A stretch of DNA of 64,000 bases from Xanthomonas rydalmerensis. GTDB taxonomy: Bacteria; Pseudomonadota; Gammaproteobacteria; Xanthomonadales; Xanthomonadaceae. The notes below the pieces were generated by a model. The model saw nothing but the letters and a program-made list of their open reading frames with translations. It had not been told where the DNA came from and ran no database searches. Position 1 is the first letter of the stretch. Every line of letters starts with the position of its first letter. Shown here in pieces: positions 1 through 64,000 of this stretch. Made by a program: the position numbers and the translations under genes. Location: NCBI RefSeq assembly GCF_033170385.1, contig NZ_CP126170.1:1574001-1638000 (forward strand), written 5' to 3'.

Positions 1-957
1 GTGCCCGGGCGCGGCATGGCCTTCTTCCTGTGGATCTCCGTATTCAACCTGTTCGCGGTGGCGGTGTTCTGGAGCTTCATGGCCGATGTCTTCAACAATG
101 CCGAAGCGCGCGCCTATTACGGCTACATCGGCGCCGCCGGCACGCTTGGCGCGTTCCTGGGGCCGGTGATCGCCAGCAGCCTGGTCGAACGCATCGGCAT
201 CGCCAACCTGATGCTGGTGTCGGCCGGCTTCCTGGTGGTCAGCGTGGTGTGCCTGCTGCGCCTGCGGCTGTGGGCGGTCGCCCGCGAACGCGAGCGTGGC
301 GTGGTCGGCGGCGAGGTGCCGATGGGCGGCGACGTGCTGGCCGGGCTGAAGCTGATCGCGCGCGAACCGCTGCTGCGCTGGCTCGCCCTGATGTCGGTGT
401 TCGGCGTGGGCGTGGGCACCCTGCTGTACAACGAACAGGCGGCGATCGTGCGCCGCCTCTACACCGACGCGGCGGCCAGCACCGCCTTCTACGCCAACAT
501 CGACCTGGCGGTGAACGCGGTGACCCTGGTGCTGCAGCTGCTGGTCACGCGCGCGCTGCTGTCGCGCTTCGGCATCGGGCCGGCGCTGCTGATTCCCGGC
601 TGCGCGATCCTACTCGGCTACTCGTTGCTGGCGGTGTCGCCGCTGCCGATGCTGGTAGCGGTGGTGCAGGTGGTGACCCGCGCCGGCGAGTTCTCCCTGG
701 CCAAGCCGGCGCGCGAAACCCTGTACACCCGGGTCGGCCGCGAATGGCGCTACAAGGCTGGCGCGGCGATCGATACGGTGATCTATCGTGGCAGCGACCT
801 CAGCTTCGCATGGTTGTACAAGCTGCTGTCGGGGTTCGGCTCGCAGGTGGTGTTCGTCGCGGGCCTGCTGGCCGCCTCCGGCATGACCCTGGGCGCGTGG
901 CGGCTGCTGCGCGAGGCGGCCAAGCTGCCACCGGAACGCACGCCGCCGACGCGGTGA
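1..957 (+). CDS. MFS transporter, 5'-truncated by window edge
   Basis: Inner-membrane carrier of the major facilitator / nucleotide-translocase-like superfamily; substrate unknown. The 318 visible residues hold about eight hydrophobic segments, beginning in the middle of a helix (FFLWISVFNLFAVAVFW) followed by the conserved FMADVFN turn and a central charged cytoplasmic loop (about 95-115). Full-length relatives have 12 helices and over 400 residues, so roughly the first third of the protein lies upstream of the window; the in-frame GTG at base 1 is probably an internal Val codon, not the start. The protein ends with a short basic, Pro-rich tail. It is followed 78 bp later by a DUF1304 gene on the same strand. 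The family call is good; the transported compound cannot be inferred. Confidence 0.75.
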   Translation: MPGRGMAFFLWISVFNLFAVAVFWSFMADVFNNAEARAYYGYIGAAGTLGAFLGPVIASSLVERIGIANLMLVSAGFLVVSVVCLLRLRLWAVARERERGVVGGEVPMGGDVLAGLKLIAREPLLRWLALMSVFGVGVGTLLYNEQAAIVRRLYTDAAASTAFYANIDLAVNAVTLVLQLLVTRALLSRFGIGPALLIPGCAILLGYSLLAVSPLPMLVAVVQVVTRAGEFSLAKPARETLYTRVGREWRYKAGAAIDTVIYRGSDLSFAWLYKLLSGFGSQVVFVAGLLAASGMTLGAWRLLREAAKLPPERTPPTR

Positions 958-1035
958 GCCGGCGCAGCGTGGGGACTGGCCGCCCATCGGCACGCTGGCT
1001 ATGCTGGCGCCCTGTCTCCTGTGCCGGATAGCACG

Positions 1036-1389
1036 ATGATCCTGTTGGCTTCGATCCTGGTGGGCGCGGTCGCGCTGCTGCACCTGTACATCCTGGTACT
1101 GGAGATGGTCCTGTGGACGCGTCCGCTGGGCATGAAGGTCTTCCGCAACTCACCGGAGAAGGCCCAGGCCACGCGCGTGCTGGCCGCCAACCAGGGACTC
1201 TACAACGGCTTCCTCGCCGCCGGCCTGGCCTGGGGCCTGGTCGCGCAGCGGGTCGACGTGATGCTGTTCTTCCTCGGTTGCGTGGTCGTGGCCGGCCTGT
1301 ACGGCGGCTGGAGCGTCAGCCGCCGCATCGTGTTCGTGCAGGCGCTGCCGGCGGCGCTGGCGATCGCCGCGGTGTTGCTGGCGTACTGA
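1036..1389 (+). CDS. DUF1304 small membrane protein
   Basis: Protein of 117 residues with four hydrophobic segments (about 1-25, 50-68, 72-90, 98-117), matching the DUF1304 family: the conserved HLYILVLEM followed by W and the F..SPE motif, then an NQGLYNGFLA segment. Function is unknown; it should sit in the inner membrane. I chose the ATG at 1036 because family members begin just before ILASILVGA; a GTG at 1021 would add five residues. It follows the MFS gene on the same strand and may be co-transcribed. Nothing in the sequence gives a substrate or partner. Confidence 0.85.
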   Translation: MILLASILVGAVALLHLYILVLEMVLWTRPLGMKVFRNSPEKAQATRVLAANQGLYNGFLAAGLAWGLVAQRVDVMLFFLGCVVVAGLYGGWSVSRRIVFVQALPAALAIAAVLLAY

Positions 1390-1429
1390 GCACGGTCGCA
1401 CGCCGCACACCGCCCAGGCGACGCAGCGG

Positions 1430-1906
1430 TCAGGCCGTGGTCGGCGCGCGTGGCGACACCCACATCGCGATGCGCGCGACGCACACCACCTTCGCGCGCG
1501 GATCGCGGATCTCCACGCTGACCGGCAGGTCGTCACCGCGCTCGGCGGCGATGATCGCCACGTCCGGCGTGGCCATCGCATGCATCGGGCCCAGCGCCTT
1601 GTTGCGGTATTCCACCTGCATGCCCTTGGGAGTCCAGCGCATCGAGGGCAGCAGGCTGGCGTCGACCATGAGTCCGCCGGCCAGCTCCGCCAGGTTGCAC
1701 AGGGCGATCGCGTGCACGGTGCCGATGTGGTTGTTGACCCGGCGCCGGTGCGCGATGCGCGCCTCGCAGCGGCCCGGCTCCAGGACGGTGATGCGCGGGG
1801 CGATGCTGGCGAAGTAGGACGCCTTGAAGCACACCGCACGCGAGGACAGCCAGGATCCCCCGGGTTAGCGTTGCAAGCGGCGATAGAGCGAAAGCAGTCG
1901 ACGCAT
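1430..1906 (-). pseudogene. DUF4442 (hotdog thioesterase-like) gene interrupted by an in-frame TAA
   Basis: Reading on the minus strand from the ATG at 1906 gives MRRLLSLYRRLQR, then TAA (1867-1865), then the same frame continues PGGSWLSSRA and into a full hotdog-fold DUF4442 domain (CFKASYFASIAPRI, the NHIGTVHAIALCNLAELAGG helix, C-terminal VARIAMWVSP). Without the stop it is a normal-length protein of 158 residues. As I recall relatives, a Tyr precedes PGG at this place, so a single TAC/TAT to TAA change explains the break. A shorter product could start at the GTG at 1834 (134 residues) and would keep the whole hotdog core, so some function may remain. The family is related to PaaI-type acyl-CoA thioesterases. 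It lies just downstream of fadE on the same strand. Confidence 0.8.
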
Positions 1907-1974
1907 CGCAGTTCCCTCAAACGCACGACGGCGGACCGAAGTCCGCCGCCGTGGGTGTTGCATGGCCAGAACGA

Positions 1975-4461
1975 TCAGGCCGCTTCGCGCGAATGCCCGT
2001 CGTCGGCCGCGGCGGCGGCACGCTGGTAGTAGCTTGCCGAGCGCAGCTCGTCGGTGTCGAAGTCGTCGACGCTGATCGTGTCCATGGTGATCTCGCGCAG
2101 CTCCTCCAGCTGACGGCGCTCGTCGGCCGAGAGCACGCCTTCGCGCACCGCCTCGTCCAACTGCGAGGCGAAGTCCAGCGACTCGATGCCCTTGCTCTTG
2201 AGCGCCTTCAGGAACTTGCGCTCCACCGGCTCGGCCAGCACGGCCTTGGTCAGGTAGCTGGCGATGCGCCCGCCGGGGTTGTTCTCGCACGGGGTCAGGA
2301 ACACGCCCTGGCCCAGGCGATCGCGCGCCTCGTTGGGGGTCATCAGCAGCGCGGCGACGCGGTGACCCAGGCGGTCGCCCGGCGCCTCGGCGCGGCGGCC
2401 CCACGGGAAGATCAGCGCCCACATCAGCCAGCCGACCGGACGGATCGGGAAGTTGCGCAGTGCCGCCGACAGCGCCAGTTCGATCTTGTGCACGCTGTCG
2501 TGGAAGGCCCACGCCAGCAGCGGCTGGTCGGTGGCCGGCGCGCCGTCGTCGTGGTAGCGCTTGAGCATGGCGCTGGTCATGTAGACATGGCTCAGCACGT
2601 CGCCCAGGCGTCCGGACAGCGACTCCTTGAACTTCAGCTTGCCGCCGAGCATCAGCATCGACACGTCGGCCATCAGCGCCAGGTTCGCCGAGTAGCGGTC
2701 CAGCTTGCGGAAGTAGCGGCGGGTGTAGGCGTCGCCCGGGGCGGCGCCGATGCGCGCAGCGGTCAGGCCGAACCACAGCGAGCGCACCGCGTTGGAGATG
2801 GCGAAGCCGATGTGGCCGAACAGGTTGCGATCGAACTCGTCGACGCCGGCCTTGTGGTCCGGGTTGCCGGCGGCCTTCATCTCCTTCATCACCCACGGAT
2901 GGCACAGGATTGCGCCCTGGCCGAAGATCAGCAGGCTGCGGGTCATGATGTTGGCGCCTTCCACGGTGATCGCGATCGGCGCGGCCTGCCAGCTGCGGCC
3001 GGCGAAGTTGCGCGGGCCCAGGATGATGCCCTTGCCGCCGACCACGTCCATCACGTCGCTGATGACCTCGCGGCTCATCGTGGTGCAGTGGTACTTGGCG
3101 ATCGCCGACGGCACCGACGGCACGTCGCCGCGGTCCACCGCCGCAGCGGTGGCCTGCGACAGCGCGCTGATCGCATAGGCCTTGCCGCCGATCCGCGCCA
3201 GCGCCTCTTCCACGCCTTCGAAGCGGCCGACCGACAGGCCGAACTGCTTGCGGATGCGCGCATACGCACCGGTGACGACCGCGCCGAACTTGGCGCCGCC
3301 GCTGGCCGTGGAGGGCAGGGTGATCGAGCGGCCCACGGCCAGGCACTCGTTGAGCATGTTCCAGCCCTTGCCGACCATCTCCACGCCGCCGATCAGCTGG
3401 CTCAGCGGGATGAACACTTCGCGGCCGTGGATCGGGCCGTTCTGGAACGGCGAGTTCAGCGGGAAGTGGCGGCGGCCGATCTCGACCCCCGGGGTCTCGC
3501 GCGGCAGCAGCGCCAGGGTGATGCCGATGTCCTTGGTATCGCCGATCAGGCCTTCCGGGTCGTACATGCGGAACGCCAGGCCGACCAGGGTCGCCACCGG
3601 GGCCAGGGTGATGTAGCGCTTGTCGAAGGTCAGCTTGACGCCGAGCACGTTGGCGCCGTTCCACTCGCCCTTGCAGACGATGCCGTAGTCGGGGATCGAG
3701 GTGGCGTCGGAGCCTGCGAACGGACCGGTCAGGCCGAAGCAGGGCACTTCCTGTCCCACCGCCAGACGCGGCAGGTAGTAGTCCTTCTGGTCCTTGGAGC
3801 CGTAGTGCAGCAGCAGTTCGCCGGGGCCCAGCGAGTTGGGCACGCCGACGGTGGAACTGACCACGCTGGAGACCGAGGCGATCTTCTGGATCACCTTGTG
3901 GTGCGCCAGTGCGGAGAAGCCGAGGCCACCGTATTCCTTCGGGATGATCATGCCGAAGAACTTGTTCTTCTTGATGAAGCCCCAGATCTCCGGCGGCAGG
4001 TCGGCATGGACGTGGGTGATTTCCCAGTCGTTGGTCATCCGGCACAGCTCTTCCACCGGTCCATCGAGGAAGGCCTGCTCTTCGGCGGTCAGCTGTGGCT
4101 TGGGATAGTTCAGCAGCTTTTGCCAGTCCGGATCGCCGGTGAACAGTTCGCCTTCGAATCCGACCGAGCCGGTTTCCAGGGCGATGCGCTCGGTCTGCGA
4201 CAGCGGCGGCAGCACCTTGCGGAACACCTTGAGCATCGGTGCGGTGAGCAGCGGCTTGCGCACGAACGGCAACAGCAGTGGCACCGCGACCACCGCCAGT
4301 ACGACGGCGGCGACGATGGTGGCGACGTGGTTGGCGCCGAGCAGCCAGCACGCGACCAGCAGCGTGGCGCTCAACGCGGCCCAGACGGCGAGCCGCATGC
4401 GGTGATAGGCGGCGAACGCGCCGGCCAGCAACAACACGAGGAAGGGGGCAATGATGCTCAT
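1975..4461 (-). CDS. fadE: Acyl-CoA dehydrogenase, FadE type
   Basis: Flavoprotein that catalyses the first step of fatty-acid beta-oxidation (acyl-CoA to trans-2-enoyl-CoA). At 828 residues it matches the long FadE form (E. coli 814), not the 380-residue mitochondrial type. Residues 1-70 contain two to three hydrophobic helices that would anchor it to the membrane; the acyl-CoA dehydrogenase core follows (IPKEYGGLGFSALAHH, CFGLTGPFAGSDATS, then KGIILGPRNF), with the FadE-specific C-terminal domain (PNEARDRLGQGVFLTP). Start: the ATG at 4461 overlaps the stop of the upstream alpha/beta hydrolase by four bases (ATGA), implying translational coupling; longer upstream frames lack homology. Expression should follow the TetR-controlled promoter near 5400. 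Confidence 0.95.
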   Translation of the reverse strand: MSIIAPFLVLLLAGAFAAYHRMRLAVWAALSATLLVACWLLGANHVATIVAAVVLAVVAVPLLLPFVRKPLLTAPMLKVFRKVLPPLSQTERIALETGSVGFEGELFTGDPDWQKLLNYPKPQLTAEEQAFLDGPVEELCRMTNDWEITHVHADLPPEIWGFIKKNKFFGMIIPKEYGGLGFSALAHHKVIQKIASVSSVVSSTVGVPNSLGPGELLLHYGSKDQKDYYLPRLAVGQEVPCFGLTGPFAGSDATSIPDYGIVCKGEWNGANVLGVKLTFDKRYITLAPVATLVGLAFRMYDPEGLIGDTKDIGITLALLPRETPGVEIGRRHFPLNSPFQNGPIHGREVFIPLSQLIGGVEMVGKGWNMLNECLAVGRSITLPSTASGGAKFGAVVTGAYARIRKQFGLSVGRFEGVEEALARIGGKAYAISALSQATAAAVDRGDVPSVPSAIAKYHCTTMSREVISDVMDVVGGKGIILGPRNFAGRSWQAAPIAITVEGANIMTRSLLIFGQGAILCHPWVMKEMKAAGNPDHKAGVDEFDRNLFGHIGFAISNAVRSLWFGLTAARIGAAPGDAYTRRYFRKLDRYSANLALMADVSMLMLGGKLKFKESLSGRLGDVLSHVYMTSAMLKRYHDDGAPATDQPLLAWAFHDSVHKIELALSAALRNFPIRPVGWLMWALIFPWGRRAEAPGDRLGHRVAALLMTPNEARDRLGQGVFLTPCENNPGGRIASYLTKAVLAEPVERKFLKALKSKGIESLDFASQLDEAVREGVLSADERRQLEELREITMDTISVDDFDTDELRSASYYQRAAAAADDGHSREAA

Positions 4462-5378
4462 GGGCGTGCTCCGGGGAGGTACTCGGTGACGGCGGACGAT
4501 GCGCCGGCGCAGGCCGGTGGCAGGGCGTCCAGATAGTGCAACACAGTGGCGGTAAATGCGGCGTTGTCGTCGCCGGCCAGCATATGCGTGGCTTCGGGCA
4601 AATGCGCATGCTGCGCATGCGGCACCAGCGACAGGAATTCTTCGATGGTCTGCGGCGTGACCAGATCGCTGCGGCCGCCGCTGATCAGCAGCAGTGGGCA
4701 CCGCACGTGCGCAGCGGCCTGCGCGATCGCGCCCTGGTGCTGATCGCTGTCGCGTGCCAGTTCTTCGACCAGGCGCGGATCCCAGTGCCAGTACCAGCGG
4801 CCGTCGGCGTGCTGCCGCAGCACGCTGCGCAAGGCCTCGGGCGACTTGCGCGCGCGCTGCGGCAGATAGGCGGCGATGGCATCGCCGGCCTCGTCCAGGC
4901 TGGCGAAACCCTGCGGGTGCGCGGTCATGAAGGCGAGGATGCGTTCGACCCCGGCGGGTTGCCAGCGCGGGGTGATGTCCACCAGCACCATCGCGCGGAA
5001 CAGACCCGGCCAGCGCGATTCGGCGATCAGCCCGAACAGCCCGCCCATCGAGGCGGCGACCAGCACCGGCGGCGGCGACATCTCGCCGGCGACCACGATC
5101 AGGTCGTCGGTGAACTGCTCGCCGCGATAGGGCAGATCCGCCGGGTTGCGTGCGGAATCGCCATGGCCGCGCGCATCGTAGGCGACGCTGCGGTAGCCAT
5201 GCGCCTGCAGTGCCGCGGCGGTTGCCGACCAGGCATGCCGGGTCTGGCCGAAGCCATGTGCGAACAGCACCGATCCGGCCTCGCCGGGACCGGTGACGGT
5301 CGCAGCCAGCGCCAACTCGCCGGCGCCGGACAGGGCGGCCGAGACGGCATGCGGGACAGTGGCGGAAGAGGAAACCAT
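4458..5378 (-). CDS. Alpha/beta hydrolase, first gene of fadE operon
   Basis: Predicted cytoplasmic serine hydrolase of 306 residues with the alpha/beta-hydrolase fold: oxyanion HGFGQ (41-45), nucleophile elbow ASMGG with Ser110, likely acid Asp238 (SGGRSDLV) and His265 (EATHM). No signal peptide. Its stop overlaps the fadE start (ATGA), so the two enzymes are made together; a plausible job is releasing a fatty acid from an ester or thioester that FadE then oxidises, but the substrate is not known. The ATG at 5378 lies just downstream of a good -10 element, so the mRNA may be leaderless; no Shine-Dalgarno is visible. An alternative in-frame ATG at 5408 would overlap the -35 hexamer and is less likely. 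Confidence 0.85.
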   Translation of the reverse strand: MVSSSATVPHAVSAALSGAGELALAATVTGPGEAGSVLFAHGFGQTRHAWSATAAALQAHGYRSVAYDARGHGDSARNPADLPYRGEQFTDDLIVVAGEMSPPPVLVAASMGGLFGLIAESRWPGLFRAMVLVDITPRWQPAGVERILAFMTAHPQGFASLDEAGDAIAAYLPQRARKSPEALRSVLRQHADGRWYWHWDPRLVEELARDSDQHQGAIAQAAAHVRCPLLLISGGRSDLVTPQTIEEFLSLVPHAQHAHLPEATHMLAGDDNAAFTATVLHYLDALPPACAGASSAVTEYLPGARP

Positions 5379-5393
5379 ACGAGATAGTATGGT
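5374..5393. promoter_or_regulatory. TetR operator 1 (7-bp inverted repeat)
   Basis: ACCATAC-GAGATA-GTATGGT, a perfect 7-bp inverted repeat with a 6-bp spacer, covering the -10 element and start codon of the hydrolase gene. Position and symmetry fit a TetR-dimer site that blocks RNA polymerase. Binding by the adjacent TetR protein is inferred. Confidence 0.65.
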
Positions 5394-5413
5394 CGCTCTG
5401 CCGGGCATGTCAA
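5386..5413 (-). promoter_or_regulatory. Predicted promoter of hydrolase-fadE operon
   Basis: Minus-strand -35 TTGACA (5413-5408, perfect match), 16-bp spacer, -10 CATACT (5391-5386). The expected transcription start, 6-8 bases past the -10, falls on or within a base or two of the hydrolase ATG (5378), pointing to a leaderless or nearly leaderless transcript. Confidence 0.6.
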
Positions 5414-5426
5414 TACGATGCAGTAT
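5413..5426. promoter_or_regulatory. TetR operator 2 (same core as operator 1)
   Basis: ATAC-GATGCA-GTAT. Aligned with operator 1, 13 of 16 bases agree (ATACGA-NNN-AGTATGG). It touches the -35 hexamer of the hydrolase promoter and its centre is 36 bp from that of operator 1. A third pair of half sites (CATAC at 5479-5483 and GTATGGT at 5500-5506) lies just upstream of the TetR gene with wider spacing and may serve autoregulation. Confidence 0.5.
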
Positions 5427-5517
5427 GGGTGCGAAAAACCAACGCTGCCGGGCATTTGCGCCGGCCGTGCGGAGGCCACATACTGCAACCGACGTCCCCG
5501 TATGGTTAAATCCACGG

Positions 5518-6129
5518 ATGAATACCGCGCCCGCTCCTTCCTCCGATGACGGTGCCGCTTCCGGCGGCGGCCGCACCAACCGGCTCAGTGCCGAAGACTG
5601 GGCGCAGGCCGCCCTGGACCTGATCGCCGAACAGGGCGTGAGCGCGGTGGCGGTGGAACCGCTGGCGCGGCGCCTGGGCGTCACCAAGGGCAGCTTCTAC
5701 TGGCACTTCCCTTCTCGCGATGCGCTGCTGCAGGCCGCGCTGGAGCGCTGGGAACTGGTCGAACAGCAACAGGTGTTCGGCAGCCTGGAAGAAGTGCCGG
5801 ATCCGCGCACGCGGCTGCGAGCGCTGTTCCAACTGGTCGCGCACGAGGTCAAGCCGCACATCATCTACAGCGAATTGCTGAAGGCGCTCGACCATCCGGC
5901 AGTGCGGCCGGTGATCGACCGCGTCTCGCAGCGGCGCATGGAGTATCTGATCGCCTCGTTCCGCCAGGCCGGGCTCAGCCGGACCGACGCGCAGCATCGC
6001 GCACGCCTGGCCTATGCCGCCTACGTCGGCTTCCTGCAGCTGTCGTTGCAGTTGCACCAGCCCAAGCAGGCGCGTGAGGACTTCGAGGCCTACGTCGAAC
6101 ACGTCATCGTGACCTTGATTCCGGGCTGA
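5518..6129 (+). CDS. TetR/AcrR-family regulator, divergent from hydrolase-fadE
   Basis: Transcription factor of 203 residues. The N-terminal TetR helix-turn-helix spans about residues 24-70 (AALDLIAEQGVSAVAVEPLA, then RRLGVTKGSFYWHFPSRDAL); the remainder is a helical ligand-binding and dimer domain without a recognisable ligand signature. A 20-residue disordered Ser/Gly/Asp stretch precedes the DNA-binding domain. It is transcribed divergently from the hydrolase-fadE operon with 139 bp between start codons, and that interval contains palindromes of the size TetR dimers bind. The simplest model is a repressor of fadE and of itself that is released by an acyl-CoA or a related ligand. The start at 5518 is the first ATG that precedes the conserved domain. 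Confidence 0.9.
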   Translation: MNTAPAPSSDDGAASGGGRTNRLSAEDWAQAALDLIAEQGVSAVAVEPLARRLGVTKGSFYWHFPSRDALLQAALERWELVEQQQVFGSLEEVPDPRTRLRALFQLVAHEVKPHIIYSELLKALDHPAVRPVIDRVSQRRMEYLIASFRQAGLSRTDAQHRARLAYAAYVGFLQLSLQLHQPKQAREDFEAYVEHVIVTLIPG

Positions 6130-6203
6130 TCCCTGCGGGGTGACGCGTCGGCATTGAATGCTGACGCATACCGAAGCGGTCGCATAAAAAACCGGCGCAA
6201 AAA

Positions 6204-6225
6204 AACGGCCCCTTTCGGGGCCGTT
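6204..6225. terminator. Rho-independent, probably bidirectional terminator
   Basis: Nine-base-pair stem AACGGCCCC / GGGGCCGTT with a TTTC loop. A long A-run on the left (T-run on the minus strand) and TTCTTGTT on the right let it serve both the convergent TetR gene and the TonB-dependent receptor gene. Confidence 0.85.
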
Positions 6226-6250
6226 CTTGTTACCGGAACATCCGGCGGTA

Positions 6251-9127
6251 TCAGAACCGCTGGGTGTATTGCATGAACAGGTAACGGTCGTAGTCCAGCA
6301 TCGGATCGATGGACGAAGAGCTGTTGTTGGTCAGCGAGTAGGTGATCGGCGGCTGCTTGTTCCACACGTTGCGAGCACCCACGGTGACCGCGCCGTTCCA
6401 GGGGGCCGACCAGGTCATCGAGACGTCCTGATAGGTGATGGCTCCCTTCTTGTTGGCGCCCACGCCACCGCCCCAACCAGCGTTGGGCGTCTGGTAGTTC
6501 GGATCGTTGCACTCTTCGGCGTACTGGCAGAAATCGCGGTAACCGCCGTAGTAGCGCAGGTTCCAGCTGGCCGACAGGTCGCCCTTGACCCAGTTCACGC
6601 CGAGCGTGGCCCGAACGCGCGGGTAGTTCCAGTAGCCCGCGTAGTCGTTCCAGGGGCTGCCATTGTCGCTCTGCTGCCGGAACGCAACCAGGTAGTTGCT
6701 GTCCAGTCGCAGCGAGAACTGGCCGACCGCGAATTCCGGCAGGCGATAGTTCGCGACGAAGTTGTAGCCTTCGGTTTCCAGCGCACCCAGGTTGGTGTTG
6801 CCGCGGCTCAGGCTGACCACCTGGCCGGTGGCCGCATCGCGGGTGTAGTTACAGAACGAGGTGACGCCGTTGTAGCACTGGTTCAGCACATAGGTCGCGC
6901 TGACCGCGGTGATCACGTTGGAGATGCTGATCTTGTACCAGTCGAGCGAGAAGTCCAGGCCCTGCACCCAGTGCGGGCTGAAGACCAGGCCGACCGTGCG
7001 GGTCTTGCTGTACTCAGGCTGCAGCGTGGCGTTGCCCACACCCGCCTGGAACGCGGTGTTGCTCTGCGTTTCGCGGGCGCTGACCGGTTGGCCGGCGTTG
7101 TCGGTCTGGCGGAAGTTCGTCGAGAGGCCTTCCGACGCGCAGCGCGTTGCCACGGCGGGCGTGGACAGCTGGCCGAAGCGCGCATCGCACGGGTCGGTGA
7201 ACGGATCGAAGGACTGCGAGCCGCCGCCGAAGGTGTCGTCCAGGGTCGGGGCGCGGAAGCCCTTGCCGTACGTGCCACGCACCAGCAGATCCTCGACCGG
7301 CTTCCAGGTCAGGCTGAACTTGCTGTTGGTGGTGTTGCCGAACCGGTCGTAGTCCGAGTAGCGGCTCGCCACGTCGAACGAGAGTTCCTTGGCGAACGGC
7401 ACGTCCTTCAGGACCGGAATCATCAATTCCAGGTAGGCTTCGTTGGTCTTGTACTTGCCCGTGGTCGGCGCGGCGGCCAGGTCGGTGGTGTAACCGGCGC
7501 TGGAGAGCTGATCCGGGTAGTCGTAGCCGCTGACTTCGCGGTGCTCGACACCTGCCGCGAACGCGAATTCGCCTGCCGAACCCGGCATGTCGAACAGGCC
7601 GCCGGTGATGTTGGCGAAGTACTGCTTGCTCACGCTCTGCTGGGTGGCCTGGCCGAGGGTGCTGACGTACTTCAACGCGTCGGCGGTGGACGCGGACGGG
7701 CCGCCGAGGATGTTGAACGGCGTGCACTGCCCGGCAGCCAGGTTGGTGCCCAGCGCGATCGGGTTCGCCGCGGTGCCGCACTGGACCACGCCCTGGGCAT
7801 TCAGGAACGACGGACCCAGGGCCTTCTGCAGCGCCAGCAGGTTGATGTTGCCGGTGCTGATCTGGGTGACGTCGTACTTGTTGTAGTTCATGCCGACGTC
7901 CCAGTTCCAGCCATGGGTGCCGACATCGAACGCGCCTTCCAGGGCGGCGTCGAAGTGGAAGCTCTTGACGTCGTTTTCCGACACGCGCGGAATTTCGGTG
8001 ATGCGACGGAACCACGAAGTGATGTCCTGGCCCACCGGGTTGTAGTAGCTCTGGCCGCTGATGGAGACCGGGAACGTGCGCTGCGAGGTCGCATTCAGCG
8101 GGTAGCCTCCGACCTGGCGCGTGGAATCGCGTTCGGAGTACATCGCCGTCGACTTGAAGGTGATGTTCTCGTTGATATCGAAGCTGCCGGAGGTGAAGAC
8201 CGACTTCGTCTCATTGCCCTGCGCCAGCATCATCTGCTGGGTGACGTTGAAGCGATCGTCGGTGGTCAGGCCATTGTGGTAGTTGGCGAGGTTGCGCGAA
8301 TCGGCGCCGACGCCGTTGCCGTCCCACGAACCGGTGTGGTTCAGAACGTAGGTGTTGCCGTTGGAGTTGAAGCGGCCCCACGGACCGGTGGCGCTCAGGC
8401 CGTCCAGCGGGTGATTCGGCCCAAAGGTGGTGCGGGTCAGGTCGCGGTCCTTGGCGAACACCGGATCTTCCTTGGTGTAGCTGGCGCCGAAGATGAGCGA
8501 GGAGTGGTCGCCGCTGGCGCCCAGGGTGATCGAGTACGACTGCTTCTGGCCGTCGCCGCGGCCGTTCTGGCCGAACAGCGCCGAGGCTTCGGCACCTTCG
8601 AAATTCTTGCGCAGGATGATGTTGACCACGCCGGCAACGGCGTCGGAGCCGTAGATCGCCGAGGCGCCGTCCTTCAGCACTTCGATGCGATCGATCAGGG
8701 CGCTCGGGATGGTCGACAGGTCGGTGTAGCCGGCCAGGCTGGAGGTCCAACGCTTGCCGTTCACCAGCACCAGGGTGCGCTGCTCGCCCAGGTTGTACAG
8801 GTTGACGTACTGGCCACCCTGTTCCGCGTTCGAGGTCAGCACCGCTGCCTTGCTGAACGTCTGGGTGCCGGAGACAGTGAGGTTCTGCAGGATGTCGCCG
8901 ACGCTCACCAGGCCGGACTTCTTGATCTCCTCAGAGGAGACGGTGAAGACCGGCTGGGCGGTCTCGACGTCGACCGAACGGATGCGCGAACCGGTGACTT
9001 CGATGCGATCCAGGTTGGTGGCGCTGCCGCTTGCGTCCTGAGCGATGGCTGCGCCCGCGGTGCCACCGGCGCCCACGACCAGCGCGAGCACGACTGCATC
9101 ACGCAGTGTGTTGGTCTTGCAATTCAT
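6251..9127 (-). CDS. TonB-dependent outer-membrane receptor
   Basis: Outer-membrane active transporter of 958 residues. A signal peptide (about 1-30, ending AAIAQD) is followed by a plug domain beginning LDRIEVTGSRIRS and including VLKDGASAIYGSDAVAGVVN, the usual plug signature, and then a 22-strand barrel rich in alternating aromatic residues. The last residue is Phe (QYTQRF), as needed for BAM-dependent insertion. The ligand is unknown; there is no partner transporter gene beside it. Five Cys, some paired in extracellular-type loops (CNYTRD, CQYAEECND), are typical of this xanthomonad receptor group. The coding frame closes at 6251, 25 bp from a strong shared terminator. An AT-rich 80-bp stretch near 9240-9315 probably holds its promoter. 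Confidence 0.95.
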   Translation of the reverse strand: MNCKTNTLRDAVVLALVVGAGGTAGAAIAQDASGSATNLDRIEVTGSRIRSVDVETAQPVFTVSSEEIKKSGLVSVGDILQNLTVSGTQTFSKAAVLTSNAEQGGQYVNLYNLGEQRTLVLVNGKRWTSSLAGYTDLSTIPSALIDRIEVLKDGASAIYGSDAVAGVVNIILRKNFEGAEASALFGQNGRGDGQKQSYSITLGASGDHSSLIFGASYTKEDPVFAKDRDLTRTTFGPNHPLDGLSATGPWGRFNSNGNTYVLNHTGSWDGNGVGADSRNLANYHNGLTTDDRFNVTQQMMLAQGNETKSVFTSGSFDINENITFKSTAMYSERDSTRQVGGYPLNATSQRTFPVSISGQSYYNPVGQDITSWFRRITEIPRVSENDVKSFHFDAALEGAFDVGTHGWNWDVGMNYNKYDVTQISTGNINLLALQKALGPSFLNAQGVVQCGTAANPIALGTNLAAGQCTPFNILGGPSASTADALKYVSTLGQATQQSVSKQYFANITGGLFDMPGSAGEFAFAAGVEHREVSGYDYPDQLSSAGYTTDLAAAPTTGKYKTNEAYLELMIPVLKDVPFAKELSFDVASRYSDYDRFGNTTNSKFSLTWKPVEDLLVRGTYGKGFRAPTLDDTFGGGSQSFDPFTDPCDARFGQLSTPAVATRCASEGLSTNFRQTDNAGQPVSARETQSNTAFQAGVGNATLQPEYSKTRTVGLVFSPHWVQGLDFSLDWYKISISNVITAVSATYVLNQCYNGVTSFCNYTRDAATGQVVSLSRGNTNLGALETEGYNFVANYRLPEFAVGQFSLRLDSNYLVAFRQQSDNGSPWNDYAGYWNYPRVRATLGVNWVKGDLSASWNLRYYGGYRDFCQYAEECNDPNYQTPNAGWGGGVGANKKGAITYQDVSMTWSAPWNGAVTVGARNVWNKQPPITYSLTNNSSSSIDPMLDYDRYLFMQYTQRF

Positions 9128-9298
9128 TAGCTCTCTCTCCGAAAGATTGGGTAAAGCCCAAGGTTTGCCTGTGGGCGGAATCGAAAATGCGATTCCAAGT
9201 CCCTTCAGGGTGCCTGGATGGTATCCCGGCCGGAGGAAGAATTAAAGTCCCGTTAACAAAGCGATGTTTTGACGTGAATTCAAGTAAAAATCACGTAT

Positions 9299-9322
9299 CC
9301 ATCACAAAATGCATTGTGATGG
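9299..9322. promoter_or_regulatory. 9-bp inverted repeat upstream of receptor gene
   Basis: CCATCACAA-AATGCA-TTGTGATGG, a perfect 9-bp inverted repeat in the interval between the small barrel-like gene and the receptor gene, both on the minus strand. It could be a transcription-ending hairpin for the upstream gene (a run of five T follows about ten bases later on the minus strand) or an operator for the receptor. Confidence 0.45.
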
Positions 9323-9347
9323 GGCGGCGCGTGCCGCAAGTGGGTGG

Positions 9348-10208
9348 CTACAGATCCTGCTCGTAGCGCACGTAGGGGATGGTCCCCTCTTCGGTGCTGA
9401 TGTTGTTCGGCGAGAACGGATTCTTGCCGCGGGTGATGACGTTCTCGGCGCCGACGGTGAGCTGGCCGCTCCACGGAGTGCGCCAGGTCAGGCCCACGCC
9501 GAGGCCGGTCCACTTGCCGGGCTGGCCGGGGGCATCGACGACGCGGCCGATGACGTTGGCGCTGAACGAGCCGTAGCCGCCGCCGATGCTCAGGCTCTTG
9601 CTGTCCCAGCGGTCGAGCATTGCCGGGGTGGCGTCGGCGATCGGCACCAGGCGCGCCTTGGCGTAGGTGCCGCCGATCGAAACGAAGCCCTCGCGGCCGA
9701 TGTTCTGCTGCGCGAAGACGGTCAGGTCGTTCTGCTCCATCCGCATCGACGGCGTCTTGTTGGCGCCAGCCAGCCAGGCGGGAAGATTCTCGCGGCCGGT
9801 GCCGGCCGACAGCGACAGGTGCCCGCCGGGGCGGTTGAAGGTGGTGGTGGCGGCGACATGGTGGCCGTTGGTGCCGTCGTCGTCGCCCAGGCTGGCCAGC
9901 ATGCAGTGGCTGGCCAGGCCGCTGATGCTGCTGCCGCTGGCGCTGTTGCACAGCAGGCCCAGCGAGTCGCCGGAGGACAGGCCGAACGCGGCATCCAGGG
10001 AGTTGCGACCGAAATGCCAGCGTGCGCCGACCGCCTGCTCGCCGGTGGGCTCCAGGTACAGCAGTGCCTCGACCTTGCCGCTGCCCTTGTTCCAGACCGG
10101 CAGCACGGTGCGGTCCTGGCCGTTGGCGGGCTTGTTCTGCGCATGCACGCCCGTGCTCGCCGCAAGGGCGATCAGCAGGGCGAGCGGTAGGCGCAGGAAG
10201 GGTCGCAT
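9348..10208 (-). CDS. Exported protein resembling the C-terminal part of a TonB receptor barrel
   Basis: Protein of 286 residues with a clear signal peptide (about 1-23, ALAASTGVHAQ). I do not recognise a named family. Its C-terminal 60 residues (TWRTPWSGQLTVGAENV..., ending YVRYEQDL) can be aligned by eye with the end of the neighbouring TonB-dependent receptor (TWSAPWNGAVTVGARNVWNK), and the preceding 200 residues show alternating beta-strand patterns. There is no plug domain or TonB box. It is therefore likely a small outer-membrane or periplasmic beta-barrel protein derived from, or working with, such a receptor. It lies upstream of the receptor on the same strand, 220 bp away. Two Cys (in LLCNSA and SHCMLA) could form a disulphide. 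Confidence 0.7.
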   Translation of the reverse strand: MRPFLRLPLALLIALAASTGVHAQNKPANGQDRTVLPVWNKGSGKVEALLYLEPTGEQAVGARWHFGRNSLDAAFGLSSGDSLGLLCNSASGSSISGLASHCMLASLGDDDGTNGHHVAATTTFNRPGGHLSLSAGTGRENLPAWLAGANKTPSMRMEQNDLTVFAQQNIGREGFVSIGGTYAKARLVPIADATPAMLDRWDSKSLSIGGGYGSFSANVIGRVVDAPGQPGKWTGLGVGLTWRTPWSGQLTVGAENVITRGKNPFSPNNISTEEGTIPYVRYEQDL

Positions 10209-10323
10209 CAGCAGTCTGAGACTTGGGGCAGGAACGAAAGTTCCCGCCGGACAGGGTGGTTGATGCTAGTGGGTTTATGTTTCTTTAACAAGTCGGACTC
10301 CCCGGTCGCGACGCGTGTTCCCG

Positions 10324-11217
10324 CTAGTGCAAGCGCTCCGAGGAGGTCGGTTCAGCTTGCGTTACGGCAAACAATACTCCGAATTCCGTCAAGGGGAAGT
10401 CATAGTGACGGCCGCAGAATTCGCAGCGGATCTCAACTTGGCCGGTTGCCTCGGCCGCCGCCCGGGCTTCCTCCTCGCCCAGCGAGCGCAGCATCGCCGC
10501 GACCCGCTCGCGCGAGCACGAACAGCCGAAGCGCAGCGGGCGATCGCCCAGCAGGTCCGGGGTCTCCTCGTGGAACAGCCGGTGCAGCAGGGTCTCGGCC
10601 GGCGTCGCCAGCAGTTCGGCCTCGCCGACGGTCTCGAACAGGGCGCCGGCGCGGTTCCAGCCGTCCTCGTCACCGGCGTCGCCGGGCAGCTTCTGCAGCA
10701 GCAGGCCGGCGGCGTGGGTGCCGTCGGCGGCCAGGATCAGCCGCGTCGGCAACTGCTCGGACTGGCGGAAGTAGTCTTCGAAGGCTTCGTCCAGCTCGGC
10801 CGAGGACATCGCCACCAGGCTCTGGTAGCGCTGCGGTTCGCGCGGGTCCAGGCCGGGGTTCTCGATGGTGATCGCCAGCAGGGCGTCGTCGCCGAGCGCA
10901 CGCAGGTCGCGCGGGGCGTCCTGGCCTTCGCTCAGCTGGACGATGCCGCGCAGCGTGCCGGCCGCGGTGCACTCGGCGAACAGGGTGCGCAGCGCGCCCT
11001 GGCTGCGCAGTTGCACCGACAGGCGCCCGTCGACCTTGGTATGTCCGGTGAACAGCGCCGCGGCGACGCAGGCCTCGCCCAGCAGCTCGGTGGCCGCGGC
11101 GGGGTAGCTGGCCGGCGCCAGGATCTCGCGCCAGGTGTCGTGCAGACGCACGTGCACGCCGCGCACGCCGGCGCCGGGCAGCAGGAAGCGGGTCAGACGA
11201 TCGTCGGAAGAATGCAT
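10324..11217 (-). CDS. hslO: Redox-regulated chaperone Hsp33
   Basis: Cytoplasmic holdase chaperone switched on by oxidants. The 297-residue protein has the Hsp33 N-terminal domain and the C-terminal zinc switch: Cys232 and Cys234 (CSCS) and Cys265 and Cys268 (CEFC), separated by 30 residues, all four present. Oxidation releases zinc and exposes the client-binding surface. Start at 11217 ([11 protein letters not shown]), agreeing with family length; an upstream in-frame ATG at about 11235 would add only a few residues. It is divergent from mtgA with 81 bp between starts. Confidence 0.95.
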
Positions 11218-11298
11218 TGCGGCCTCGCTGCGCATGGGAAGATGGCGACCGCACGAGAGTGGATCGTCACGGTGGACCAGATCGAAGAGAGCATAGGA

Positions 11299-12042
11299 AT
11301 GGGGGCGGCGCGCCGCGATGCAAGTGGCGCTGCGCCGGCGCGTCCGCGCACCAGGCGCTGGCGCCGCTGGGTGCTGCTGGCGCCGCTGATCTTCGTGCTG
11401 GCGAGCGTGTCGCAGGTGCTGCTGCTGCGCTTCATCGATCCGCCGTTCTCGGCGATGATGCTGGAGCACCAGTTCGGCGCCTGGGCAAGTGGTGACTGGT
11501 CGTATCGCATCGCCTACGACTGGCGCGACACCGCGCAGATCGCGCCGAGCCTGCCGATCTCGCTGGTCGCCGCGGAGGATCAACGCTTCCCCAGCCATCA
11601 CGGCTTCGACCTGGACGCGATCGAGAAGGCCCGCGACCACAACGCGCGCGGCGGGCGCCTGCGCGGCGCCAGCACGATCAGCCAGCAGGTCGCCAAGAAC
11701 GTGTTCCTGTGGCAGGGCCGCAGTTGGCTGCGCAAGGGGCTGGAGGCCTGGTACACGGTGCTGATCGAGGCGCTGTGGTCGAAACAGCGCATTCTCGAGG
11801 TGTACGCCAACGTCGCCGAGTTCGGCGACGGCGTCTACGGCGCGCAGGCGGCCGCGCGCAGCTTCTGGAACAAGGACGCAGCGCAACTGACGCCGGCGCA
11901 GAGCGCGCTGCTGGCAGCGGTGCTGCCGGCGCCGCAACGCTATGACGCCACCCGTCCCGGCCCCTACGTGCAGGGCCGCGCCAACTGGATCCAGCGCCAG
12001 ACCCGGCAACTGGGCGGGCCGGCGTACCTGCAGGCCCCGTAG
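11299..12042 (+). CDS. mtgA: Monofunctional biosynthetic peptidoglycan transglycosylase
   Basis: Inner-membrane GT51 enzyme that polymerises lipid II into glycan strands. It has 247 residues (E. coli 242): a basic N-terminus, one transmembrane helix (about 24-44), then the transglycosylase domain with catalytic Glu93 in [14 protein letters not shown] and the [13 protein letters not shown] motif (122-134). There is no transpeptidase domain, so it is the monofunctional type. The start at 11299 gives the expected short cytoplasmic tail and has AGGA just upstream; an ATG at 11242 in the same frame would add 19 residues. It is followed by an intergenic repeat array. Confidence 0.93.
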
Positions 12043-12050
12043 GCTAGGAG

Positions 12051-12515
12051 CCCTCTCCCCTCCGGAGAGGTGGTGGGGTGAGGGTGCGGCAGCGCGCGCG
12101 TGGGTCCGGCGGCAGACGCACCCTCATCCGCCCCTTCGGGGCACCTTCTCCCGGAGGGAGAAGGGGAGGCGCTGGATCTTGCGCTGTAGGTTGAGGTGTC
12201 CTGACTCAGCCCCTCTCCCACCGGGAGAGGGGTTGGGGTGAGGGTACGGCCGCACGTGGGCATTGAGGTTCGGCGGTAGGCGACCCTCATCCGCCCCTGC
12301 GGGGCACCTTCTCCCGGTGGGAGAAGGGAGGCGCGGGATCTTGCGCTGTAGATTGAGGTGTCCGGACTCAGCCCCTCTACCATGGGGAGAGGGGTTGGGG
12401 TGAGGGTGCGGCCCGCACGCGGGCATTGAGGTTGGCCGGCAGGCGAACTCTCGTCCGCCCCTTCGGGGCACCTTACTCCTGACGTGAGAGGGGAGTGGAC
12501 TCTGGATCTTGTCGG
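12051..12515. repeat. Three tandem ~160-bp intergenic repeat units
   Basis: Fills most of the 524-bp gene-free interval 12043-12566. Units start near 12051, 12211 and 12373 (periods 160 and 162). Each unit begins with CCCTCTCC..GGAGAGG, then GGTGAGGGT, then CCCTCATCCGCCCC..GGGGCACCTTCTCCC, and ends with GGATCTTGCGCTGTAG. The GGTGAGGG and CCCTCATC parts are mutually complementary, so each unit can fold as a hairpin. The third unit has diverged most. This is a degenerate xanthomonad intergenic repeat, not a CRISPR: no spacers of constant length, no cas genes. Confidence 0.8.
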
Positions 12516-12566
12516 GTACGGCGCCCGCCGCTGGTGAACGCGCAGGCGGCTCCGTACCATCCGCCG

Positions 12567-13589
12567 ATGGAATCCGAACGCCTCACCGTCGTCGTCACTG
12601 CGTTCAACGAGGCGCAGACCCTGCCGCTGTTGCATCCGCGCATCCTCGCCGCGCTCGATGACGTGCCGGGGCTGGTGGGGCGCGTGCTGTACGTGGACGA
12701 CGGCAGCCGCGATGCCACCTGGGAGACGATCCAGGCGCTGGCCGCGTCCGATCCGCGGGTCGGGGCGTTGCGCCTGTCGCGCAATTTCGGCAAGGAACTG
12801 GCGCTGACCGCGGGGCTGGACTGCGTCGATCGCGGCGCGGCGATGCTGCTGGACGCTGACGGCCAGGATCCGCCGGAACTGATCGGGCAGTTCGTGGCGC
12901 ACTGGCGCGACGGCTACGACGACATCTACGGCACGCGCCTGGTGCGCGAAGGCGAGGGCTGGCTCAAGCGCGGCACCGCGGCGCTGTTCTACCGGGTGAT
13001 CGGGCGTCTGTCGAAGACGCCGATCCCCGCCGATACCGGCGATTTCCGCCTGCTGTCGCCGCGCGCGCTGGCCGCACTGCGGCAGTTGCGCGAGCGCCAC
13101 CGCTTCATGAAGGGATTGTTCGGCTGGATCGGCTTCCGCCGTCTGGCGGTACCGTACAAACGCGCGCCGCGGCTGGCCGGGCGCAGCAAGTTCAGCCTGT
13201 GGCGGCTGTGGAACTTCGCCCTGGACGGCATCACCGGCTTCTCCACTGCGCCGCTGCGGGTGGCCACTTACCTGGGGCTGGCGACGGCGGTCGGCGCCTT
13301 CGTGTTCGCGATCTGGGTGGTGGTCAAGGCGGCGCTGTGGGGCGACCCGGTGGCGGGCTGGCCGACGATGATGGCGGTCATCCTGTTCCTGGGCGGCGTG
13401 CAACTGATCGCGCTGGGCCTGATCGGCGAATACCTGGGCCGGCTGTACGAGGAATCCAAACAACGTCCGCTGTATCTGGTGGAGACCTGGCGTGCACCGG
13501 GCGAAGGAGTATGCTCGGCCGGGCGATCCAGCGAACCGGGAGGCAGCGATGCGGACGGTACGGCAGGTCTTGAGCGAAAAGGGCAATGA
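12567..13589 (+). CDS. GT2 membrane glycosyltransferase (dolichyl-phosphate mannose synthase-like)
   Basis: Protein of 340 residues with an N-terminal GT2 fold: VVTAFNEAQTL, VDDGS (43-47), DADGQDPPE with the metal-binding DxD at 96-98, and GDFRLLSPRAL. Two transmembrane helices (about 230-260 and 275-300) follow, as in GtrB/ArnC-like enzymes that move a sugar from a nucleotide donor to a polyprenyl phosphate. Likely role: making a lipid-linked sugar for modifying LPS or another envelope glycan; no flippase or transferase partner is adjacent, so the sugar is unknown. The tail after about residue 325 is Gly/Ser-rich and unconserved, and its coding sequence overlaps the next gene by 41 bp. Start at 12567 gives MESERLTVVV, the family start. 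Confidence 0.9.
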   Translation: MESERLTVVVTAFNEAQTLPLLHPRILAALDDVPGLVGRVLYVDDGSRDATWETIQALAASDPRVGALRLSRNFGKELALTAGLDCVDRGAAMLLDADGQDPPELIGQFVAHWRDGYDDIYGTRLVREGEGWLKRGTAALFYRVIGRLSKTPIPADTGDFRLLSPRALAALRQLRERHRFMKGLFGWIGFRRLAVPYKRAPRLAGRSKFSLWRLWNFALDGITGFSTAPLRVATYLGLATAVGAFVFAIWVVVKAALWGDPVAGWPTMMAVILFLGGVQLIALGLIGEYLGRLYEESKQRPLYLVETWRAPGEGVCSAGRSSEPGGSDADGTAGLERKGQ

Positions 13590-13977
13590 GATCCACGCGG
13601 TCGCGCCGGACACGGCGGTGATCGAGGCGCTGCGGCTGATGGCGGCCAAGGGCATCGGCGCAGTGTTGGTGATGCAGGACGGACAGCTGTCCGGCATCCT
13701 GTCCGAGCGCGATTACGCACGCAAGGTGGTCCTGCAGGACCGCTCCTCGGCGACCACGCCGGTGCGCGACATCATGAGCAGCCGGGTGCACACCGTGGAC
13801 CCGGCGCAGAGCGTGCAGCAGTGCATGGAACTGATGACCGGGCAACGCATCCGCCATCTGCCGGTGGTGGACGCCGGCGCCGTGATCGGCGTGATCTCGA
13901 TCGGCGACCTGGTCAAGGCGGTGATCGAGGAGCAGCGCGAGGAACTGGATCAGTTGCAGGAGTACATTCGGAGCTGA
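13549..13977 (+). CDS. CBS-domain pair protein
   Basis: Small cytoplasmic protein of 142 residues made of two CBS domains (about 8-65 and 72-130; GIGAVLVMQDGQLSGILSERD and IRHLPVVDAGAVIGVISIGD), which together form a Bateman module that binds adenine nucleotides. It has no catalytic domain, so it probably senses energy state and regulates a partner; the partner is unknown. The ATG at 13549 lies inside the end of the glycosyltransferase gene (41-bp overlap, other frame) and has a good GGGAGG ribosome site about 7 bp upstream, which decides the start. Confidence 0.9.
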   Translation: MRTVRQVLSEKGNEIHAVAPDTAVIEALRLMAAKGIGAVLVMQDGQLSGILSERDYARKVVLQDRSSATTPVRDIMSSRVHTVDPAQSVQQCMELMTGQRIRHLPVVDAGAVIGVISIGDLVKAVIEEQREELDQLQEYIRS

Positions 13978-13990
13978 GATTCGGGAGTGG

Positions 13991-14099
13991 GGATTGGGGA
14001 TTCGCAAGAGCGGCGGTGGTGTATGTGGCAGGTTCGCCGAGCCCGTCATGCATCTGCATTTGGCCGGCTCAGGTCGCCGCTTTTGCGAATCCCCAATCC
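13991..14099. repeat. 25-bp inverted repeat between convergent genes
   Basis: Arms at 13991-14015 and 14075-14099 begin GGATTGGGGATTCGCAAGAG and pair over 25 bp with one mismatch, enclosing 59 bp. It lies between the convergent CBS and AsmA genes, so the hairpin may stop transcription from both sides. The AATCCCC-type sequence recurs in the window near 41280 and 44774. Confidence 0.75.
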
Positions 14100-14118
14100 C
14101 TAATCTCCAATCCCGCGG

Positions 14119-16080
14119 CTACTTGTCGCCGCACTGAATATCCTTGCCCGGCCCGGTCTCGATGGTCGCGAGCAGGGCGGCCGGCGGGGCGATGCTGCCC
14201 AGGGCCACGGCGATCGCGCCGCGCACGCCCAGGGCCTTGAAGTCGGGGCGGAAGCTCGGGTCCTTGAAGGTGCCACCGACGCGCAGCGGCGAACGCAGGG
14301 CGAGGATGCTGTGGTCCTTGGGCTTCGCCTTCAGCAGCAGGTCCAGGCGCTCCTGGCCCAGGTCGATGGTGCCGCTGCCGACCAGCAAGGTGTCGGTGCT
14401 GTCGAAGGCCAGCGCGCGCGAGGTCATCACCCCGTGCTGCACGCCGAAGTCGCCGAACGCGCAGCGCACCGGGATCTCGCGGTCCTTGGTCACCAGGTAC
14501 TTCAGCGACTCGGCGATATCCAGGCCGGCCAGTTCCATCACCAGGTTGCTGATGCGGCCTTTGCCCATGCCGACGGCGACGCTGCCGTCGGCGCTGCCCA
14601 GCATCTGCGCGATCGAGTTGCCGCTGCCGGCCAGCGCGACCTCGCCGCCGATCGCGCCGGCGGCCTCCTTGGCCAGCTTGCCGTCGGGGAACAACTTGCC
14701 CAGCTGGATGCCGCGGATCGACAGCTGCGCGCGGGTGAACAGGGTGGGCTTGCGCGCATCCATGCGGATGTCCGAGCGGATGTCGCCGCCGGCCACGCCG
14801 AAGTTCAGCGGTTGCAGCAGCAGGACGCCGTCGTCGAGCTTCAGATGCGCGTCCATGTCCTCCAGCGGCAGCGACGGCGCGTTGATGCGCTGCGCCTTCC
14901 AGCGCACGTCGGCATCCATCGCGCGCAGCTTGCCGAGGTCGTACGGGGTGGACGGCAGCACCTTGTCGGTAGCGGCGAGCTTGGCTGCCTGCGCCTTCTG
15001 CTCGGCATTGGCGGTCTCGCCGGCGCCGGTGCGCGGCGGCGCGCCGACGAAGCCGGCCAGATCGTCGAAATCCAGCCGTTGCGAGCGCAGGTCGGCGCGC
15101 AGGAACGGGCGCTGCCCGGCGGTGTCGATCTGCACGGTGCCGGCCAGGTCGCTGTCGCCGGCACGGCCACGGAAATCCTGGTAGCGCCAGCGATCGCCGT
15201 CGCGCTGCAGACGTCCGTCCAGTTGGTAGGGAGGGGTGGAAGGGATGGCGATGCCCAGCAGCGGATACAGGTGGGCCATGTCGGTGCCGGCCAGTTGCAG
15301 TTGCAGGTCGAAGACGCGCAACTGGAACGGGTTGGTCAGGGTGCCGCGCATGTGCGCACGCGTGCTGCCGGCGCTGCCGCGCAGATCGACGCGGAACGGA
15401 TGGTCGCTCTCGCTCAGTTCCAACGGTGAGGCGGTATTGCCCTTCAGGGTGAAGGGATTGCCACGCCAGCGGCCGTCGCCGCTGACCGTGATCGGCGGCG
15501 CCGCATCGCCACGGCGGCGCTGCCCGACCTGGCTGTCGACGGCGATGTCGATCTCGGTGCGCCCGGCCGGGTCCTGGAAACGAAGATGTCCCTGCTGCAC
15601 CAGCAAGGCGCCCAGGACCACTGGCCTGCCGCCGTCGTCGGACTGGTCGAAGGCCCAGTTGCCCGGCTGCCCGGCAAGCCCGGTCTCTAGCAGCAGGTCG
15701 GGTTTGGTCAGGCGGATCTCGGGGATGCGCACGCGGCCGCGCAGCAGCGGCCACAGCGCGATATCCAGTTCGGCGCGGTCGGCGCTGGCCATCTGCGGCT
15801 GCTTCGACCAGTCGGCGTTGGCGAAGCGCAGGCGATCGCCGCGCACGGTGATGATGCGGCCCAGATCCACGTCCAGGTTGCCGTCGATATGGAAGGCGCG
15901 GCCGGTGCGCGCCTGTACCGCGCGTTCCACCGGCGCCTTGAACCAGTTCCAGTCGAAGATCAGGATGATGACGAGCAGGAGCAGCACCAGCGCGCCGAGC
16001 ACGAACGGCCAGCGCCGCAGGCGGCCGTCGTTGCGCCGCCAGGGCCAGGAGCGGGATGCGGAAGCGGGGTCTTGAGCCAT
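14119..16080 (-). CDS. AsmA-family protein
   Basis: Membrane-anchored envelope protein of 653 residues. A basic N-terminus (WPWRRNDGRLRR) and one transmembrane helix (about 25-44) precede a long periplasmic repeating beta-groove, typical of the AsmA/YhdP/TamB group now thought to carry or control phospholipids between the membranes. The N-terminal AsmA domain (GRAFHIDGNLDVDLGRIITV) and the C-terminal part (GVMTSRALAFDSTDTLLVGSG, cut here to its core) are both visible. It stands alone, convergent with the CBS gene and followed upstream by the hemolysin-III gene on the same strand. Lipid transport is a family inference. Confidence 0.85.
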   Translation of the reverse strand: MAQDPASASRSWPWRRNDGRLRRWPFVLGALVLLLLVIILIFDWNWFKAPVERAVQARTGRAFHIDGNLDVDLGRIITVRGDRLRFANADWSKQPQMASADRAELDIALWPLLRGRVRIPEIRLTKPDLLLETGLAGQPGNWAFDQSDDGGRPVVLGALLVQQGHLRFQDPAGRTEIDIAVDSQVGQRRRGDAAPPITVSGDGRWRGNPFTLKGNTASPLELSESDHPFRVDLRGSAGSTRAHMRGTLTNPFQLRVFDLQLQLAGTDMAHLYPLLGIAIPSTPPYQLDGRLQRDGDRWRYQDFRGRAGDSDLAGTVQIDTAGQRPFLRADLRSQRLDFDDLAGFVGAPPRTGAGETANAEQKAQAAKLAATDKVLPSTPYDLGKLRAMDADVRWKAQRINAPSLPLEDMDAHLKLDDGVLLLQPLNFGVAGGDIRSDIRMDARKPTLFTRAQLSIRGIQLGKLFPDGKLAKEAAGAIGGEVALAGSGNSIAQMLGSADGSVAVGMGKGRISNLVMELAGLDIAESLKYLVTKDREIPVRCAFGDFGVQHGVMTSRALAFDSTDTLLVGSGTIDLGQERLDLLLKAKPKDHSILALRSPLRVGGTFKDPSFRPDFKALGVRGAIAVALGSIAPPAALLATIETGPGKDIQCGDK

Positions 16081-16133
16081 GCGGCCATCCTAGGCAGCCG
16101 CCGTGCACGGGGCGCGAAAGCGATCGGGTCGCT

Positions 16134-16805
16134 TCAGAGCACCTGGCTGGTCACCGCCACGAAGTGGCAGACGCTGCCGGCGAGCACGAACAAATGCCAG
16201 ATGGCGTGGAAGTAGCGCACGGTATCGCGCTGGTAGAAGTAGGTGCCCAGGGTGTAGAACAGGCCGCCAGCCAGTAGCCAGCACAGGGTGGGAACATCGA
16301 CCGAGCGCAGCAGTGGCTCGATCGCCACGACGATCAGCCAACCCATGGCGAGGTAGAGGATGGTCGACAGCAGGCGGAAGCGGCCGGTAAAGAAGAGCTT
16401 GAACACCACCCCGGCCACGGCGATGGTCCAGATCGCGGCGAACAGGCCCCAGCCCCAGGGGCCGCGCAGGCCGATCAGGGTGAACGGAGTGTAGGTGCCG
16501 GCGATCAGCACGTAGATCGCGCAATGGTCCAGTACCTGCAGCCGCGCTTTGGCGCCCGGATGCGGGATGGCGTGGTACAGCGTGGAGGCGGTGTACAGCA
16601 ACAGCAAAGCGACCCCGAACACGATCGCACCGGCCAGCTGCCAGCCATCGCCGTAGATCGCGGCGAGGGTGATCAGCACCGAGCTGCCGGCCAGTGCGGC
16701 GATCGCGCCGAGGCCGTGGGTCAGCGCGCTGGCCAGTTCGTCGCGCCAGTCGGTGGAAGGCGGCGCGTCGGCGTTCGAGTAGGCGGGCGAACGGTCTGCA
16801 TCCAT
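16134..16805 (-). CDS. Hemolysin III family membrane protein (YqfA/PAQR-like)
   Basis: Seven-helix inner-membrane protein of 223 residues with the signature motifs of the HlyIII/PAQR family: ALTHGLGAIAAL near the N-terminus, STLYHAIPH followed by LDHCAIYVLIAGTYTPF, and near the C-terminus FHAIWHLFVLAGSVCHF. The conserved His and Asp residues form a zinc site that suggests hydrolase activity in eukaryotic relatives; the bacterial role is not settled, and haemolytic activity should not be assumed. Start at 16805 (MDADRSPAYSN). It is 109 bp from prfC on the same strand and 53 bp upstream of the AsmA gene. Confidence 0.9.
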   Translation of the reverse strand: MDADRSPAYSNADAPPSTDWRDELASALTHGLGAIAALAGSSVLITLAAIYGDGWQLAGAIVFGVALLLLYTASTLYHAIPHPGAKARLQVLDHCAIYVLIAGTYTPFTLIGLRGPWGWGLFAAIWTIAVAGVVFKLFFTGRFRLLSTILYLAMGWLIVVAIEPLLRSVDVPTLCWLLAGGLFYTLGTYFYQRDTVRYFHAIWHLFVLAGSVCHFVAVTSQVL

Positions 16806-16914
16806 GGGACCGCAAGGTACCGCAATTGCGAGCGGTTCGCATCCGCTGTGGCGCCAGCGGGTGGCGCCGGTTGGGCGTGCGCTCAGCCGGCGCGCGCCCA
16901 CGCTCGGCGCAGGC

Positions 16915-18519
<1,605 letters not shown>

Positions 18520-18567
18520 GGGCGGCACGCCCGCAAAGGGCGTCATCGGCAAAGGAGGAAGCCGGCG

Positions 18568-18573
18568 ATTATA
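18568..18573 (-). promoter_or_regulatory. Putative -10 element of prfC
   Basis: Perfect TATAAT on the minus strand, 49 bases before the prfC ATG, in otherwise GC-rich DNA. No convincing -35 hexamer is visible, so the promoter call is tentative. Confidence 0.4.
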
Positions 18574-18673
18574 GCGGGCTTCCCGCAAGGCCCGTTCAGT
18601 TCGGCAGCCAGGGATGCGGGCGCTTGCTGGACTGGCGATGCGCGGTGAGCGAACTCGGCGAGTAGGGACGTGC

Positions 18674-19606
18674 TCAGAGCGGATCGGGATGGGCGAAGCG
18701 CAGCTCGCCCAGCGGGCCGGCCATCCGGAACGGCACCGATTCCAGGCGCAGGCCGCGGTTGAGCTGGAGTGCGAAGTGCAGGTGCGGGCCGCTGCTGAGG
18801 CCGGTGTTGCCGGACAGGCCGAGGCGTTCGCCGCGCCGCACGGCCTGGCCGACCCGTACCTGCACGCCGCCGGCGGCCAGGTGCGCGTAGATCGCCATGC
18901 TGCCGTCGGCGTGCAGCACCCGCACCAGGTTGGCGGCCTGGCCCAGGCGCGGGTCGGTGCCGGACTCGCGGAAGTCGTCGCGGACCTCCATCACCACGCC
19001 CTCGCGTGCGGCCAGCACCGGCGTGCCTTCGGCCAGGGCGAAATCCAGCGCATAGGCGTTGGCCGGATCGCGATGGCTGAAGGCGCCGCCGAAGCCCTGG
19101 TCGATGCGCACCGGGCGATCGGCGAAGGGCAGGGCATACACCACCGCGTCGGCATGGGCGCGCGGCGAACCGGGCACGGCTTCGATGCGCAGTCGGGCAG
19201 CATCGCCACCGGTCTCGGCCAGGTCGCCGGGCGGATACAGGCGGGCGACCACGCGGCGTTCGCCAGCGGCCAGCTCCACGGTCAGCGGCAGCGTAGGCAC
19301 GGCGGTGAAGCCGGCGCTGTCGCCCAGCAGGCGGATCTGCACCGGGCCGCCGAGTGGGTTGCCCAGCGCGACCTCGCGCAGGCCGCTGTCGCGGGCGGTC
19401 ACCTCCAGCCATGCGGGTGCCGCTTGCGCCACCGGCCGCGGCGCATTCCAGCGCAGCAGCGGCTGCGCGGACGCGGCGGTCGCCGCCGCCAGCGACAGGA
19501 CCACGGCAAGCCAGCGGCGGGGACGGCGTCGGCGCACGGAGAAGAGGCGTGATGGGGGAAGCGGAGTATGGCCGAGGCCAAGGATCGAAAAATCATATCG
19601 CTTCAT
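18674..19606 (-). CDS. Secreted M23 (LytM-type) metallopeptidase
   Basis: Predicted exported peptidoglycan-type peptidase of 310 residues. A signal anchor or signal peptide lies at about 30-48 ([16 protein letters not shown]). After a beta-rich domain (50-155) comes the LytM domain with putative zinc ligands His178 or the neighbouring Asn183, Asp188 in [15 protein letters not shown], and His275/His277 in GPHLHF, plus His242 in YAHL. The usual HxGxD motif is replaced by N-A-Y-A-L-D, so the first ligand must be the upstream His of SHRDPAN or be missing; this subtype occurs elsewhere but activity is unproven. Start at 19606 is chosen because it precedes the signal sequence; the gene is divergent from the metX riboswitch region, sharing the 235-bp interval. 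Confidence 0.85.
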
Positions 19607-19619
19607 CCGAATAAAGAGA

Positions 19620-19648
19620 TTGACATGACCGAAAATCGCTGGCATCGT
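19620..19648 (+). promoter_or_regulatory. Predicted promoter of the met operon
   Basis: Perfect -35 TTGACA (19620-19625), 17-bp spacer, weak -10 CATCGT (19643-19648), a few bases before the SAM-I aptamer. Its position directly ahead of the riboswitch supports the call. Confidence 0.5.
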
Positions 19649-19654
19649 GGCTCC

Positions 19655-19769
19655 ACCATCGAGACCGGCGGAGGGACAGGCCCTTTGATGCCGGGGCAGC
19701 CAGCGGACGCGCAAGCGACCGTGTAGGTGCCAAATCCTGCGGGGACCACCGCGTCCGCCGAAAGATGGT
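19655..19769 (+). ncRNA. SAM-I (S-box) riboswitch
   Basis: Cis-acting RNA that binds S-adenosylmethionine. The conserved core is plain: GAGACCGGCGGAGGGACAGG (19661-19680), CCCTTTGATGCCGGGGCAGC (19681-19700), and GGTGCCAAATCC (19727-19738). Outer helix P1 pairs ACCATC (19655-19660) with GATGGT (19764-19769). It sits 73 bases upstream of metX, first gene of metX-metB-hom. Downstream, CCATGC/GCATGG and GAGCT/AGCTC hairpins precede the ATG; no T-run follows them, so control of translation start is more likely than intrinsic termination. High SAM should shut the operon. Confidence 0.93.
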
Positions 19770-19841
19770 TCGATCCATGCCCTCTGCATGGCGAACGCGA
19801 GCTCCGCGAAGCTCGATGGCCGTTCCTCTCCGGATACCGCC

Positions 19842-20879
19842 ATGCGCCTCGTGAACTCACCTGATCGCCCCACCTCCGCCATTCCGTCCCACGACCGCAT
19901 TGCCGCGCCGGCCGACGGCGTGCACGCGATGCGTGGCGAGATCGCGGTCGCGCTGCCGCTGCGTCATGCCGGCGTGCAGCTGCTGCGCCTGCGCTACGAG
20001 TTGAGCGGTCCCGTGGACGCGCCGGTGGTGTTCGTCGCCGGCGGCATCTCCGCGCACCGTCACCTCGCCGCCAACGCCAGCTTTTCCGAGAAAGGCTGGG
20101 CCGAAGGCCTGGTCGGGCCGGGGCGGGCGCTGGATCCCACCCAGCGGCGGCTGCTGGCGTTCGATTTCGTCGGCGCCGACGGCAGCCTGGACGCGCCGAT
20201 CGACAGCGCCGACCAGGCCGATGCCATCGCCGCGCTGCTGGACACGCTGGACATCGCGCAATTGCACGGCTTCGTCGGCTACTCCTACGGCGCGCTGGTC
20301 GGCCTGCAACTGGCGGTGCGGCATCCGCAGCGCCTGCAGAAGCTCATTGCGGTCAGCGGCGCGCACCGCGCGCATCCGTATGCGGCGGCCTGGCGCGCGC
20401 TGCAGCGCCGTGCGGTGGCGCTGGGCCAGCTGCAGTGCGCCGAGAGCCACGGGCTGTCGCTGGCGCGGCAGTTCGCGATGCTCAGCTACCGCACCCCCGA
20501 GGAATTCGGCGAGCGCTTCGACGCGGCGCCGGAAGTGATCAACGGCCGCGTCCGCGTCGCCGCCGAAGACTACCTGGACGCCGCCGGCGCGCAGTACGTG
20601 GCGCGCACCCAGGTCAACGCTTACCTGCGCCTGTCCGAATCCATCGACCTGCACCGCATCGAGCCGGCCGCCGTCGCCGTGCCCACGGTGGTGGTGGCGG
20701 TCGAAGGCGACCGCCTGGTGCCGCTGTCGGACCTGGTCACCCTGGTCGAAGGACTCGGCCCGCGCGGCAGCCTGCGCGTGCTGCGCTCGCCCTACGGCCA
20801 CGATGCCTTCCTGAAAGAAACCGATCGCATCGACGCGATTCTCGCCACCGCCCTTCGCCCCACCGGAGTTGCCGCATGA
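19842..20879 (+). CDS. metX: MetX-family homoserine O-acyltransferase
   Basis: Alpha/beta-hydrolase-fold enzyme of 345 residues that activates homoserine with an acyl group for methionine synthesis. Catalytic triad: Ser148 in GYSYG, Asp290 (VEGDRL) and His320 (YGHD). Other family motifs are present (VFVAGGISAHRH, LLAFDFVGADGS). Xanthomonad enzymes of this type are, to my knowledge, reported to use succinyl-CoA rather than acetyl-CoA despite the MetX fold; the acyl donor cannot be settled by eye. Start at 19842, after the riboswitch; the N-terminal 28 residues are weakly conserved. Its stop overlaps metB (ATGA). Controlled by the SAM-I riboswitch. Confidence 0.92.
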   Translation: MRLVNSPDRPTSAIPSHDRIAAPADGVHAMRGEIAVALPLRHAGVQLLRLRYELSGPVDAPVVFVAGGISAHRHLAANASFSEKGWAEGLVGPGRALDPTQRRLLAFDFVGADGSLDAPIDSADQADAIAALLDTLDIAQLHGFVGYSYGALVGLQLAVRHPQRLQKLIAVSGAHRAHPYAAAWRALQRRAVALGQLQCAESHGLSLARQFAMLSYRTPEEFGERFDAAPEVINGRVRVAAEDYLDAAGAQYVARTQVNAYLRLSESIDLHRIEPAAVAVPTVVVAVEGDRLVPLSDLVTLVEGLGPRGSLRVLRSPYGHDAFLKETDRIDAILATALRPTGVAA

Positions 20880-22093
20880 GCACTGCCCACGACACCGATC
20901 TGCCCTGTAGTGCCGCCACCGCCGCCGTCCGCGCCGGCATCGATCGCGATACCGCCTACGGCGCGGTGACGCCGCCGATCGTGCTGTCGTCGAACTTCAG
21001 CTTCGACGGCTTCGGCAACAAGCGCCAGTACGACTACACCCGCAGCGGCAACCCCACCCGCGACCTGCTCGGCGAAGCGCTGGCGGAACTGGAGGGCGGC
21101 GCCGGCGGCGTGATCACCGCCACCGGCATGGGCGCGATCAACCTGGTGCTCAACGCGCTGCTGCAGCCCGGCGACAAGCTGGTGGTGCCGCACGATGCGT
21201 ACGGCGGCAGCTGGCGGCTGTTCAACGCGCTGGCCAAGAAGGGCCATTTCGAATTGATCACCGCCGACCTGACCGATCCGCGCTCGCTGGCCGATGCGCT
21301 GGCGCAGGCGCCGCGGCTGGTGCTGATCGAGACCCCGTCCAACCCGCTGCTGCGCATCACCGACCTGCGCTTCGTCATCGACGCCGCGCACAAGGCCGGC
21401 GCGCTGGCGGTGGTCGACAACACCTTCCTGTCGCCGGCGCTGCAGACCCCGATCGCCTTCGGCGCCGACCTGGTGATCCACTCCACCACCAAGTACGTCA
21501 ACGGCCACAGCGACGTGGTCGGCGGTGCGGTGATCGCCGCCGATGCCGAACTGCACCAGCAACTGGTGTGGTGGGCCAATGCGCTGGGCCTGACCGGCTC
21601 GCCGTTCGATGCGTTCCTGACCCTGCGCGGCCTGCGCACGCTGGATGCGCGCCTGCGTGCGCACCAGGAAAACGCACAGGCGGTGGTGGAACTGCTGACC
21701 ACGCACGCCGCGGTGCGTCAGGTGTACTACCCCGGCCTGGCCTCGCATCCGGGCCACGCGGTGGCGGCGCGGCAGCAGCGCGGCTTCGGCGCGATGATCA
21801 GTTTCGAACTGGCCGGCGGCGAGGCCGAGGTGCGCGCGTTCGTCGACGGCCTGCGCTACTTCACCCTGGCCGAATCGCTGGGCGGCGTGGAGAGCCTGAT
21901 CGCGCATCCGGCGACCATGACGCATGCGGCGATGACCGCCGAGGCGCGCGCCAAGGCCGGGATTTCCGACGGCCTGCTGCGCTTGTCGGTGGGCATCGAA
22001 TCCAGCGCGGACCTGGTCGCCGACCTGCAGGCCGGCCTGCAGCGCGCCCAGCACGCCGGCGAGGCGCTGGCACGCAAACGGGTGGACGCGTGA
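20876..22093 (+). CDS. metB: Cystathionine gamma-synthase / O-acylhomoserine sulfhydrylase family PLP enzyme
   Basis: PLP-dependent enzyme of 405 residues in the Cys/Met metabolism family. The Schiff-base lysine is Lys206 in HSTTKYVNGHSD; also visible are the phosphate-binding YTRSGNPTR, ATGMGAINL and the C-terminal RLSVGIES. It should join O-acylhomoserine with cysteine to give cystathionine; direct sulfhydrylation is an alternative for this family. It overlaps metX by four bases at its start and hom by four at its end (GTGA), so all three are translated as one coupled unit under the SAM riboswitch. Confidence 0.92.
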   Translation: MSTAHDTDLPCSAATAAVRAGIDRDTAYGAVTPPIVLSSNFSFDGFGNKRQYDYTRSGNPTRDLLGEALAELEGGAGGVITATGMGAINLVLNALLQPGDKLVVPHDAYGGSWRLFNALAKKGHFELITADLTDPRSLADALAQAPRLVLIETPSNPLLRITDLRFVIDAAHKAGALAVVDNTFLSPALQTPIAFGADLVIHSTTKYVNGHSDVVGGAVIAADAELHQQLVWWANALGLTGSPFDAFLTLRGLRTLDARLRAHQENAQAVVELLTTHAAVRQVYYPGLASHPGHAVAARQQRGFGAMISFELAGGEAEVRAFVDGLRYFTLAESLGGVESLIAHPATMTHAAMTAEARAKAGISDGLLRLSVGIESSADLVADLQAGLQRAQHAGEALARKRVDA

Positions 22094-23175
22094 GCAGCGG
22101 CCTGGCCGATGCACCGTCGGCGCCGCTGCGCACCACGCCCACCGTGGCAGTTCCGCGGCTGGGTCTGCTCGGTACCGGCACCGTGGGCCGCGCCTTCGTC
22201 GCGCGCTACCAGGCGCTGCAGCAGCGCCGGCCCGGCCTGCCGACCTTCGCCTGGCTGGCCAATTCGCGCACCGTCGCCGATTGCGCGCTGACGCCGGCGC
22301 AGGCGCTGGCCGCGGCCAATGCCGCCGCGCGCGGCACGCAGGCGGTGACGCTGCCGGACGACCTGGGCAGGGGCGACATCGTGGTCGATGCCACCGCCAG
22401 CGAGGCGGTGGCGCAGCGCCATGCCGAGTGGCTGCGGCGTGGCGTGCACGTGGTCACCGCCAACAAGCTCGGCCAGGGCGCCGCGCTGTCGCGTGCCGAA
22501 CAGATCCATGCCGCGCGGCATGCCGCCAATACCCACTACGGCGACAGCGCCACGGTTGGCGCCGGGCTGCCGTTGCTGAGCAGCCTGCGTGCGCTGGTCG
22601 CCGGCGGCGACCATATCCACGCGGTGGAAGGCGTGCTGTCCGGCTCGCTGGCCTGGCTGCTGCATCGCTACGACGGCCGCCGCGCCTTCTCCGACTGCGT
22701 GCGCGAGGCGGCGGCCGCCGGCTACACCGAACCCGATCCGCGCGAGGACCTGTCCGGCGAGGACGTGCGGCGCAAGCTGCTGATCCTGGCCCGTGCCGCC
22801 GGCCTGCCGTTGCGCGCCGAGCAGGTGCAGGTGGAGTCGTTGGTGCCGGCCGCGCTGGCCGCGGTGCCGTTGTCGCAGCTGGATGCCGCATTGGCGCAAC
22901 TGGACGCGCCGCTGGCGGCGCGCCTGGCGCAGGCGCAGGCCGAAGGCGCCTGCCTGCGCTTCGTCGGCCGCTTCGATGCGCATGGCGCCTCGGTGGGCCT
23001 GCGCGCGCTGCCGTCGACGCATCCGCTGGCCAGCGGCGCCGGCACCGACAACCGCGTCGCCATCCACAGCGACCGTTATCTGCAGCAGCCGCTGCTGATC
23101 CAGGGGCCGGGCGCGGGCGCCGACGTCACTGCGGCGGCCTTGCTCGACGACGTGCTGCGGATCGCGGTGCGCTGA
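22090..23175 (+). CDS. hom: Homoserine dehydrogenase, short form
   Basis: NAD(P)-dependent reduction of aspartate semialdehyde to homoserine, the precursor used by MetX. The 361-residue protein has the Rossmann motif GLLGTGTVGRAF near residue 24, VVTANK, GDSATVGAGLPLL and GVLSGSLAWLL, then EPDPREDLSGEDVRRKLLILAR. It ends after the catalytic domain: there is no ACT domain, so it should lack threonine feedback. Start is GTG at 22090, overlapping the metB stop (GTGA). Being under the SAM riboswitch, it probably supplies homoserine specifically to methionine synthesis, alongside an aspartokinase-linked enzyme elsewhere in the genome (inference). Confidence 0.92.
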   Translation: MSSGLADAPSAPLRTTPTVAVPRLGLLGTGTVGRAFVARYQALQQRRPGLPTFAWLANSRTVADCALTPAQALAAANAAARGTQAVTLPDDLGRGDIVVDATASEAVAQRHAEWLRRGVHVVTANKLGQGAALSRAEQIHAARHAANTHYGDSATVGAGLPLLSSLRALVAGGDHIHAVEGVLSGSLAWLLHRYDGRRAFSDCVREAAAAGYTEPDPREDLSGEDVRRKLLILARAAGLPLRAEQVQVESLVPAALAAVPLSQLDAALAQLDAPLAARLAQAQAEGACLRFVGRFDAHGASVGLRALPSTHPLASGAGTDNRVAIHSDRYLQQPLLIQGPGAGADVTAAALLDDVLRIAVR

Positions 23176-23183
23176 GCGACGCA

Positions 23184-23214
23184 CGCGACGCCCGCAACCG
23201 TTGCGGGCGTCGCG
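23184..23214 (+). terminator. Hairpin terminator of the met operon
   Basis: Perfect 14-bp stem CGCGACGCCCGCAA / TTGCGGGCGTCGCG with a CCG loop, nine bases after the hom stop. No T-run follows, so it may be factor-assisted; it also faces the convergent chitinase gene. Confidence 0.75.
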
Positions 23215-23308
23215 ATTCGGTACCGACGGCCAGCCGGCGCAGTGCCGGCATTGCCAGCACCGCCGATGCCGATGCGGGCAAGCCATGCACTGCGGCTGTC
23301 GCCTCAGC

Positions 23309-25360
23309 TCATTGCAGCCCCTGGCCCATGGTCTTCAGCAATTCGCCCTGGTAGTCGCCGCTGAACTCCCAGAAGAACGCGCCGCCCAGGCCCTGGGTCT
23401 TGACGTAATTCATCTTCTCGGTGACCAGCGCCGGATCGTCGTAGCTCCAGAAACTGCTGCCGTCGTACTTCCAGTGCGCATGCGCCTGCGCGTCGACATA
23501 GTTGGCGCCGGCGCGGCCGCGCAGCACCTTGTAGTCCTCGATTCCCGCCTCGTAGGTGCCCGGTGCGGCGCTGCCGCTCTGGTACAGGCCGTGGTTGACG
23601 TTGGGCACGTTGGTCCAGCCGCGCCCGTAGAAGCCGATGCCGAGGTTGAGCTTAGCGGCGGGCACGCCGCGGTCGAGGAAGGCCTGGATGGCGTCGTTGC
23701 TGTTGTAGTAGCGCTGGTCGCCGCTGGACGGATCTGCCGGCGACTCGAACAACGCCGAGTGGTGATTGGTCTGCGGATCCCAGGCGCCATGGAAGTCGTA
23801 GGTCATCACGTTGAGGTAGTCCAGGTACGGCGCGTACAGGTTCGGGTCGGTGACGCGGATCTTGTCGATGCCGGCGCCGACCGCCACGGTCAGCAGCAGC
23901 CCCGGCCGCACCTGGTCGAGCTGGCGGCGGAATTCGGCCAGCAGCGCGGTGAAGTTCTGCCGGTCCTCGGCGCTGCCGCAGGCGATGCCGCAGGCCACCG
24001 GATACTCCCAGTCGATGTCGATGCCGTCGAACACGCCGGCCGCGGCCGCGGTGCCGCCGGCGCCGTCGGTGACCGGCAGGTTGCCGCGGATGTAGGCGTC
24101 GATGCACGAGGCGACGAAGGCCTGGCGGTTCTCGGCGCGCGCGGCGCTGGAGAAGCCACGCGACCAGGTCCAGCCGCCCAGCGAGATCAGCACCTTCAGC
24201 CCCGGGTGCGCGGCCTTGAGCTTCTTCAACTGGTTCCAGTTGCCGCGCAGCGGCTGGTCCCAGGTGTCGCCCACGCCGTCCATGCTCTGCGCGGCGGAGA
24301 ACGCCTTGGTGTAGTCGGCGAAGGCGTCGCCGCCGGCGCCGGTGCTGCTGTCGGAGGGTTGGGTGACGCCGACTTCGCAGCGGTTGTTGCGGACGTTGCC
24401 GAAGGCGTAGTTGAGGTGGGTCAGGTAGCCGGCCGCGCCGCTGGCCTGGATGTCGCGGACCTGGTAGTTGCGGCCGTAGATGCCCCATTGGGTGAAGTAG
24501 CCGATCACGCGCTTGCCGCCGCCGGCGCTGGCGGGCAGGGTGCGTACGCTCAGCGTGGCGCTGTTGGCCGAGACGTTGCCGACATTGTCGCGGGCACGGA
24601 CCGCGTAGGTGTACGCGGTGTCGGCGGTCAGTGCCGAATCGGTGTAGCCGGTGGTGGTGGACGTGCCCACGCGAGTGCCGTCGCGGACGATGTCGTAGCC
24701 GGCCAGGCCGCTGCCGCCGGCATTGTCGGAGGCGGCGGCCCAGGTCAGGGTGATGGCATTGCTGGCGCGCGTGGCCGCGGCCAGGCCGATGGGCACGCTC
24801 GGCGCGGTGGTGTCGGTCGACGGTGCCGCGACGGTGATTGCGACCGCGGCCGAGGTGGTGCGGGCGCCGGCGTTGTCGGTCGCCACGGCGGTCAGGCTGT
24901 AGCTGCCTGCCGCCGCGCCGCTCCAGGCGAGCGTGTAGGGCGCACCGTTCACGCTGCCCAGCGAGGTGCCGCCGCGGAAGAATTCGACGCGCGCGACGCT
25001 GCCGTCCGGATCTCTGGCCGACGCCTGCAGAGTGATGGTGTTGCCGACCACGAAGCGGGTGCCGGTGGCGGGTGCGGTCAGGGCCACGCTCGGTGGCTGG
25101 TTGGTGGAATTGCCGTCGCAGCTGCCCAAGTCCTGGTACCAGCCGCAACTGGTGCAGTAGGTCGGCGCGGTGTTCCAGATCGGGCTGTTGGCGCGGTACA
25201 GGTGGCCGGCGTAGGTCAGGGTATCGCCGGCGGCGTAGATCGTGGCCGGATTCCAGGCGGCGACGCCGCTACACGCGGCGGCCCAGGTCTGGCCGGGCAC
25301 GAGGCCGGCCAGGACGAGACAGCAGAACAGCAACCACGATCCAGCGGATTTCGTGTTCAT
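23309..25360 (-). CDS. Secreted multidomain GH18 chitinase
   Basis: Exported chitinase of 683 residues. Order: signal peptide (1-27), chitin-binding CBM5/12-like module (about 29-75, AWNPATIYAAGDTLTYAGHL), bacterial Ig-like domain (88-178), fibronectin type III domain (185-274), GH18 catalytic domain (280-683). The GH18 active-site motif is DGIDIDWE at 445-452 with the acid Glu452; SLGGW, MTYDFHGAWD and the closing GAFFWEFSGD are also present. It should cleave chitin to oligomers outside the cell, probably through type II secretion. Start at 25360 fits the signal peptide. Two palindromes resembling NagR operators lie 157-229 bp upstream, linking it to N-acetylglucosamine control. Confidence 0.95.
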   Translation of the reverse strand: MNTKSAGSWLLFCCLVLAGLVPGQTWAAACSGVAAWNPATIYAAGDTLTYAGHLYRANSPIWNTAPTYCTSCGWYQDLGSCDGNSTNQPPSVALTAPATGTRFVVGNTITLQASARDPDGSVARVEFFRGGTSLGSVNGAPYTLAWSGAAAGSYSLTAVATDNAGARTTSAAVAITVAAPSTDTTAPSVPIGLAAATRASNAITLTWAAASDNAGGSGLAGYDIVRDGTRVGTSTTTGYTDSALTADTAYTYAVRARDNVGNVSANSATLSVRTLPASAGGGKRVIGYFTQWGIYGRNYQVRDIQASGAAGYLTHLNYAFGNVRNNRCEVGVTQPSDSSTGAGGDAFADYTKAFSAAQSMDGVGDTWDQPLRGNWNQLKKLKAAHPGLKVLISLGGWTWSRGFSSAARAENRQAFVASCIDAYIRGNLPVTDGAGGTAAAAGVFDGIDIDWEYPVACGIACGSAEDRQNFTALLAEFRRQLDQVRPGLLLTVAVGAGIDKIRVTDPNLYAPYLDYLNVMTYDFHGAWDPQTNHHSALFESPADPSSGDQRYYNSNDAIQAFLDRGVPAAKLNLGIGFYGRGWTNVPNVNHGLYQSGSAAPGTYEAGIEDYKVLRGRAGANYVDAQAHAHWKYDGSSFWSYDDPALVTEKMNYVKTQGLGGAFFWEFSGDYQGELLKTMGQGLQ

Positions 25361-25516
25361 GGTGACGCCTCCGATGCGGTGTGTCGCGCGACTGAGGAGC
25401 GGCGGTCGGCCGCTGTCTGGTTCCTTGAATCCGATCACCCGGAGCTTGGGGCGCGTGGCGCCGACGTCGTTAGGCGTTTGTGCGCGGACCGGGCAGGCGC
25501 AGGGTTCGCGTCAGGA

Positions 25517-25528
25517 GACAACGTTGTC
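25517..25528. promoter_or_regulatory. NagR-like operator 1 upstream of chitinase
   Basis: Perfect 12-bp palindrome GACAACGTTGTC. It overlaps a TTGACA -35-like hexamer on the minus strand (25530-25525). It fits the core of the LacI-type NagR palindrome described for Xanthomonas campestris as I recall it (AATGACARCGYTGTCATT). Confidence 0.6.
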
Positions 25529-25574
25529 AACCGACAATTCCGGTGAATGCGAGACAGATCCAGGATTGCTGCGA

Positions 25575-25588
25575 TGACAACGTTTTCA
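25575..25588. promoter_or_regulatory. NagR-like operator 2 upstream of chitinase
   Basis: TGACAACGTTTTCA, one base from a perfect palindrome and from the same core as operator 1, whose centre is 59 bp away. Paired sites of this kind allow LacI-family tetramers or two dimers to bind. Confidence 0.5.
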
Positions 25589-25804
25589 TGGTCGCGCCGG
25601 ATGCTGCAGCGCAGTGTCGGTGTGTCGAACCCGTCGAGCGAGGGCGTGCAGAGCTGACAAGGCGCGTCGCCGGCCAGGATGTGTGCGGCGCGCTCGCTGC
25701 TTGCTGTCGCCGCCAGCTGCCGCGACGAGACTTCCGATTGCGCGGCAAGGCGCGCTCGCGTCGCCGCGCAGGGATCAGTAGTTGGGCTAACGGCGGGTGT
25801 GTGT

Positions 25805-26815
25805 TCAGGGCGCCGTGCCCAGTGCCTCGAGCAAGGCCGCATTGAACCGCTGCGGCGCTTCCACCTGCGGCGAATGGCCGATGTCGTCGAAGGCGACCAG
25901 GTGCGCGCCGGGAATCGCCGCGGCCGCGCGCTTGCCCAGCGCCGGATAGTCGCCCAGGGTCGCCGCCAGCGCCGGCGGCGCCAGGTCCTTGCCGATCGCG
26001 GTCCGGTCGCGCTGGCCGATGAACAGCGTGGTCGGCACGCGCAGTTGCGCGAAGCGCTGCACCACCGGCTGATTGAACACCATGTCCGAGGTCAGTGCCT
26101 GGTTCCAGGCCACGCGGTCGCCGCCGGGGCCGGCGTACAGGCCGGCCTGCATGCTCACCCAGCGGTCGTACTCGGGCTTCCACTGTCCGCCGTAGTAGAC
26201 GGTCCGCTGGTACTGCTTGATCGAGGCCGCGTCGGTCTTGCGCTCCTTGGCGTACCAGTCGTCGACACTGCGCCAGGGCACGCCGGCGGCCTTCCAGTCC
26301 TCCAGCCCGATCGGGTTCACCAGCAGCAGCTGGCTCACGTCCTGCGGATATTGCAGCGCGTAGTGCGCGGCGAGCATGCCGCCCATCGAATGGCCGACGA
26401 ACGCGGCACGGGTCACGCCGGCCTGTTGCAGCAACGCATGGGTATTGGCCGCCAATTGCGCGAAGGTGAACTGGTAGGCCTGCGGCTTGCTCGACTTGCA
26501 GAAGCCGATCTGGTCCGGCGCCAGCACCCGATAGCCCTGTGCGACCAGGGCGGCGATCGTCGATTCCCAGGTCGCCGCGCAGAAATTCTTGCCGTGCAGC
26601 AGCACTACCGTGCGGCCGTTCGGCGTGCCGGTCGGGGCCACGTCCATGTACGCCATCTGCAGCGGCTGGCGCTGCGAATCGAAGCGGTACCAATGCACCG
26701 GATAGGGATAGGCGAAACCTTCCAGTTGCGCGCCGTAGCGCGGCGGTGCGTCGGTGGCCGCGGAGGCGACGAGCGGCGACAGGGCGAGGGCGGCGAGCAG
26801 CAGGCAGTGGCGCAT
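25805..26815 (-). CDS. Exported alpha/beta hydrolase
   Basis: Predicted periplasmic or secreted serine hydrolase of 336 residues. A signal peptide spans about 1-20 (LLLAALALSPLVASA). The alpha/beta-hydrolase fold shows oxyanion HGKNF, nucleophile Ser143 in GHSMGG and His314 in IGHSPQ; the acid is probably Asp in GQRDRTA. A cap insertion with many aromatics lies between about 165 and 245. Substrate unknown; ester or amide hydrolysis is the family expectation. Start at 26815 is taken because it opens the signal peptide; a start at 26845 would add ten uncharged residues. It stands alone between the chitinase upstream region and the sensor diguanylate cyclase. Confidence 0.85.
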   Translation of the reverse strand: MRHCLLLAALALSPLVASAATDAPPRYGAQLEGFAYPYPVHWYRFDSQRQPLQMAYMDVAPTGTPNGRTVVLLHGKNFCAATWESTIAALVAQGYRVLAPDQIGFCKSSKPQAYQFTFAQLAANTHALLQQAGVTRAAFVGHSMGGMLAAHYALQYPQDVSQLLLVNPIGLEDWKAAGVPWRSVDDWYAKERKTDAASIKQYQRTVYYGGQWKPEYDRWVSMQAGLYAGPGGDRVAWNQALTSDMVFNQPVVQRFAQLRVPTTLFIGQRDRTAIGKDLAPPALAATLGDYPALGKRAAAAIPGAHLVAFDDIGHSPQVEAPQRFNAALLEALGTAP

Positions 26816-26883
26816 GGCAGCGGGGTGGCAGGCGTGATGGACCACGACCTTAGCCCGGCCTGCGCTTGCGAGGCGTCAACGCC

Positions 26884-29800
26884 TCACACCGGCGGCAGGC
26901 TGCCGCCGTTGTGCACCAGGGTCAGGCAGGCGTGGCGCTGCATCTGCGCCAGCGGCTCCTGCAACGCGGCCAGCACCTGCTCGGCCTGCGCGCCGAGCAC
27001 CGGCCGGTACGCCGCCCAGCCGTTGCGGCCCTTGGCCTTGGCCTGGTACAGCGCGCGGTCGGCCAGCACCAGCAGTTGTTCCCAGCCGAGCAGGTTGTCC
27101 GGGTCGTGCACGAACGGGAATTCGGCCAGCCCGATCGAGCAGGTGACCCGGCCCTGGCGGCCGTGCTCGAGCACGAACGGGTGCGCGGCCACCGAGCGGC
27201 ACAGCCGTTCGGCAGCCATGGTGAGGTTTTCGCGCGGCGCCGAGCGCAGCACCAGCAGGAATTCTTCGCCGCCCCAGCGCACTACGTAGTCGCTTTCGCG
27301 GGTCAGCCGCACCAGCAACTGCGCCATCTGCTGCAGCACGGCATCGCCGGTGTGGTGGCCGCCGCTGTCGTTGATCGACTTGAAATGGTCGATGTCGATC
27401 AGCGCGAACAGCATGCCCGAGGACAGCATGTCCTCGTCGTTGGCGGCCATGCGCCGGTACAGCGCGATGTCGCTGGGGATGTGCAGCGACAGGTAGCGGC
27501 GGTTGCGCAATTGGGTCAGCTCGTCGGTGAAGCTGGCTTCCTGCAGGCGCTGGTTGGCCGCCTGCAGCGCCTGGGTGCGCTCATGCACCTGGCGTTCCAG
27601 GGCGTCGCGCTGGCGCCGGTTGTGCAGCCGCGCCAGGGCCAAGGCGCTCAGCAACAGGGCGAACGCGCCCAGCGCCAGCAACAGCCGGTAGAGCAGCGTT
27701 TCCTGGAAGCGCAGTGCGATCCGCAGCGGCAGCCGCGCCGGCGCTGCCGCCCAGACGCCGGCGTTGTTGCTGCCGGTCACCTCGAACACGTAGTCGCCGC
27801 CGGGCAGATTGGTGTAGCTGACCGCACGTTGGCGGATGTCGTCGAGAGTGCGCCAGTCGCGGTCGTAACCGAGCAGGCGGTAGCGTAGCTCGACGTTCTG
27901 CGGCGCCTGGAACGAGGCGGCGGTGAACTCGAAGTCGAGGTCGCGCGCGCCTTCCGGCAGCGGCGCCGGCAGCGCCTGCGGCGTCAGCCACTGCCCCAGG
28001 GCGCGCACCCGCTCCACTACCGGCTGTGGTGCCACCGGATTCTTGACGATGCCGGCGGTGTCCAGTGCGACCACGCCGTCGCGGCTGGGCAGCCACAGCG
28101 CGCCGTGCTCGATGAAACCCTTGCCGTTGCCGGCGCCGTTGCAGCACATGCCTTGCACGCCGCCATGGCGCTGCGCGCGCTCGGTCAACATCAGTTCGGC
28201 GTTCAGCGGCGCCTGCGGCGATGCCGCGTGGCGCTGCAGGTTGGCCAGGCGCACGCGGTAGACCCCGCGCAGGCCGGCCACCCAGATCGCGCCGTGGCCG
28301 TCGTCGGCGATGAAGAACGCGGCGTTGACCGGCAACCCGTCCTGCTCGCCGAATGCATACCAGTGCCTGCCGTCGAACAGCCACAACTGCTCGTTGAGGG
28401 TGCCGACCAGCCACTGCCCGCCGGGCAGTTCGTGGATGGCGGTGATGTCGGCGCTGGCCAGCGCCGAGCCCGGCGGGGCCAGCGCGATCAGGCGCTCGCC
28501 GCGCAGTTCGTACAGGCCCGACTGCGCGCCGACCAGCAGGCGCCCGTCGCGGGTCTCGTGGACCAGGCGGATGCGCGGATCGCGCAGGCCCTCGGCCGTG
28601 CCGTAGCGGCGCAGCCGCGCGCCGTCGGCGCGGAACAGGCCGTCGTCGCTGGCGAACCACAGCCGCTGCGCGCGGTCGCGGGCGATGCCGCTGATCTGCA
28701 GGTCGCGCAGCGGGGCCAGCCAGGCGGGCTGACTGAGCCGGCCGTCGCGGAACAGGGCGGCGCCATGGCGGGTGCCGATCCACAGCTGCCCGGGTTCGGC
28801 CAGCAAGGTGTAGGGCGCCTCGTTGCGCAACTCCGCCAGACTCACGCGCTGCTGGTAGCGGCTATCGCGCAACTGCGACAGGCCGCTGTCGGTGCCGACC
28901 CACAGCGATCCATCCGGATCGCGCGCCAGGGTCCACACCAGCGCGTCGTCCAGCCCTTCGTGGGTGCTGTAGCGACGGGTCCAGCCGTTCCACAGCCGGG
29001 TCGCGCCGTTCCAGCTGCTGCCCAGCCACAGGTTGCGTTCGCGGTCCTCGAAGATGGCGTTGACGCCGATGTTCGGCTTGCTCTCCGGGTTGCGTTCGAC
29101 GATGGCGCCATCGCGCACGCGCAGCAGCGCGCCGGGCAGCCCCACCCACAGGTTGTGGTCGCTGTCCTCGAACAAGGCCTGCACTGCGCGCCGGCTCAGG
29201 TCGGCGGCATCGGGCAGCCATTGCCAGCGTCCGTCGCGGCGCACCAGCAGGCCGTCGCGGGTGCCGGCCCAGATCGTGCCTTGCGCCTCCAGCAGGTGCT
29301 GCACCGGCGTGGCGCCGGCCTCTTGCGGTAACGGCAGCGACACCGGCGCGTCCTGGCCGGCGACGAAGCGCAGTACCGCGCCGCGCGTGCCCACCCACAG
29401 CGCGTCGGCGCGCGGCAACAGCGTGTAGGCGCCGCCGGCGATGCGGTAGCGCAGTTGCAGGCGATCGCCCTGTACGGCGTACACGCCATCCTGCGCGGCG
29501 ACCAGCACGGTGCCGCGCGCGTCGGTGGCGATCGCCTCGATGTTGAGCAGCGGCGCCTGCGGATCCTGCGGCAGCAGCGTGGTAAAGCGACCGTCGCGGT
29601 AGCGGGACAGGCCGCGGTAGGTGCCGATCCACAGCGTGCCGGCGGCATCCACGTGCAGCGCCTTGATCAGGTTGCCGGGCAGGTGCGCCGGCGCGCCCTC
29701 GTTGAACGAGGTCATGCGCACACCGTCGAAGCGGGTCAGTCCGCCCATCGTGCCAATCCACAGATAGCCCTGATGGTCCTGCGCGAACGCCTGCACGCTC

Positions 29801-29970
29801 AGCTGCGGCAGGCCCTGGTCCAGGCCCCAGCCTTCGCGTTCGTAGTGATTGAACTGCTTGTCCGGTTGCAGGGCCCGCGCCTGCGGCACACACGCGCTCC
29901 ACGCTGTCGAGAGCATGGCCAGCTGTAGCGCCAGCAGGCGCCAGGAGGCGTATGGGAACCGCAAGAGCAT
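26884..29970 (-). CDS. Beta-propeller sensor diguanylate cyclase
   Basis: Membrane receptor of 1028 residues that should make c-di-GMP. A signal peptide (about 1-33) leads into a periplasmic 14-blade two-component-regulator propeller (repeats such as GYLWIGTMGGLTRFDG, GTLWIGTYRGLSRYRDG, GSLWVGTDSGLSQLRD), a Y_Y_Y domain (about 690-770, LRYRLLGYDRDW), one transmembrane helix (about 780-802), a coiled coil and a GGDEF domain. The active-site motif is GGEEF (about 900-904), and the inhibitory RxxD site (RESD) sits exactly five residues before it, so product feedback is expected. The signal sensed is unknown; propeller sensors often detect sugars. sdaA lies upstream on the same strand, separated by two hairpins. 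Confidence 0.92.
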   Translation of the reverse strand: MLLRFPYASWRLLALQLAMLSTAWSACVPQARALQPDKQFNHYEREGWGLDQGLPQLSVQAFAQDHQGYLWIGTMGGLTRFDGVRMTSFNEGAPAHLPGNLIKALHVDAAGTLWIGTYRGLSRYRDGRFTTLLPQDPQAPLLNIEAIATDARGTVLVAAQDGVYAVQGDRLQLRYRIAGGAYTLLPRADALWVGTRGAVLRFVAGQDAPVSLPLPQEAGATPVQHLLEAQGTIWAGTRDGLLVRRDGRWQWLPDAADLSRRAVQALFEDSDHNLWVGLPGALLRVRDGAIVERNPESKPNIGVNAIFEDRERNLWLGSSWNGATRLWNGWTRRYSTHEGLDDALVWTLARDPDGSLWVGTDSGLSQLRDSRYQQRVSLAELRNEAPYTLLAEPGQLWIGTRHGAALFRDGRLSQPAWLAPLRDLQISGIARDRAQRLWFASDDGLFRADGARLRRYGTAEGLRDPRIRLVHETRDGRLLVGAQSGLYELRGERLIALAPPGSALASADITAIHELPGGQWLVGTLNEQLWLFDGRHWYAFGEQDGLPVNAAFFIADDGHGAIWVAGLRGVYRVRLANLQRHAASPQAPLNAELMLTERAQRHGGVQGMCCNGAGNGKGFIEHGALWLPSRDGVVALDTAGIVKNPVAPQPVVERVRALGQWLTPQALPAPLPEGARDLDFEFTAASFQAPQNVELRYRLLGYDRDWRTLDDIRQRAVSYTNLPGGDYVFEVTGSNNAGVWAAAPARLPLRIALRFQETLLYRLLLALGAFALLLSALALARLHNRRQRDALERQVHERTQALQAANQRLQEASFTDELTQLRNRRYLSLHIPSDIALYRRMAANDEDMLSSGMLFALIDIDHFKSINDSGGHHTGDAVLQQMAQLLVRLTRESDYVVRWGGEEFLLVLRSAPRENLTMAAERLCRSVAAHPFVLEHGRQGRVTCSIGLAEFPFVHDPDNLLGWEQLLVLADRALYQAKAKGRNGWAAYRPVLGAQAEQVLAALQEPLAQMQRHACLTLVHNGGSLPPV

Positions 29971-30043
29971 GCCAATGCCGGATCGGCTGACGTCTCTTGC
30001 GTTAGCGGCACCGCCGCGCGGATCTTTATCCGCGCAGCGGCGG

Positions 30044-30073
30044 GGACGCTGGCGATCGCGAGGGCCAGCGTCC
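30044..30073 (-). terminator. Hairpin after sdaA
   Basis: Ten-bp stem GGACGCTGGC / GCCAGCGTCC with a 10-base loop, 11 bases after the sdaA stop. A second GC-rich hairpin (30011-30040) follows. Together they should separate sdaA from the sensor gene. Neither has a long T-run. Confidence 0.6.
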
Positions 30074-30084
30074 ATTGGGATGGT

Positions 30085-31467
<1,383 letters not shown>

Positions 31468-31553
31468 GCGCGTGCCGAAGGGGTGGCGAAAGACCGTCTA
31501 TTCTATGCTTCCGGCGCGCGGCACAGGTCCGCAGCGCAGCATTGGACGCGAGC

Positions 31554-31793
31554 ATGTCCCTGACCCTATACCAGCGCGACGACTGCCATCTGTGCGACCA
31601 GGCCCTGCAGGTGCTGGCGCAGGCGCGCGTGGCCGAGCCGCACAGCGTGTTCATCGACGACGACGCGGCGCTGGAGGCGCGCTACGGCGTGCGCGTGCCA
31701 GTGCTGCGTGCCGCCGACGGGCGCGAACTGGATTGGCCATTCGATACCGCCGGCGTGCGCGCCTGGCTGGCGGCCTCGGCCGAACGCGCCTGA
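31554..31793 (+). CDS. Glutaredoxin-like protein (DUF836)
   Basis: Short thioredoxin-fold protein of 79 residues with the redox motif CHLC (Cys12 and Cys15 of MSLTLYQRDDCHLC), a cis-proline in VRVPVL and a shortened C-terminal helix. This DUF836 group is common in gamma-proteobacteria; substrates are unknown. The start at 31554 gives the expected strand just before the motif. It is divergent from sdaA and convergent with the yceI operon, sharing the interval that contains the yceI terminator. Confidence 0.88.
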   Translation: MSLTLYQRDDCHLCDQALQVLAQARVAEPHSVFIDDDAALEARYGVRVPVLRAADGRELDWPFDTAGVRAWLAASAERA

Positions 31794-31801
31794 GCCGCGC
31801 A

Positions 31802-31839
31802 TAAAAAAAGCGGCGGACCCGACGAGGAAATCCGCCGCT
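31802..31839 (-). terminator. Rho-independent terminator of the yceI-cybB-yceI operon
   Basis: On the minus strand: AGCGGCGGA, 13-base loop, TCCGCCGCT, then seven T. A classical intrinsic terminator 31 bases after the yceI stop. It may also stop the convergent glutaredoxin gene. Confidence 0.9.
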
Positions 31840-31869
31840 CAGCGGCCGCGCGCCGCGGCCTGTGGCGAA

Positions 31870-32439
31870 TCACTTCGCCTTGAACACCACCTTGGTGCTG
31901 ATCGCGGTTTCGTTGGGGATGGTCTTGGTGTCGGACCAGTCGCCGCCGCCCACGCCGAAGTCCAGGCGCTTGACCGTGGCCTTGCCGGCCAGCACCGGCT
32001 GCGCGCCCGGGGTCCAGGTGAAGGTCAGGGTGACCGGCTTGGACACGCCGCGCAGCTCCAGGGTGCCGTCGGCGGCGAACTGATTGTTGCCCAGCGCGCG
32101 GAACTTGTCGGCGCGGTAGTGCGCGGTGGCGAACTTGGCGACGTCGAAGAAGTCCGCGCCCTGCAGGGTGGAGTCGCGGTCGGTGTTGCCGCTCTTGGCG
32201 CCGGCCAGCGGGATGGTCACGTCGAGCTTGGCGCCGGCCAGGTTGGCCGGGTCGAAGCTGAGCTTTGTGTCGAAGCCGGGGAACTGGCCGGTGAACACTT
32301 CGCCGTCGTACTTGCTGGCGAACACCAGGGTGGAGCCGGGGGCCTGCACATAGTCGGCGGCCCGCACCGCGGGGGCAGCGGCGAGCAGGGCCACCAGACT
32401 GGCGGCGACGGCGGCGGGGGACGCGAAACGGGTCGACAT
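31870..32439 (-). CDS. YceI-family periplasmic protein (third gene of operon)
   Basis: Lipid-binding beta-barrel (lipocalin-like) protein of 189 residues with a signal peptide (about 1-27, VRAAD). Family motifs: GSTLVFASKYDGEVFTGQF near the N-terminus and GTLELRGVSKPVTLTFTW. YceI proteins bind long isoprenoids such as ubiquinone in a hydrophobic tunnel. It follows cybB by 12 bases. Co-transcription with a quinol-oxidising cytochrome and a second YceI suggests joint handling of quinones in the periplasm. Confidence 0.92.
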   Translation of the reverse strand: MSTRFASPAAVAASLVALLAAAPAVRAADYVQAPGSTLVFASKYDGEVFTGQFPGFDTKLSFDPANLAGAKLDVTIPLAGAKSGNTDRDSTLQGADFFDVAKFATAHYRADKFRALGNNQFAADGTLELRGVSKPVTLTFTWTPGAQPVLAGKATVKRLDFGVGGGDWSDTKTIPNETAISTKVVFKAK

Positions 32440-32451
32440 CGAAACAGCTCC

Positions 32452-33018
32452 TCAGGATTTGGGGGTGAGCCAACCGCGCGGCAGCATCCGCGCCAGGGTG
32501 GCATCGCGTTGGAACAGGTGGTGGTAGAAGGCGGCGCCGGCATGCGCCAGGACCACCGCGATCAGCAGCCAGAAGCCCCACTCGTGCACCGCGTGCGACA
32601 GGTCGCGCAGGTGTTCGTTCGGGGCGCTGAGCTTGGGCACCGCGACCAGGCCGAACCAGCGGAGCGGGCGCAGGCCGCTGCTGGAGTCGTACAGCCAGCC
32701 GGACAGCGGGATGGCGAAGATCATCACGTACAGCAGCACGTGGGTGGCGCTGGCGATGCGTTCCTGCCAGCCGGGCGTGCCCGGCACCGGCTTGGGCGCG
32801 CCGGCGTACAGGCGCCAGCCCAGCCGCACGATCACCAGCGCCAGCACGGTCAGGCCCAGCGACTTGTGCGCGGTGTAGACCCAGAAATACTTGGGCGTCT
32901 TCGGCAACTCGCCCATGGTCAGGCCGACCACGCCAAGCAGCAGGATCAGCGCGGCAATCAGCCAGTGCAGGGTCTGGCTGACGCTGCCCCAGCGTTCGGG
33001 AGTGTTGCGCGCGCTCAT
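32452..33018 (-). CDS. Cytochrome b561
   Basis: Di-haem inner-membrane cytochrome of 188 residues with four transmembrane helices. Candidate haem ligands are His18 (QTLHW), His51 (YTAHKSLG), His145 (HAVHEW) and His159 (VVLAHAG). E. coli CybB transfers electrons from superoxide to ubiquinone, so a similar redox function is plausible. Its start overlaps the stop of the upstream yceI gene (ATGA), and another yceI follows 12 bases downstream. Start at 33018 (MSARNTPERWG). Confidence 0.93.
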   Translation of the reverse strand: MSARNTPERWGSVSQTLHWLIAALILLLGVVGLTMGELPKTPKYFWVYTAHKSLGLTVLALVIVRLGWRLYAGAPKPVPGTPGWQERIASATHVLLYVMIFAIPLSGWLYDSSSGLRPLRWFGLVAVPKLSAPNEHLRDLSHAVHEWGFWLLIAVVLAHAGAAFYHHLFQRDATLARMLPRGWLTPKS

Positions 33019-33680
33019 GGCGTGCCGTCCTGCGCTGCCGGCGTGCGGGTGTCGGTGGGGGCGGTTGGCGTGGTACTCGGCGCCGGATCCGGCTCGGCCT
33101 TGGCGCCGCCTTCGCGGGTGGCTTCGGCCTCGATGCGCAGCTCCACCGTGCCGCCGATCACCGACGGCCAGGCACTGATGCCGAAGTCGGCGCGCTGCAG
33201 CGTGGTGGTGGCGGAGAAGCCGGCGGTGCGGCGGAATGGCGGCAACGGATGGCGCTTCACTGCGTTCAGGGTCACGTCCAGGGTCACCTCGCGGGTGACG
33301 CCATGCAGCGTCAGCTGCCCGATCACCTTGGCGTGCTGCGCATCGATCGGCTCGACGCGGGTGGAGATGAACTGCGCCTCCGGGTAGTGCTCGCCGTCGA
33401 GCAGGTTGTGCGCCAGCGCGGCGCGGTTCCACTTCTCGTCGCCCAGGTCCAGCCGCTGCAACGGCACCCGCGCCTGCAGCCGCGCGCTGCGCCAGTCGTC
33501 CGGATCGAACACCAGGGTGCCGGTGCTGCCGGACACGGTGCCCAGCGCCTTGGAGAACCCGGCGTGCTCGATCGCGAACAGCACCCGCGTGTGCACCGGG
33601 TCCAGCGCGTACTGCGCCGGCGCGGCGAGGGCGGCGCCCGGCAAGGCCAGCAGGAGGGCCACGAGAGAGGGTTTGAGCAT
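33015..33680 (-). CDS. YceI-family periplasmic protein (first gene of operon)
   Basis: Protein of 221 residues: signal peptide (about 1-19, PGAALA), then the YceI barrel (YALDPVHTRVLFAIEHAGFS, GQLTLHGVTREVTLDV, FSATTTLQRADFGIS) and a Pro/Thr/Ala-rich, probably disordered tail from about residue 188. It differs from the second YceI in its DPVHT start and its tail, so the two are not recent duplicates. Translationally coupled to cybB. It heads the operon; the promoter should lie in 33681-33780, upstream of which the first sensor kinase runs the other way. Confidence 0.92.
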   Translation of the reverse strand: MLKPSLVALLLALPGAALAAPAQYALDPVHTRVLFAIEHAGFSKALGTVSGSTGTLVFDPDDWRSARLQARVPLQRLDLGDEKWNRAALAHNLLDGEHYPEAQFISTRVEPIDAQHAKVIGQLTLHGVTREVTLDVTLNAVKRHPLPPFRRTAGFSATTTLQRADFGISAWPSVIGGTVELRIEAEATREGGAKAEPDPAPSTTPTAPTDTRTPAAQDGTP

Positions 33681-33905
33681 GGAGCGGGGCCGCGCTGGGA
33701 GGTCGCCGGATTCTAGTCACAGTCCGGGCCGGCTGCGTACCTGCGCCGCGTAACGGTTCGTTGCACGCTGCGACAGGTGTGATTTTTAGGCCGCCGCGGG
33801 GTATAAGAACGCTGCCGCGGCGAGCGGCACACGGAGCGGGCGCCCTGCGCGTCCGGCCCCGGCAGTGCGCCGGTGTTCATCCGCCGACGTCCTTTGCCGG
33901 AGCCG

Positions 33906-36900
33906 ATGTCCATGTCCATCCCGCATCCCCCACGCCGGTGGCGCTGCTGGGGGCTGGCCTGCCTGCTGGCGCTGGCCGGTCTGTGCGCCGATGCCTGGGC
34001 CGGGGTGCCGGAGCTGCCGCGCTTCCGGGTGTTCTCCAGCGAGCAGGGGCTGCCGTCCAGCGACATCTCCGCGCTGCAGCTGGACCGCGACGGCTACCTG
34101 TGGATCGCCAGCGGCGATGGCCTGGCCCGCTACGACGGGCGCGAGTTCCGGGTCTGGCGGCACGACCCGGCCAATCCCGCCTCGCTGCGCTGCAACTACG
34201 TGCAGGACATGCACATCGACGCGCGCGACCGCATCTGGGTGGCCTGCGAGGGCGGCGGGCTGAGCGTGCTCGGCGCGGACCGGCGTGGCTTCCGCCACTT
34301 CAACATGGCCACGCAGCCGGCGATGCGCAGCGACGAGGTGTTCGCCATCGCCAGCCGCGGCGGCGCGGTGTTCTTCGGCACCTACCGCGGCGGCCTGTAT
34401 CGGCTGGGCGGCGATGGCCGGGTGCAGCGCATCCGCGCTGGCGATCCGAAGGTGGACGCGCTGCTCGACAGCGCGGTGCTGACCCTGGCCTTCGACGACG
34501 CCGGAGTGCTGTGGGTGGGCACCTTCAAGGGCCTGGTGCGCTACGACGGCCAGCGCGTCAGCGCCTACCGCATCGACGACGGCACGCCGGACAAGGCGCA
34601 GGTGATCACCTCGATCACCCCGCTCAGCGACGGCCTGTGGTTCAGCGGCAACACCGGCCTGTTCCGGCGCGACCGCGCCGGGCGCTGGCTGCGCGCGGAC
34701 TGGGCCGACGCCCTGCACCGCGCGGTCAGCACGATCGCCGAGGACGGCGCCGGCGGCTACTGGCTCGGCAACGGCGAGGGCCTGTGGCACAAGCCGGCCG
34801 ACGGGCCGGCGCGGCGGGTGGACACCGGCGGCGCGGCGGTGTCCGGCGCCAGCGTGGTGGAGGCGGTGCTGCGCGACCGCGAAGGCGGCCTGTGGGTGCC
34901 GCTGCCGACGCGCGGCCTCGGCTATCTGCGTCCGGACTGGCGTCGCCTGGCGGTGCTGGGCACCGCGCAGGGCCTGCCTGCCGACCAGTACGTCGGCCTG
35001 GCGCCGGCGCGCGCCGGCGGCGTGTGGCTGCTCGGTTCCGGCGCCAGCGTGTTCCGCCTCGACACCACCAGCGGTGCGCTGAGCGCGCCGCACTGGGCCA
35101 ACGGCGCGCCCAATGGCCGCATGCTGTCGGTGCTGGACGATCCGCGCGGGGCGTTGTGGATGGGCGGCAGCGCCATGCTGCTGCGCGGTCCGCTCGACGG
35201 TGGCCGCCTGCAGCGCTGGACCCGCAGCGCCGGCGAAGCCGATGCGATTCCGGACGGCACGCTCGCCTGGCTGCAACTGGACGCACGCCAGCGGCTGTGG
35301 ATCGCCGCGCCGGGCTACGGCGTGCAAGTGCGCGATGGCGACGGCCACGTCCTGCAGAACCTCCCCGGCGGCCAGCACGGTCTGGCCGGGACCGACATCG
35401 CCGCGTTCGCGATGTCCCCGGACGGCACGCCGTGGGTGGCCGACGAACAGCTCCAGCACTGGGACGACGCGGCCGGGCGGTTCCGCACGCCGCCGGAACT
35501 GGCTGGCGAGAAGGTGCAGTCGTTCGCCTTCGCCGACGCTCGCACGCTGTGGGTGCACCGGCTGTCCGGGCTGGAACTGTGGCGGCACGACGGCACGCAC
35601 TGGCAGCGCAGCCAGCGTTACGCGGTAGCCGAGGGGCTGCCGGCCACCGAGTCCAGCGCGCTGGTCGCCGATCCGCAGGGTCGCGCCTGGCTGGGCATGC
35701 GCCGCGGCCTGTTCCGGGTCGATCCGCGGCACACCCCGGCGGTGCGCGCGTTCGGCACCCGCGACGGCCTCGGCAGCCAGGAACTGGCGCGGCGCGGCCT
35801 GCTGATGACCGCCGACGGCGTGCTGGTGGCCGCCGCCGCCGACGGCAGCGTGGCGCTGCTGGACACGCGGCAGCCGGATCCGGTGCCGGTGCCGCTGGCC
35901 TTGAGTATGGAGAGCGTGCAGGTGCGGCGCGGCCCGCAACTGCTGAGCCTGCCCACGCGCGGCGACTTCACCCTGCGCTCGGACGACCGCGACCTGCGCG
36001 TGGCGGTGCGGCTGCTGTCCTACATCGACCCCGAACACATCGTCTACCGGTTCCGCCTGCCGGGCTACGACCGCGACTGGGTCAGTACCGGCGCCAGCGG
36101 CGAACGCATCCTGCCGCAGCTGCCCGACGGTGCGCAGGTGCTGGAGATCCAGGCGCGCACCCGCAACGGCGCCTGGTCGCCGACGCTGCGCCTGCCGTTC
36201 CAGGTGCAGCCGCCCTGGTGGCGCAGCGTCTGGGGCATCGTCGGGCTGCTCGCCGCGGCCTGCCTGCTGCTGCTGGTGTCGCTGCGCGCCTACCGGCGGC
36301 GCCTGGGCCGCCAGCACGCCTGGGAGCTGGCCCTGCACAAACAGGAACTGGCCGAGCAGGCCTCGTTGGCCAAGACCCGCTTCCTGGCCACGCTCGGCCA
36401 CGAGGTGCGCACGCCGCTGACCGGGGTGCTGGGCATGAGCGAGCTGCTGCTGGCCACGCCGCTGGATCCCAAGCAGCGCGGCTACACCGAGTCGATCCGC
36501 CGCGCCGGCACGCACCTGCTGCACCTGGTCAACGACGCGCTGGACCTGGCGCGGATCGAGGCCGGGCGCCTGCGCCTGGAGTCGCAGCCGTTCGCGCTGC
36601 AGGCGCTGATCGCCGAGGTGGTCAACCTGATGGCGCCGCTGGCGCAGGCGCGCGGGCTGCGCTTCGATCTGCACGACGCCATGCCCGGCGCGACCACGGT
36701 GGAAGGCGATGCGCTGCGCGTGCGGCAGATCCTGCTGAACCTGCTGGGCAACGCGATCAAGTTCACCAGCAGCGGCTCGGTGGCGCTGAAGGTGGCGCCG
36801 GCGCAGGATGGCCAAGGGCTGTGCATCGAGGTGGCCGACACCGGCCCGGGCATCGGCGCCGAGCAGCAGGCGCGGTTGTTCCAGCGCTTCGAACAGGGCG

Positions 36901-37478
36901 ACGGCCCGCGCACCGCGGTGCGCCAGGGCGGCAGCGGCCTGGGCCTGGCGATCAGCCAGGAACTGGCGATGGCGATGGGCGGGCGCATCCAGGTCGAGAG
37001 CCGGCTCGGGCACGGCGCGCGCTTCCGCGTGGGCCTGCCGCTGTGCTGGCGCCCGGCGCAGGAGCCCGCGGTGGTGCCGGCGGTGGCCCCGCGGGCGCGC
37101 ACCGCGCTGCGCATCCTGCTGGTCGAGGACGAACCGACCGTGGCTCAGGTGATGGTCGAGCTGCTGCGCGGCCGCGGCCATCAGGTGGCCTGGGCCGCGC
37201 ACGGCCTGGAGGCGCTGACCGAAGCCAGCCAGGGCAGCTTCGACATCGGCCTGCTCGACCTGGATCTGCCGGCGCTCGACGGCCTGGCGTTGGCACGGCA
37301 GTTGCGCGCGCTGGGCCACGGCTTCCCGCTGCTGGCGGTGACCGCGCGCTCCGACGGCGAGGCCGAGTCCGCGGCGCGCGCCGCCGGCTTCGCCGGGTTC
37401 GTGCGCAAGCCGGTCACCGGGCAGATGCTGGAGGCCGCCATCGACGCGGTGCTGGACGGCGCGCCGCCCCGGCTCTGA
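33906..37478 (+). CDS. Beta-propeller hybrid sensor histidine kinase 1
   Basis: Membrane kinase of 1190 residues. A signal peptide (about 10-35), periplasmic propeller repeats (GYLWIASGDGLARYDGREF and ten or more others), a Y_Y_Y domain (YRFRLPGYDRDW), one transmembrane helix (WGIVGLLAAACLLLLVSL), a HisKA domain with phospho-acceptor His832 in LGHEVRTPLTG, a HATPase domain (NLLGNAIKFT, DTGPGIG, GGSGLGL) and a C-terminal receiver with phospho-acceptor Asp1118 (LLDLDLP) and Lys1168 (RKPVT). No HPt or DNA-binding domain. Three ATGs are possible (33873, 33906, 33912); 33906 is chosen because it gives the cleanest signal peptide. The next gene is a close paralogue in tandem. Stimulus unknown. Confidence 0.92.
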   Translation: MSMSIPHPPRRWRCWGLACLLALAGLCADAWAGVPELPRFRVFSSEQGLPSSDISALQLDRDGYLWIASGDGLARYDGREFRVWRHDPANPASLRCNYVQDMHIDARDRIWVACEGGGLSVLGADRRGFRHFNMATQPAMRSDEVFAIASRGGAVFFGTYRGGLYRLGGDGRVQRIRAGDPKVDALLDSAVLTLAFDDAGVLWVGTFKGLVRYDGQRVSAYRIDDGTPDKAQVITSITPLSDGLWFSGNTGLFRRDRAGRWLRADWADALHRAVSTIAEDGAGGYWLGNGEGLWHKPADGPARRVDTGGAAVSGASVVEAVLRDREGGLWVPLPTRGLGYLRPDWRRLAVLGTAQGLPADQYVGLAPARAGGVWLLGSGASVFRLDTTSGALSAPHWANGAPNGRMLSVLDDPRGALWMGGSAMLLRGPLDGGRLQRWTRSAGEADAIPDGTLAWLQLDARQRLWIAAPGYGVQVRDGDGHVLQNLPGGQHGLAGTDIAAFAMSPDGTPWVADEQLQHWDDAAGRFRTPPELAGEKVQSFAFADARTLWVHRLSGLELWRHDGTHWQRSQRYAVAEGLPATESSALVADPQGRAWLGMRRGLFRVDPRHTPAVRAFGTRDGLGSQELARRGLLMTADGVLVAAAADGSVALLDTRQPDPVPVPLALSMESVQVRRGPQLLSLPTRGDFTLRSDDRDLRVAVRLLSYIDPEHIVYRFRLPGYDRDWVSTGASGERILPQLPDGAQVLEIQARTRNGAWSPTLRLPFQVQPPWWRSVWGIVGLLAAACLLLLVSLRAYRRRLGRQHAWELALHKQELAEQASLAKTRFLATLGHEVRTPLTGVLGMSELLLATPLDPKQRGYTESIRRAGTHLLHLVNDALDLARIEAGRLRLESQPFALQALIAEVVNLMAPLAQARGLRFDLHDAMPGATTVEGDALRVRQILLNLLGNAIKFTSSGSVALKVAPAQDGQGLCIEVADTGPGIGAEQQARLFQRFEQGDGPRTAVRQGGSGLGLAISQELAMAMGGRIQVESRLGHGARFRVGLPLCWRPAQEPAVVPAVAPRARTALRILLVEDEPTVAQVMVELLRGRGHQVAWAAHGLEALTEASQGSFDIGLLDLDLPALDGLALARQLRALGHGFPLLAVTARSDGEAESAARAAGFAGFVRKPVTGQMLEAAIDAVLDGAPPRL

Positions 37479-37569
37479 GGCGATGCGGATCCGGTTGCCA
37501 GCGCCGGCGCTTATCGCCGACGATGGGGTGGTGGCGCGGGACGGACGCCCGTCAGGGGAGACAGAGGCG

Positions 37570-40500
37570 ATGCGGTCGAGACGGATCTTGGGATGGCTGC
37601 TGCTGGCGTGGTCCGCGGTCGCTGGCGCGGCAGTGCCGCCGACGCCGCAGCCGCGCCAGCTGACCGTGGCCGACGGCCTGCCGTCCAACAGCATCAATGG
37701 CTTTGCCGAGGACAAGCTCGGCTACCTGTGGCTGGCCAGCAGCGACGGGCTGGCGCGCTTCGACGGACGCGGCTACCGCATCTGGCGCATCGAGGACGGC
37801 CTGCACGCCAACAAGATCTGGTCGGTGCACGTCGATGCGCAGAACCGGGTCTGGTTCGGCACCGACGGTGCCGGCCTGGGCATGCTCTCGGCCGACCGCC
37901 GGCAATTCCGCTACTACGACAGCAGCACCTATCCGCAGATCGGCGGCACCACGGTGTGGGCGATCGCCTCCACGCCGGACGGCAGCGTCTGGTTCGGCAC
38001 CGCCACCGGCGGCCTGCACCAACTGCGGCCGGACGGCCGCCTGCGCCGCTTCATGCCGGTGCCCGGCGACGAACGCAGCCTGCCGTCGGCCACGGTCATC
38101 CATCTGGCGACCACGTGGGACGGGACCCTGTGGGTCGGTACCCGCGACGGTCTGGCGCGCTGGACCGGGCACGACTTCCAGCGTGTCGACGCGGCCGCGC
38201 TGCCGCACCCGGAAGTGCAGGGGCTGACCCCCGAACGCGACGATACGCTGTGGGTCTCCACCCAGGGCGGAGCGCGCCTGCTGCGCGCCGATGCCAGCGT
38301 GGTGGAGCCATACTGGCGCAACATGCCCAGCGAGAGCGTGCTGGGGATGCTGGTCCACGACCGCCATGGCACCCGCTGGTTCGACACCATGGACGGACTG
38401 GGCCGCGAGAGCGAGTCGGGGGTGATCCGTAACGTGCCGCTGTACAGCAACTCCGCGCACGGACTGGTCAAGCCGAACTGGTCGCTGGCGTTCGAGGACC
38501 GCGAGGGCGGCCTGTGGTTCGCCAGCACCAATGCCGGCCTGTGGCACCTGCCGGCCAACTGGCAGCAGTTCTCGGTGCTGTCCCACCGGGTGGACGACCC
38601 GGAGTCGATGGGCAATCCCTACGTGCAGGCCACTGCCGCCGCCCGCGACGGCGGCGTGTGGCTGGCCGGCACGCGCGGGGTGCTGGACAAGCTGGACCCG
38701 GCCACCGGCGTCGTGCATCGGCACATGCAGGCGATGTTCGGACGCAACTGGTCGCGGGCGATCGCCGAGGACCCGCAGGGGCGGGTGTGGGCGGCGGCCT
38801 GGGGCGCGCTGTTGCGCTACGACCCGGTCAGCGGCGAGGTGCGGCGCTGGGGCAGCGACGCCGGTGCCGATGCGGCGATTGCGTCGCAGGTGCAGCGGAT
38901 CGCCTTCAGCGACGATCGCCACGTCTGGATCTTCAGCGACATCGGCGGCGTGCAGGTGCGTGACCTCGACGGCCACGTCCTGCGCGACATGGCGCCGGGC
39001 ACCGACGGCCTGCCCGCGGAACTGGTGGTGGACGAGGCCCAGCCCGGGCCGCAGGGCCAGCCCTGGGTGCTGGGCCGTCACGGGCTGCTGGCCTGGAACC
39101 CGGCGCGCGTGCGTTTCGAGCCGGTGCCGGGTGCGCCGCGGCGTCCGCTGAGCGCCTTCGCGATCAGCGACGGCAATGTGGTCTGGCTGGCCAGCGTCGG
39201 TTGCCTGGAGCGTTATCTGTGGGATGGCAGCCGGCTGAGCCTGCTCGACCGCATCGATGCCGAACAGGAGTTCCCGGCGCTGGCGCCGAACGGCCTGGTC
39301 GTCGATGCCAGCGGCGTGGCCTGGCTGAGCAGCATGCGCGGGCTGATCCGGGTCGATCCGGCGAGCAAGGCGATCCGCTCCTACGGTGTGCACGATGGCC
39401 TGCCCAACCAGGAGTTCTACGCGCGCACCCTGGTGCAGGCGCGCAGCGGGCAGATCCTGGGCGGCACCCCGGATGGCGTGGTGCTGTTCGAGCCGTCACA
39501 GGTGGTGCCGTCGCGGCGGCAGCCGCCGCTGGTGATCGAGCGCATCGGCGTGCGCCGCGGCGAGCGCGCGCTGGACCTGCTGCACGCCGACCGCATCGTG
39601 CTGCAGGAAGGCGACCGCGATCTGCACGTGGTCGCGCGCCTGCTGTCGTTCTCCGACACCGACGCCAACACCTATCGCTTCCGCCTCAGCGGTTACGATC
39701 CGGACTGGGTCGATGTCGGCGCCAGCGGCGAGCGTCTGTTCTCGCGGCTGCCGTCGGGCCACTACACCCTGGAGATGCAGGCGCGTACCGCCGACAAGGT
39801 GTGGTCGAAGGTGATCACGCTGCGCTTTCGCGTGCTGCCGCCGTGGTGGCGCAGTCCGTGGGGCGTGGCCGGGCTGGCGGTGCTGGCGGTGCTGGCACTG
39901 TGGCTGCTCGCCTACCTGTACCGGCGCCGCCTGCGCCGGCGCGCCGCCTGGCAACTGGCGGTGCACAAGCAGGAGGTGGCCGAGCAGGCCTCGCTGGCCA
40001 AGACCCGCTTCCTGGCCACGCTCGGCCACGAGGTGCGCACGCCGATGACCGGGGTGCTGGGCATGAGCGAACTGCTGCTGGCGACGCCGCTGGATCCCAC
40101 GCAGCGCCGCTACACCGAATCGATCCGCGACGCCGGCTCGCATCTGCTGCGCCTGGTCAACGATGCGCTGGACCTGGCGCGGATCGAGGCCGGGCGCCTG
40201 GAACTGGAGCAGCAGCCGTTCGACCTGGGCCGGCTGATCGCCGAACTGGAGGCGATGATGGGGCCGATGGCGCGTGGCCGCGGCCTTGCCTTCGCCCTGG
40301 ACAACGCCATGCCGCCGCAGGTCACCGCGCGCGGCGACGCCACGCGGGTGCGGCAGATCCTGCTGAACCTGCTCAACAACGCCATCAAGTTCACCGAGCA
40401 CGGCAGCGTGGAGTTGCGGGTGGCGCCGCTGCAGCCGCAGCAGGGCGTGCGCTTCGAGGTCGCCGACACCGGGCCGGGCATCAATGCCGAACAGCAGGCG

Positions 40501-41148
40501 CGGCTGTTCCAGCGCTTCGAGCAGGCCGACGGGCCGCGCACTGCCGCGCGCTACGGCGGCAGCGGCCTGGGCCTGGCGATCAGCCAGGAGCTGGCGGTGG
40601 CGATGGGCGGACGCATCGAACTGCGCAGCCGCCTCGGTGCCGGCACCCGCTTCCTGGTCGAGCTGCCGTTGCCGTGGACGCCCGAGCCGCTGCCGCAGGC
40701 GCCGCGCGACCTCCGCGCGTCCACCAGCGCCGCGACGCCGCGGCGGATCCTGCTGGTCGAGGACGATCCGACCGTGGCCGAGGTGGTCGGCGGCCTGCTG
40801 CGCGCGCGCGGCCACCAGGTCACCCACGCTGTACACGCATTGGCCGCGCTGACCGAAGCGGCGGCCAGCACGTTCGACATCGCCTTGCTGGACCTGGACC
40901 TGCCCGGTCTGGACGGCCTGGCGCTGGCGCGGCAGTTGCGCGCCTTCGGCTACGGCATGCCGCTGATCGCGGTCACTGCCCGCGCCGACGCCGACGCCGA
41001 GCCGCAGGCCCGCGCCGCCGGCTTCAGCGGCTTCCTGCGCAAGCCGGTGACCGGCGAGATGCTGGCGGAGGCGGTGGAGGGGAAGCCGGGACCGGGGACT
41101 CGGAACCCGGGACCCGGGGAAAGCGACGGTCGCCGTGAAGCCACATAG
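37570..41148 (+). CDS. Beta-propeller hybrid sensor histidine kinase 2 (tandem paralogue)
   Basis: Protein of 1192 residues with the same order as the upstream kinase: signal peptide (about 1-19, SAVAGAA), propeller repeats (GYLWLASSDGLARFDG, NRVWFGTDGAGLGML), Y_Y_Y (YRFRLSGYDPDW), transmembrane helix, HisKA with His820, HATPase, receiver with Asp1108. The kinase halves are almost identical across the dimerisation helices, while the propellers differ, which is what one expects of duplicated receptors with different ligands. The last 21 residues after VEG are low-complexity (KPGPGTRNPGPGES) and arise from an intergenic repeat. The start at 37570 begins the signal peptide. The two genes are 91 bp apart and probably co-transcribed. 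Confidence 0.92.
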   Translation: MRSRRILGWLLLAWSAVAGAAVPPTPQPRQLTVADGLPSNSINGFAEDKLGYLWLASSDGLARFDGRGYRIWRIEDGLHANKIWSVHVDAQNRVWFGTDGAGLGMLSADRRQFRYYDSSTYPQIGGTTVWAIASTPDGSVWFGTATGGLHQLRPDGRLRRFMPVPGDERSLPSATVIHLATTWDGTLWVGTRDGLARWTGHDFQRVDAAALPHPEVQGLTPERDDTLWVSTQGGARLLRADASVVEPYWRNMPSESVLGMLVHDRHGTRWFDTMDGLGRESESGVIRNVPLYSNSAHGLVKPNWSLAFEDREGGLWFASTNAGLWHLPANWQQFSVLSHRVDDPESMGNPYVQATAAARDGGVWLAGTRGVLDKLDPATGVVHRHMQAMFGRNWSRAIAEDPQGRVWAAAWGALLRYDPVSGEVRRWGSDAGADAAIASQVQRIAFSDDRHVWIFSDIGGVQVRDLDGHVLRDMAPGTDGLPAELVVDEAQPGPQGQPWVLGRHGLLAWNPARVRFEPVPGAPRRPLSAFAISDGNVVWLASVGCLERYLWDGSRLSLLDRIDAEQEFPALAPNGLVVDASGVAWLSSMRGLIRVDPASKAIRSYGVHDGLPNQEFYARTLVQARSGQILGGTPDGVVLFEPSQVVPSRRQPPLVIERIGVRRGERALDLLHADRIVLQEGDRDLHVVARLLSFSDTDANTYRFRLSGYDPDWVDVGASGERLFSRLPSGHYTLEMQARTADKVWSKVITLRFRVLPPWWRSPWGVAGLAVLAVLALWLLAYLYRRRLRRRAAWQLAVHKQEVAEQASLAKTRFLATLGHEVRTPMTGVLGMSELLLATPLDPTQRRYTESIRDAGSHLLRLVNDALDLARIEAGRLELEQQPFDLGRLIAELEAMMGPMARGRGLAFALDNAMPPQVTARGDATRVRQILLNLLNNAIKFTEHGSVELRVAPLQPQQGVRFEVADTGPGINAEQQARLFQRFEQADGPRTAARYGGSGLGLAISQELAVAMGGRIELRSRLGAGTRFLVELPLPWTPEPLPQAPRDLRASTSAATPRRILLVEDDPTVAEVVGGLLRARGHQVTHAVHALAALTEAAASTFDIALLDLDLPGLDGLALARQLRAFGYGMPLIAVTARADADAEPQARAAGFSGFLRKPVTGEMLAEAVEGKPGPGTRNPGPGESDGRREAT

Positions 41149-41171
41149 GCAGTGCGCGGGGCACGGCCTCT

Positions 41172-41239
41172 GTAGGAGCGGCTTTAGCCGCGACCCGGCG
41201 TTCCCGGCCGCGTCGGGTCGCGGCTAAAGCCGCTCCTAC
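41172..41239. repeat. REP/BIME element, GTAG type
   Basis: Two 26-bp arms (41172-41197 and 41214-41239), GTAGGAGCGGCTTTAGCCGC plus GACCCG and its perfect complement, around a 16-bp loop. Each arm itself contains the GCGGCT-TT-AGCCGC hairpin with a GTAG head, as in REPs moved by RAYT transposases. Same family as 62166-62233 and 62481-62549. Confidence 0.85.
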
Positions 41240-41312
41240 GAGAGCCCAGGAATCGTGCGGACCGCATCGCCCTCGCCGTTGCGAATCCCCACTCCCAAAT
41301 CCCCACTCCCGG

Positions 41313-42749
41313 CTACTCCGCCACCTCTTCCACCTGCTTCGGATGCGGCCGCGTATCCGGCAACTGCCAGAAGATCAGCGTCGAGGTCAGGGTGATGGCG
41401 CCGACGCAGACGAAGGTCGCGTGCAGCGCCGCGGTGGCGCCGTGGGTATCGCCGAGATGGGTGTTGAACGCCGCCAGCAGGCTGCCGGCGGCCGCGGCGC
41501 CGAAGCCGGTGGCCAGCATCATCACCATCGACAGCAGACTGTTGCCGGCGCTGGCCTGGTCGCGGTCCAGGTCGCGCAGGGTCACCGTGTTCATGACGGT
41601 GAACTGCAACGAGTTGACCGCGCCGAACAGCGCCAGCTGCAGCAGCCGCCAGCCCAGCGGCTGGCCGACGTCGAACAGCAGGAAGCTGGCCATCGCGGTG
41701 CCGACCAGCACGGTGTTGGTCATCAGCACGCGGCGGTAGCCGAAGCGCTCCACCAGCTTCACCGCCGCGCGCTTGGAGGCCATGCCGGCCAGCGCCACTG
41801 GGATCATCATCAGGCCGGCATTCATCGGGCTCATGCCCAGGCCCACCTGCAGCAGCAGCGGGATCAGGAACGGCATGCTGCCGCTGCCTACGCGCGAGAA
41901 CAGGTTGCCGAGGATGCCGATGCGGAAGCTGATGACCTTGAACAGGTGCAGCGGGAACAGCGGCGCCGGCGCGTTGGCCGCGTGCAGCCAGTAGCCGATC
42001 AGCGCCGCCAGCCCGGCGATGGCCAGCAGCATCACGAAGGCGTGGCGCAGGCCCAGCTCGGAGATGCCGTCCAGCGCCAGCGACAGTGCCACCATGCCGA
42101 AGGCCAGCATCGCGTAGCCGATCAGATCGAAGCGGGTACGTTGCTCGCCGTAGAAGTCCGGCATGATCTTCAGCGCGGCGGCGAAGCCGATCGCGCCGAT
42201 CGGCAGGTTGATCAGGAACACCCAGTGCCAGGACGCCACCTGCACCAGCCAGCCGCCCAGGGTCGGCCCGACCAGCGGCCCGATCAGCGCGGGAATGGCG
42301 ATGAAGCTCATGGCGCTGAGGAACTGCGCGCGCGACACCGAGCGCATCACCGCCAGCCGGCCGACCGGCAGCAGCATCGCGCCGCCGATGCCCTGCAGCA
42401 CGCGCGCGGCCACCAGATACGGCAGCCGCGGCGCCGCCGCACACAGCAGCGAGCCGAGGGTGAACAGCACGATCGCGATCAGGAAGGTGCGGCGGGTGCC
42501 GTAGCGGTCGGCGATCCAGCCGGAGGCGGGAATGAACATCGCCACCGCCAGCGCATAACTGAACACCACCGACTGCATCTGCAGCGGGCTCTCGCCGAGG
42601 CTGCGCGCCATCGCCGGCAGCGCGGTGTTGACGATGGTCGCATCGAGCATCTGCATGAAGATGGCCAGCGACACCAGCCATAACAGCGGACGGAAACTGC
42701 GCGCGTTGGGAACGGCGATCGGATCGGAGGAGGGCGCGGACATCGGCAT
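41313..42749 (-). CDS. DHA2-type MFS multidrug exporter (MdtD-like)
   Basis: Proton-driven efflux carrier of 478 residues with about 14 hydrophobic segments. Typical motifs: MLDATIVNTALPAMARSLGE in helix 1, GWIADRYGTRRTF (motif A) and RVLQGIGGAMLLPVGR, then GPTLGGWLV (motif C). Closest recognisable relative is E. coli MdtD. Drug specificity is unknown. Start at 42749 (MPMSAPSS; an ATG at 42743 is equally possible). It lies alone between a REP element and the azoreductase, with a 205-bp gap upstream in which I see nothing further. Confidence 0.9.
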   Translation of the reverse strand: MPMSAPSSDPIAVPNARSFRPLLWLVSLAIFMQMLDATIVNTALPAMARSLGESPLQMQSVVFSYALAVAMFIPASGWIADRYGTRRTFLIAIVLFTLGSLLCAAAPRLPYLVAARVLQGIGGAMLLPVGRLAVMRSVSRAQFLSAMSFIAIPALIGPLVGPTLGGWLVQVASWHWVFLINLPIGAIGFAAALKIMPDFYGEQRTRFDLIGYAMLAFGMVALSLALDGISELGLRHAFVMLLAIAGLAALIGYWLHAANAPAPLFPLHLFKVISFRIGILGNLFSRVGSGSMPFLIPLLLQVGLGMSPMNAGLMMIPVALAGMASKRAAVKLVERFGYRRVLMTNTVLVGTAMASFLLFDVGQPLGWRLLQLALFGAVNSLQFTVMNTVTLRDLDRDQASAGNSLLSMVMMLATGFGAAAAGSLLAAFNTHLGDTHGATAALHATFVCVGAITLTSTLIFWQLPDTRPHPKQVEEVAE

Positions 42750-42954
42750 GCAGGGCGACGCGGGGGGCAATAGGATCGCGCAGATCGCGTCGCCGTGCCG
42801 TGCAGCCGCCTCCGCCTGCGGGTCGGCGCTGCGCAGCGCGCGGTGGCGGTATGGTGACGCAGCCGCGTCGGGCAGGTTGTGTCTCGGCCGCGGCGAGGTT
42901 CGCCCACCGCGGTGGACCCGGCGACCCGACGCTGCCGCCGTCCGTGCGGGAAGG

Positions 42955-43641
42955 TTATCCGCAGGACGCCGGCATCGCGCCCAAGCGCCGCACCAGGGCA
43001 TCCACCGCCGTTTCCGCCTGCTGAATCGAGGTGGCCAGACGCTGGTCCGCGAACTCATCGTATTCGATGGCCGCGCCGTATACGTCGGTGACGCCGATGT
43101 AAGCGAACGCGGTTCGGATCGACGCCTCCACATGGTTGCTCGCGGCCAGAGCGCCCGCCGGGTCGTAACCGTGATCCCTGCGCGAGGACAACAGCACCAG
43201 GCGCTTGCGCGCAGCGGCCAGTAGCGGCCAGTAAGGCGCGCCGCTGCGGCTGCGATCGAAACCGAAGGTACGGCCGACGCGGACGATGTTGTCGATGTAG
43301 GCCTTGAACTGCGCGGGTGGGCCGAAGTTGTACATGGGCACGCCGGCCACGATCAGGTCGGCGCGCACCAGTTCGTCGATCAGCCGGTCGCTGACGTGCA
43401 GCTCCGCCTGCATCCAGTCCTCGCGCGCATGCGCAGGGGTGAAGGCCGCATGTATCCAACGCCCGGTCACCGGCGGCGGCGGGTCCCGGCCGATGTCGCG
43501 GTAGACCACCTGCGTGTCCGGATACAGTGCGGTCCAGCGTTGGACGAAGCGCGCGGTCAGGCGTCGGGTGTGCGAGCCGTGCGCCATGACGGCGGAACTG
43601 CCGGGGCGGGCGCTGGCATCGAGGTGCAACAGTGAGGGCAT
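42955..43641 (-). CDS. azoR: FMN-dependent NADH azoreductase / quinone reductase
   Basis: Flavodoxin-fold enzyme of 228 residues. It opens LLHLDASARPGSSAV and carries the FMN-binding PMYNFGPPAQFKAYID motif, as in AzoR. It reduces quinones or azo compounds by two electrons with NADH, protecting against thiol-reactive electrophiles. Divergent from a LysR-type regulator with 112 bp between them, the usual arrangement for a regulator and its target. Start at 43641. Confidence 0.88.
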   Translation of the reverse strand: MPSLLHLDASARPGSSAVMAHGSHTRRLTARFVQRWTALYPDTQVVYRDIGRDPPPPVTGRWIHAAFTPAHAREDWMQAELHVSDRLIDELVRADLIVAGVPMYNFGPPAQFKAYIDNIVRVGRTFGFDRSRSGAPYWPLLAAARKRLVLLSSRRDHGYDPAGALAASNHVEASIRTAFAYIGVTDVYGAAIEYDEFADQRLATSIQQAETAVDALVRRLGAMPASCG

Positions 43642-43753
43642 GACGGTGACGCTCCAGGGCGGGATCGACGGGGGTGGCGCAAGTCTCGGCCGCGCCCTCT
43701 AGCCCGACAAACGTTATGTTTTCAGCCGACGGGTGAGATGAGATCATCCATGC

Positions 43754-44656
43754 ATGAGCCTGCGGCTTCCCCCTCTCAGTGCCCTGCGCGCGTTCGAAGC
43801 CGCCGCGCGTTTGCGCAGCTTCAAGGGCGCCGGCGCGGAACTGGCCGTTACCGCGACCGCCATCAGCCACCGCATCCGCGCGCTGGAGCAGGCGCTTGAG
43901 CGCCCGCTGTTCCTGCGCAAGGTGCGTGCAGTGGAACTGACCGCCGATGGAGAGGTGCTGTTCGTGGCGGTGAACAGCGGCCTGCAGACCATCGCGGCGG
44001 CGGTGGAGCAGGTGCGTGGTGCGCGGCGGGCCTGCGTGGTGGTTTCGGCCACGCCCGCGTTTGCCAGCAAGTGGCTGGTGCCGAAACTGAGCGCCCTGCA
44101 GGCGGCGCATCCGCAGATCGACCTGCATGTGCATGCGTCGGATGCGCCTGCGGACCTGGAGGCCGGTGTCGCGGATCTGGCGATCCGCTACGGCCCCGCC
44201 GACCATGCCTGCGCCGGCGCCACCGTGCTGCTGGACGATCACTTCGCCGCGGTGGCCAGTCCTGCGCTGGCCGCAACGCTGGCGGACGATAGCGCGCGCT
44301 GGCCGTTGATCCACTTCGACTGGTATCGTGCCCCGCCGCCGGAACTGACCTGGGCCGGTTGGGCGCACCGCGCGGGACACGCGCCGGATTCGATGTCGGC
44401 CGGCATCCGCTATTCGCAGGAAAGCCATGCCATTCAGGCCGCGATCGCGGGTCAGGGCGTGGCGCTACTGAGCCTGCGTCTGGTGGAAGAGGAACTGCGG
44501 ATGGGCGTGTTGCGCATCGTCGCCGGTCCGCGGCTGCCGGGCATGGCTTATCGCCTGCTGATGCCGGAGCGGCGTCGCGCCAGGGCGGCGGCGCTGGCGG
44601 TCAGGGACTGGTTGCTGCAGACCGCGTGCCGATACGTCGCGCCTTCCGGCACCTAG
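43754..44656 (+). CDS. LysR-type regulator (GcvA-like), divergent from azoR
   Basis: Transcription factor of 300 residues. The N-terminal winged helix-turn-helix spans about 5-62 (LSALRAFEAAARLRSFKGAG, VTATAISHRIRALEQAL); the substrate-binding domain starts near 92 (VVVSATPAFASKWLVPKLSA), giving the GcvA subgroup pattern. Inducer unknown. By position it probably controls azoR. The gene is followed by a 165-bp gap containing the AATCCCG tandem repeat. Confidence 0.9.
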   Translation: MSLRLPPLSALRAFEAAARLRSFKGAGAELAVTATAISHRIRALEQALERPLFLRKVRAVELTADGEVLFVAVNSGLQTIAAAVEQVRGARRACVVVSATPAFASKWLVPKLSALQAAHPQIDLHVHASDAPADLEAGVADLAIRYGPADHACAGATVLLDDHFAAVASPALAATLADDSARWPLIHFDWYRAPPPELTWAGWAHRAGHAPDSMSAGIRYSQESHAIQAAIAGQGVALLSLRLVEEELRMGVLRIVAGPRLPGMAYRLLMPERRRARAAALAVRDWLLQTACRYVAPSGT

Positions 44657-44773
44657 GCGGCCAACGCGACGCCTGCGCAGGTATCGGGGTGGCTGAGGAG
44701 GCGCGGTTTCCGCACCGGCCGCATTGCGGTCGCCATCGCCGGATCGCGATCCGCCGAAGGGACCGCATGCTGC

Positions 44774-44815
44774 AATCCCGAATCCCGAATCCCGAATCCC
44801 GAATCCCGAATCCCG
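44774..44815. repeat. Six tandem copies of AATCCCG
   Basis: Six uninterrupted 7-bp copies, seven bases from the hemE stop codon. Exact short tandem repeats of this kind change copy number by slippage. The unit is related to the AATCCC element at 13991-14099. Confidence 0.9.
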
Positions 44816-44821
44816 GCGCGG

Positions 44822-45889
44822 CTACCCGCGCCGACTATGCCGCTGCACCGCCGCCACTAGCGCGCCGACGTGTTCGGGCTGCATGTCCGGCGACAGGCCG
44901 TGGCCGAGGTTGAACACGTGGCCGTCCAGCGAGCCGTTATTGCCGTCGGCATAGCTGCGTAGCACGCGCTGCACTTCGCGTTCGATCGCCTCCGGCGCGC
45001 CGTACAGCATCGCCGGGTCCAGATTGCCCTGCAGGGCGACGCGGCCGCCGGTGCGGCGCGCGGCGTCGGCCAGGTCGATGGTCCAGTCCACGCCCACGCC
45101 TTCGGCGCCGGAGCCGGCCAGTTCCTCCAGGTAGGGCGCATTGCCCTTGCCGAACAGGATCAGCGGGGTGCGCTCGGCGCCGTCGCCGCGCGCCAGCTCC
45201 CGGGCGATGCGCTGCAGGTAGGGCAGGGAGAACTCGCGGTACATCGCCGGGCTCAGCACGCCGCCCCAGGTGTCGAACACCTGCAGCGCCTGCGCGCCGG
45301 CCGCGCGCTGCGCCGCCAGGTAGGCGATCACCGCGTCGGTGTTGACCGACAGCAGCTGGTGCAGCGCCGCCGGGTCGTTCAACGCCAGCGCCTTGATCCG
45401 CGCGTAGTTGTCGCTGCCGCCGCCCTCGACCATGTAGCAGGCCAGGGTCCAGGGGCTGCCGGAGAAGCCGATCAGCGGCACGCTGCCGTCCAGTTCGCGG
45501 CGGATCACCCGCACCGCGTCCATCACGTAGCGCAGTTCGGTCTCCATGTCCGGCACCCCGAGCCGGGCGATCGCCGCGGCGTCGCGCACCGGGTGGCGGA
45601 ACTTGGGGCCTTCGCCTTCGACGAAGTACAGCTCCAGGCCCATCGCATCGGGAATGGTGAGGATGTCCGAGAACAGGATCGCCGCGTCCAGCGGGAACCG
45701 CGCCAGTGGCTGCAGGGTCACTTCGCAGGCCAGTTCCGGGGTCTTGGCCATGGCCAGGAAGCTGCCGGCGCGGGCGCGGGTGGCGCGGTACTCGGGCAGG
45801 TAGCGCCCGGCCTGGCGCATCAGCCACACGGGGGTCTGGTCCACGGGCTCGCGGCGCAGCGCGCGCAGCAGGCGGTCGTTCTTGAGCAT
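44822..45889 (-). CDS. hemE: Uroporphyrinogen decarboxylase
   Basis: Cytoplasmic enzyme of haem synthesis that removes four carboxyl groups from uroporphyrinogen III to give coproporphyrinogen III. The 355-residue protein has the family motifs [16 protein letters not shown] near residue 21, [28 protein letters not shown] and, at the C-terminus, [10 protein letters not shown]. Start at 45889. A WGR-domain gene ends nine bases upstream on the same strand and is probably co-transcribed. Confidence 0.97.
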
Positions 45890-45898
45890 GGGGATTCC

Positions 45899-46153
45899 TT
45901 AGCGCGGCGCGTCGGCGCCACGGGTGAACATGACCTGGAAGCCGCGCTTGAGTTGCGCGTCGCGGGCTTTCTCGAAGGCGGCGTGGGCGTCGTCCTGCTG
46001 CAGGTACAGCTCGCGCCGCAGTTGCGCGCGGCCGCCGATCTGGCCGCTTTCGCGCAACAGTTCCCAACCGCCGAGCAGGTCCGGCTGCAGGGTCAACTGG
46101 AGGTAGCGTGGCGGCTCGTTGCCGTCGGGGCGTTGCTGGAGGAAGACGCGCAT
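45899..46153 (-). CDS. Stand-alone WGR-domain protein
   Basis: Protein of 84 residues consisting of little but a WGR domain: YLQLTLQPDLLGGWELLRES is followed by GQIGGRAQLRRELYLQQDDA and a C-terminal helix (AHAAFEKARDAQLKRGF). WGR domains occur in PARPs and MolR-type proteins and bind nucleic acids, but this version lacks any partner domain; its role is unknown. The gene ends nine bases before hemE. Start at 46153. Confidence 0.8.
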   Translation of the reverse strand: MRVFLQQRPDGNEPPRYLQLTLQPDLLGGWELLRESGQIGGRAQLRRELYLQQDDAHAAFEKARDAQLKRGFQVMFTRGADAPR

Positions 46154-46219
46154 GCGCTGATTGTAGCGGTTGCCGGTGCGGGCGACGTGGCGCGAGCGCC
46201 GGAACGCAGCGGGCCGCTG

Positions 46220-47173
46220 TCAGCCGGCGCGGAAGCCGCGGCGGTAGGCCGAGGGCGGCACGCCCAGGGCGCGTGCGAACTGCTGGCGCAGCGCGCCGGC
46301 GCTGCCGAAGCCACAGGTGGCGGCGATCCGCTCCAGCGCCAGGTCGGTGCTTTCCAGCAGTTGCTGGGCGCGGACCAGGCGCTGGTGCGCCAGCCATTGC
46401 ACCACGGTGGTCCCGGTCACCTGGCGGAACTGCCGGGTGAAGCTGCGCCGGCTCATCCGCGCGTGTGCGGCCAGTGCGTCCAGGCGCAGCGGCTGCTCCA
46501 GCCGCTGCAGCATCCAGTCCAGGGTCGGACCGAGCAGGGCATCGCGGCGGCTGGCCGGCAGCGGCTGTTCGACGTACTGCGCCTGCCCGCCCTGGCGGTG
46601 CGGCGCCACCACCAGGCGCCGGGCGATGCGGTTGGCGACCTCGGCGCCGTGGCGGCGGCGGACCAGGTGCAGGCAGCAATCGATGCCGGCCACGGTGCCG
46701 GCCGAGGTCAGCACGTCGCCGTCGTCCACGTACAGCACGTCCGGCTGCAGCCGCACCTGCGGGTGGCGCTGCGCGAAGCGGTCCAGTGCCGCCCAGTGGG
46801 TGGTGGCGGGGCGGCCGTCGAGCAGGCCGGCGTCGGCCAGCACGAAGGTGCCCAGGCACAGGCCCACCACCTGCGCGCCGGCGGCGTGGGCGCGGCGCAG
46901 GGCCTGGCACAGCGCCGCCGGTGCCGGCTCGGCGGCATCGCGCCAGGACGGCACGATCACCGTGTCGGCGCCGTCCAGCGCCTCCAGGCCATGCTGCACC
47001 TGGATGGCGAACCCGGCGTCGGTGCGCAGCAGGCCCGGTTCGGCGGCGCACACGCGCAGGTCGAAGGCCGGCAGGTCGGTGTCCGGCCGCGCCTCGAACA
47101 CCTGGCAAGGCACCGCGAGGTGGAAGGGGCTGATGCGGTCGAAGGCGACCACGGCGATGCGATGCGGCGACAT
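46220..47173 (-). CDS. GlxA-family AraC-type regulator
   Basis: Transcription factor of 317 residues with an N-terminal DJ-1/PfpI-like domain (AVVAFDRISPFHLAVPCQVF, nucleophile-elbow GLCLGTFVLADAG) and a C-terminal AraC/XylS double helix-turn-helix (AHARMSRRSFTRQFRQVTG, IAATCGFGSAGALRQQFA, LGVPPSAYRRGF). The first domain usually binds a small ligand; which one is unknown. It is divergent from the isochorismatase-cupin pair (92 bp between starts), which is its likely target. Start at 47173. Confidence 0.92.
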   Translation of the reverse strand: MSPHRIAVVAFDRISPFHLAVPCQVFEARPDTDLPAFDLRVCAAEPGLLRTDAGFAIQVQHGLEALDGADTVIVPSWRDAAEPAPAALCQALRRAHAAGAQVVGLCLGTFVLADAGLLDGRPATTHWAALDRFAQRHPQVRLQPDVLYVDDGDVLTSAGTVAGIDCCLHLVRRRHGAEVANRIARRLVVAPHRQGGQAQYVEQPLPASRRDALLGPTLDWMLQRLEQPLRLDALAAHARMSRRSFTRQFRQVTGTTVVQWLAHQRLVRAQQLLESTDLALERIAATCGFGSAGALRQQFARALGVPPSAYRRGFRAG

Positions 47174-47265
47174 GGCCCGATTTTAGCGAAAACGGTGTTT
47201 CGGGCCACTCGTCGCCGCGCACCCGGCCGCCGACACTGGCGGCCTCTCAACCCTGGAGCCACCGC

Positions 47266-47889
47266 ATGTCTTCCCCCCGCCGCGCTTTGCTGGTCATCGA
47301 TGTCCAGAACGAGTACTTCGACGGCGCGCTGCCCATCGCCCATCCGCCGGTGGCGCAGTCGCTGCCCCACATCCTGCAGGCGATGGATGCGGCACAGGCG
47401 CACGGCGTGCCGGTGCTGGTGGTGCAGCACACCGCGCCGGCGCAGTCACCGGTGTTCGCCGACGGCAGCGCCGGCTGGGCCTTGCACCCGCAGGTCGCCG
47501 CGCGGCCGCACACCCGGCTGCTGCGCAAGACCCGGCCCAGCGTGTTCGCCGACACCGACCTGGCCGCCTGGCTGCAGGCGCAGGCGATCGACACCCTGAC
47601 CGTGGTCGGCTACATGACCCACAACTGCAACGCCTCCACCGTGTATGAGGCCTTCCACCGCGGGCTGGCGGTGGAAGTGCTGGGCGACGCCAGCGGCGCG
47701 CTGCCCTACGCCAACGCCGCCGGCCAGGCCAGTGCCGAGGAGATCCACCGGGTGTTCGGCGTGGTGTTCCACAGCAACTTCGCCGCGGTCGCCGACACCG
47801 CGCAGTGGATCGCAGCGGTGGAGGCGGGGCTGCCGCTGCCGCGCGACAACGTGCTGCAGTCCAACCGCCGCGCGCGCGGCCTGGCATGA
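47266..47889 (+). CDS. Isochorismatase-family cysteine hydrolase
   Basis: Cytoplasmic hydrolase of 207 residues. The catalytic triad of the family is present: Asp12 (VIDVQNEYF), Lys88 (LLRKTRPS) and Cys121 (THNCNASTV). Such enzymes hydrolyse amides or the isochorismate ether; the substrate here is unknown, nicotinamide-like or carbamoyl-type amides being common. Its stop overlaps the start of the cupin gene (ATGA), and GlxA-type regulator is divergent. Start at 47266. Confidence 0.9.
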   Translation: MSSPRRALLVIDVQNEYFDGALPIAHPPVAQSLPHILQAMDAAQAHGVPVLVVQHTAPAQSPVFADGSAGWALHPQVAARPHTRLLRKTRPSVFADTDLAAWLQAQAIDTLTVVGYMTHNCNASTVYEAFHRGLAVEVLGDASGALPYANAAGQASAEEIHRVFGVVFHSNFAAVADTAQWIAAVEAGLPLPRDNVLQSNRRARGLA

Positions 47890-48209
47890 GCGCCGCGCCG
47901 CGGGTGCTGCGTGCGCGTGACTTCACCGGCAGCCGCGCCTGGGAGGCGCTGCCGGTGGCGTTGCTGGACGGGATCGGCGTGCGCATCCACTGGACCGACC
48001 AGCCCTATGTCTGGCACGTCAACGACGGCCAGGAGGTGTTCGTGGTCCTGGATGGGCAGGTGCAGATGCGCTGGCGCGTGCATGGCGTCGAGCAGGCGGC
48101 GCTGCTGCAGGCCGGCGACGTGTTCCATGCGCCGGAGGGCACCGAGCACGTGGCGCACCCGCAGGGGCCGGCGCGGGTGCTGGTGGTGGAGCGCGACGGC
48201 AGTCCGTGA
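47886..48209 (+). CDS. Small cupin protein
   Basis: Single cupin domain, 107 residues. The barrel motifs are visible as HVNDGQEVFVVLDGQVQMRW and LQAGDVFHAPEGTEHVAHP, containing His and Glu residues that could bind a metal. It may be an enzyme, a binding protein or an isomerase; nothing specific can be said. Its ATG overlaps the isochorismatase stop by four bases, so the two are translationally coupled and probably act on related compounds. Confidence 0.85.
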   Translation: MSAAPRVLRARDFTGSRAWEALPVALLDGIGVRIHWTDQPYVWHVNDGQEVFVVLDGQVQMRWRVHGVEQAALLQAGDVFHAPEGTEHVAHPQGPARVLVVERDGSP

Positions 48210-48584
48210 GCGCCGAGGCGTGGTTCCTGGCCGGCGGGCCCCGCGATCGCGCGCATGCGGTGGCGGGGCGTGCCGCTGTAGATGACGTGTGCCGACGGCG
48301 ACGCACATTGCGCGTGCTGATGTGCGTTCTATCACGGAGCCATCACTGTCGATGTGGCGTCATTGGGACAGGCTATGCCGCTGCGTGCGCACAGAGATCC
48401 TGGTGTCACGGCATGGCCATTCACCACGAGTGCGGACGCGGCCGGCATGCGAAGCCAGAGCGATGGGCGGTTCCCTGGGCAGCACCCTGAGGTCGGCGCG
48501 GGACGGGATCCCGCACGGCCTGCTGCCGCCTTCGACGATTTCTCACTGCTGTGCGCGCCACCCTGGCGTGCCGGCGAGCGCGCC
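48210..48584. other. 375-bp gene-free interval upstream of the RND operon
   Basis: No reading frame here has a recognisable protein. The interval should carry the RND operon promoter and contains an 8-bp inverted repeat, ACGCACAT (48301-48308) and ATGTGCGT (48320-48327), separated by 11 bp, a possible operator. Confidence 0.5.
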
Positions 48585-49760
48585 ATGCCACGCGCCGCGC
48601 ACGGCATGGGGCGTGTCGCGATCTTCGCCGGACTGGCCGCGCTGTGCCTGCTGATCCTCGGCGGCTGGTATTGGCAGGCACACCGCCAACACCCCGCGCC
48701 GGCACCCGAGCCCTTGCGGGTGCAGACCATGACGGTCGTACCGCACCGGGTGCCGGACATCATCGAGACCTCCGGCACGCTGCTGTCGCCGCAGACCGTT
48801 GAGGTGCGCGCGCAGGCCGACGGGGTGCTGCAGTCGGTGCTGATCCATGACGGCGAGCAGGTCCACGCCGGGCAACTGCTGTTCACCATCGATCCGCGGC
48901 CGCTGCGGGCGGCGTTGACGCAGGCGCGCGCCACCCTGGCCCGCGACCAGGCGCTGGCGGCCGACGCGGCCGATACCGAGGCGCGCTACGCCAAGCTGTC
49001 CAGGACGGGCGCGGTCGATCCCAAGACCTACACCACCGCGGCCGACACGTTGCGCTCGCTGCGCGGCACCGTCGCCGCCGACCAGGCGCAGGTCGAGCAG
49101 ACCCGACTGTCGCTGGCCTACACCGAGGTCCGCGCGCCCATCGACGGCCGCGCCGGCGCCATCGCGGTCAAGCCGGGCAACCTGGTGTCCAGCGGTTCCG
49201 GCACGGCGCTGGTGACGCTCAACGTCAGCACGCCGATCGAGGTGCGCTTCGCCCTGGCGCATGTGCAGGTCGACGCGGTGCGCGCGGCGCCGATGGGGCG
49301 CCAGGGCCTGGGCTTGCCGGTGCTGGCGCTGGATGCGGTGAAAGGCACGCTGCTGGCTCGCGGCGAGCTGGCGTTCCTCGACAATGCCTTCGACACCAGC
49401 AGCGGCACCCTGGAACTGCGCGCGCGCTTCGCCAACGCCGGCGCCACGCTGTGGCCGGGGCAGTTCGTCACCGTGCGGGTGATCCTGGCGGAGGATCCGC
49501 AGGCCCTGTCGGTTCCCGAGAGCGCCTTGCAGCAGGGACAGCAGGGGCCGTACGTGTACTGCGTGGTCGCTGGTCGCGCCGTGGCGCGGCCGCTCAGCGT
49601 GGCGCGGATGATCGATGGGCAGGCGGTGATCGCCAAGGGCCTGCGCGCGGGCGATCGCGTCATCCTCACCGTGCCCAACGAACTGCGCGACGGCACCGCG
49701 GTGCAATCCGGCAACCCGCACGCCACGCCGAACGCGGCGGCGACCGGACGGCATGCGTGA
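48585..49760 (+). CDS. RND efflux periplasmic adaptor subunit
   Basis: Membrane-fusion protein of 391 residues linking an RND pump to an outer-membrane channel. One N-terminal hydrophobic anchor (about 10-30), then the lipoyl/barrel-sandwich halves (RAQADGVLQSVLIHDGEQVH, VRAPIDGRAGAIAVKPGNLV), an alpha-hairpin (about 105-165) and beta-barrel domain (STPIEVRFALAHVQVDAV). It resembles MdtA/MexA-type adaptors; it lacks the Cys of lipoprotein versions. Start at 48585 or the ATG at 48606 would both give a signal anchor. Its stop overlaps the pump gene (GTGA). Confidence 0.92.
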   Translation: MPRAAHGMGRVAIFAGLAALCLLILGGWYWQAHRQHPAPAPEPLRVQTMTVVPHRVPDIIETSGTLLSPQTVEVRAQADGVLQSVLIHDGEQVHAGQLLFTIDPRPLRAALTQARATLARDQALAADAADTEARYAKLSRTGAVDPKTYTTAADTLRSLRGTVAADQAQVEQTRLSLAYTEVRAPIDGRAGAIAVKPGNLVSSGSGTALVTLNVSTPIEVRFALAHVQVDAVRAAPMGRQGLGLPVLALDAVKGTLLARGELAFLDNAFDTSSGTLELRARFANAGATLWPGQFVTVRVILAEDPQALSVPESALQQGQQGPYVYCVVAGRAVARPLSVARMIDGQAVIAKGLRAGDRVILTVPNELRDGTAVQSGNPHATPNAAATGRHA

Positions 49761-52700
49761 ACCTGTCGGCGCTGTTCATCCGCCGCGCGGTGATGACCTC
49801 GGTGCTGATGATCGGGCTGGTGCTGGCCGGCGGCATGGCCTACTTCGCGCTGCCGGTGAGCGAGCTGCCCGACGTCAGCTTCCCGACCATCACCGTCAAC
49901 ATGTCGCTGCCCGGCGCCAATCCCGAGACCATGGCCGCGGCGGTGGCGACGCCGCTGGAGCGCCAGTTCAGCGGTCTGCCGGGGCTGGATACGATGAGTT
50001 CGACCAGCAGCGTCGGCAGCACCCGCATCGTGTTGCAGTTCGCGTTGAGCCGCAATGTCGATGCCGCCGCGCAGGACGTGCAGAACGCGGTCTCGCAGGC
50101 GGCCGGCCTGCTGCCGCGCGAGATCAACCCGGCGCAGATCCAGAAGGAGGATCCCAGCGCCGCGCCGATCATGCACCTGATCCTGCGCTCCAGGACCATC
50201 GCGCTGCCGCTGCTCAACCAATTCGCCAAGGATCGCGTGGCGCTGCGCCTGGCCTCGGTGCCGGGCGCGGGCCAGATCGACGTCAACGGCGCGCAGAAGT
50301 ACGCGGTGCGCCTGTTCGTCAACCCGCACCTGCTCGCCGCCCGCCACCTGGGGTTCGACCAGGTGGTCTCGGCGGTGCAGGCGGGCAACAGCAACGCGCC
50401 GGCCGGCACGCTGATGGGGCGCGCGCGGTCCTACACGGTGCGCGCCGACGGCCAGCTCAAGCGCGCGGCCGATTTCGATGCGATGGTGCTGACCTATGCC
50501 GACGGCGCGCCGGTGCGCCTGCGCGACGTCGGCCATGCCGAGGACAGCGTCGAGAACCTGCAGACCGCCGCCTCGCTCAACGGCCAGCGCGCGATCGAGA
50601 TCAACATCCATCGCCAGCCCGGCGCCAACACGCTGTCGGTGACCCAGGGCATCCAGGCGGCGTTGCCGGGGATCCGCGCGCAGCTGCCCGGCGATGCCCA
50701 GCTCGATGTGCTCTACGACCGCGGCGACTACATCGGCGCGTCGGTGGAGGACGTGGAGTGGACCCTGGTCGGTTCGCTGGTGCTGGTGATCGTGGTGATC
50801 CTGCTGTTCCTGCGCAGCTGGATGGCGACCCTGATCGTGGCGCTGGTGCTGCCGACCTCGCTGATCGGCACCTTCGCGGTGATGCGCCTGCTGCACTTCA
50901 GCCTGGACAACATTTCGATGCTGGCGCTGACCCTGTCGGTCGGCTTCGTGGTCGACGATGCCATCGTGGTCATCGAGAACATCGTCCGCCACGCCGAGCA
51001 GGGTGCCAGCCGCATGGACGCGGCCATCGCTGCCTCGCGCGAGATCGGCTTCACCGTGCTGTCGATGACGGTATCGCTGTCGGCAGTGTTCCTGCCGATC
51101 GTATTCATGGGCGGGCTGGTCGGGCGGCTGTTCTCCGAGTTCGGCATGGTGATCGCGATCGCGGTGATCCTGTCCGGGATCGTCTCGCTGACGCTCACGC
51201 CGATGCTCGCCAGCCGCTGGCTCGATCCGAAGAAAAGCGCGGGCTGGGTGTTCGAGCGCTTCGACCGGCTGGTCGACGCCAGCGAACGCGGCTACGCGCG
51301 CTCGCTGGCCTGGGCGACCGAGCGCATCGGCCTGATGTGCGTGATCGGTGTGGCCACCCTGGTCGGCACCGCCGGCGTCTACGCCGTGGTCGAGAAGGGC
51401 TTCATTCCGCAGGTCGATTCGGGAAAGATCGACGGCGACACCCGCGTGCCCGAGGGCACCGCCTTCGCCGACTTCGTCGCCAAGCAGGCGGCGGTGGTGA
51501 AGATCATCCAGCGCAATCCCAACGTGGCCAACGTCGAATCGGTGATCGGCTCGGACGATTCGCTCAGCAACAGCGGGCGCCTGCTGATCGGGCTCAAGCC
51601 GCTGTCCGAGCGCAGCGGCAGCGCCGAGGAGGTGATCCAGGACGTGCGCAAGCAGGTCGCCGCGATCCAGGGCATCACCCTCAACATGCGCAATCCGCCG
51701 GCGATCGACATGGGGCCGACGGCATCGAACGGATCGCTGCAGTACGTGCTGCAGTCCACCGACCAGAAGGCGCTGTACGCCCAGTCCGACACCATCCTGC
51801 AACGCATCCGGCAACTGCGCGACGTGCAGGATCCGCAGAGCGACCTGCAGCTCAAGAACCCGGAGATCGAGGTCGTCCTGCACCGCGAGCAGGCCGCCGC
51901 GCTGGGCGTCACCGCCGCCGGCCTGCAGGACACCCTGGCGAGCGCGTATGGCGGCCGCAAGATCAGCACCATCTACGGCGACACCGATCAGTACGAGGTA
52001 CTGCTGCAGGTCGAGCCATCGGCGCAGGCCGACCTCAACGGCCTGGATGCGCTGTCGTTCAACGGCAACCAGAACCCGGGCATCACCGCGATCGGCACGC
52101 AGACCTCCAACAGCAGCTCCGGCACCAGCGCGGTGCTGACCGCGGCCGGCGGCCCGATGGTGCCGCTGCGCGCGGTGGCCGACGTGCGCATGGGCGTGGG
52201 ACCGGTGGCGATCAACCACTACGCCGGCCTGCCGGCGGTGACGCTGTCGATGAACCTGGCGCCCGGCGTGTCGCTGGGCGATGCCGCCGCGGGCATCGGC
52301 AACCTGATGGCGCAGACCCTGGGCAAGGGCGATGCGCGCGCGATCAGCGGCCAGTTCGCCGGCTCGGCACAGGCTTTCGAGAATTCGATGAAGACCCTGC
52401 CGATGCTGCTGCTGATCACCGTGCTGCTGATCTACGGCGTGCTGGCGATCCTGTACGAGAACGCGCTGCATCCGATCACCATCCTGACCTCGCTGCCGCT
52501 GGCCGGGTTTGGCGCCATCCTCATGCTGGTGCTGTTCCGCCAGGAGCTCAATCTCTTCAGCTTCGTCGGCCTGATCCTGCTGGTCGGGCTGGTCAAGAAG
52601 AACGGCATCATGATGGTGGACTACGCGCTGGACCTGGAGCGCTCGGGCGATGCGCGCTGGAAGCAGCCGCGCGCGGCGATGCTGGAGGCGGCGACGGTGC

Positions 52701-52957
52701 GTTTCCGCCCGATCATGATGACCACCCTGGCGGCCGTGCTGGGCTCGCTGCCGATCGCGTTGGGCGTGGGCGCCGGCGCCGAAGCGCGCCGCCCGCTCGG
52801 CATCGCGGTGGTCGGCGGCCTGCTGTTCTCGCAGGCACTGACCCTGTACCTGACCCCGGCGTTCCATATCGCGATGGCCGAGTGGCTGGCGCGCCGTCGC
52901 GCGCGCCGCGATGGAGCGGCGCCGCCATCCGCGCCGACGCTGCCGGAGCCGGCCTGA
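49757..52957 (+). CDS. RND efflux pump, inner-membrane transporter (HAE1-type)
   Basis: Proton-driven drug exporter of 1066 residues, the AcrB/MdtB/C family size. Twelve transmembrane helices and two large periplasmic loops; proton-relay Asp pair in GFVVDDAIVVIEN, family motifs PGANPETMAAAVATPLE, GPGAGQ-type loops and FSFVGLILLVGLVKKNGIMM. Sequence looks more like the multidrug (HAE1) group than the heavy-metal (HME) group. GTG start at 49757 overlaps the adaptor stop, and the end overlaps the channel gene by one base, so the three are made as a set. Substrates unknown. Confidence 0.94.
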   Translation: MNLSALFIRRAVMTSVLMIGLVLAGGMAYFALPVSELPDVSFPTITVNMSLPGANPETMAAAVATPLERQFSGLPGLDTMSSTSSVGSTRIVLQFALSRNVDAAAQDVQNAVSQAAGLLPREINPAQIQKEDPSAAPIMHLILRSRTIALPLLNQFAKDRVALRLASVPGAGQIDVNGAQKYAVRLFVNPHLLAARHLGFDQVVSAVQAGNSNAPAGTLMGRARSYTVRADGQLKRAADFDAMVLTYADGAPVRLRDVGHAEDSVENLQTAASLNGQRAIEINIHRQPGANTLSVTQGIQAALPGIRAQLPGDAQLDVLYDRGDYIGASVEDVEWTLVGSLVLVIVVILLFLRSWMATLIVALVLPTSLIGTFAVMRLLHFSLDNISMLALTLSVGFVVDDAIVVIENIVRHAEQGASRMDAAIAASREIGFTVLSMTVSLSAVFLPIVFMGGLVGRLFSEFGMVIAIAVILSGIVSLTLTPMLASRWLDPKKSAGWVFERFDRLVDASERGYARSLAWATERIGLMCVIGVATLVGTAGVYAVVEKGFIPQVDSGKIDGDTRVPEGTAFADFVAKQAAVVKIIQRNPNVANVESVIGSDDSLSNSGRLLIGLKPLSERSGSAEEVIQDVRKQVAAIQGITLNMRNPPAIDMGPTASNGSLQYVLQSTDQKALYAQSDTILQRIRQLRDVQDPQSDLQLKNPEIEVVLHREQAAALGVTAAGLQDTLASAYGGRKISTIYGDTDQYEVLLQVEPSAQADLNGLDALSFNGNQNPGITAIGTQTSNSSSGTSAVLTAAGGPMVPLRAVADVRMGVGPVAINHYAGLPAVTLSMNLAPGVSLGDAAAGIGNLMAQTLGKGDARAISGQFAGSAQAFENSMKTLPMLLLITVLLIYGVLAILYENALHPITILTSLPLAGFGAILMLVLFRQELNLFSFVGLILLVGLVKKNGIMMVDYALDLERSGDARWKQPRAAMLEAATVRFRPIMMTTLAAVLGSLPIALGVGAGAEARRPLGIAVVGGLLFSQALTLYLTPAFHIAMAEWLARRRARRDGAAPPSAPTLPEPA

Positions 52958-54402
52958 TGCGCGTGCTCGCACTCGGTGCCGCGTGCCTGCTGTCGGCGTG
53001 CAGCCTGACCCCGGCCTATGTGCGGCCCGCCGCCCCGATCCCGCCGTCGTGGCCGGTGGGCGACGCCTACCTGGCGCAGCACGAGGCCGCGCTGCCGTCG
53101 CTGGGCTACCGGCAGGTGTTCGGCGACCCGCGCCTGCAGACGCTGATCGCCCAGGCGCTGGACAGCAACCGCGACCTGCGGATCGCGCTCGCCGATATCG
53201 CCCAGGCGCGGGCGCAGTACCGGATCCAGCGCGCCGCCCTGTTGCCCGAGGTCGGCGCCAGCGCCAACTATGCGCGGTCCTATCGCGGCAAGGGCGCGGC
53301 GCCGACCAACGACGCCACGCAGGGCGGCAACGCAGCGGCCGCGCCAGCGGCGGGCTACGCGAGCAACTATGACCTGGGCCTGGGCGTCACCGCCTTCGAA
53401 CTCGACCTGTTCGGCCGTATCCACGCGCTGTCCGCGGCCGCGCAGCAGCGCTACCTGGAACAGGAGGCGGCGGCGCGCGCCACGCGCCTGACCCTGGTCG
53501 GCGACATCGCCACGGCGTGGCTGACCTATGCCAGCGACCGCAGCCTGCTGACGATCGCGCAGGACACCGTGCGCAGTGCCGGCGCCAGCGTGGCGCTGAC
53601 CGCGCAGCGGGTGGACGGCGGCATCGTGCCGCACTCGGCGCTGGACCAGGCAAACCAGGTGCTGCATGCCGCGCAGTCCGACCTGGCCGCGCAGACCACG
53701 GCGATGGCGCAGGACGTCAATGCGCTGCAGGTGCTGGTGGGCGCTCCGGTGGATCCGACGCTGTTGCCGGCTTCGATCGCCGATGCCGCGGCGCGCATCG
53801 GCGATCCGCCGGCCGGCCTGGACACGACCATCCTGCTGCGCCGGCCCGACGTGGTGCAGGCCGAGTACGAACTGCGCGCGGTCAATGCCGAGATCGGCGC
53901 GGCCCGCGCCGCGTTGTTTCCGCGCATCAGCCTGAGCGGCCTGCTGGGCTTGACCAGCACCGCGCTGTCGGACCTGTTCACCCACGACGCGTTCAACGGC
54001 TCGATGGGCGCGGGCGCCGCCTACACTTTGTTCGATGGCGGTGCGGCGCGCGCCAACGTGCGCTACACCGAGGCGCAGCGCGACGCCGCCGTGGCCGGCT
54101 ACGAAAAGACCGTGCAGACCGCCTTCGGCGAAGTGGCCGATGCGCTGGCCCGGCGCGGCACCATCGATGCGCAGTTGCGCGCGCAGCAGGATCTGCTCGC
54201 CGATGCCGCCAATACCTACGATGCCAGCGCGCAGCGCTACCGCGTCGGCGTGGAGAGCGCGCTGTCCAACCTGGATGCGCAGCGCAGCTACTACGCGGCG
54301 CAGCGCAGTCTGGTCGCGGTGGAACTGACCGCGGCGACCAATCGGGTCACGCTGTATCGCACGCTGGGCGGCGATGCGTCCCTGGAGCCTGCCCAGCCCT
54401 GA
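52957..54402 (+). CDS. RND outer-membrane channel lipoprotein (OprM/NodT type)
   Basis: Outer-membrane efflux channel of 481 residues. It starts with a lipoprotein signal whose lipobox is LSAC (Cys15), followed by the OEP fold: helical hairpins and four strands, with LQTLIAQALDSNRDLRIALA, ELDLFGRIHALSAAA and LLRRPDVVQAEYELRAVNAE, the last typical of NodT-type channels. The ATG overlaps the pump gene's stop by one base (TGATG). It completes a self-sufficient tripartite efflux operon and is followed by a hairpin. Confidence 0.95.
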   Translation: MRVLALGAACLLSACSLTPAYVRPAAPIPPSWPVGDAYLAQHEAALPSLGYRQVFGDPRLQTLIAQALDSNRDLRIALADIAQARAQYRIQRAALLPEVGASANYARSYRGKGAAPTNDATQGGNAAAAPAAGYASNYDLGLGVTAFELDLFGRIHALSAAAQQRYLEQEAAARATRLTLVGDIATAWLTYASDRSLLTIAQDTVRSAGASVALTAQRVDGGIVPHSALDQANQVLHAAQSDLAAQTTAMAQDVNALQVLVGAPVDPTLLPASIADAAARIGDPPAGLDTTILLRRPDVVQAEYELRAVNAEIGAARAALFPRISLSGLLGLTSTALSDLFTHDAFNGSMGAGAAYTLFDGGAARANVRYTEAQRDAAVAGYEKTVQTAFGEVADALARRGTIDAQLRAQQDLLADAANTYDASAQRYRVGVESALSNLDAQRSYYAAQRSLVAVELTAATNRVTLYRTLGGDASLEPAQP

Positions 54403-54420
54403 GTGCGCTGGACGCGGGTG

Positions 54421-54461
54421 GGCGGCACACTGCAGCCGGGAGCGCTGCATGGCGTGCCGCC
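54421..54461. terminator. Hairpin between convergent efflux operon and esterase
   Basis: Outer stem GGCGGCAC / GTGCCGCC (54421-54428, 54454-54461) and inner stem GCAGC / GCTGC. Placed between convergent genes, so it can end both transcripts; no long T-run on either side. Confidence 0.6.
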
Positions 54462-54471
54462 GGTGGTGCGC

Positions 54472-55497
54472 TTACTTCAGGTGTTCGCGCAGCCCGTCGC
54501 CGGCCTGCTGGATCGCGGTCCGCACCGCGGGCACGTCGCGCAGGGCATTGAGCAGGCCGAAATCGTGGATCAAGCCGTTGTAGCGGGTCACCGTGACCGT
54601 CACCCCGGCCTGGTCCAGCTTGCGGCCGAAGGCTTCGCCCTCGTCGCGCAGTACATCGAGCTCGGCGGTCTGGATCAGCGTCGGCGGCAGGCCGGCCAGT
54701 TGCGCCGGGGTCGCGCGCAGCGGCGAGGCGGTGATCTCGGCGCGGGCCTTGGGATCGGTGGTGTAGTTGTCCCAGAACCACGTCATCATGTTGCGGGTGA
54801 GGAAGTAGCCGCTCTGGAACTGCTGGTACGACCCGTCGTCGAAGCGGGCGTCGGTCACCGGCCACAGCATCAGGTCGTAGCGCAGCGCCGGCGTTCCGGC
54901 CGCCTTGGCCTGCAGCGCCACGGCCGCGACCATGTTGCCGCCGACGCTGTTGCCGGCCAGCGCCAGGCGCTTGCCGTCCACGCCGATCTGCGCGCCGTGC
55001 TCGGCGACCCAGCGGGTGGCGGCATAGGCCTGGTGGATGGCGACCGGGTACTGCGCTTCCGGCGACGGCGTGTAGTCCACGTATACGGCCACCGCGCCAG
55101 AGGCGTTGACCAGGTCGCGGATCAGGCGTTCGTGGGTCGGGAAGTCGCCCAGCACCCAGCCTCCGCCGTGGAAGAACATGAAGGCCGGCAATACCTGGCC
55201 GGTGGTGTGCGGCGGCCGCACGATCACCAGGTTCAGCGGCTTGCCGTCGGCCTGGATGGTGGTGCGGCTGACCTCGGCCGGCGGCAACGGGGTATTGGCC
55301 TGGGCATCGACCAGCACCTGGCGCGCCTGCGCCGGGGTGAGCTGCTCGATCGGCTTGCCGCCGCTGCCGTTGAGCGCATCGAGGAACTTCGCGACCGGGC
55401 GCAACGGCGCGGGCTGATCGGCGGGCGTTGCGGCGGTGGCGGTGCCGATCGCGCCGGCCAGCAGCGAGGTGGCGAGCAAGGGGAGCAGAGTCTTCAT
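54472..55497 (-). CDS. Exported HSL-family esterase
   Basis: Alpha/beta hydrolase of 341 residues in the hormone-sensitive-lipase group. A signal peptide (about 1-22, GTATAAT) is followed by the oxyanion motif HGGGW (110-114), nucleophile Ser184 in GNSVGG, Asp in AELDVLRDEGE and His in LIHDFG. Likely periplasmic or secreted; hydrolysis of short acyl esters is the family norm. It is divergent from an AraC-type regulator with 110 bp between starts, which suggests induction by an ester or its product. Confidence 0.9.
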   Translation of the reverse strand: MKTLLPLLATSLLAGAIGTATAATPADQPAPLRPVAKFLDALNGSGGKPIEQLTPAQARQVLVDAQANTPLPPAEVSRTTIQADGKPLNLVIVRPPHTTGQVLPAFMFFHGGGWVLGDFPTHERLIRDLVNASGAVAVYVDYTPSPEAQYPVAIHQAYAATRWVAEHGAQIGVDGKRLALAGNSVGGNMVAAVALQAKAAGTPALRYDLMLWPVTDARFDDGSYQQFQSGYFLTRNMMTWFWDNYTTDPKARAEITASPLRATPAQLAGLPPTLIQTAELDVLRDEGEAFGRKLDQAGVTVTVTRYNGLIHDFGLLNALRDVPAVRTAIQQAGDGLREHLK

Positions 55498-55607
55498 GGC
55501 GGTTCCTGGGGCATGCCGGGCGAGATGCCGGCGACAGGAGTGACTTTGCGCGCCAGGGCGGTACGATAGGTCGCGAATCGTCCATAAAACTTTACTTGGA
55601 GTCCTGA

Positions 55608-56426
55608 GTGACCGACCGTCTGGCCGCCTTGTTGACCCACTTTTCGGTCAGCGCCGAGGTCTTCCACGCCGGCACCCTGTGCGGCCTGCACCGGCTCGAC
55701 GATGGCGACCGCGGGCAACTGCACCTGCTGCGCGAGGGCAGCGTGGTCGTCCACAACGGCGACGGACAGGTGCTGCGGATCGATCGACCCAGTCTGCTGC
55801 TGTACCCGCAGGCCATGCCGCATCGCTTCGAGATCGATGCGCAACGCGGTGCGGATTTCGCCTGCGCGCACCTGCGCTTCAGTGGTGGCGCAGCCAATCC
55901 GCTGGTGCGCGCCTTGCCGGCCTGCATCTGCCTGCCGCTGGACACGCTGCGCCAGGGCGAGGCGCTGCTGCGGATCCTGTTCGAGGAAGCGTTCGCGCAG
56001 CATTGCGGGCGCCAGGCGGTGTTGAACCGGCTGTTCGAGGTGGTGCTGGTGCACGTGATCCGCGAGTTGATGGAGCAGGGGCTCGCCGACGGCGGCATGC
56101 TCGCCGGCATGGCGGATGCGCGGCTGCGGCTGGCGCTGACCGGCATCCACGACGCCCCGGCGCAGCCCTGGACGCTGGAGAGCCTGGCGGCCCGTGCCGG
56201 CATGTCGCGCAGTGCGTTCGCGCGCAGTTTTCGCGAGACCCTCGGCTGCACGCCGGGCCAGTACCTGCAGGATTGGCGCATCGCTCTGGTGCAACGCGGC
56301 CTGCGCGAAGGGCGGCCGCTGAAGCAGCTTGCCGACGAAGTGGGCTACGGCAGCGAGGCCGCGGTGTCGCGCGTGTTCAAGGCGCAGGTCGGGCAGACCC
56401 CGCGCGCGTGGCGGCAGGCACGCTGA
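55608..56426 (+). CDS. AraC-family regulator, divergent from esterase
   Basis: Regulator of 272 residues with an N-terminal cupin-like sensing domain (about 15-95, LLREGSVVVHNGDGQVL) and a C-terminal AraC pair of helix-turn-helices (SLAARAGMSRSAFARSFRET, LADEVGYGSEAAVSRVFKAQ). It begins with GTG at 55608, preceded by a GGAG ribosome site at the right spacing. By position it probably controls the esterase. The ligand is unknown. Convergent with aroB through a GC hairpin. Confidence 0.92.
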   Translation: MTDRLAALLTHFSVSAEVFHAGTLCGLHRLDDGDRGQLHLLREGSVVVHNGDGQVLRIDRPSLLLYPQAMPHRFEIDAQRGADFACAHLRFSGGAANPLVRALPACICLPLDTLRQGEALLRILFEEAFAQHCGRQAVLNRLFEVVLVHVIRELMEQGLADGGMLAGMADARLRLALTGIHDAPAQPWTLESLAARAGMSRSAFARSFRETLGCTPGQYLQDWRIALVQRGLREGRPLKQLADEVGYGSEAAVSRVFKAQVGQTPRAWRQAR

Positions 56427-56447
56427 GTGCGGGTGGGACATGTGCAG

Positions 56448-56470
56448 GCGCGCCGGCGCGACCGGCGCGC
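56448..56470. terminator. Hairpin between AraC gene and aroB
   Basis: Nine-bp stem GCGCGCCGG / CCGGCGCGC with a CGCGA loop in the gap between convergent genes. Lacks a T-run. Confidence 0.55.
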
Positions 56471-56502
56471 GTGGGCGGCTGTGGCGTAAGCGATGCGCCG
56501 GC

Positions 56503-57612
56503 TCAGCCGGCGGCCAGCACCGCCAGCACCTCGGCCTCGTCCACGTCTGGGACGATCTCGGCGTGGCCGATGCCGCGCCACAGCACCAGCCGCAGGCGTC
56601 CGGCCAGGTTCTTCTTGTCCAGGCGCATGCGCGCCAGCAGCGCCTCCGGCGCCAGCCCGGCCGGCAGCGCGGTCGGCAGACCGAAGTCCTGCAGCAGCGC
56701 GCGCAGCTGCGCCGTGTCCTGCGCGCCGGCCATGCCCAGCCGGGCCGACAGCTCGGCGGCCAGCACCATGCCCACCGCCACCGCTTCGCCGTGGTTGAGG
56801 TTGGCGTTGTCCGGGGCGCCGTAGCCCTGTTCGGTCTCGATGGCGTGGCCGAAGGTGTGGCCAAGGTTGAGCAGGGCGCGCTCGCCCTTCTCCAGTGGAT
56901 CGCGGGCGACGATCTCGGCCTTGTGTTCGCAGCTGCGCGCGATCGCCTGCGCCAGCGCGGCCGGCTCGCCGGCCAGCAGTGCGCGGCGTTCGGCATGCAG
57001 CCATTCGAAGAACAGCGGGTCGCGGATGGCGCCGTACTTGATCACCTCGGCCAACCCGGCGCGCAGTTCGCGCGGCGGCAGGCTGCGCAGCGTGGCGGTG
57101 TCGGCCAGCACCGCGCGCGGCGGATGGAAGGCGCCGACCAGGTTCTTGCCCTGCGGGATGTCCACCGCGGTCTTGCCGCCGACCGAGGAGTCGACCATCG
57201 CCAGCAGCGTGGTGGGCAGTTGCACGCAATCCACGCCGCGCATCCAGCAGGCGGCGGCGAAACCGGCCAGGTCGCCGACCACGCCGCCGCCCAGCGCCAG
57301 CACGCAGGCGTCGCGGGTGGCGCCGAGGGCGGCCAGCGCGGCGATCGCCGCGGCGAAGTGGTCCAGGGTCTTGGAGGCTTCGCCGGCGGGGATCACGAAC
57401 TCGCCGATCTGCAGCTCCGGGCGTGCCGCCAGCAGCGCGCTGCGGACCTGCGCGGCGTACAGCGGCGCCACCTGGCTGTCGCTGAGCAGCAGCACGTGGC
57501 GGCCGCGCACGTGCGCGGCGAGGGCGGCGCCGTCGTCGAGCAGGCCGGGGCCGATGTGGATGGTGTAGGCCGGGTCGCCAGCGACCTGGACCGTGCGCGA
57601 TGCTGCCGTCAT
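56503..57612 (-). CDS. aroB: 3-dehydroquinate synthase
   Basis: Second step of the shikimate pathway: cyclises DAHP to 3-dehydroquinate using NAD and a divalent metal. The 369-residue protein shows [30 protein letters not shown], the metal-site segments ([32 protein letters not shown]) and the usual length. The ATG at 57612 overlaps the stop of aroK by four bases, so the two are coupled. Start chosen for that overlap; longer frames are unrelated. Confidence 0.97.
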
Positions 57613-58151
57613 GCAGTGGGTTCCGGAAGTTTCCACGACGCGGCCAGGCGCACGACCAGCTGTGCGGTGGCTTCGGCCGGGGTGAAGTGATCGGTGTCCA
57701 GGATCAGGTCGGCGACCTCGCGGTACAGCGGTTCGCGCACCGCGTGCAGGTCGCGCAGCACCTGCTCGCGGTCGCCACGTTGCAACAGCGGGCGGCTGCG
57801 GTCGCGGTGCAGGCGCTGCAGTTGCGCGGCCACGCCGACCCGCAGGTACACCACGAAGCCGTGTTCGCGCATTTCGCGGCGGCTGTCGGCATTGAGCACG
57901 GCGCCGCCGCCGGTGGAGATCAGGTGGCCGGGCGTGCTCAGGATGCTTTCCAGCACCGCGCGCTCGTGCTCGCGGAAACCGGCTTCGCCGGCGTGCTCGA
58001 ACAGCGAGGCGATGCTGGCGCCGGTGCGCTCGACGATGGTCTGGTCGCTGTCGACGAAGACCAGGCCGAAGCGCTCGGCCAGGCGGCGGCCGATGACGCT
58101 CTTGCCGGCACCCATCGGGCCGACCAGCACCAGGTTGGGGGCGGGATTCAT
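57609..58151 (-). CDS. aroK: Shikimate kinase
   Basis: Phosphorylates shikimate with ATP. The 180-residue protein has the P-loop [11 protein letters not shown] (about 11-21), the Asp-containing VDSDQTI shikimate-binding motif, ISTGGGAVL and the lid segment RDRSRPLLQ. Paired with aroB through an ATGA overlap, a conserved arrangement in proteobacteria. Start at 58151. Divergent from pdxH. Confidence 0.97.
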
Positions 58152-58285
58152 CCGCCGATGCTAGCAGAGACCGGCGCCGCCTCGCGCGCTGCGCAGGCCT
58201 CGTGCGCGTGCCGTCGTGCGGCGAGGCGTGCGTCGCGCGGTGCATGGCGCGACAATGGCGCATCGTCCGCCGAGTGCCTGTCGCC

Positions 58286-58885
58286 ATGCCCGATCTCTAC
58301 GCCGAAGCCCTGTCCACGTTCGCCGACCTGTTCGCCGAGGCGCGCACCAGCGACGAGGCCGAATACAACGCCATGGTCGTGTCCTCGGCCACGCTGGAGG
58401 CGCGGCCGTCGTCGCGCGTGGTGCTGCTCAAGGCCTACGACGCGCGCGGCTTCGTGTTCTACACCCACCTGGACAGCCAGAAGGGCCGCGAGCTGCAGGC
58501 CAATCCGCAGGCCTCGCTGCTGTTCCTGTGGCGGCGCATGCGCGAGGACGGGGTGCAGGTGCGCATCGACGGCGAGGTACAACTGGTCGCAGCCGCCGAA
58601 GCCGACGCCTATTTCGCCTCGCGCCCGCGCATGAGCCAGATCGGCGCCTGGGCCTCGGCGCAGTCGCGCACGTTGGAATCGCGCGAGGAGTTCGAGGAAC
58701 GCGTGGCCAAGGCCGAGGCCACCTTCGAGGGCCGCGAGGTGCCGCGTCCGGATGGCTGGGGCGGGTTCCGCGTGGTGCCGCGCAATTTCGAGTTCTGGTA
58801 CGGCGCCAAGTACCGACTGCACGAACGCTGGCGCTACGAAGCCGATGCCGCAGGCCACTGGAGCAAGCGGATGCTGTTCCCGTGA
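58286..58885 (+). CDS. pdxH: Pyridoxamine 5'-phosphate oxidase
   Basis: FMN enzyme that oxidises pyridoxamine or pyridoxine phosphate to pyridoxal phosphate. The 199-residue protein includes [46 protein letters not shown], and [14 protein letters not shown] near the C-terminus. Start at 58286 ([12 protein letters not shown]); a start at 58202 would add a non-homologous leader. It is followed by a BtuF-like gene 67 bp on. Confidence 0.96.
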
Positions 58886-58952
58886 GCGCCGCCGGCCCGG
58901 CCTGCCGCGCCGCCGCCGCGGTGCACGCGTGCCCGCACGAGGCGCGCTGAGT

Positions 58953-59753
58953 ATGGGCCCGCAGCGCATCGTCTGCCTGACCGAGGAGCCGACCGAGACG
59001 CTGTACGCGCTCGGCGAACAGCAGCGCATCGTCGGCATCAGCGGCTTCACCGTGCGCCCGCCGCAGGCGCGCCGCGACAAGCCCAAGGTCAGCGCCTTCA
59101 CCAGCGCCAAGATCGGCGAGATCCTCAAGCTGCAGCCGGACCTGGCGATCGGCTTCTCCGACATCCAGGCCGACATCGCCGCCGAACTGGTGCGGCACGG
59201 TGTGGAGGTGTGGATCGCCAACCACCGCAGCGTCGACGGCATCCTCGACTACATCCGCCGGCTCGGCGCGCTGGTCGGCGCTGGCCAGCGCGCCATGGAC
59301 TACGCCGACACGCTGCAGCGCGGCCTCGATGCCATCGCCGCGCAGGCCGCCACGCTGCCGCGGCGGCCGCGGGTATATCTGGAGGAATGGGACGAGCCGA
59401 TCATCACCGGCATCCGCTGGGTCGCCGAACTGGTGGGCATCGCCGGCGGCGACGACGTGTTTCCGGAGCTGTCGGTGCAGCCGTTGGCCAAGGCGCGGAT
59501 ACTCGCCAATGGCGACGAGGTGGTGCGGCGCGCGCCGGACATCGTCCTCGGCTCCTGGTGCGGCAAGCGCTTCCGCCCCGAGCGCGTCGCCGCGCGGCCG
59601 GGCTGGGCGGCGATGCCGGCGGTGCGCGACGGACAACTGTTCGAGATCAAGTCGCCGCTGATCCTGCAGCCGGGGCCGGCCGCGCTCACCGACGGCGTTC
59701 GCGCCATCGCCGACATCATCCAGGCCTGGGCCAGGGGCGTGGGCGCGACGTAG
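58953..59753 (+). CDS. BtuF-like substrate-binding protein (cobalamin/iron type)
   Basis: Class III periplasmic-binding fold of 266 residues, with IVCLTEEPTETLYALGEQ, VGISGFTVRPPQAR and ILKLQPDLAIGFSDIQADIA, as in BtuF/FhuD relatives. No signal peptide is visible at the ATG at 58953 or in the upstream in-frame extension, so this member may be cytoplasmic; such stand-alone proteins are widespread in xanthomonads. No permease or ATPase lies beside it. The ligand is unknown (cobalamin or corrinoid is the family guess). Confidence 0.8.
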   Translation: MGPQRIVCLTEEPTETLYALGEQQRIVGISGFTVRPPQARRDKPKVSAFTSAKIGEILKLQPDLAIGFSDIQADIAAELVRHGVEVWIANHRSVDGILDYIRRLGALVGAGQRAMDYADTLQRGLDAIAAQAATLPRRPRVYLEEWDEPIITGIRWVAELVGIAGGDDVFPELSVQPLAKARILANGDEVVRRAPDIVLGSWCGKRFRPERVAARPGWAAMPAVRDGQLFEIKSPLILQPGPAALTDGVRAIADIIQAWARGVGAT

Positions 59754-59945
59754 CGCTTTTCTCGATCCCCGAGAAGGCGGCGTCGTCTTGCCGGTGCGCC
59801 CCGGCCAGTCCCCACCAGAAGCGCCGCAATCCGCGTCCATGGCCGCGTCGTCGTTCGGGTGCGGGCAGAGGATCGTTGCCTCGCTCGTCTCTGCCGCACG
59901 TGTGCGCCAGCACGGCGCGACGTGCGCGGGAATGGACGACACGGT

Positions 59946-61331
59946 CTAGCCTGGCGCCGGCTGGGTCCGGCCGGCGATGCCCAGGCCGAGGAGGGCCATC
60001 AGCGCGGCGACGGCGAAGGTCGACAGGTACGCCGCCGCAGCCGAGTAGGTCAGTAGCGCAGAGAACAGCGAGCCGCCGACCGCCAGCGTGGTCGCCACCG
60101 CGATCGCTTCGCTCAACTGCAGCGCCGAACTGTTGCGGCCCTGCCGCGCCGGCGGCGACAGGGTCAGGGTCAGCACCGCCAGGGTCGGGTAGATCAGGCC
60201 CATGCCGAGGCCGGTGGCGGTCCAGCCGCCGATCGCCAGTGCCGCCGGCACCGACGGCAGCAGCGCCAGGGTCGTGGTCGCGATGCCCAGCGCCATCAGC
60301 GTGCAGCCCAGCCGCAGCCGCCGCAGGCGGGTGGCGTCGCGGCCGTAGTGGCCCTGGTACCAGGAGCCGGCGAACCAGCCCAGCGCGCCGGCGCTCAGCG
60401 CCACGCCGGCCCACACCGGCGACAGCCCGCGTTCGCGCGACAGCAGCAGCGGCAGGAACGCCTCGCAGCCGAAGAACGCCGAGCCGGCGACGCCGCGCAG
60501 CGCGATCACGCTGGGCAGGCCGCGCGCGGCGTGCAGGGTGCCGGCAGGCAGCAATCGCCAGGTGCACAGCACCAACAGCACCAGCGCCGCCGGCAGCAGC
60601 AGCGCTGCCCACAGCCCGCGCTGCTGGCCGCCCAGGTACAGCAGGCAGACGCCGGCTGCCGCGCCCAGCGACCACAGCCGCGATGCGCCGCTGGCGCCGT
60701 CCGCGCTCGCGGCGGGCGGCAGGCGCCGCAACGCCGGCCACAGCATCGCCGCCGCCGGCAGCGCCAGCAGCGGCACCGCCAGGAACACCCAGCGCCAGCC
60801 GACGTGTTCGACGATCAGCCCGCTGATGCTGGGGCCGATCAGCGACGGCACCACCCAGCCGGCTGAGAACGCGGCGAACATGCGCGGGCGGATCGCCTGC
60901 GGATACAGCCGCGCGACCAGCACGTACAGCACCACCGAGATCGCGCCGGCACCCAGGCCCTGCACCAGCCGACCGGCCACCAGCAGCGTCATCGACGGGG
61001 CGAAGCCGGCCAGCAGCAGGCCGCAGACGAAGCAGGCCAGGCCGGTCCATAGCGGCGCCGCCGGCCCATGCAGATCGCTCCAGCGCCCGGCCACGGTCAT
61101 GCCGATCACGCTGGTGGCCAGGGTGCCGCCGAAGGCCAGCGCGTACAGCCGCAGGCCCTGCAGTTCGCCGGCCACGGTCGGCATCGCCGCGGCTACCGCC
61201 AGCGCCTCGAAGGCGATCAGCGACACCAGCGCGACCATGCCGATGGTGGTGGCGCGATAGGCCGGCGCCAGCACGGAACCGGCAGCGGCAGGAGTGGGCG
61301 GGACATCGGCGGCAGCGGCGTGGTCTTGCAT
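59946..61331 (-). CDS. MFS efflux transporter next to soxR
   Basis: Membrane exporter of 461 residues with about 14 hydrophobic segments: LVSLIAFEALAVAAAMPTVA in helix 1, GRWSDLHGPAA (motif A-like), GRLVQGLGAGAISVVLYVLV (motif B) and GPSISGLIVEHVGWRWVF (motif C). Likely a drug or redox-cycling-compound exporter. It is divergent from soxR, and the SoxR box lies in the 101-bp interval. Start at 61331 (MQDHAAA). The 192 bp downstream (59754-59945) contain no gene that I can support. Confidence 0.9.
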   Translation of the reverse strand: MQDHAAAADVPPTPAAAGSVLAPAYRATTIGMVALVSLIAFEALAVAAAMPTVAGELQGLRLYALAFGGTLATSVIGMTVAGRWSDLHGPAAPLWTGLACFVCGLLLAGFAPSMTLLVAGRLVQGLGAGAISVVLYVLVARLYPQAIRPRMFAAFSAGWVVPSLIGPSISGLIVEHVGWRWVFLAVPLLALPAAAMLWPALRRLPPAASADGASGASRLWSLGAAAGVCLLYLGGQQRGLWAALLLPAALVLLVLCTWRLLPAGTLHAARGLPSVIALRGVAGSAFFGCEAFLPLLLSRERGLSPVWAGVALSAGALGWFAGSWYQGHYGRDATRLRRLRLGCTLMALGIATTTLALLPSVPAALAIGGWTATGLGMGLIYPTLAVLTLTLSPPARQGRNSSALQLSEAIAVATTLAVGGSLFSALLTYSAAAAYLSTFAVAALMALLGLGIAGRTQPAPG

Positions 61332-61407
61332 CGGAGTACCTGGGAGAACGGATGGACATCTGCCGGCGACGACTTGCGTGGGCGCCTGCAGGCCGTGCAG
61401 CATGCAA

Positions 61408-61425
61408 CCTCAACCGGACTCGAGG
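61408..61425. promoter_or_regulatory. SoxR box
   Basis: CCTCAACCGGACTCGAGG, an 18-bp imperfect palindrome with the CCTCAA..T(C)GAGG arms of the SoxR consensus. It lies between TTGACC (61429-61424) and CATGCT, 19 bp apart on the minus strand, the long spacer expected for a MerR-type activated promoter driving the MFS gene; it also covers the start of soxR for autorepression. Confidence 0.75.
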
Positions 61426-61432
61426 TCAAGCG

Positions 61433-61870
61433 ATGCAGGAGGAACTGAGCGTGGGGCAGGTGGCCGCGCGCAGCGGCGTGGCCGTGTCGGCGCTGCATTT
61501 CTACGAGAGCAAGGGCCTGATCCGCAGCATGCGCACCGCCGGCAACCAGCGCCGCTACACCCGCGACGTGCTGCGCCGGCTGGCGGTGATCCGCGTGGCG
61601 CAACGCGTCGGCGTGCCGCTGGACAGCGTCAAGGCCGCCTTCGCGCAGTTGCCCGACGCGCGCACACCGACCCGCGCGGAGTGGGCGCGGATGTCGGCGG
61701 CCTGGCGCGAGGAACTGGACGCGCGCATCCTGCAACTGACCCGCCTGCGCCACCAGCTCACCGACTGCATCGGCTGCGGCTGCCTGTCGCTGCGCCGTTG
61801 CCGGCTGAGCAACCCGGCCGATACCCTGGCCGCGCACGGCGATGGGCCGCAGCGCTGGGCGGAGGAGTGA
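61433..61870 (+). CDS. soxR: Redox-sensitive regulator SoxR
   Basis: MerR-family activator of 145 residues with a winged helix-turn-helix (about 5-45, LSVGQVAARSGVAVSALHFY), a dimer coiled coil and the [2Fe-2S] site Cys112, Cys115, Cys117, Cys123 (CIGCGCLSLRRC), the exact C-x2-C-x-C-x5-C pattern. Cluster oxidation by redox-cycling drugs activates transcription. Start at 61433 (MQEELSVGQ). There is no soxS; the divergent MFS pump is the probable direct target, as in non-enteric bacteria. Confidence 0.96.
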   Translation: MQEELSVGQVAARSGVAVSALHFYESKGLIRSMRTAGNQRRYTRDVLRRLAVIRVAQRVGVPLDSVKAAFAQLPDARTPTRAEWARMSAAWREELDARILQLTRLRHQLTDCIGCGCLSLRRCRLSNPADTLAAHGDGPQRWAEE

Positions 61871-61959
61871 GCGGCGCGTCCTGCGTACGGTAACCGCGCG
61901 ATGTCGCTGCGGTTGCCGCGCCCCTGCGCACAACGGTGCCGCAATGTGGATCGAGGCAA

Positions 61960-62122
61960 TGTGGGAGGGACTCAGTCCCGACGCGATGTCGGTGGCCGTC
62001 GCGGTTACCGAGCTTGTCGAGCATGGTGGAGACGTGGCGCTTCACCGCGCCCCGTCAGCGCGAAGAGCGAAGAGGGCAGTTGCCTGACGCGGCATGCAGT
62101 CGGGACTGAAGTCCCTCCCACA
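61960..62122. repeat. Repeat family A, copy 1
   Basis: A 163-bp unit bounded by inverted arms TGTGGGAGGGACTCAGTCCC (61960-) and GGGACTGAAGTCCCTCCCAC (ending 62121). Each arm is itself a small hairpin. It shares a 40-bp identical internal block (starting ACGCGATGTCGGTGG) with copy 2. Confidence 0.8.
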
Positions 62123-62165
62123 ACGCGCGTCTGTGATCGCCCTGGTATGCATAGGTCGGTTTGTC

Positions 62166-62233
62166 TGTAGGAGCGGCTTTAGCCGCGACATGCCTTACCG
62201 GTAACGCCGGGTCGCGGCTGAAGCAGCTCCTAC
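62166..62233. repeat. REP/BIME GTAG element, copy 2 in window
   Basis: GTAGGAGCGGCTTTAGCCGC ... GCGGCTGAAGCAGCTCCTAC, same family as 41172-41239 with diverged right arm. Confidence 0.8.
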
Positions 62234-62268
62234 GGCACGCGACGGCGCCGCCATGTGGGATCGGGACG

Positions 62269-62432
62269 TGTGGGAGGGACTTCAGTCCCGACGCGATGTC
62301 GGTGGCCGTCGCGGTTACCGAGCTTGTCGAGAAGGGTGGAGACTTGGCGCTTCACCGTGCGCTTCAGTCGCGACGAGCGAAGAAGAAAGGTGCCTGATGC
62401 TGCATGCAGTCGGGACTGAAGTCCCTCCCACA
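62269..62432. repeat. Repeat family A, copy 2
   Basis: A 164-bp unit with arms TGTGGGAGGGACTTCAGTCC (62269-) and the complement ending CCTCCCACA (62432). Nearly the same as copy 1, 309 bp upstream. Confidence 0.8.
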
Positions 62433-62480
62433 ACGCGCACCTGTGATCACCTTGATCGGTGTCCGTATGTCGGGTTGTCC

Positions 62481-62549
62481 GTAGCAGCGGCTTTTAGCCG
62501 CGACCGGGCTTTCCCGGTAACGCCCGGTCGCGGCTGAAGCCGCTCCTAC
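62481..62549. repeat. REP/BIME GTAG element, copy 3 in window
   Basis: GTAGCAGCGGCTTTTAGCCG ... GCGGCTGAAGCCGCTCCTAC. Together with copy 2 and the two A units it makes an A-B-A-B array in the 710-bp gene-free interval 61871-62580, which holds nothing else recognisable. Confidence 0.8.
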
Positions 62550-62580
62550 AGCTGAAGGCGCGCGCGGGACGCTACGCGCG

Positions 62581-63033
62581 CTAGAAATTACGGGTGAAGC
62601 GCACCGTGCCGGCGCCGTCGGCGCTGCGGACCTTCACCACGAAGCGCAGCTGATCGTGGGCGCTGCTGCGCACCGTACCGACGTAGTCGGTGTAGGCATC
62701 GGTGCGGACCGCGCGCAGCGCCACCGGCTGGCGTTGTCCGCTGAGGTCGGTCGCCACCACGTCGACCGTGCCGACCGCCGGCGTTTCCTCACCGCCGTGC
62801 AGAGTGCGCAGCGCGATCATCACCAGCGCAGTGTCGGCCTCGCGGGCGATGCCGTAGCGATGCGCCACGTCCTCGCTCATCGCCAGCGTGGGCAAGGCGT
62901 TGTAGTGCACGCGCAGTGCGCCGAAATCGGCCTGCGCCGGCGTGGCGGCGAGCAGTGTCGCCGGACGTGGGCTGTCCTGGTCCGAGCAGGCGGCCAGGGC
63001 CAGGCACAGCAGCGCAGCGGGCAGGACACGCAT
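62581..63033 (-). CDS. DUF4426 lipoprotein
   Basis: Predicted lipoprotein of 150 residues. Signal with lipobox LAAC (Cys16) and then a DUF4426-like domain: VHYNALPTLAMSEDVAHRYG, ALVMIALRTLHGG and the C-terminal RFVVKVRSADGAGTVRFTRN. Function unknown; in relatives the gene often lies by proC, as here (proC upstream on the same strand, 140 bp away). Start at 63033. Confidence 0.88.
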   Translation of the reverse strand: MRVLPAALLCLALAACSDQDSPRPATLLAATPAQADFGALRVHYNALPTLAMSEDVAHRYGIAREADTALVMIALRTLHGGEETPAVGTVDVVATDLSGQRQPVALRAVRTDAYTDYVGTVRSSAHDQLRFVVKVRSADGAGTVRFTRNF

Positions 63034-63173
63034 CGGCGTTCTCCGGGTTGGAGTGGCTAACACATCGTCGCGCGCAGTCGCCAGGTGGGCGCGGACGGCG
63101 CGGAGGAACTGCAGTGTACGCGTGGTGGATGAGGATTCCGGGCGCCGTCCGCGCCGCCTGGTGTTCGCTGCGC

Positions 63174-64000
63174 TCAGTCGTCGTTGGCGGCGGACAGGGC
63201 ACGGCCGCGTTCCGCCGCCGCGGCGATCGCGGCCGCGGTCAGCGCCTCGAAGCCGCCGCGCTGGAAGGTCTCGATCGCGGCCTGGGTGGTGCCGTTGGGG
63301 GAGGTCACCCGGCGGCGCAGTTCGCTCGGCGCCTCGCCGGACTCGGTGAGCATGCGCGCCGCGCCGAGCACGGTCTGCAGGGTCAGGGTGCGCGCGGTGT
63401 CGGCGGGCAGGCCCTGGGCGATGCCGGCCGCTTCCATCGCCTCGGCGAGCAGGAAGACATAGGCGGGGCCGCTGCCGGACACGGCGGTGACCGCATCGAT
63501 CAGCGCCTCGTCCGCGACCCACACGGTGACCCCGGCGGCGGCCAGCACGTGCTCGGCATGGGCGCGCTGCGCGGCGTCGACACCGGCGCTGGCGAATAGG
63601 CCGGTGACGCCGGCACCGAGCAGGGCAGGGGTGTTGGGCATCGCGCGCACCAGGGCGTGGCCGCCGCCGAGCCAGCGGTCCAGTTGCGCGGTGGTGATGC
63701 CGGCGGCGATGGACACCAGCAGCGGCCGCTGCGCCTGCGCCAGCGCGGCCAGTTCGGTGCAAACCCCGCGCAGCACCTGCGGCTTGACCGCGAACATCCA
63801 CAGCGCGGCGCCGTCGGCGGCCTCGGCCGCGCTGGCGACGGCGTGGACGGCGTAGTCGGCGACCAGGGCCTCGCGCAGCGCCGCCACCGGCTCGGCCACA
63901 CGGATGCGGCGCGGGTCGGCACCCTGCCGGACCAGGCCGGCGATCAGGCTGCGCGCCATGTTGCCGCCGCCGATGAAGGCGATGTCGGCGGCGTGGGAAT
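63174..64000 (-). CDS. proC: Pyrroline-5-carboxylate reductase, 5'-truncated by window edge
   Basis: Last step of proline synthesis: NAD(P)H reduction of pyrroline-5-carboxylate. Visible motifs are the Rossmann FIGGGNMARSLIAGL (reading from the window edge), FAVKPQVL, VRAMPNTPALLGAG and DAVTAVSGSGPAYVFLLAEA followed by RRRVTSPNGTTQAAIE. The codon for an ATG occurs at 63959, but the frame continues upstream as SHAADIAFIGGGN to base 64000, so the true start is outside. At least 274 residues are present. Confidence 0.95.
   Translation of the reverse strand, partial: SHAADIAFIGGGNMARSLIAGLVRQGADPRRIRVAEPVAALREALVADYAVHAVASAAEAADGAALWMFAVKPQVLRGVCTELAALAQAQRPLLVSIAAGITTAQLDRWLGGGHALVRAMPNTPALLGAGVTGLFASAGVDAAQRAHAEHVLAAAGVTVWVADEALIDAVTAVSGSGPAYVFLLAEAMEAAGIAQGLPADTARTLTLQTVLGAARMLTESGEAPSELRRRVTSPNGTTQAAIETFQRGGFEALTAAAIAAAAERGRALSAANDD

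Follow-up and report, generated by a model that had tools for sequence, protein, structure and literature searches.

The tandem propeller hybrid histidine kinases HK1 and HK2 are best read as HtsH-type kinases within an old block of genes conserved across the family, and the propeller-type diguanylate cyclase nearby as an independent gene on the sdaA side with a different ligand; we give this reading as a whole a probability of roughly 0.6. It separates a conserved signaling locus of a large plant-associated family from a less constant neighbor, and ties that locus to a studied system. The window analyzed is a 64-kb stretch of DNA (C1:1574001-1638000 of a 5.04 Mb genome), in which the relevant features are as follows.

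26884..29970, minus strand: propeller-type diguanylate cyclase (Reg_prop, Y_Y_Y, transmembrane segment, GGEEF and RxxD); longest ORF to 30075
30085..31467, minus strand: sdaA, L-serine dehydratase; the cyclase lies downstream on the same strand
31870..32439, minus strand: YceI family protein, copy a (Pfam)
32452..33009, minus strand: cytochrome b561 (Pfam)
33015..33680, minus strand: YceI family protein, copy b (Pfam)
33681..33905, no strand: divergent intergenic region between yceI and kinase (alignment of 19 regions)
33906..37478, plus strand: HK1, propeller hybrid histidine kinase, sensor type A, without HPt; longest ORF from 33873
37570..41148, plus strand: HK2, propeller hybrid histidine kinase, sensor type C, without HPt; longest ORF from 37483

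All domains named here score above their Pfam cut-offs: Reg_prop, Y_Y_Y, and GGDEF in the cyclase (26884-30075, minus strand), and Reg_prop, Y_Y_Y, HisKA, HATPase_c, and Response_reg in both HK1 and HK2. This bears out an earlier sequence-only reading, which had recognized one propeller cyclase and two tandem receiver-tailed hybrid kinases at 26884-41148. The same reading gave all three proteins a signal peptide, propeller, Y_Y_Y, and one transmembrane helix; the propeller, Y_Y_Y, and a single strong membrane segment by hydropathy (beginning near residue 797 in the cyclase, 786 in HK1, and 794 in HK2) stand for all three, but at a hydropathy cut-off of 1.6 an N-terminal hydrophobic segment is found only in HK1 and HK2, the corresponding segment of the cyclase falling below the cut-off although it reads as a signal peptide by eye and is likely to be one. 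Judged by motif patterns (kinase, receiver, GG[DE]EF, and RxxD), HK1 and HK2 retain all their kinase and receiver motifs, and the cyclase signature RESDYVVRWGGEEF contains GGEEF with RxxD five residues upstream, in agreement with the intact RxxD site noted earlier. GGEEF and RxxD are present in all 25 cyclase frames found, the window's included; these are the sequence criteria for a diguanylate cyclase (GG[DE]EF and the RxxD I-site), and activity is predicted. By description (PMC6637768), the cyclase resembles GdpX2 and GdpX3 of Xanthomonas oryzae in its propeller, Y_Y_Y, GGDEF, and retained I-site.

The probable starts, ATG at about 29970 for the cyclase, ATG 33906 for HK1, and ATG 37570 for HK2, lie downstream of the longest-ORF starts; among the 17 HK1 upstream regions aligned, nine carry a 7-base difference that disrupts the frame from GTG to ATG. 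HK1 and HK2 are in tandem on one strand, with 91 bp between the HK1 stop at 37478 and the HK2 ATG; their output halves are 71% identical, their sensor halves 36%. The receiver ends at residue 1190 of HK1 (1201 residues) and residue 1198 of HK2 (1221 residues), and no Pfam match, such as a C-terminal DNA-binding domain, lies past it in either. The best HK1 homologs among the matches listed come from unclassified Xanthomonas (94% across the whole query) and X. sacchari (94% in a local alignment over 56% of the query).

Conservation of the kinases follows the block rather than the cyclase. Family-wide, the order is sdaA, yceI, b561, yceI, then the kinases on the other side, then hemE; in the window the kinases are followed 3′ by an MFS transporter and then hemE. 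All 19 other genomes of the genus have HK2, and 16 of them also have HK1 as a full-length frame; HK1 is absent from G002 and G016 and broken in G001. Among 50 distinct kinase loci (the 58 fetched and the window's own, once five duplicates and four second pieces are removed), one full-length kinase frame is found in 21, two in 25, three in 1, and four in 3. The kinases thus belong to an old family block in which copies have been gained and lost. In the intergenic region, i) GATTCTAG, on the yceI side, is present in all 19 aligned regions (one from the window's genome, the rest from 18 of the 19 others); and ii) TATAAG, on the kinase side, is present in the 17 regions with HK1 and absent from the two without it. 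Both are putative promoter elements.

The kinases could regulate the neighboring yceI-b561-yceI genes across the common intergenic region. YceI and b561 have a periplasmic redox or isoprenoid function. The complete yceI-b561-yceI set lies next to the kinases on the opposite strand in 45 of 50 family loci, and the divergent arrangement recurs in 4 of 11 loci fetched from other families of the order (those with long sensor matches, leaving aside the weaker-match genomes G044, G049, and G058); two of these four have neither hemE nor sdaA in the fetched stretch. We nevertheless consider such control unlikely: YceI is missing from 5 of the 11 order-level loci and occurs at two more as a single gene about 1.7 kb off, the family genome L125 has a kinase and no YceI, and the kinases carry no DNA-binding domain. 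A search of the open literature, to which subscription papers are mostly external, found nothing on YceI with b561 in Xanthomonas. We also rejected the idea that gene order proves function: hemE and sdaA have the look of housekeeping genes, the order-level loci just mentioned often lack YceI, and conserved order within one family may be plain inheritance.

The likeness to HtsH1-3 (Le3071-3073) of Lysobacter enzymogenes is drawn from the published description (PMC8463545). Specifically, i) HtsH1-3 have the domains of HK1 and HK2, which comprise Reg_prop, Y_Y_Y, one transmembrane segment, HisKA, HATPase_c, and Response_reg; ii) the genes are tandem on one strand in both cases, HtsH1-3 forming an operon, although there are three copies in L. 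enzymogenes and two here; and iii) the authors report HtsH homologs in Xanthomonas found by BLAST. No L. enzymogenes entry was among the matches listed in our searches. According to the same report, HtsH1-3 bind RpfG and reduce its phosphodiesterase activity, and HtsH phosphorylation favors binding to an HSAF promoter. The sequence-only reading had concluded that the target of the kinases is missing from the locus, which is accurate for the window itself, where there is no HPt, the only receivers at E <= 0.001 are those of HK1 and HK2, and no DNA-binding domain was seen in the 29 frames scanned with Pfam; a published lead for the target is RpfG, from the work on HtsH (PMC8463545).

On this reading, signaling by HK1 and HK2 would proceed as follows: the periplasmic double propeller and Y_Y_Y would bind a ligand, as the fold suggests; the signal would cross the one membrane helix to HisKA/HATPase; the phosphoryl group would pass to the kinase's own receiver, whose motifs are intact; and the receiver would act on a partner in trans, since neither an HPt nor a DNA-binding domain is attached. 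The best documented candidate for this partner is RpfG, which binds the Lysobacter HtsH kinases (PMC8463545).

Could HK1 and HK2 instead be HTCS-like glycan sensors that act on distant polysaccharide-utilization genes? The sensor fold, a double propeller with Y_Y_Y, resembles BT4663, a heparin/heparan sulfate sensor, and it is this fold that suggests polysaccharide sensing by HK1 and HK2; Bacteroides HTCS sensors bind oligosaccharides (PMC3243724). The HTCS proteins BT4663, BT3049, and BT4673 likewise combine a propeller and Y_Y_Y sensor, transmembrane segment, kinase, and receiver in one polypeptide, but HK1 and HK2 differ from them in lacking a C-terminal DNA-binding domain and any recognized polysaccharide-utilization genes alongside. 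Ten neighboring frames were scanned with Pfam; those recognized encode an alpha/beta hydrolase, SdaA, YceI, b561, MFS, and HemE, three of the ten matching no family, and a TonB-dependent receptor is about 18 kb away. We regard an HTCS-like role as doubtful and retain the HtsH-type reading.

A different route for the phosphoryl group was sought in the HPt domains of the whole genome, as the sequence-only reading had suggested in proposing a search for orphan HPt proteins. The names RpfC, RpfG, ChpA/PilL, and GacA are presumptive for proteins of this genome. There are twelve HPt matches: four in CheA-type proteins with CheW; one in RpfC, which has an RpfG-like REC-HD protein adjacent; two in further hybrid kinases; four in a single CheW/REC protein of 2420 residues, taken to be ChpA/PilL; and the twelfth in a 237-residue REC-HPt protein (C1:3550685-3551395), the only HPt found outside kinases. 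HisKA and a receiver fall in one frame in twelve cases; three of these hybrid kinases have a detected HPt and nine do not, and the REC-HPt protein offers a concrete candidate partner for those without one. Both of its domains are above the Pfam cut-off (HPt 27.4 bits, cut-off 24.6). When a longer reading frame was scanned, its HPt was not listed.

HK1 and HK2 might signal through this small protein, as a BarA remnant, to a GacA/UvrY-like regulator. Over 214 residues it shares 33% identity with the REC-HPt portion at the C terminus of Escherichia coli BarA. Like barA in E. coli, its gene is divergent from a neighboring rlmD. The protein is almost full length in 34 of 35 other family genomes (in one of these, G023, a stop codon falls within the matched stretch) and partial in G032; the genome also has a GacA/UvrY homolog at 42%, the next best being 33%, and a gacA gene is recorded in X. 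oryzae pv. oryzicola (PMC6090019). We find this relay quite improbable, however: i) no direct tie connects the REC-HPt protein or the GacA/UvrY homolog with HK1 or HK2, and the seven other HPt-less hybrids are equal candidates; ii) divergent HPt domains may escape Pfam; iii) the BarA profile gives the best match spanning both domains (64 bits), but TorS (54) and ArcB (51) match too, a TorS profile reaching 72 bits over the receiver alone, all far below the profile cut-offs; and iv) rlmD is immediately adjacent in just 6 of 20 REC-HPt loci, a fragment lying about 3 kb off in 9 and none being seen in 5.

The cyclase and kinases are not contiguous; sdaA, yceI, cytochrome b561, and yceI, all on the minus strand, lie between them. 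With sensor ends set by position, the cyclase propeller matches two other propeller cyclases of the same genome best, at 214 and 191 bits; HK1 and HK2 follow at 120 and 112 bits, ahead of the last two cyclases at 84 and 67 bits. The cyclase adjoins sdaA, and occurs together with HK2, in 19 of 19 other genomes of the genus, so that a link within the genus is possible; all three genes are together in 16 of the 19. Beyond the genus, the kinases persist and the cyclase is often missing. A full-length relative of at least 40% identity is found in 7 of 16 other-genus family genomes (of the nine without one, two are only 72% and 82% complete), and is next to sdaA in 5 of 14 such genomes fetched (G025 and G032 left out) and elsewhere in two. 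By the same measure it is absent from 12 of 14 named kinase-keeping genomes (14 of 21 named Lysobacterales loci, three of them metagenome-assembled), X. chitinilytica and L. segetis being the two that have it; the genomes searched that lack it include those of X. vasicola and X. euvesicatoria. The cyclase is thus probably an independent gene on the sdaA side, more dispensable than the kinases, and it most likely reads a different ligand. That the three receptors form one unit turning related ligands into c-di-GMP and phosphotransfer, the central proposal of the sequence-only reading, we judge very improbable and unsupported beyond the genus, for all that the cyclase keeps its place near HK2 and sdaA as described: the propellers are only 26-27% identical and not nearest relatives, four genes intervene, and outside the genus the cyclase is patchy.

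Nor is proximity the argument. Seven Y_Y_Y matches occur in the genome, those of the cyclase, HK1, and HK2 and four others, all four with GGDEF; three of seven inside one span has a simulated P of 0.0006, but this becomes 0.07 once the tandem pair is taken as one, and the evidence is therefore conserved order. Y_Y_Y is above the cut-off in 14 of 274 sampled genomes of the class, this genome counted. In the GGDEF protein at 1084k, Y_Y_Y was above the cut-off in the genome search but was not listed in a separate Pfam scan.

The part of this work most worth following, in a locus that is otherwise ordinary, concerns the kinases of related species. In the four-copy arrays of X. vasicola (L074) and X. 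euvesicatoria (L077), we compared protein identity with agreement at fourfold sites, scored only if the amino acid is the same in both codons: i) in X. vasicola, copies 3 and 4 are 92% identical in output (fourfold agreement 72%, 170/235) and 58% in sensor (31%, 64/204); ii) in X. euvesicatoria, the same copies are 92% identical in output (70%, 172/244) and 46% in sensor (37%, 59/161); iii) between the species, copy 3 is 92% identical in output (70%, 166/238) and 49% in sensor (30%, 49/163); and iv) for copies 1, 2, and 4, sensor identity between the species is 89-90% (fourfold 68-74%). In HK2 numbering, copy 3 identity between the species is 63% over residues 601-660, 66% over 661-720, and 88% over 721-780, a step near 720. 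Since silent sites escape protein constraint, recombination is the simplest account of these sensors, and in X. vasicola and X. euvesicatoria the kinase half seems to have been retained through an exchange of the propeller half. At the protein level only, 21 proteins (20 chosen from database matches and the G035 copy) are 86-99% identical to the four copies in output and 44-100% in sensor, the sensor falling below 60% in 57 of 84 comparisons; between the X. citri entry P0192 and X. euvesicatoria copy 3, for example, identity is 98% for the outputs and 49% for the sensors (protein only). If such exchange is general, the ligand side could be compared across species with output near constant. The open literature, subscription papers being mostly outside that scope, yielded no report of exchanged sensors or of gene conversion among Xanthomonas kinases.

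We wish to stress that a broader reading, in which the locus is a receptor-diversification cassette working by propeller exchange and its kinases, along with other HPt-less hybrids of the genome, converge on one free REC-HPt remnant of BarA/GacS, is speculative and on the whole unlikely. Exchange is supported in X. vasicola and X. euvesicatoria and not in the window's own pair, and convergence on a single REC-HPt protein is conjecture; were the cassette real, related Xanthomonas species would plug different ligands into one unchanged output. For HK1 and HK2, gene conversion was left unproven: fourfold agreement is 65% in the sensor (93/142) and 76% in the output (156/206), with third-position GC above 90%, and forcing the 12 tandem type A output halves into one clade is not rejected (p-AU 0.225). 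For X. vasicola and X. euvesicatoria, by comparison, the silent sites give a clear signal.

In trees built by a quick method, with several long branches flagged, the sensors form three lineages that go with the place of a copy in the array: type A copies stand first (16 rows, SH-aLRT 100) and type C copies last, type B being the third lineage. The output halves place the genus's type A copies beside type C and not with other type A (weak support, 81-83). Output halves do not simply track sensor lineages.

In X. vasicola and X. euvesicatoria, copies 3 and 4 of the tandem kinase array share their output halves (kinase/receiver), whereas their sensor halves (propeller/Y_Y_Y) differ strongly; identity steps near residue 720 (HK2 numbering), and silent sites support the same contrast between sensor and output. 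Array copies have also been lost, since broken ones are present in two other genomes, G001 and G035, and in Stenotrophomonas sp. Ste86 the array encloses two very divergent extra copies, in which some catalytic motif patterns were unmatched by a partly position-based test that may miss motifs.

L074:10001-17364, array copies 3 and 4, X. vasicola
L077:10001-17402, array copies 3 and 4, X. euvesicatoria
L103:9222-11241, broken array copy, G001
L136:8653-12208, broken array copy, G035
L075:3238-9851, two divergent extra copies, Ste86

Alignment of the intergenic regions between yceI copy b and HK1 reveals conserved, back-to-back promoter-like elements, and the kinase-side TATAAG is missing from both aligned genomes that lack HK1.

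Window 33681-33905, promoter-like elements between yceI copy b (-) and HK1 (+)

Besides the window cyclase, the X. rydalmerensis genome encodes four further propeller-type GGDEF proteins; a pattern search of the four found GG[DE]EF in three, the pattern being unmatched in the 2595k protein.

Own contig near 1084k (L151), 1106k (L148), 1800k (L149) and 2595k (L150), propeller-type GGDEF proteins

The same genome encodes a free REC-HPt protein resembling the BarA tail; its gene adjoins rlmD in divergent orientation, and the protein is near full length in 34 of the 35 other family genomes.

Own contig 3550685-3551395 (L147:2186-2896, + in L147), REC-HPt protein, 237 residues
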